Positions 1-12,982 of a stretch of DNA of 12,982 nucleotides are shown in pieces. The DNA is from Lachnospiraceae bacterium (lineage in GTDB: Bacteria; Bacillota_A; Clostridia; Lachnospirales; Lachnospiraceae). The position numbers were made by a program, and so were the translations under genes. The notes beneath the pieces were generated by a model. It saw only the letters and a program-made list of their open reading frames with translations. It made no database searches and had not been told where the DNA came from. The first letter of the stretch is position 1. Every line of letters begins with the position of its first letter. The stretch covers positions 1 to 12,982 of the forward strand of contig JAEEJD010000167.1 in the NCBI GenBank assembly GCA_016281675.1. Reading direction: 5' to 3'.

Positions 1-1170
1 GGGGTCCTGACGCAGAATGGAACGGAGCGCTGACGCGAAAGTCAGTTCCGCTTTGACGTTAACCTGTACCTGGTTGATTCCGTTTACGTTCGCTTCGACA
101 GGATCCTCAACGGTAATTATGTTAACCTCATCGGAATTCAGTTCCGATAAAACCGTGTAACATGTAGTTGATTTACCCGAACCGGTAGGTCCCGTAACAA
201 GGATGATACCGTGCGGGTTCGACATGATCGCATCGAACCTCGGAAGCTCGCGTTCGTTAAGTCCGAGATACTTCTTGTCTCTCGTCAGTCCGTCCTTGGA
301 CGTCAGTCTCATAACGACCTTCTCACCGAACACGGTCGGAAGTATGGATACACGGACATCGTATTCTTTACTGTCGACAACAACGGTAAGACGTCCGTCC
401 TGCGGTTTTCTCTTCTCGGAGATATCCAGGTTTGAAATGATCTTGATTCGTGCAACAAGCGCCGGAAGAAGCGATTTGTCGTAGTCCATATTCTCGACGA
501 GAACGCCGTCGATCCTGAAACGGACACGCACTTCTCTGTCAAGCGCTTCGATATGAATATCGGATGCACCCTGTCTGACAGCCGTCTCGAGCATTGTCTT
601 AACGAGCTTAACGATAGGTGCATCATCGATGTTTTCGTATTCAATGTCGGAAGTCGTGGTATCAAAAGCTATCTCCGCCGCATGCTCCTCCTGGAACTGA
701 GCCGCAGCAGCCCTTGCCTGTTCCTTACCGTATCTTCTGTCAAGCTGCAGGGATATCTGCGCACTCGGACAGAAATATGGAATGACTTCCATATTCGTCA
801 TTATGGTGACATCGTCGATCGCCATGATGTTCATGGGATCCGCCATTGCCACTTTTAGGATGTTGGGATTCTTCTCGTCGAAACCGAAAGGGATCAGCTG
901 ATTCTTCTTCATCAGGTCCTCGGACACAAGCCTAACGGCGTTGTCGTCAAGACCGACTTTACGAAGATCGACCGTATCTATGCCGAGCTGTGAAGAAAGA
1001 ATATTGGAGAAATCCTCCTGCGAGACATAACCAAGCGCTATCAGCGTCTCACCGAGCTTAGCTCCTCTTATCTTCTGCTCTTTTAATGCCGTTTCGAGCT
1101 GAGACGGTGTGATCAGCCCCTCGCTGATCATCAGGTCGCCGATACGGACTTTTTTACGAATGATTGCCAT
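1..1170 (-). CDS. pilB: Type IV pilus assembly / type II secretion ATPase (PilB/GspE family), 3' part cut by window edge
   Basis: Hexameric cytoplasmic ATPase that powers pilus or pseudopilus assembly. 390 residues are visible; the C-terminal part (Walker B, zinc-binding region) lies beyond the left edge. Residues 9-32 and 38-61 form two tandem 24-residue MshEN motifs (RIGDLM...Q32, KLGETL...Q61) spaced by five residues, the known c-di-GMP-binding arrangement. The ATPase domain shows the conserved ASDIHIE (202-208), Walker A GPTGSGKST (327-335) and IITVEDPVE (351-359). The ATG at 1170 is preceded by a good ribosome site (AAGGGGTG) and by a strong promoter. It follows the GH25 gene by 90 bases with no terminator between, so read-through from the envelope operon is possible. 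No other pilus gene is in view, so pilB versus gspE cannot be settled; family membership is certain. Confidence 0.95.
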   Translation of the reverse strand, partial: MAIIRKKVRIGDLMISEGLITPSQLETALKEQKIRGAKLGETLIALGYVSQEDFSNILSSQLGIDTVDLRKVGLDDNAVRLVSEDLMKKNQLIPFGFDEKNPNILKVAMADPMNIMAIDDVTIMTNMEVIPYFCPSAQISLQLDRRYGKEQARAAAAQFQEEHAAEIAFDTTTSDIEYENIDDAPIVKLVKTMLETAVRQGASDIHIEALDREVRVRFRIDGVLVENMDYDKSLLPALVARIKIISNLDISEKRKPQDGRLTVVVDSKEYDVRVSILPTVFGEKVVMRLTSKDGLTRDKKYLGLNERELPRFDAIMSNPHGIILVTGPTGSGKSTTCYTVLSELNSDEVNIITVEDPVEANVNGINQVQVNVKAELTFASALRSILRQDP

Positions 1171-1180
1171 AACCCACCCC

Positions 1181-1224
1181 TTGAACGTCAGGCATCTGTC
1201 TGATTTGCAGACACCTCACGTCAA
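1181..1224 (-). promoter_or_regulatory. Dyad symmetry in the pilB leader (operator or 5' UTR hairpin)
   Basis: A core inverted repeat TGTCTG-CAAAT-CAGACA (1197-1213) is nested in outer arms of dyad symmetry (TTGACGT at 1218-1224 against ACGTTCAA at 1181-1188), with mismatches and a GATG bulge between. It covers the predicted transcription start and the leader up to the ribosome site. It could be an operator for a dimeric regulator or an RNA hairpin near the Shine-Dalgarno. There is no T-tract, so it is not an intrinsic terminator. Confidence 0.4.
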
Positions 1225-1253
1225 ATTATAATATAGTTTACATAATTTTACAA
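1225..1253 (-). promoter_or_regulatory. Sigma-A type promoter of pilB
   Basis: On the minus strand there is a -35 TTGTAA (1248-1253), a 17-base spacer and a perfect -10 TATAAT (1225-1230). Transcription should start near 1218, about 48 bases before the pilB ATG. The promoter sits directly behind the GH25 stop codon. This suggests that pilB is, or can be, expressed independently of the upstream envelope operon. Confidence 0.75.
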
Positions 1254-1260
1254 CGACCAT

Positions 1261-2334
1261 TTATTCCGTCTGAGCATCCTTCTCTTCCTGCTCAGCCGTT
1301 ATAACGAGATCCTCGCTCTGCGCCTCTTTGATCTCTCCCCCGGTCAGGTATGCCTCACGCATCTGCGGAACGAACGATGCATAATCGACCATCGAGATAT
1401 CAAGATCGACATCACCCTTGATTCCCTGGATACTGCCGCAGTCCGTGTACTGCCACATCGTGAAATCGAAGAGAAAATCATTTTCCTCCAGATATTGCGG
1501 AGCCCAGAAATCATATTCGCGCAGAGATTCAAGTTCAAGGTACCTTCTCATCCAGTTCTCCGATGCATATATCATCGGATAATAACCTTTCTCGCGTATC
1601 TTCTCGCAAAACGCTCTGCAAATATCGCTTCGAAGTTCATCGGATATCTCGATCGTGTTTGTTCTCGCACTTTCGTCATCGATATATTCCGTATCGAATG
1701 CGACCGGATATGAAATATTGTAGTCCTCTATCAGATCGAGTACATACTTTGCTTCCTCCTCGGCCTCTTCAACCGTAACAGCCTGAGTGAAGAAATAGAC
1801 TCCGAGCTTGAGTCCCACTCTCTGCGCTTCGCTCGCATACTGATCGAACTTCTCGTCCTTGGCAAGGCCTCCCTCGGAATAGCCTCGATATCCGCAACGG
1901 AGCATAACAAACTCACATCCCGAAGCGGCAAGTTCATCCCAGTTGACGTATTTGTTGTGATAGGAAAGATCGCATCCGAGATGACTTATCTTGTTGCCGT
2001 CATCATCGAAGTACGCCATGAACCCTTTGTCGATCCTGAAGTTATCGGTATTGTACGAACTGAGAGAAAGTTGTCCCTCCGTGATTTTCCGTTTGGGGAC
2101 ATATACGTTCGTGACGTTAATGTGGCTCTGTTCTTCTATTACCGTTGCAAGTTCTTCCTGTACCGCAGCGATCTCCTTGGAGCTCTTATTCTGTATGATG
2201 ACCATACCGACAACAAGTCCGAGAATAAAGCTCGTCACTATGACAAGAACCGTTGCGCCCGAGTTGCTCCTGCGTTTGCGTTTTCTCTTGGGCGGAATCT
2301 CCTGATTCCGATAGATGTCTCTTCCCTCTTCCAA
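1261..2334 (-). CDS. Membrane-anchored GH25 family muramidase (lysozyme-like)
   Basis: Predicted N-acetylmuramidase that cleaves the glycan backbone of peptidoglycan outside the membrane. The 357-residue protein has a short basic cytoplasmic tail (KRKRKRR, 17-22), one membrane helix (about 27-47), a short coiled-coil-like stretch (51-71) and a GH25 domain from about 118 to 325. GH25 hallmarks are present: first acidic residue in GCDLS (D122), catalytic pair FDTE (D214, E216), FWAPQY (276-281) and the terminal MWQYTDCG...GDVDLDI block (293-313). The charged motifs are intact, so it is probably active. The tail (332-357) is Glu/Gln-rich. There is no cleavable signal peptide, so it should stay tethered. 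The start is TTG, supported by AAGGGG six bases upstream. It is the last gene of the envelope operon, 27 bases after the receiver gene. Confidence 0.9.
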   Translation of the reverse strand: MEEGRDIYRNQEIPPKRKRKRRSNSGATVLVIVTSFILGLVVGMVIIQNKSSKEIAAVQEELATVIEEQSHINVTNVYVPKRKITEGQLSLSSYNTDNFRIDKGFMAYFDDDGNKISHLGCDLSYHNKYVNWDELAASGCEFVMLRCGYRGYSEGGLAKDEKFDQYASEAQRVGLKLGVYFFTQAVTVEEAEEEAKYVLDLIEDYNISYPVAFDTEYIDDESARTNTIEISDELRSDICRAFCEKIREKGYYPMIYASENWMRRYLELESLREYDFWAPQYLEENDFLFDFTMWQYTDCGSIQGIKGDVDLDISMVDYASFVPQMREAYLTGGEIKEAQSEDLVITAEQEEKDAQTE

Positions 2335-2340
2335 TTATAT

Positions 2341-2346
2341 CCCCTT
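2341..2346 (-). promoter_or_regulatory. Ribosome binding site fixing the TTG start of the GH25 gene
   Basis: AAGGGG on the minus strand lies six bases upstream of the TTG at 2334. No in-frame ATG fits the membrane-anchor topology as well, so this site supports the TTG start. Confidence 0.6.
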
Positions 2347-2361
2347 ATCTTATATACCGGC

Positions 2362-3045
2362 TTATCTGCCGAGTGCCTCTTTCACCTTATCGATCAGTTC
2401 CGAGGAGAACAGGTTCTCCTCAACAACTATAGGTATAACGCCTTCCTTGCGGATTATGCTTTCAAGAGACTCAAATACTTCCTGGGGTGACACTCCCGTG
2501 GAATCCCTTCCGATCACGAACAGATCCGGATGATGGTTCCTGATGTGATCGACCGCCTCAACGGATGAGCGTACGACTTTGACCTTGTATCCTTCCGCGA
2601 TCAGGTTATCACGCATGGACTTGAGCCGCGTTATGTCGTTATCGATTATCAGTACCTCTTTGTTCTTTTTTCCGACGGTTCCCTCATTGAATATCTTCTC
2701 GAGACGGGCCAGAAGTTCACTCTTCGGAATGGTCTTGACCAGGTAGCCCGCTGCACCTTTCCCCATCAGTTCCCTGACGAGATTGGGATTGGCGACACCC
2801 GACAAAAATACGACCGGTGTCTCGTTGAGTTCGGGATCCTTTATCAGCTTATCGAACGCTTCAATGCCGTTAACGACAGGCATCTCGATATCGAGAAGGA
2901 TCAGGTCCGCTCCGTAGCTTCCCATCTTCTCAACGAATCTGTATCCCGCGTTCTCCGTAACGACATCATATGTATCCTCAAGATATTTCTTCAGTATCTT
3001 GAGCGTCATGATATCATCATCTACTATAAGTATCCTTTTTTTCAT
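2362..3045 (-). CDS. Tandem receiver protein: one intact and one degenerate REC domain, no output domain
   Basis: 227-residue cytoplasmic signalling protein made only of receiver-type folds. REC1 (about 3-121) has a full active site: D9-D11 acidic cluster, phospho-acceptor D52 in LLDIEMP, S82 in VFLSG and K104 in YLVK. REC2 (about 129-226) keeps the opening VLIIDND (D135, D137). At the acceptor position it reads DLFVIG, with glycine G179 in place of aspartate, and the switch lysine is not evident. REC2 is therefore probably a pseudo-receiver for dimerisation or partner binding. The gene starts at ATG with a GAAGGAAAG ribosome site that overlaps the stop of the preceding double-receiver gene (12-base gap), so the two are co-translated. 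No histidine kinase is encoded in the window. I recognise the folds but not a named family. Confidence 0.85.
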   Translation of the reverse strand: MKKRILIVDDDIMTLKILKKYLEDTYDVVTENAGYRFVEKMGSYGADLILLDIEMPVVNGIEAFDKLIKDPELNETPVVFLSGVANPNLVRELMGKGAAGYLVKTIPKSELLARLEKIFNEGTVGKKNKEVLIIDNDITRLKSMRDNLIAEGYKVKVVRSSVEAVDHIRNHHPDLFVIGRDSTGVSPQEVFESLESIIRKEGVIPIVVEENLFSSELIDKVKEALGR

Positions 3046-3057
3046 ATTCTTTCCTTC

Positions 3058-4305
3058 TTAACGGTTGGTGCCGAACAGTCCTTCCACAGCCTGCGATATC
3101 ATCTCGCGCTTAATGGGTTTGTTGAGTATTCCGACCACTCCGGGAGTGACAAGCGAAGTGCGCGACTGAGTAAAATCGTCGCCTACAAGATACATGACTG
3201 GAACATTTGCACATCCCGGCTGCATATGCACCGAATTGACCACCGATATACCGCTCATCCCCGGAAGATTCGGATTGATGATCAGAAGATCCGCACGGTT
3301 CCTGACGAAATAATCCACGGTCTTCATGCCCGATTCGAATGCTATGACGTTGTGGTTCTGAGTAAGAAACAGCGAGCACAGTTTTCTTGTCTTAACATCA
3401 TCGTCAACGATGACAACCGTCTTCTTCTCATAAGTTGCCGTCGATCTGATCTGCCTCTCCGGCTCCTCGAGTTTGATCGAACCCTGGGCATTAAACGCAC
3501 CGTAGGGGTTGCCCATGGCCTTCTCTTTGAGTTTTGCAACCGAATCGGAAGCCGCGGATGATGCGGAAGATGCAGAAGATGTGGGAGCTGCTTGACTCCC
3601 TGCATTCTTGTTACTTATCCTCTTTTTATATTCGGAATACCCGTTACGGGACCTTCTTCTTGAGAACTCCCCGTCTTCGTCGGTATTCTTTGCCCCTTTA
3701 ACTTTGGTGGCCGCATCAATAAGTGTTCTTATATCGGAAGCGCGCTTCCTTCCTCGCTCAAGTGCTGCCTCGAGATTCTCCATGCGGGACTCCATATCGA
3801 GTACAACAACACGAGGACTTCCGTCATCATCAGGCGCCTTAACACTCGTTCCCGCGATCCTCTCTATATTCTTAACATCCTCGTATCCGGTAATGACAGG
3901 CTCAGGCATGAACTCAGCTTTTTCGATTGCCTCGGTTATCACCGAAAACAGGCGGCTCTCTTCCGCTTCACCTTCATAGAATACGACATCTCCGATCTCA
4001 AGAAACTCCATGCATCTGTCGGAAAATTCGTCTTCAGTCATGACGACAACCGGGATCATCGCGATATCCGGATTGCCGGACTTGTTGATCATCCAGTCAT
4101 ATACGTAAAGGCCGAGACTTTTTGCATCGTCGCCGTACAACAATACGATATCCGGAACGACTCCTTCGGCATCGGGTTTGAGATAATCGAGCGCACCGTC
4201 TCCGTACCCGATCGCAACACTCGCGAAATAATCGGGAAGAAGACTTACTATGCCTTCCCGACGATTTCTGTCGTCATCGATTATGATCGCTCGAAGTTGA
4301 CTCAT
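3058..4305 (-). CDS. Double pseudo-receiver protein (N- and C-terminal REC domains, both without phospho-Asp)
   Basis: 415-residue soluble protein. The N-terminal receiver-like domain (about 4-130) has D10-D12 and T90, but the acceptor position in DIVLLYG is tyrosine (Y57) and the switch lysine is absent. The middle (about 135-292) is charged and partly helical, with a Ser/Ala low-complexity stretch (SSASSASSAASDS, 243-255) typical of a flexible linker. The C-terminal receiver (about 294-413) has D301-D303 and the switch lysine K396 in NKP, but the acceptor in LLIINPNLPG is asparagine (N344) and the usual Thr/Ser is V374. Both domains keep the fold yet look unable to accept phosphate. The ATG follows the bactofilin stop by one base (TAGgATG), indicating translational coupling. 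It may act as an adaptor or scaffold; no family name is assigned. Confidence 0.8.
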   Translation of the reverse strand: MSQLRAIIIDDDRNRREGIVSLLPDYFASVAIGYGDGALDYLKPDAEGVVPDIVLLYGDDAKSLGLYVYDWMINKSGNPDIAMIPVVVMTEDEFSDRCMEFLEIGDVVFYEGEAEESRLFSVITEAIEKAEFMPEPVITGYEDVKNIERIAGTSVKAPDDDGSPRVVVLDMESRMENLEAALERGRKRASDIRTLIDAATKVKGAKNTDEDGEFSRRRSRNGYSEYKKRISNKNAGSQAAPTSSASSASSAASDSVAKLKEKAMGNPYGAFNAQGSIKLEEPERQIRSTATYEKKTVVIVDDDVKTRKLCSLFLTQNHNVIAFESGMKTVDYFVRNRADLLIINPNLPGMSGISVVNSVHMQPGCANVPVMYLVGDDFTQSRTSLVTPGVVGILNKPIKREMISQAVEGLFGTNR

Positions 4306-4306
4306 C

Positions 4307-4777
4307 CTACTGCTCTCTGTTTGCCTCCTGCTTAGGCTCTTCCTTTTCCTGTTTTTCCTGTATCTCGGGTTTTACAGGAGCCTCTTTGAGTCTGAAGCGT
4401 CCCCGTTTGTTCTTGGTCCTGTCAACATTCATGTTGCATTTACCCTGGAATACAGACTGCTCATCTATGAGAACTCTGGCCGTGGTGATGTCACCGTATA
4501 CCTCACCGGTAGGCTCGATGTTCGTCTTGTCCTTTATTGTCAGGTTACCGTCAACAACACCTGCGACGATGATGTTCTCGGCCATCACATTTCCCTGTAT
4601 CTCTCCGTTTGACGAAAGAACCACCGTACCGTCTGCAACGACTCCGCCGACCACTTTGCCGTCGATCCTTACCGATGAATGAGTAATGAGCGTTCCTTCC
4701 ACCTTAGTATCCGCACCGATGAAAGTGGTTATGGACGTCTGACTGACCCTTACTTTGTTGTCATCCTTAAAAAACAT
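4307..4777 (-). CDS. Bactofilin (polymer-forming cytoskeletal protein)
   Basis: Bactofilins self-assemble without nucleotide into membrane-associated filaments that position cell-wall enzymes and determine local cell shape. This 156-residue protein has a short N-terminal segment (1-13, beginning MFFKDD, similar to the short membrane-targeting tails of the family), a right-handed beta-helix core (about 15-117) and a charged disordered tail (118-156, rich in K, E, P, Q). The core shows repeated turns typical of the family: TFIGADTKVEGTL, VRIDGKVVGGV, GEIQGNV, GEVYGDI. The ATG has an AAGAGGTG ribosome site. The gene lies directly after an M23-like membrane protein, a recurrent pairing for bactofilins, here with a peptidase domain that has lost its metal ligands, and overlaps functionally with the GH25 enzyme in the same operon. 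Confidence 0.95.
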   Translation of the reverse strand: MFFKDDNKVRVSQTSITTFIGADTKVEGTLITHSSVRIDGKVVGGVVADGTVVLSSNGEIQGNVMAENIIVAGVVDGNLTIKDKTNIEPTGEVYGDITTARVLIDEQSVFQGKCNMNVDRTKNKRGRFRLKEAPVKPEIQEKQEKEEPKQEANREQ

Positions 4778-4798
4778 CTTGCACCTCTTATCCTGTTG

Positions 4799-5569
4799 TC
4801 ATTCCCGTATCATGCTTCGGGGATCGACAAACTCTCCGTCTTTTTTTATCTCATATGCGACATAACCGTCTTCCGTAAGTACCGCAAGAACATCCCCCTG
4901 GGATACGGTCATTCCTTCCTCGGTAGCCACATCGCCGTTCATCCTGTAATAAGTGATATATCCGTTTCCGTGATCGATAACGATACCCCTTGTGTAAAAA
5001 GGATTGCTCTCATCCGAATCGACATGCATTATGATCCCGTTGGCGGCAGCTGCAACGATCGCGCCTTTTGTTGTCGTAAACACTATGCCGTTCGTCTGTC
5101 CCCCGTTTGAATCCCCGTAGGGATCTTCCACAAGGACAGCCTTGGCATTGCTGATCGGCAGTGCATAAGGTACCGCAGCCTCCTCAGCCGAAGCGGCTTC
5201 CTCTTCTTCCTTCTTGGATATCGTATCTTCTATCTTTGAAAACGCTTCCTTGTCGGCGTCAATCTGATCGTTAAGTGCCGTCACCGTCTGCTCGAGCATT
5301 GTGTTTGATGCGGACAGATCGGAAACAGCCGACTCGGCATCCTCAAGCGAATTCTTGAGCTTATGGTTATGTACCATCATCGAGATTATCAGTCCGATCA
5401 CAATGATCGCCGTTGCGATCGCACCCGCAAAAAGCTGAAGCAGTCTGTCGTATGTTATCTCCACGGTCTTCGCCGAATCGGATGAATTCGGAATAAGAAG
5501 CATGGTAAATCCGGTAGGCTGCTTTTTGGTATCGGCTCTTTTTGTTTTTTCTTTCTTACTCCAGATCAA
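4799..5569 (-). CDS. Membrane-anchored M23/LytM-like protein with degenerate (non-catalytic) peptidase domain
   Basis: 256-residue bitopic protein: basic cytoplasmic tail (1-19), a juxtamembrane stretch (FTMLLIPNSSDSAKT, 21-35) of the kind seen in Firmicutes M23 proteins, membrane helix (about 46-66), extracellular coiled coil (about 68-130), then an M23-like domain (about 158-252). The fold is recognisable from IVIDHGNGYITYY (196-208) and YEIKKDGEFVDP (239-250). The metal-binding HxxxD, HAH-type and HLH residues are replaced by T159/V163, R209 and Y236/A238. It is therefore predicted not to cut peptidoglycan but to regulate or localise another hydrolase, as EnvC-like LytM proteins do. The start is TTG, overlapping the EIIC stop by 14 bases; GGGAG lies nine bases upstream. 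An internal ATG (residue 23) lacks a good ribosome site. It is next to bactofilin. Confidence 0.88.
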   Translation of the reverse strand: MIWSKKEKTKRADTKKQPTGFTMLLIPNSSDSAKTVEITYDRLLQLFAGAIATAIIVIGLIISMMVHNHKLKNSLEDAESAVSDLSASNTMLEQTVTALNDQIDADKEAFSKIEDTISKKEEEEAASAEEAAVPYALPISNAKAVLVEDPYGDSNGGQTNGIVFTTTKGAIVAAAANGIIMHVDSDESNPFYTRGIVIDHGNGYITYYRMNGDVATEEGMTVSQGDVLAVLTEDGYVAYEIKKDGEFVDPRSMIRE

Positions 5570-6614
5570 GCTTCATATCTCCCGGTTTGATCATGCCGCG
5601 CTTTCTCATCAGTTCCGAAATACCCAAGGATAACAGTGCGGGGAAAATCACATGCAGAAGTACTATCTTTACTATCACGACCGCAGGGCTCTCCGAAGCG
5701 GTCATGTCCTGATATGTCATGAGCTGTCCCACAAGTCCGCTCGTTCCCATTCCGGAACCCGTGGCGTTATTGGTCATCCCGAACACAAGTGTACCTACCG
5801 GTCCGAGAATTGCCGATGATATGATCGCGGGAAGCCAGATAACAGGCTTCTTCATTATGTTCGGAACCTGAAGCATACTCGTTCCGATACCCTGGGCAAA
5901 GAATCCTCCCCAGCCGTTCTCCCTAAATGATGCAACGGCAAATCCGATCATGTTTGCACAGCATCCGACTGTTGCGGCACCTGCCGCAAGTCCGGACAGA
6001 TTGAGTATCAGTCCGAGGGCTGCCGAACTGATAGGAAGCGTCAGTACCATACCCATTATCACCGATACGAGAATGCCCATAAGGAAAGGCTGGCGCTGTG
6101 TGCTCCAGTTGACTATTCCTCCAAGCCAAGTCATGAATCCGGATATCGGAGGTCCGAGAAGTATTCCCGCGCATGCTCCCGACAGTATCGTAACAGAGGG
6201 AGTTACGAGAATATCGAGTTTTGTCTTTCCCGCAACCATCCTTCCGAGTGTGATACCTACAAGCGCAGCTATATATGCACCGAGTGGCTCACCCGGTCCT
6301 TTGTAATTGATAACGCCTTCGATCACGATGCTTCCCGTGATGATATTGCTCGCAAAAGCACCGATCATTCCGCACACCGCGGCCGAGAATATGACAAGAG
6401 GCTTTTCCTTGAACTTTACGGCGACACCGCATCCGATACCCGCACCGGTCACACTGCTTGCGACCTGACCGATAACTATAAGATATGCGCCGATAAATCC
6501 GGGGATATATGATCCGATCTGTTTGATGATCGTTCCGATGATCAGAGTGGCGAACAGACCGAGGGCCATTCCCGACAGTCCGTCGATAAAAATATAGTTA
6601 AGTATCTTCTTCAT
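5556..6614 (-). CDS. PTS EIIC-type membrane protein (PfoR / PTS_EIIC_2 family)
   Basis: 352-residue polytopic membrane protein with about ten hydrophobic segments and glycine-rich loops. It resembles the EIIC_2 family, which includes PfoR, named for its reported link to perfringolysin regulation in Clostridium perfringens. Recognisable features are the N-terminal FIDGLSGMALGLFATLIIG (9-27), the GPPISGFM loop, and FGMTNNATGSGMGTSGLVGQ near residues 279-298. Neither EIIA nor EIIB phosphocarrier genes are nearby, so the transported substrate, and even whether it transports a sugar, is unknown. The ATG is preceded by a consensus AAGGAG six bases upstream. It is the first gene of the envelope operon and overlaps the M23-like gene by 14 bases. 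It could serve as a membrane sensor or transporter linked to wall metabolism; this is inference from context only. Confidence 0.85.
   Translation of the reverse strand: MKKILNYIFIDGLSGMALGLFATLIIGTIIKQIGSYIPGFIGAYLIVIGQVASSVTGAGIGCGVAVKFKEKPLVIFSAAVCGMIGAFASNIITGSIVIEGVINYKGPGEPLGAYIAALVGITLGRMVAGKTKLDILVTPSVTILSGACAGILLGPPISGFMTWLGGIVNWSTQRQPFLMGILVSVIMGMVLTLPISSAALGLILNLSGLAAGAATVGCCANMIGFAVASFRENGWGGFFAQGIGTSMLQVPNIMKKPVIWLPAIISSAILGPVGTLVFGMTNNATGSGMGTSGLVGQLMTYQDMTASESPAVVIVKIVLLHVIFPALLSLGISELMRKRGMIKPGDMKLDLE
5579..5583 (-). promoter_or_regulatory. Ribosome binding site for the TTG start of the M23-like gene
   Basis: GGGAG on the minus strand, nine bases before the TTG at 5569, lies inside the last codons of the EIIC gene. 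It favours the TTG start over the internal ATG at codon 23. The TTG start is also supported by the positive cytoplasmic tail that it adds. Confidence 0.45.
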
Positions 6615-6638
6615 AAGAGCTCCTTTTTTTCCACAATA

Positions 6639-6666
6639 AGTTTACTACAAAACAACGATTTTTCAA
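6639..6666 (-). promoter_or_regulatory. Candidate promoter of the EIIC-bactofilin-GH25 operon
   Basis: Minus-strand -35 TTGAAA (6661-6666), 16-base spacer, -10 TAAACT (6639-6644). The start would fall near 6632, about 18 bases before the EIIC ATG, leaving room for the AAGGAG ribosome site. The -10 matches consensus at four of six positions, so the assignment is moderate. Its -35 lies only eight bases from the -35 of the divergent cold-shock promoter. Confidence 0.45.
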
Positions 6667-6674
6667 ACTTTTTA

Positions 6675-6703
6675 TTTACATTTGAATATCTATATGCTAG
6701 TAT
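6675..6703 (+). promoter_or_regulatory. Candidate extended -10 promoter of the cold-shock gene
   Basis: Plus-strand -35 TTTACA (6675-6680), 17-base spacer, and TGC-TAGTAT extended -10 (TG at 6695-6696, hexamer 6698-6703). Transcription should begin near 6710, giving a leader of about 38 bases, short compared with the long leader of E. coli cspA. It lies back to back with the EIIC operon promoter. Confidence 0.5.
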
Positions 6704-6709
6704 TTAGCC

Positions 6710-6723
6710 AGTGATTTTTCACT
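6710..6723 (+). promoter_or_regulatory. Small hairpin at the 5' end of the cold-shock mRNA
   Basis: AGTGA-TTTT-TCACT forms a five-base-pair stem with a four-base loop, right at the predicted transcript start and 11 bases upstream of the GGAGG ribosome site. It may stabilise the 5' end. A temperature role is possible but not shown. Confidence 0.35.
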
Positions 6724-6734
6724 ATATATTATTT

Positions 6735-6739
6735 GGAGG
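6735..6739 (+). promoter_or_regulatory. Ribosome binding site deciding the csp start
   Basis: GGAGG lies eight bases before the ATG at 6748. The longer reading from the TTG at 6733 would place the ribosome site inside the coding sequence, so the shorter 65-residue protein is chosen. Confidence 0.85.
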
Positions 6740-6747
6740 TATCTGCA

Positions 6748-6945
6748 ATGAAAGGTACGGTTAAATGGTTTAACAACCAGAAAGGTTACGGATTCATTTG
6801 CGATGAGCAGGGAAATGATGTATTCGTGCACTATTCCGGACTTAACATGGAAGGCTTCAAGTCTCTTGACGAAGGTGCTTCCGTTGAGTTTGATGTGGTT
6901 AACGGAGAGAAAGGCCCTCAGGCAACAAACGTAACAAAGTTATAA
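6748..6945 (+). CDS. csp: Cold-shock domain protein (CspA family)
   Basis: Small single-domain nucleic-acid chaperone that binds single-stranded RNA/DNA and prevents secondary structure. It has 65 residues, the normal family length. The start [17 protein letters not shown] contains RNP1 (KGYGFI, 12-17) and is followed by RNP2 (VFVHY, 25-29); the ending [10 protein letters not shown] matches the usual C-terminus. It is the only plus-strand gene in the window, divergent from the EIIC operon and convergent with the HD-GYP gene, with which it shares a terminator. The start was taken at ATG 6748 because GGAGG sits eight bases before it. Which of several Csp paralogues it is cannot be told. Confidence 0.96.
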
Positions 6946-6961
6946 TCTCATAAGCTTGTGC

Positions 6962-6993
6962 CTTTTTAACTTATAGAAGATAGAATTAAAAAG
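6962..6993 (+). repeat. Inverted repeat in the csp 3' region
   Basis: CTTTTTAA (6962-6969) and TTAAAAAG (6986-6993) are perfect eight-base arms around a 16-base loop, between the csp stop and its terminator. It is AU-rich and weak, and has no following T-tract. It may affect mRNA stability, or be chance in AT-rich spacer DNA. Confidence 0.3.
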
Positions 6994-7012
6994 TAACAGA
7001 TCTAGGGATTAT

Positions 7013-7043
7013 AAAAAAGGAACCGCAATCCGGTTCCTTTTTT
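7013..7043. terminator. Bidirectional intrinsic terminator between csp and the HD-GYP operon
   Basis: AAAAAAGGAACCG (7013-7025), loop CAATC, CGGTTCCTTTTTT (7031-7043). The seven-base GC-containing stem is extended by six A:T pairs, so each strand reads stem then U-tract. It can stop csp transcription on the plus strand and the five-gene minus-strand operon that ends at 7058. Confidence 0.92.
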
Positions 7044-7057
7044 ATTGCTTTTCTTCT

Positions 7058-8218
7058 TTATCTGATCACCCTGTTCGGATTCTGTGCCTGAACCTGAGGC
7101 TGATTGTTGTTCATGACCTGCTGTGACATCGCCATGTTCTGCTTGGTCTGCGCTTCGATGCTCATCGACGCATCCCTGATATCCATGTGGACTCTCTGGA
7201 ATGCCGCAACAACCTGCGGATCGAACTGGACTCCCGCGCCCTGGGTGATTATGTTGTATGCTTCTTCATGCGTTTTCGCTTTCTTGTAACTTCTCTCGGC
7301 AACAAGACCGTCGTAAACATCGGCAACCGCCAGGATCCTTGCAAGGATGGGAATGTTGCTGCCCGCAAGTCTGTCCGGATAACCGTTTCCGTCCACTCTC
7401 TCGTGATGATATTTTGCCATCTGGAAAGTGTAGTACAGGAACTTGTTGTTCGGAAGCAGGTAAGCGTATTTCTGTATGGCATTCGCCGCCATCGTAGTGT
7501 GCGATTTCATAAGTGCGAACTCTTCGTCCGTGTACTTTCCGACTTTGCCGAGAACCGCATCCGGAACACCGATCTTACCCATGTCATGAAGACGGGAACT
7601 GAGCAGGATCAATTCGAAATCATTCGGGTCGATCCCGTAGTTGATACCGGATAACAGCATCTCTTTTAACAGGATCTCCATATACTTGGAAACACATATA
7701 CAGTGCATGCCCGTATAAGGGTCCTTCTGTGAGATCAGGTCGGTGATGATACCGATGATGAAATACTCCAGGTTCATGGCGTTTCTCGCCTGGAAGTTCG
7801 CGGCCTGCTGAAGCTGCGAATTGTACGTGTTCATCTGGGATTTGTATTCGAGATTGTTCGCCTGAAGCTCCATACGTTTACGGAGCAGATCGGGTATGAT
7901 GGGCTTTCGGATAAAATCAACGCCCCCGAGTCTGTAGGCCTCCATCTCGGTCGTGTTCTCCTTGTCACCCGACAGGAAAAGCACCGGGATGTTCTTGGTC
8001 TTCTCACTCGCCTTCAGACGCATGATAAAATCGAATCCGTTTATACCCGGCATGGCAACATCCAGAAGGATGAAATCGGGCATGATCGTTGATTTGGCAA
8101 GACGCTGGAGTGCTGTCTTGGGACTGCTGATATCAATAATGCTGTACTGCTTCTCGAGTGCCTTCTTGGCAACAAGAAGTTCGGTATCGTTATCATCGAT
8201 TATCATTATCGTGTACAT
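7058..8218 (-). CDS. Response regulator with HD-GYP c-di-GMP phosphodiesterase domain
   Basis: 386-residue cytoplasmic protein expected to hydrolyse cyclic di-GMP under control of phosphorylation. The receiver domain (about 3-118) is complete: D8/D9, phospho-acceptor D53 in LLDVAMPG, S83, K105 in RKP. A helical linker (119-150) leads to the HD-GYP domain (about 151-345), with metal and signature residues HDMGKIG (H211, D212), H240, HHERVDGNGYP (271-281) and DVYDGLVAERSYKKA (300-314). The tail (355-386) is rich in Q, N and M and looks disordered. The ATG overlaps the end of the upstream hisA-like gene by 13 bases, with GGAGGAG eight bases before it, so the two are coupled. It is the last gene of its operon, before the bidirectional terminator. 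All catalytic residues appear present. Confidence 0.95.
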   Translation of the reverse strand: MYTIMIIDDNDTELLVAKKALEKQYSIIDISSPKTALQRLAKSTIMPDFILLDVAMPGINGFDFIMRLKASEKTKNIPVLFLSGDKENTTEMEAYRLGGVDFIRKPIIPDLLRKRMELQANNLEYKSQMNTYNSQLQQAANFQARNAMNLEYFIIGIITDLISQKDPYTGMHCICVSKYMEILLKEMLLSGINYGIDPNDFELILLSSRLHDMGKIGVPDAVLGKVGKYTDEEFALMKSHTTMAANAIQKYAYLLPNNKFLYYTFQMAKYHHERVDGNGYPDRLAGSNIPILARILAVADVYDGLVAERSYKKAKTHEEAYNIITQGAGVQFDPQVVAAFQRVHMDIRDASMSIEAQTKQNMAMSQQVMNNNQPQVQAQNPNRVIR

Positions 8219-8982
8219 GCAATAATCTCCTCCAGCTTCAGATTGCCTCCGAATATATCAAGCTTGGATCCGACCGTGAAGTCGACTCGGCCCTCACCTG
8301 TATCTTTGAGTTTATCGATATCCTCATATGACGATATCCCGCCCGCATAGCACACGGGACGTTCGGACTCTTTCAGTACCGCAATGAGCCTCTCGTCAAT
8401 ACCGGCGGATTTTCCTTCCGAATCAACAGCGTGAACGAGAAAATCATCGCATGAGCTTTTCAGTCTGTCAAAAAGCTTTGCATCAACGACCTCATCAGAT
8501 ACATTCTGCCATCTGTCGGTCACGATGCGGTAGGCTCCGTCGATATACCTGCAACTGAGGTCAAGCGTTATCCTCTCCCGTCCGACCGCAGATACGAGTC
8601 TTGCAAGATTGTCGTCGTTTATGACTCCGCCCGAAAATACAAAGCTGGTCACTATGACATGACCTGCACCCGCATCGAGAAACTGCTTTGCGTTATCCGC
8701 GTTGATGCCTCCTCCCGCGGATAATCCTCCGGGGTATTCACCAAGTGCCGCAAGCGCCTGGGCTTTAGTTGCCTCATAATATTCGCTTCCCCGCGCGTTA
8801 AGCATTATCACGTGTCCGCCGGGAAGGTCATGTTCTTTATAGAGTCTCGCATAAAACGCAGCGTCCCTGTCGGATACATAATTCTCTTCGGCACTGTCGC
8901 CTTCATCACGAAGCGTGGATCCGACGATCTGTTTTACCTTGCCGTTATGTATGTCGATACAGGGACGAAACTCCATGTTCAC
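8206..8982 (-). CDS. hisA: Eukaryote-type (HIS6-like) HisA isomerase
   Basis: Predicted ProFAR isomerase, the fourth step enzyme of histidine synthesis, a TIM barrel of 258 residues. It resembles yeast HIS6 more than ordinary bacterial HisA: FRPCIDIHNGKVKQIVG near the start, GGGIN (90-94), ITLDLSCR, YAGGISS (212-218) and GSKLDIFGGNL (238-248). The two catalytic aspartates expected for HisA are present (D10 and D141). No other his gene is in the window; it sits between dapB and the HD-GYP gene, 13 bases after dapB. The start is either GTG 8982 (AAGGA four bases before) or ATG 8976 (ten bases before); the difference is two residues. Its ordinary function is well supported by the motifs; why it is placed here is unknown. 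Confidence 0.9.
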   Translation of the reverse strand: MNMEFRPCIDIHNGKVKQIVGSTLRDEGDSAEENYVSDRDAAFYARLYKEHDLPGGHVIMLNARGSEYYEATKAQALAALGEYPGGLSAGGGINADNAKQFLDAGAGHVIVTSFVFSGGVINDDNLARLVSAVGRERITLDLSCRYIDGAYRIVTDRWQNVSDEVVDAKLFDRLKSSCDDFLVHAVDSEGKSAGIDERLIAVLKESERPVCYAGGISSYEDIDKLKDTGEGRVDFTVGSKLDIFGGNLKLEEIIACTR

Positions 8983-8995
8983 TTTATCCTTATGT

Positions 8996-9751
8996 TTAAT
9001 TCAAGACATCGCCCATATCGTATTTGCCGGCGCTCTTTCCGGCCACAAACTTTGCGGCCTCAACTGCACCCTTGGCAAACACGGCTCTTGAGTATGCCGT
9101 ATGCGAGAACGTTATCACTTCATCGCGTCCCGCGAAGATCACATCGTGGTCACCCACGATCGTGCCACCTCTTACGGCCGAGATACCGATCTCGGTATCG
9201 GGTCTTACCATTCTTCGTTCTGACCTGTCGAATACATAGTCCTTCTTCTTCGCAAGTCCCTCATTGACCGAATCCGCAAGGGCAAGTGCCGTACCCGAAG
9301 GAGCATCGAGCTTGGTACGGTGATGCTTCTCCACTATCTCGATATCAAAGCCCGCCTCGGCAAGCTTTGCTGCATTTTCTTTTAATATCTTCTGGATGAT
9401 GTTGATCCCGAGAGACATGTTTGCCGATTTGAACATCGGTATGGCTTCTGACGCTTTTTCGATCTTCGCAAGAGTCTCATCGGTGAGCCCCGTCGTGCAT
9501 TCGACAAGAGGAATCTTGTTTGCGACGCACCAGTCGATCACTTTATCAACGGCAGCACTGTTACCGAAGTCCACAACTACATCGGCCTTTTCCGTGATCT
9601 TCTCTATACTGTCGACTACGGGGAACGATCCGTCCGATGCGGTGTTAAGATCAACGCCTGCCGATATCTCGATATCCGGATCTTCGGCAACTATTCCGGC
9701 GATCATCTTTCCCATACGGCCGTTACAGCCGTGCATGATCATCTTAACCAT
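8996..9751 (-). CDS. dapB: 4-hydroxy-tetrahydrodipicolinate reductase
   Basis: Reduces the DapA product to tetrahydrodipicolinate with NAD(P)H, the second committed step to diaminopimelate and lysine. It has 251 residues, a normal length for the family. The Rossmann loop HGCNGRMGK (7-15) binds the nucleotide; VVVDFGN (58-64) and CTTG (85-88) follow; EKHHRTKLDAPSGTA (141-155) carries the catalytic histidine and the substrate-binding lysine; FSHTAYSR (215-222) closes the C-terminal part. The start ATG overlaps the dapA stop by one base (TAATG), so translation is coupled, with GGGGTG upstream. Diaminopimelate feeds both protein synthesis (lysine) and peptidoglycan cross-links, the material acted on by the wall genes elsewhere in the window. 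Confidence 0.97.
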   Translation of the reverse strand: MVKMIMHGCNGRMGKMIAGIVAEDPDIEISAGVDLNTASDGSFPVVDSIEKITEKADVVVDFGNSAAVDKVIDWCVANKIPLVECTTGLTDETLAKIEKASEAIPMFKSANMSLGINIIQKILKENAAKLAEAGFDIEIVEKHHRTKLDAPSGTALALADSVNEGLAKKKDYVFDRSERRMVRPDTEIGISAVRGGTIVGDHDVIFAGRDEVITFSHTAYSRAVFAKGAVEAAKFVAGKSAGKYDMGDVLN

Positions 9752-10635
9752 TACAGCACCCCGTAATCTTCCATCGCTTTTTTAAGCGTCTGGGCATTCT
9801 CGGGTTCCATCTCGCAAAGAGGACGTCTTAATATTCCGCGGTCCCTTCCCTGAAGTTCAAGTGCTTTCTTGACGGGTATAGGATTAACCTCGCAGAACAG
9901 TGCATTGCAAAGAGGAATGGCATCGAGCTGTCTCTTGGCGGCAAGTTTGGGATCATTGTCAAAGAACGCCTGACAAATGTCATGTGTCTTGCGCGGTGCA
10001 ACATTGGAAAGAACCGAAATGACACCGATACCGCCGAGTGCCATTATCGGAACGATCTGATCGTCGTTTCCGGAATAAAGCTCAATCTTGTCTCCGCAAA
10101 GGCTCATGAGTTTTGCGATCTGAGAGATGTTGCCGCTCGCTTCCTTGATACCTACGATGTTCGGAACGGTTGAAACAAGTGTTGCAGCCGTCTGGGGCAG
10201 AATATTGCAGCCTGTTCTTCCCGGAACATTGTAGAGGATGATCGGGAGCTTAACGCTCTCGGCTACCATTGTGAAATGCTCTATAAGACCCTTCTGGGTT
10301 GATTTGTTGTAATAAGGTGTAACGACAAGAAGTGCGTCAACTCCGTACTTCTCCGCTTCCTGTGAAAGATAGATCGCGGTCTCTGTACAGTTCGATCCGG
10401 TTCCCGCAATGACAGGGATCCTGTGATCAACAACTTCCGCGCAGAACCTGATGCATTCAAGATGCTCCTCGTGTGACAGGCATGATGCCTCTCCGGTCGT
10501 TCCGCACACGACGATCGCATCGGTGCCGTTATCTATCTGGTATTCTATCTGTTCTTTGAACTTATCGTAGTCTACATCTCCGTTCGCAAGAAACGGTGTG
10601 CATATCGCTACTGCTGCTCCTTTGAAAACCGACAT
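9751..10635 (-). CDS. dapA: 4-hydroxy-tetrahydrodipicolinate synthase
   Basis: Condenses pyruvate with aspartate semialdehyde through a lysine Schiff base, the entry to the diaminopimelate/lysine pathway. The 294-residue TIM barrel has the usual length and active site: GTTGEA (45-50; T46, T47), TPYYNK with Y109, YNVPGRTG with Y135 and R140, and Schiff-base lysine K164 in VGIKEAS. SGNDD (188-192) is the conserved late loop. The ATG at 10635 has GGAGG nine bases upstream; an ATG seven bases earlier is out of frame. The gene lies 44 bases after the CheX-like gene with no terminator and no convincing promoter, so it is probably transcribed from the promoter at about 11605-11633. No lysine riboswitch is present in the 44-base gap. 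Confidence 0.97.
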   Translation of the reverse strand: MSVFKGAAVAICTPFLANGDVDYDKFKEQIEYQIDNGTDAIVVCGTTGEASCLSHEEHLECIRFCAEVVDHRIPVIAGTGSNCTETAIYLSQEAEKYGVDALLVVTPYYNKSTQKGLIEHFTMVAESVKLPIILYNVPGRTGCNILPQTAATLVSTVPNIVGIKEASGNISQIAKLMSLCGDKIELYSGNDDQIVPIMALGGIGVISVLSNVAPRKTHDICQAFFDNDPKLAAKRQLDAIPLCNALFCEVNPIPVKKALELQGRDRGILRRPLCEMEPENAQTLKKAMEDYGVL

Positions 10636-10679
10636 TTTTCATAACCTCCGTTTATACTCAAAATTAAACTTTTATGCTG

Positions 10680-11561
10680 TTATCTCGATGACTTGAGACT
10701 GATGATCCAGTCAAGCGGCTGCTGATTGACATAGATCGGGATCACGATCACGCTCGAACCGTTGATCTCCACGGGTTCCGCCGAAAGAACCGGAGGCAAC
10801 AGATTAAGTTCCATTCCCTCTTTGCTCATCGCTGTCGCGAACAGTCCGTCGGAAATATTGATGAATTCGCCGACCGAATCAAGTGCGTTTATATCAACCG
10901 TATCGAAGAATTCCTTTGCAAAAGCTTCGGCTATCGCAAGAATACCTTTGTCGTCCCCCGAGAAAGCATTGATGACGTTGTAATCTCCTATTATCTCCTG
11001 CATTGCTACGGCACCTGTCTGGAAATTGGATGTCGTATATCCGCGCTTAAGCGAAATATCATCAGCAACAAGACGGTTGATACACCTGAACGTCACCGCA
11101 AGAAGCTCTCTGTAAGGTCCTTCGGGCATATCCGGAAGGAAGAGGGGAAGGATTCTGTCAACATCTCCCGACTTGATCGACTCCATGTCGGCGAACGTGA
11201 AGCCGTTCTCCTTCTTGAAATAATCCATCGCTCCCTCGATCTGTTCGAGAGTCAGTATCTCATTGTCTATAGCGCTCTGGCAGAACATCATATACTGATT
11301 GCCCTGAAGAGCCAAAAGGCGTTCGACCTGAACATCCGTAAGATATCCGAGCGATATCGCGATATCTCCGAACTTCCTGTCCATCACCTGCTGTTTACGG
11401 TTAACCTCATCTGCCTGTTTCTCGGTGATCAGTCTCTCGGAAACGGCGATGAGGCCCAGCTTGACTCTCGTCTTGTAGAGCTGCATCTTGATCTGAACGA
11501 ACTCTTCCTCGCTTATGATCTTTTTTCTTACAAGATAATTACCGAAAATATTAGCAAACAT
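10680..11561 (-). CDS. Tandem MshEN-like repeats fused to a CheX-like phosphatase domain
   Basis: 293-residue cytoplasmic protein. Residues 5-28, 34-57, 63-86 and 92-115 form four units with a 29-residue period, matching the 24+5 layout of MshEN c-di-GMP-binding motifs. The third is closest to consensus (KFGDIAISLGYL...Q86); the others have lost the central glycine (K14, R43, E101). The C-terminal half (about 150-290) resembles CheX/CheC phosphatases: FSGDDKGILAI (200-210), the E-x-x-N catalytic signature in GEFIN (E232, N235) and NLLPPVLS (253-260), which parallels TPPTVV of CheX. It may therefore remove phosphate from a receiver, perhaps the HD-GYP regulator at the end of the same operon. 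The ATG has a GGGGGAT ribosome site. It is the first gene of the operon. No named family is claimed. Confidence 0.75.
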   Translation of the reverse strand: MFANIFGNYLVRKKIISEEEFVQIKMQLYKTRVKLGLIAVSERLITEKQADEVNRKQQVMDRKFGDIAISLGYLTDVQVERLLALQGNQYMMFCQSAIDNEILTLEQIEGAMDYFKKENGFTFADMESIKSGDVDRILPLFLPDMPEGPYRELLAVTFRCINRLVADDISLKRGYTTSNFQTGAVAMQEIIGDYNVINAFSGDDKGILAIAEAFAKEFFDTVDINALDSVGEFINISDGLFATAMSKEGMELNLLPPVLSAEPVEINGSSVIVIPIYVNQQPLDWIISLKSSR

Positions 11562-11604
11562 GTTGTATCCCCCATATAAGTCAATACTTACTGCTTATCA
11601 TAGT

Positions 11605-11633
11605 ATTATATTATAATCAAGCACATTTGTCTT
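11605..11633 (-). promoter_or_regulatory. Promoter of the CheX-dapAB-hisA-HD-GYP operon
   Basis: Minus-strand -35 AAGACA (11628-11633), 17-base spacer and perfect -10 TATAAT (11605-11610). A second overlapping TATAAT lies at 11610-11615. Transcription would begin near 11598, about 37 bases before the ATG at 11561. The promoter lies immediately after the typA stop codon; no hairpin with T-tract separates typA from it. Confidence 0.6.
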
Positions 11634-11638
11634 TATTT

Positions 11639-12982
11639 TTATTGATTATTCTTCTGCGCAAATGCTGCACGCTTCCGAAGCGTCGGATCGAGTATCTTCT
11701 TGCGGATGCGAAGCGTCTCGGGTGTGATCTCCAAAAGCTCGTCCGTATCAATGAATTCCAGGGCCTGTTCAAGCGACAGGATCTTGGGCGGTGACAGGCG
11801 AAGCGCCTCATCGGAACCCGAGGCACGCGTATTGGTGAGATGCTTGCTCTTGCAGACATTTATCTCAACATCCTCGGTCTTTCCGGTCTGACCTATGACC
11901 ATTCCGGCATACACCTTCTCTCCCGCACCTATGAACAGCACGCCTCTTTCCTGTGCCTGGAACAGTCCGTATGTTACCGATTCACCCGTCTCGAACGATA
12001 TGATGCTTCCCTGTTTCCTGAACTGTATATCGCCCTTATACGGAGCATATTCGTCAAAGATCGTATTGATTATTCCCTCGCCCTTGGTGTCAGTGAGAAA
12101 CTCCCCGCGGTATCCGATAAGACCTCTTGCGGGAATAGAGAATTCCAGTCTCTGGTATCCTCCCGTTATCGGGGTCATGTTCTGAAGTTCTCCCTTTCTT
12201 GAACCGAGCTTCTCGATAACGTTTCCGGCAAGATTCTCGGGAACATCGATATAAGCTATCTCCATAGGCTCCGTTTTGCGTCCCTTTGAGTCGGTTCGGT
12301 AGAGAACCTCGGCTTTGCTGACAGCGAATTCGTAACCTTCCCTTCTCATGTTCTCGATAAGGACAGACAGGTGAAGTTCTCCTCTTCCTGACACTTTGAA
12401 GGAATCCGTCGAATCGGTCTCCTCAACGCGGAGCGACACATCCGTGTTAAGCTCCCTAAAGAGCCTCTCTCTCAGATGACGGGATGTAACAAACTTCCCC
12501 TCCTGACCCGCAAGCGGGGAATCGTTCACCATGAAGTTCATGGATATCGTAGGCTCCGAGATCTTCTGGAACGGGATGGGAACAACGTTTTCGGGATCGC
12601 ATATCGTATCTCCGATATGAATATCCGCTATACCGGAAACCGCAACGATAGAACCGACACTTGCTTCCTTGACGTTCACCTTGTTAAGGCCGTCATATTC
12701 ATAAAGCGCCGATACTTTGACCTTGCGTTGTTTGTCGGGTTCATGATGGTTGACGATGACAACGTCCTGATTGACCTTTATAGTACCGCTCTCAACCTTA
12801 CCGACACCGATGCGTCCTACATATTCGTTGTAATCGATCGTGCTGATCAGAACCTGGGTTCCCGCATCAAAATCACCTTCGGGTGCAGGTATGTAATTCA
12901 CGATGGCATCAAACAGCGGAACCATTGTTTTCTCCAGTTTATCGGGAGCAGTTCCGCTCATTCCGTTCTTGGCCGACGCATA
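11639..12982 (-). CDS. typA: Translation GTPase TypA/BipA, N-terminal G domain outside the window
   Basis: Ribosome-binding GTPase involved in ribosome assembly and stress or low-temperature growth. 447 residues are visible, running off the right edge; the full protein is usually about 610 residues, so roughly 160 residues with the main G motifs are missing. The visible part begins with YASAKNG, the end of the G domain (SAK motif), then domain II (from about APEGDFDAGTQVLIS), the EF-G-like domain III (GRGELHLSVLIENMRREGYEF region) and domain V, and the TypA-specific C-terminal domain (RASGSDEALRLSPP, then SLEQALEFIDTDELLEITP and TLRKRAAF). The ATG at 12961 is internal and not the start. Neither frameshift nor internal stop is seen. 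It ends two bases before the downstream promoter region begins to overlap its 3' side. Confidence 0.97.
   Translation of the reverse strand, partial: YASAKNGMSGTAPDKLEKTMVPLFDAIVNYIPAPEGDFDAGTQVLISTIDYNEYVGRIGVGKVESGTIKVNQDVVIVNHHEPDKQRKVKVSALYEYDGLNKVNVKEASVGSIVAVSGIADIHIGDTICDPENVVPIPFQKISEPTISMNFMVNDSPLAGQEGKFVTSRHLRERLFRELNTDVSLRVEETDSTDSFKVSGRGELHLSVLIENMRREGYEFAVSKAEVLYRTDSKGRKTEPMEIAYIDVPENLAGNVIEKLGSRKGELQNMTPITGGYQRLEFSIPARGLIGYRGEFLTDTKGEGIINTIFDEYAPYKGDIQFRKQGSIISFETGESVTYGLFQAQERGVLFIGAGEKVYAGMVIGQTGKTEDVEINVCKSKHLTNTRASGSDEALRLSPPKILSLEQALEFIDTDELLEITPETLRIRKKILDPTLRKRAAFAQKNNQ

Follow-up and report, generated by a model that had tools for sequence, protein, structure and literature searches.

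Contig JAEEJD010000167.1 of a gut Lachnospiraceae bacterium (assembly GCA_016281675.1), which we analysed as a window of 12,982 nt, carries a gene whose product joins four MshEN-like repeats to a CheX-type domain, raising the question of what such a protein, here called CheXM, might sense and which receiver it might dephosphorylate. An ORF check placed the gene, which starts with ATG, exactly where a preliminary description of this DNA had located it (Table 1); the observation made there of a repeat array fused to a CheX-type domain is confirmed, and the interpretation built on it is, as a whole, partly supported.

Self-alignment of CheXM residues 1–122 scored highest at an offset of 29 residues and second highest at 58, twice that step, and the offset-29 score (z 5.2 against 2,000 shuffles) was matched by 0.05% of shuffles (1/2,000) when all offsets between 12 and 61 were considered, in agreement with the earlier reading of units that begin at residues 5, 34, 63 and 92 with a 29-residue step. 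MshEN and GSPII domains likewise have tandem motifs of 24 residues at this spacing. The similarity to MshEN proposed for these units is borne out by NF053729, a model of the MshE-related c-di-GMP motif, which matched with an E-value of 2.9e-11 and 43 bits (cut-off 38) in two stretches, the best of which covers residues 34–86, that is, units 2 and 3. The Pfam MshEN model PF05157 gave no match to CheXM in the profile search, which we read as expected because in the window’s PilB this model spans residues 62–151, behind the 53-residue motif at residues 9–61. That PilB-like ATPase (window 1–1170, minus strand) has a pair of MshE-type motifs of its own (69.5 bits with NF053729), which makes it a second c-di-GMP-motif protein in the window. 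Averaged over the 12 sequences of the window clade (11 loci plus the window itself), the units agree with the relaxed 2016 motif at 6.8, 9.0, 11.0 and 8.5 of 11 constrained positions for units 1 to 4, respectively; the statement that only unit 3 is near consensus is thus right as a count, and unit 2, though below consensus, retains the motif's Lys1, Gly3 and Gln24. The tandem helical motif expected from the preliminary description is present in an AlphaFold2 model of CheXM (pLDDT 91), in which the predicted fold of units 2–3 superposes on c-di-GMP-bound MshE (5htl; 0.9 Å over 55 columns).

The CheX part was recognised by PF13690 at an E-value of 2.9e-6 and 27.7 bits, barely above the cut-off of 27, and the predicted structure of this domain is a strong fold match to CheX. 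According to the available part of PMC3510030, CheX requires the ExxN pair. Both residues, E232 and N235, are kept in 80/80 closer CheXM members (12 window-clade sequences, made up of the window and 11 loci, plus 68 main-group loci), in line with the phosphatase assignment made earlier; in 15 more distant members (L081–L095) the catalytic Glu position holds E in 4 and D in 11, and the Asn is present in 15/15. We infer from these residues and the predicted fold that CheXM is a phosphatase.

Table 1. Positions of CheXM, its parts and its neighbours in the window
Feature	Position	Strand	Basis
CheXM gene, MshEN(x4)-CheX protein, 293 aa	10680..11561 (incl. stop)	-	ORF listing, profile searches, AlphaFold2 model
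Unit 1, residues 5-33; without basic residue at motif position 1 and without Gln at 24	11463..11549	-	alignment
Unit 2, residues 34-62; retains K34, G36, Q57; R43, A50, N54 replace Gly, Leu, Leu	11376..11462	-	
Unit 3, residues 63-91; full relaxed c-di-GMP motif (K63, G65, G72, V79, L83, Q86)	11289..11375	-	
Unit 4, residues 92-120; degenerate (M92, C94, F115)	11202..11288	-	alignment
CheX phosphatase domain, residues 146-290	10692..11126	-	profile search and predicted fold
Catalytic motif E232-F-I-N235 (ExxN)	10857..10868	-	alignment, fold; ExxN role from the available part of PMC3510030
Promoter-like site upstream of CheXM, AAGACA-17-TATAAT, 10 of 12	11605..11633	-	consensus match only
dapA-like gene, 44 bases downstream of CheXM; adjoins in 11/11 clade loci	9751..10635	-	name from reading, no profile search
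dapB-like gene, 1-base overlap with dapA	8996..9751	-	name from reading
HisA-like gene	8206..8982	-	name from reading
REC-HD-GYP gene, last in co-directional run; candidate substrate receiver in window clade	7058..8218	-	profile searches
Hairpin, 15 pairs, 12 bases beyond REC-HD-GYP gene end	7011..7045	-	

Whether the array could bind a cyclic dinucleotide can be judged against the GSPII domains of Thermus PilF. In the accessible sections of that work, binding to GSPII-A could be measured only once position 1 and the two glutamines at position 24 had been mended, and high affinity required Gly at position 3 as well, packing contacts having been removed beforehand (PMC12002112); in GSPII-B, Lys serves well at position 1 (PMC11731258). 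Position 1 (Arg, Lys or Leu), Gly3 and Gln24 are all present in both central units of CheXM, as K34, G36 and Q57 in unit 2 and K63, G65 and Q86 in unit 3. The further pattern of Gly (or Ala or Ser) at position 10 with hydrophobic residues at 17 and 21 in both motifs is not found in the CheXM pair: unit 3 conforms, and unit 2 departs from it at 10 (R43) and 21 (N54). G36, Q57, G65 and Q86 are retained in 80/80 closer members, and unit 3 carries the full relaxed 2016 motif in 79/80. The base pocket of unit 2 is remodelled in all 80, with Lys (72) or Arg (4) at position 10 in 76/80, Ala at position 17 in 63/80 and Asn at position 21 in 80/80, so that a canonical half-site is paired with one that is remodelled alike in both closer groups. 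Among the 15 more distant members, unit 2 carries Gly at position 10 in 13, and at position 21 it has His in 6 and Asn in 3. Neither unit 1 nor unit 4 has the Gln in the window clade. This pattern of residues across units 1–4 makes binding plausible, the identity of the ligand being uncertain.

For the likely substrate we turned to gene neighbourhoods. Among the best 80 of 445 relatives, of which 70 are recorded as Lachnospiraceae and the rest as Kineothrix, Lachnoclostridium, Herbinix or simply Bacillota, Clostridia or Clostridiales, a CheY-like receiver gene directly follows CheXM in 68/80 loci and lies past other ORFs in one (L038); none was found downstream of CheXM in the 11/11 window-clade loci of this set. 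In a sample of 160 genomes of Lachnospiraceae, the family of Kineothrix alysoides (G001, locus L037), we found the CheXM gene in 53, in 55 copies, 52 of which adjoin or are fused to a CheY-like receiver. Specifically, the receiver gene directly follows 29 of the copies and directly precedes 17 (more distant members L081–L085, L087, L090, L092–L094 and L144–L150), six copies are natural one-chain fusions of MshEN-CheX with a CheY-like receiver (L095, L132, L133, L136, L141 and L142; 6/53 carrier genomes), all of which retain the E and N of ExxN, and three have no receiver. The genes around the CheXM-receiver pair vary, with cell division, cell wall and polymerase genes among them, which marks the pair itself as the conserved unit. 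The nearest solved structures to the linked receiver of one relative (L019) are CheY proteins (E 2e-33), and in four genomes the linked receiver scores 200–208 bits against the partner profile while the next receiver scores 132–140, adjoining fliM in two of them (G001 and G007). This linkage in relatives agrees with a putative role for CheXM in dephosphorylating CheY-P.

At the genome level, CheA (PF02895) is present in 52/53 carriers vs 32/107 non-carriers, FliM in 49/53 vs 36/107 (2 of these under the cut-off), GGDEF in 53/53 vs 83/107 and a PilB-size ATPase in 35/53 vs 41/107, all counts being uncorrected for relatedness, and it is with the flagellar chemotaxis pathway that CheXM is most clearly partnered. 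In loci L123, L124, L140, L086 and L060 a divergent GGDEF gene of 803–811 aa adjoins the MshEN-CheX gene, the frame in L086 being cut by the end of the fragment.

We propose that CheXM is a CheX-type phosphatase of CheY-like receivers under cyclic-dinucleotide control, an explanation that we hold, with its parts taken together, to be somewhat better than even. A cyclic dinucleotide, most likely c-di-GMP, would bind between units 2 and 3 of the N-terminal array, and the bound ligand would set the activity of the phosphatase on CheY-like receivers. Units 1 and 4 would be structural, framing the central pair and linking CheX to it. The substrate in flagellated Lachnospiraceae would be the single-domain CheY-like receiver encoded beside CheXM; with this adjoining receiver as substrate, CheXM is proposed to tie the c-di-GMP level to the lifetime of CheY-type phosphate. 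In the window clade, where the linked receiver gene is missing, the substrate of CheXM is probably either the flagellar CheY or the REC-HD-GYP protein encoded at the end of the CheXM run.

The second of these candidates was already the target named in the preliminary description. The family as a whole does not point to that choice, as CheXM is elsewhere paired with a stand-alone CheY-like receiver, but it is possible in the window clade, where the partner is missing and REC-HD-GYP closes the run. The order CheXM-dapA-dapB-HisA-REC-HD-GYP on one strand, in which the gene names other than REC-HD-GYP come from reading alone, is kept in 11/11 clade loci; the gaps in the window are 44, −1, 13 and −13 bases, and the REC and HD-GYP signature residues are retained in 12/12 clade sequences. 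A promoter-like site precedes the run, in a scan that returned 8 such sites vs a mean of 6.0 in shuffles. The hairpin that follows it, from a scan returning 6 sites vs a mean of 3.9 in shuffles, was assigned to the plus strand; both strands of this near-palindrome have T-rich ends, and it could also mark the end of the minus-strand run. Elsewhere in the window (2362–4777, minus strand) lie genes for a protein with tandem receivers, for a protein of 415 aa whose receiver is C-terminal and for a bactofilin, which are also near each other in several clade loci. It is possible, as a special case of the main explanation, that the phosphatase has been rewired in this clade to its own-run REC-HD-GYP, so that a c-di-GMP sensor would govern the phosphorylation of a c-di-GMP-degrading enzyme in a feedback loop, and 7/7 clade genomes indeed hold no receiver above 137.1 bits against the partner profile, vs the 200–208 bits reached in the four other genomes. 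We consider this rewiring unlikely, however: its support is gene order, the intervening genes are of biosynthetic types, and the window’s REC-HD-GYP has no match (E 1e-10, half its length) in 69 other contig loci, so that the neighbourhood is peculiar to the clade. Moreover, of the receivers left in 7/7 clade genomes, the one most like the missing receiver is the flagellar CheY (136–137 bits), which lies on the fliM contig in 6/7 and beside a FliY-like gene in the seventh (G168). FliM is present in 8/8 clade genomes and the CheXM gene looks to be under constraint there, with a pN/pS of 0.16 alike in both halves (pS being near saturation), and CheXM therefore seems to keep a function without the usual neighbour; between the flagellar CheY and the REC-HD-GYP protein as candidate substrates, the data favour neither.

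A different doubt concerns the array itself. The four units might bind no nucleotide and instead serve for dimerisation or docking, as a helical module by which CheX is positioned at its receiver or the motor, like a degenerate GSPII. The lack of ligand residues in units 1 and 4 of the window clade fits this, as do the Asn, Ala and Lys/Arg that replace the Leu, Leu and Gly of the MshEN motif in the unit 2 pocket, the similar constraint on all four units in the clade (pN/pS 0.125 to 0.20, as for a structural module), and the case of PilF GSPII-A, described in the available part of PMC12002112 as an MshEN-like domain without binding. Against it, the ligand positions G36, Q57, G65, G72 and Q86 are invariant and K34 nearly so, Q86 is invariant even in a 19-row alignment that includes distant members, and every carrier has GGDEF; we regard a non-binding array as somewhat doubtful. 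That CheXM is an ordinary CheY phosphatase of the flagellar pathway, one that is not regulated and whose N-terminal array is a passive tether, would be compatible with the association with CheA and FliM and with the CheX fold and ExxN, but seems quite improbable, as the array is about as constrained in the clade as the catalytic domain, 7/9 columns invariant across close and distant members fall within residues 1–86, and two clade genomes (G003 and G148) have stand-alone CheX genes beside a different receiver (L097 and G003:C9:71234-72065). At the far end, we speculate that the central pair forms an asymmetric pocket for cyclic dinucleotides, half canonical and half remodelled with an invariant Asn, which would be tuned to a ligand other than c-di-GMP (e.g. 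a hybrid such as cGAMP) and would set the phosphatase rate; in the window clade, without a CheY-like partner, the phosphatase would then control the own-run REC-HD-GYP c-di-GMP phosphodiesterase, closing a feedback loop through receiver dephosphorylation. This combination is a very long shot.

The modules of CheXM and the MshEN-CheX combination are already known. The preliminary description took the link between them to be undescribed, whereas Wang et al. 2016 (PMC5013675), in the part of the text available, name CheX in one sentence as an MshEN partner domain, giving no function, and mention a duplicated MshEN_N; of the three GSPII domains of Thermus PilF, one contains three motifs (PMC11731258). 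Neither the fusion nor an array of more than two motifs is thus new in itself. What is new here is the link to the receiver: the available part of PMC5013675 mentions neither a linked receiver nor natural fusions with one nor co-occurrence with flagellar genes, and our literature search found, among the matches listed, neither a study of an MshEN-CheX protein nor direct cyclic-dinucleotide control of receiver dephosphorylation. Like the MshEN of Vibrio cholerae MshE (N-terminus, 5htl) and the GSPII of Thermus PilF, CheXM has helix-loop-helix units with a 29-residue step and the Lys/Arg-x-Gly and Gln24 residues in both units of the central pair, but it has four units rather than two, of which units 1 and 4 are degenerate, R43, A50 and N54 at positions 10, 17 and 21 of unit 2, and no ATPase domain. 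The CheX proteins of Thermotoga (1squ/1xko) and Borrelia (with CheY, 3hzh) are single CheX domains, to which CheXM adds an N-terminal sensor-like array, and the linked receiver, although closest to CheY structures, is a second CheY-like protein distinct from the pathway CheY. CheXM is therefore set apart by its four-unit array, its remodelled half-site, its linked or fused receiver, and the absence of such a receiver in the window clade.

The second messenger c-di-GMP restrains swimming. If our reading of CheXM as a cyclic-dinucleotide-controlled phosphatase is true, c-di-GMP may steer swimming through CheXM. Because the gene is present in 53/160 genomes and nearly always paired or fused with its likely substrate, the idea is testable with two purified proteins, and the natural receiver fusions and the receiver-less clade offer ready comparisons.
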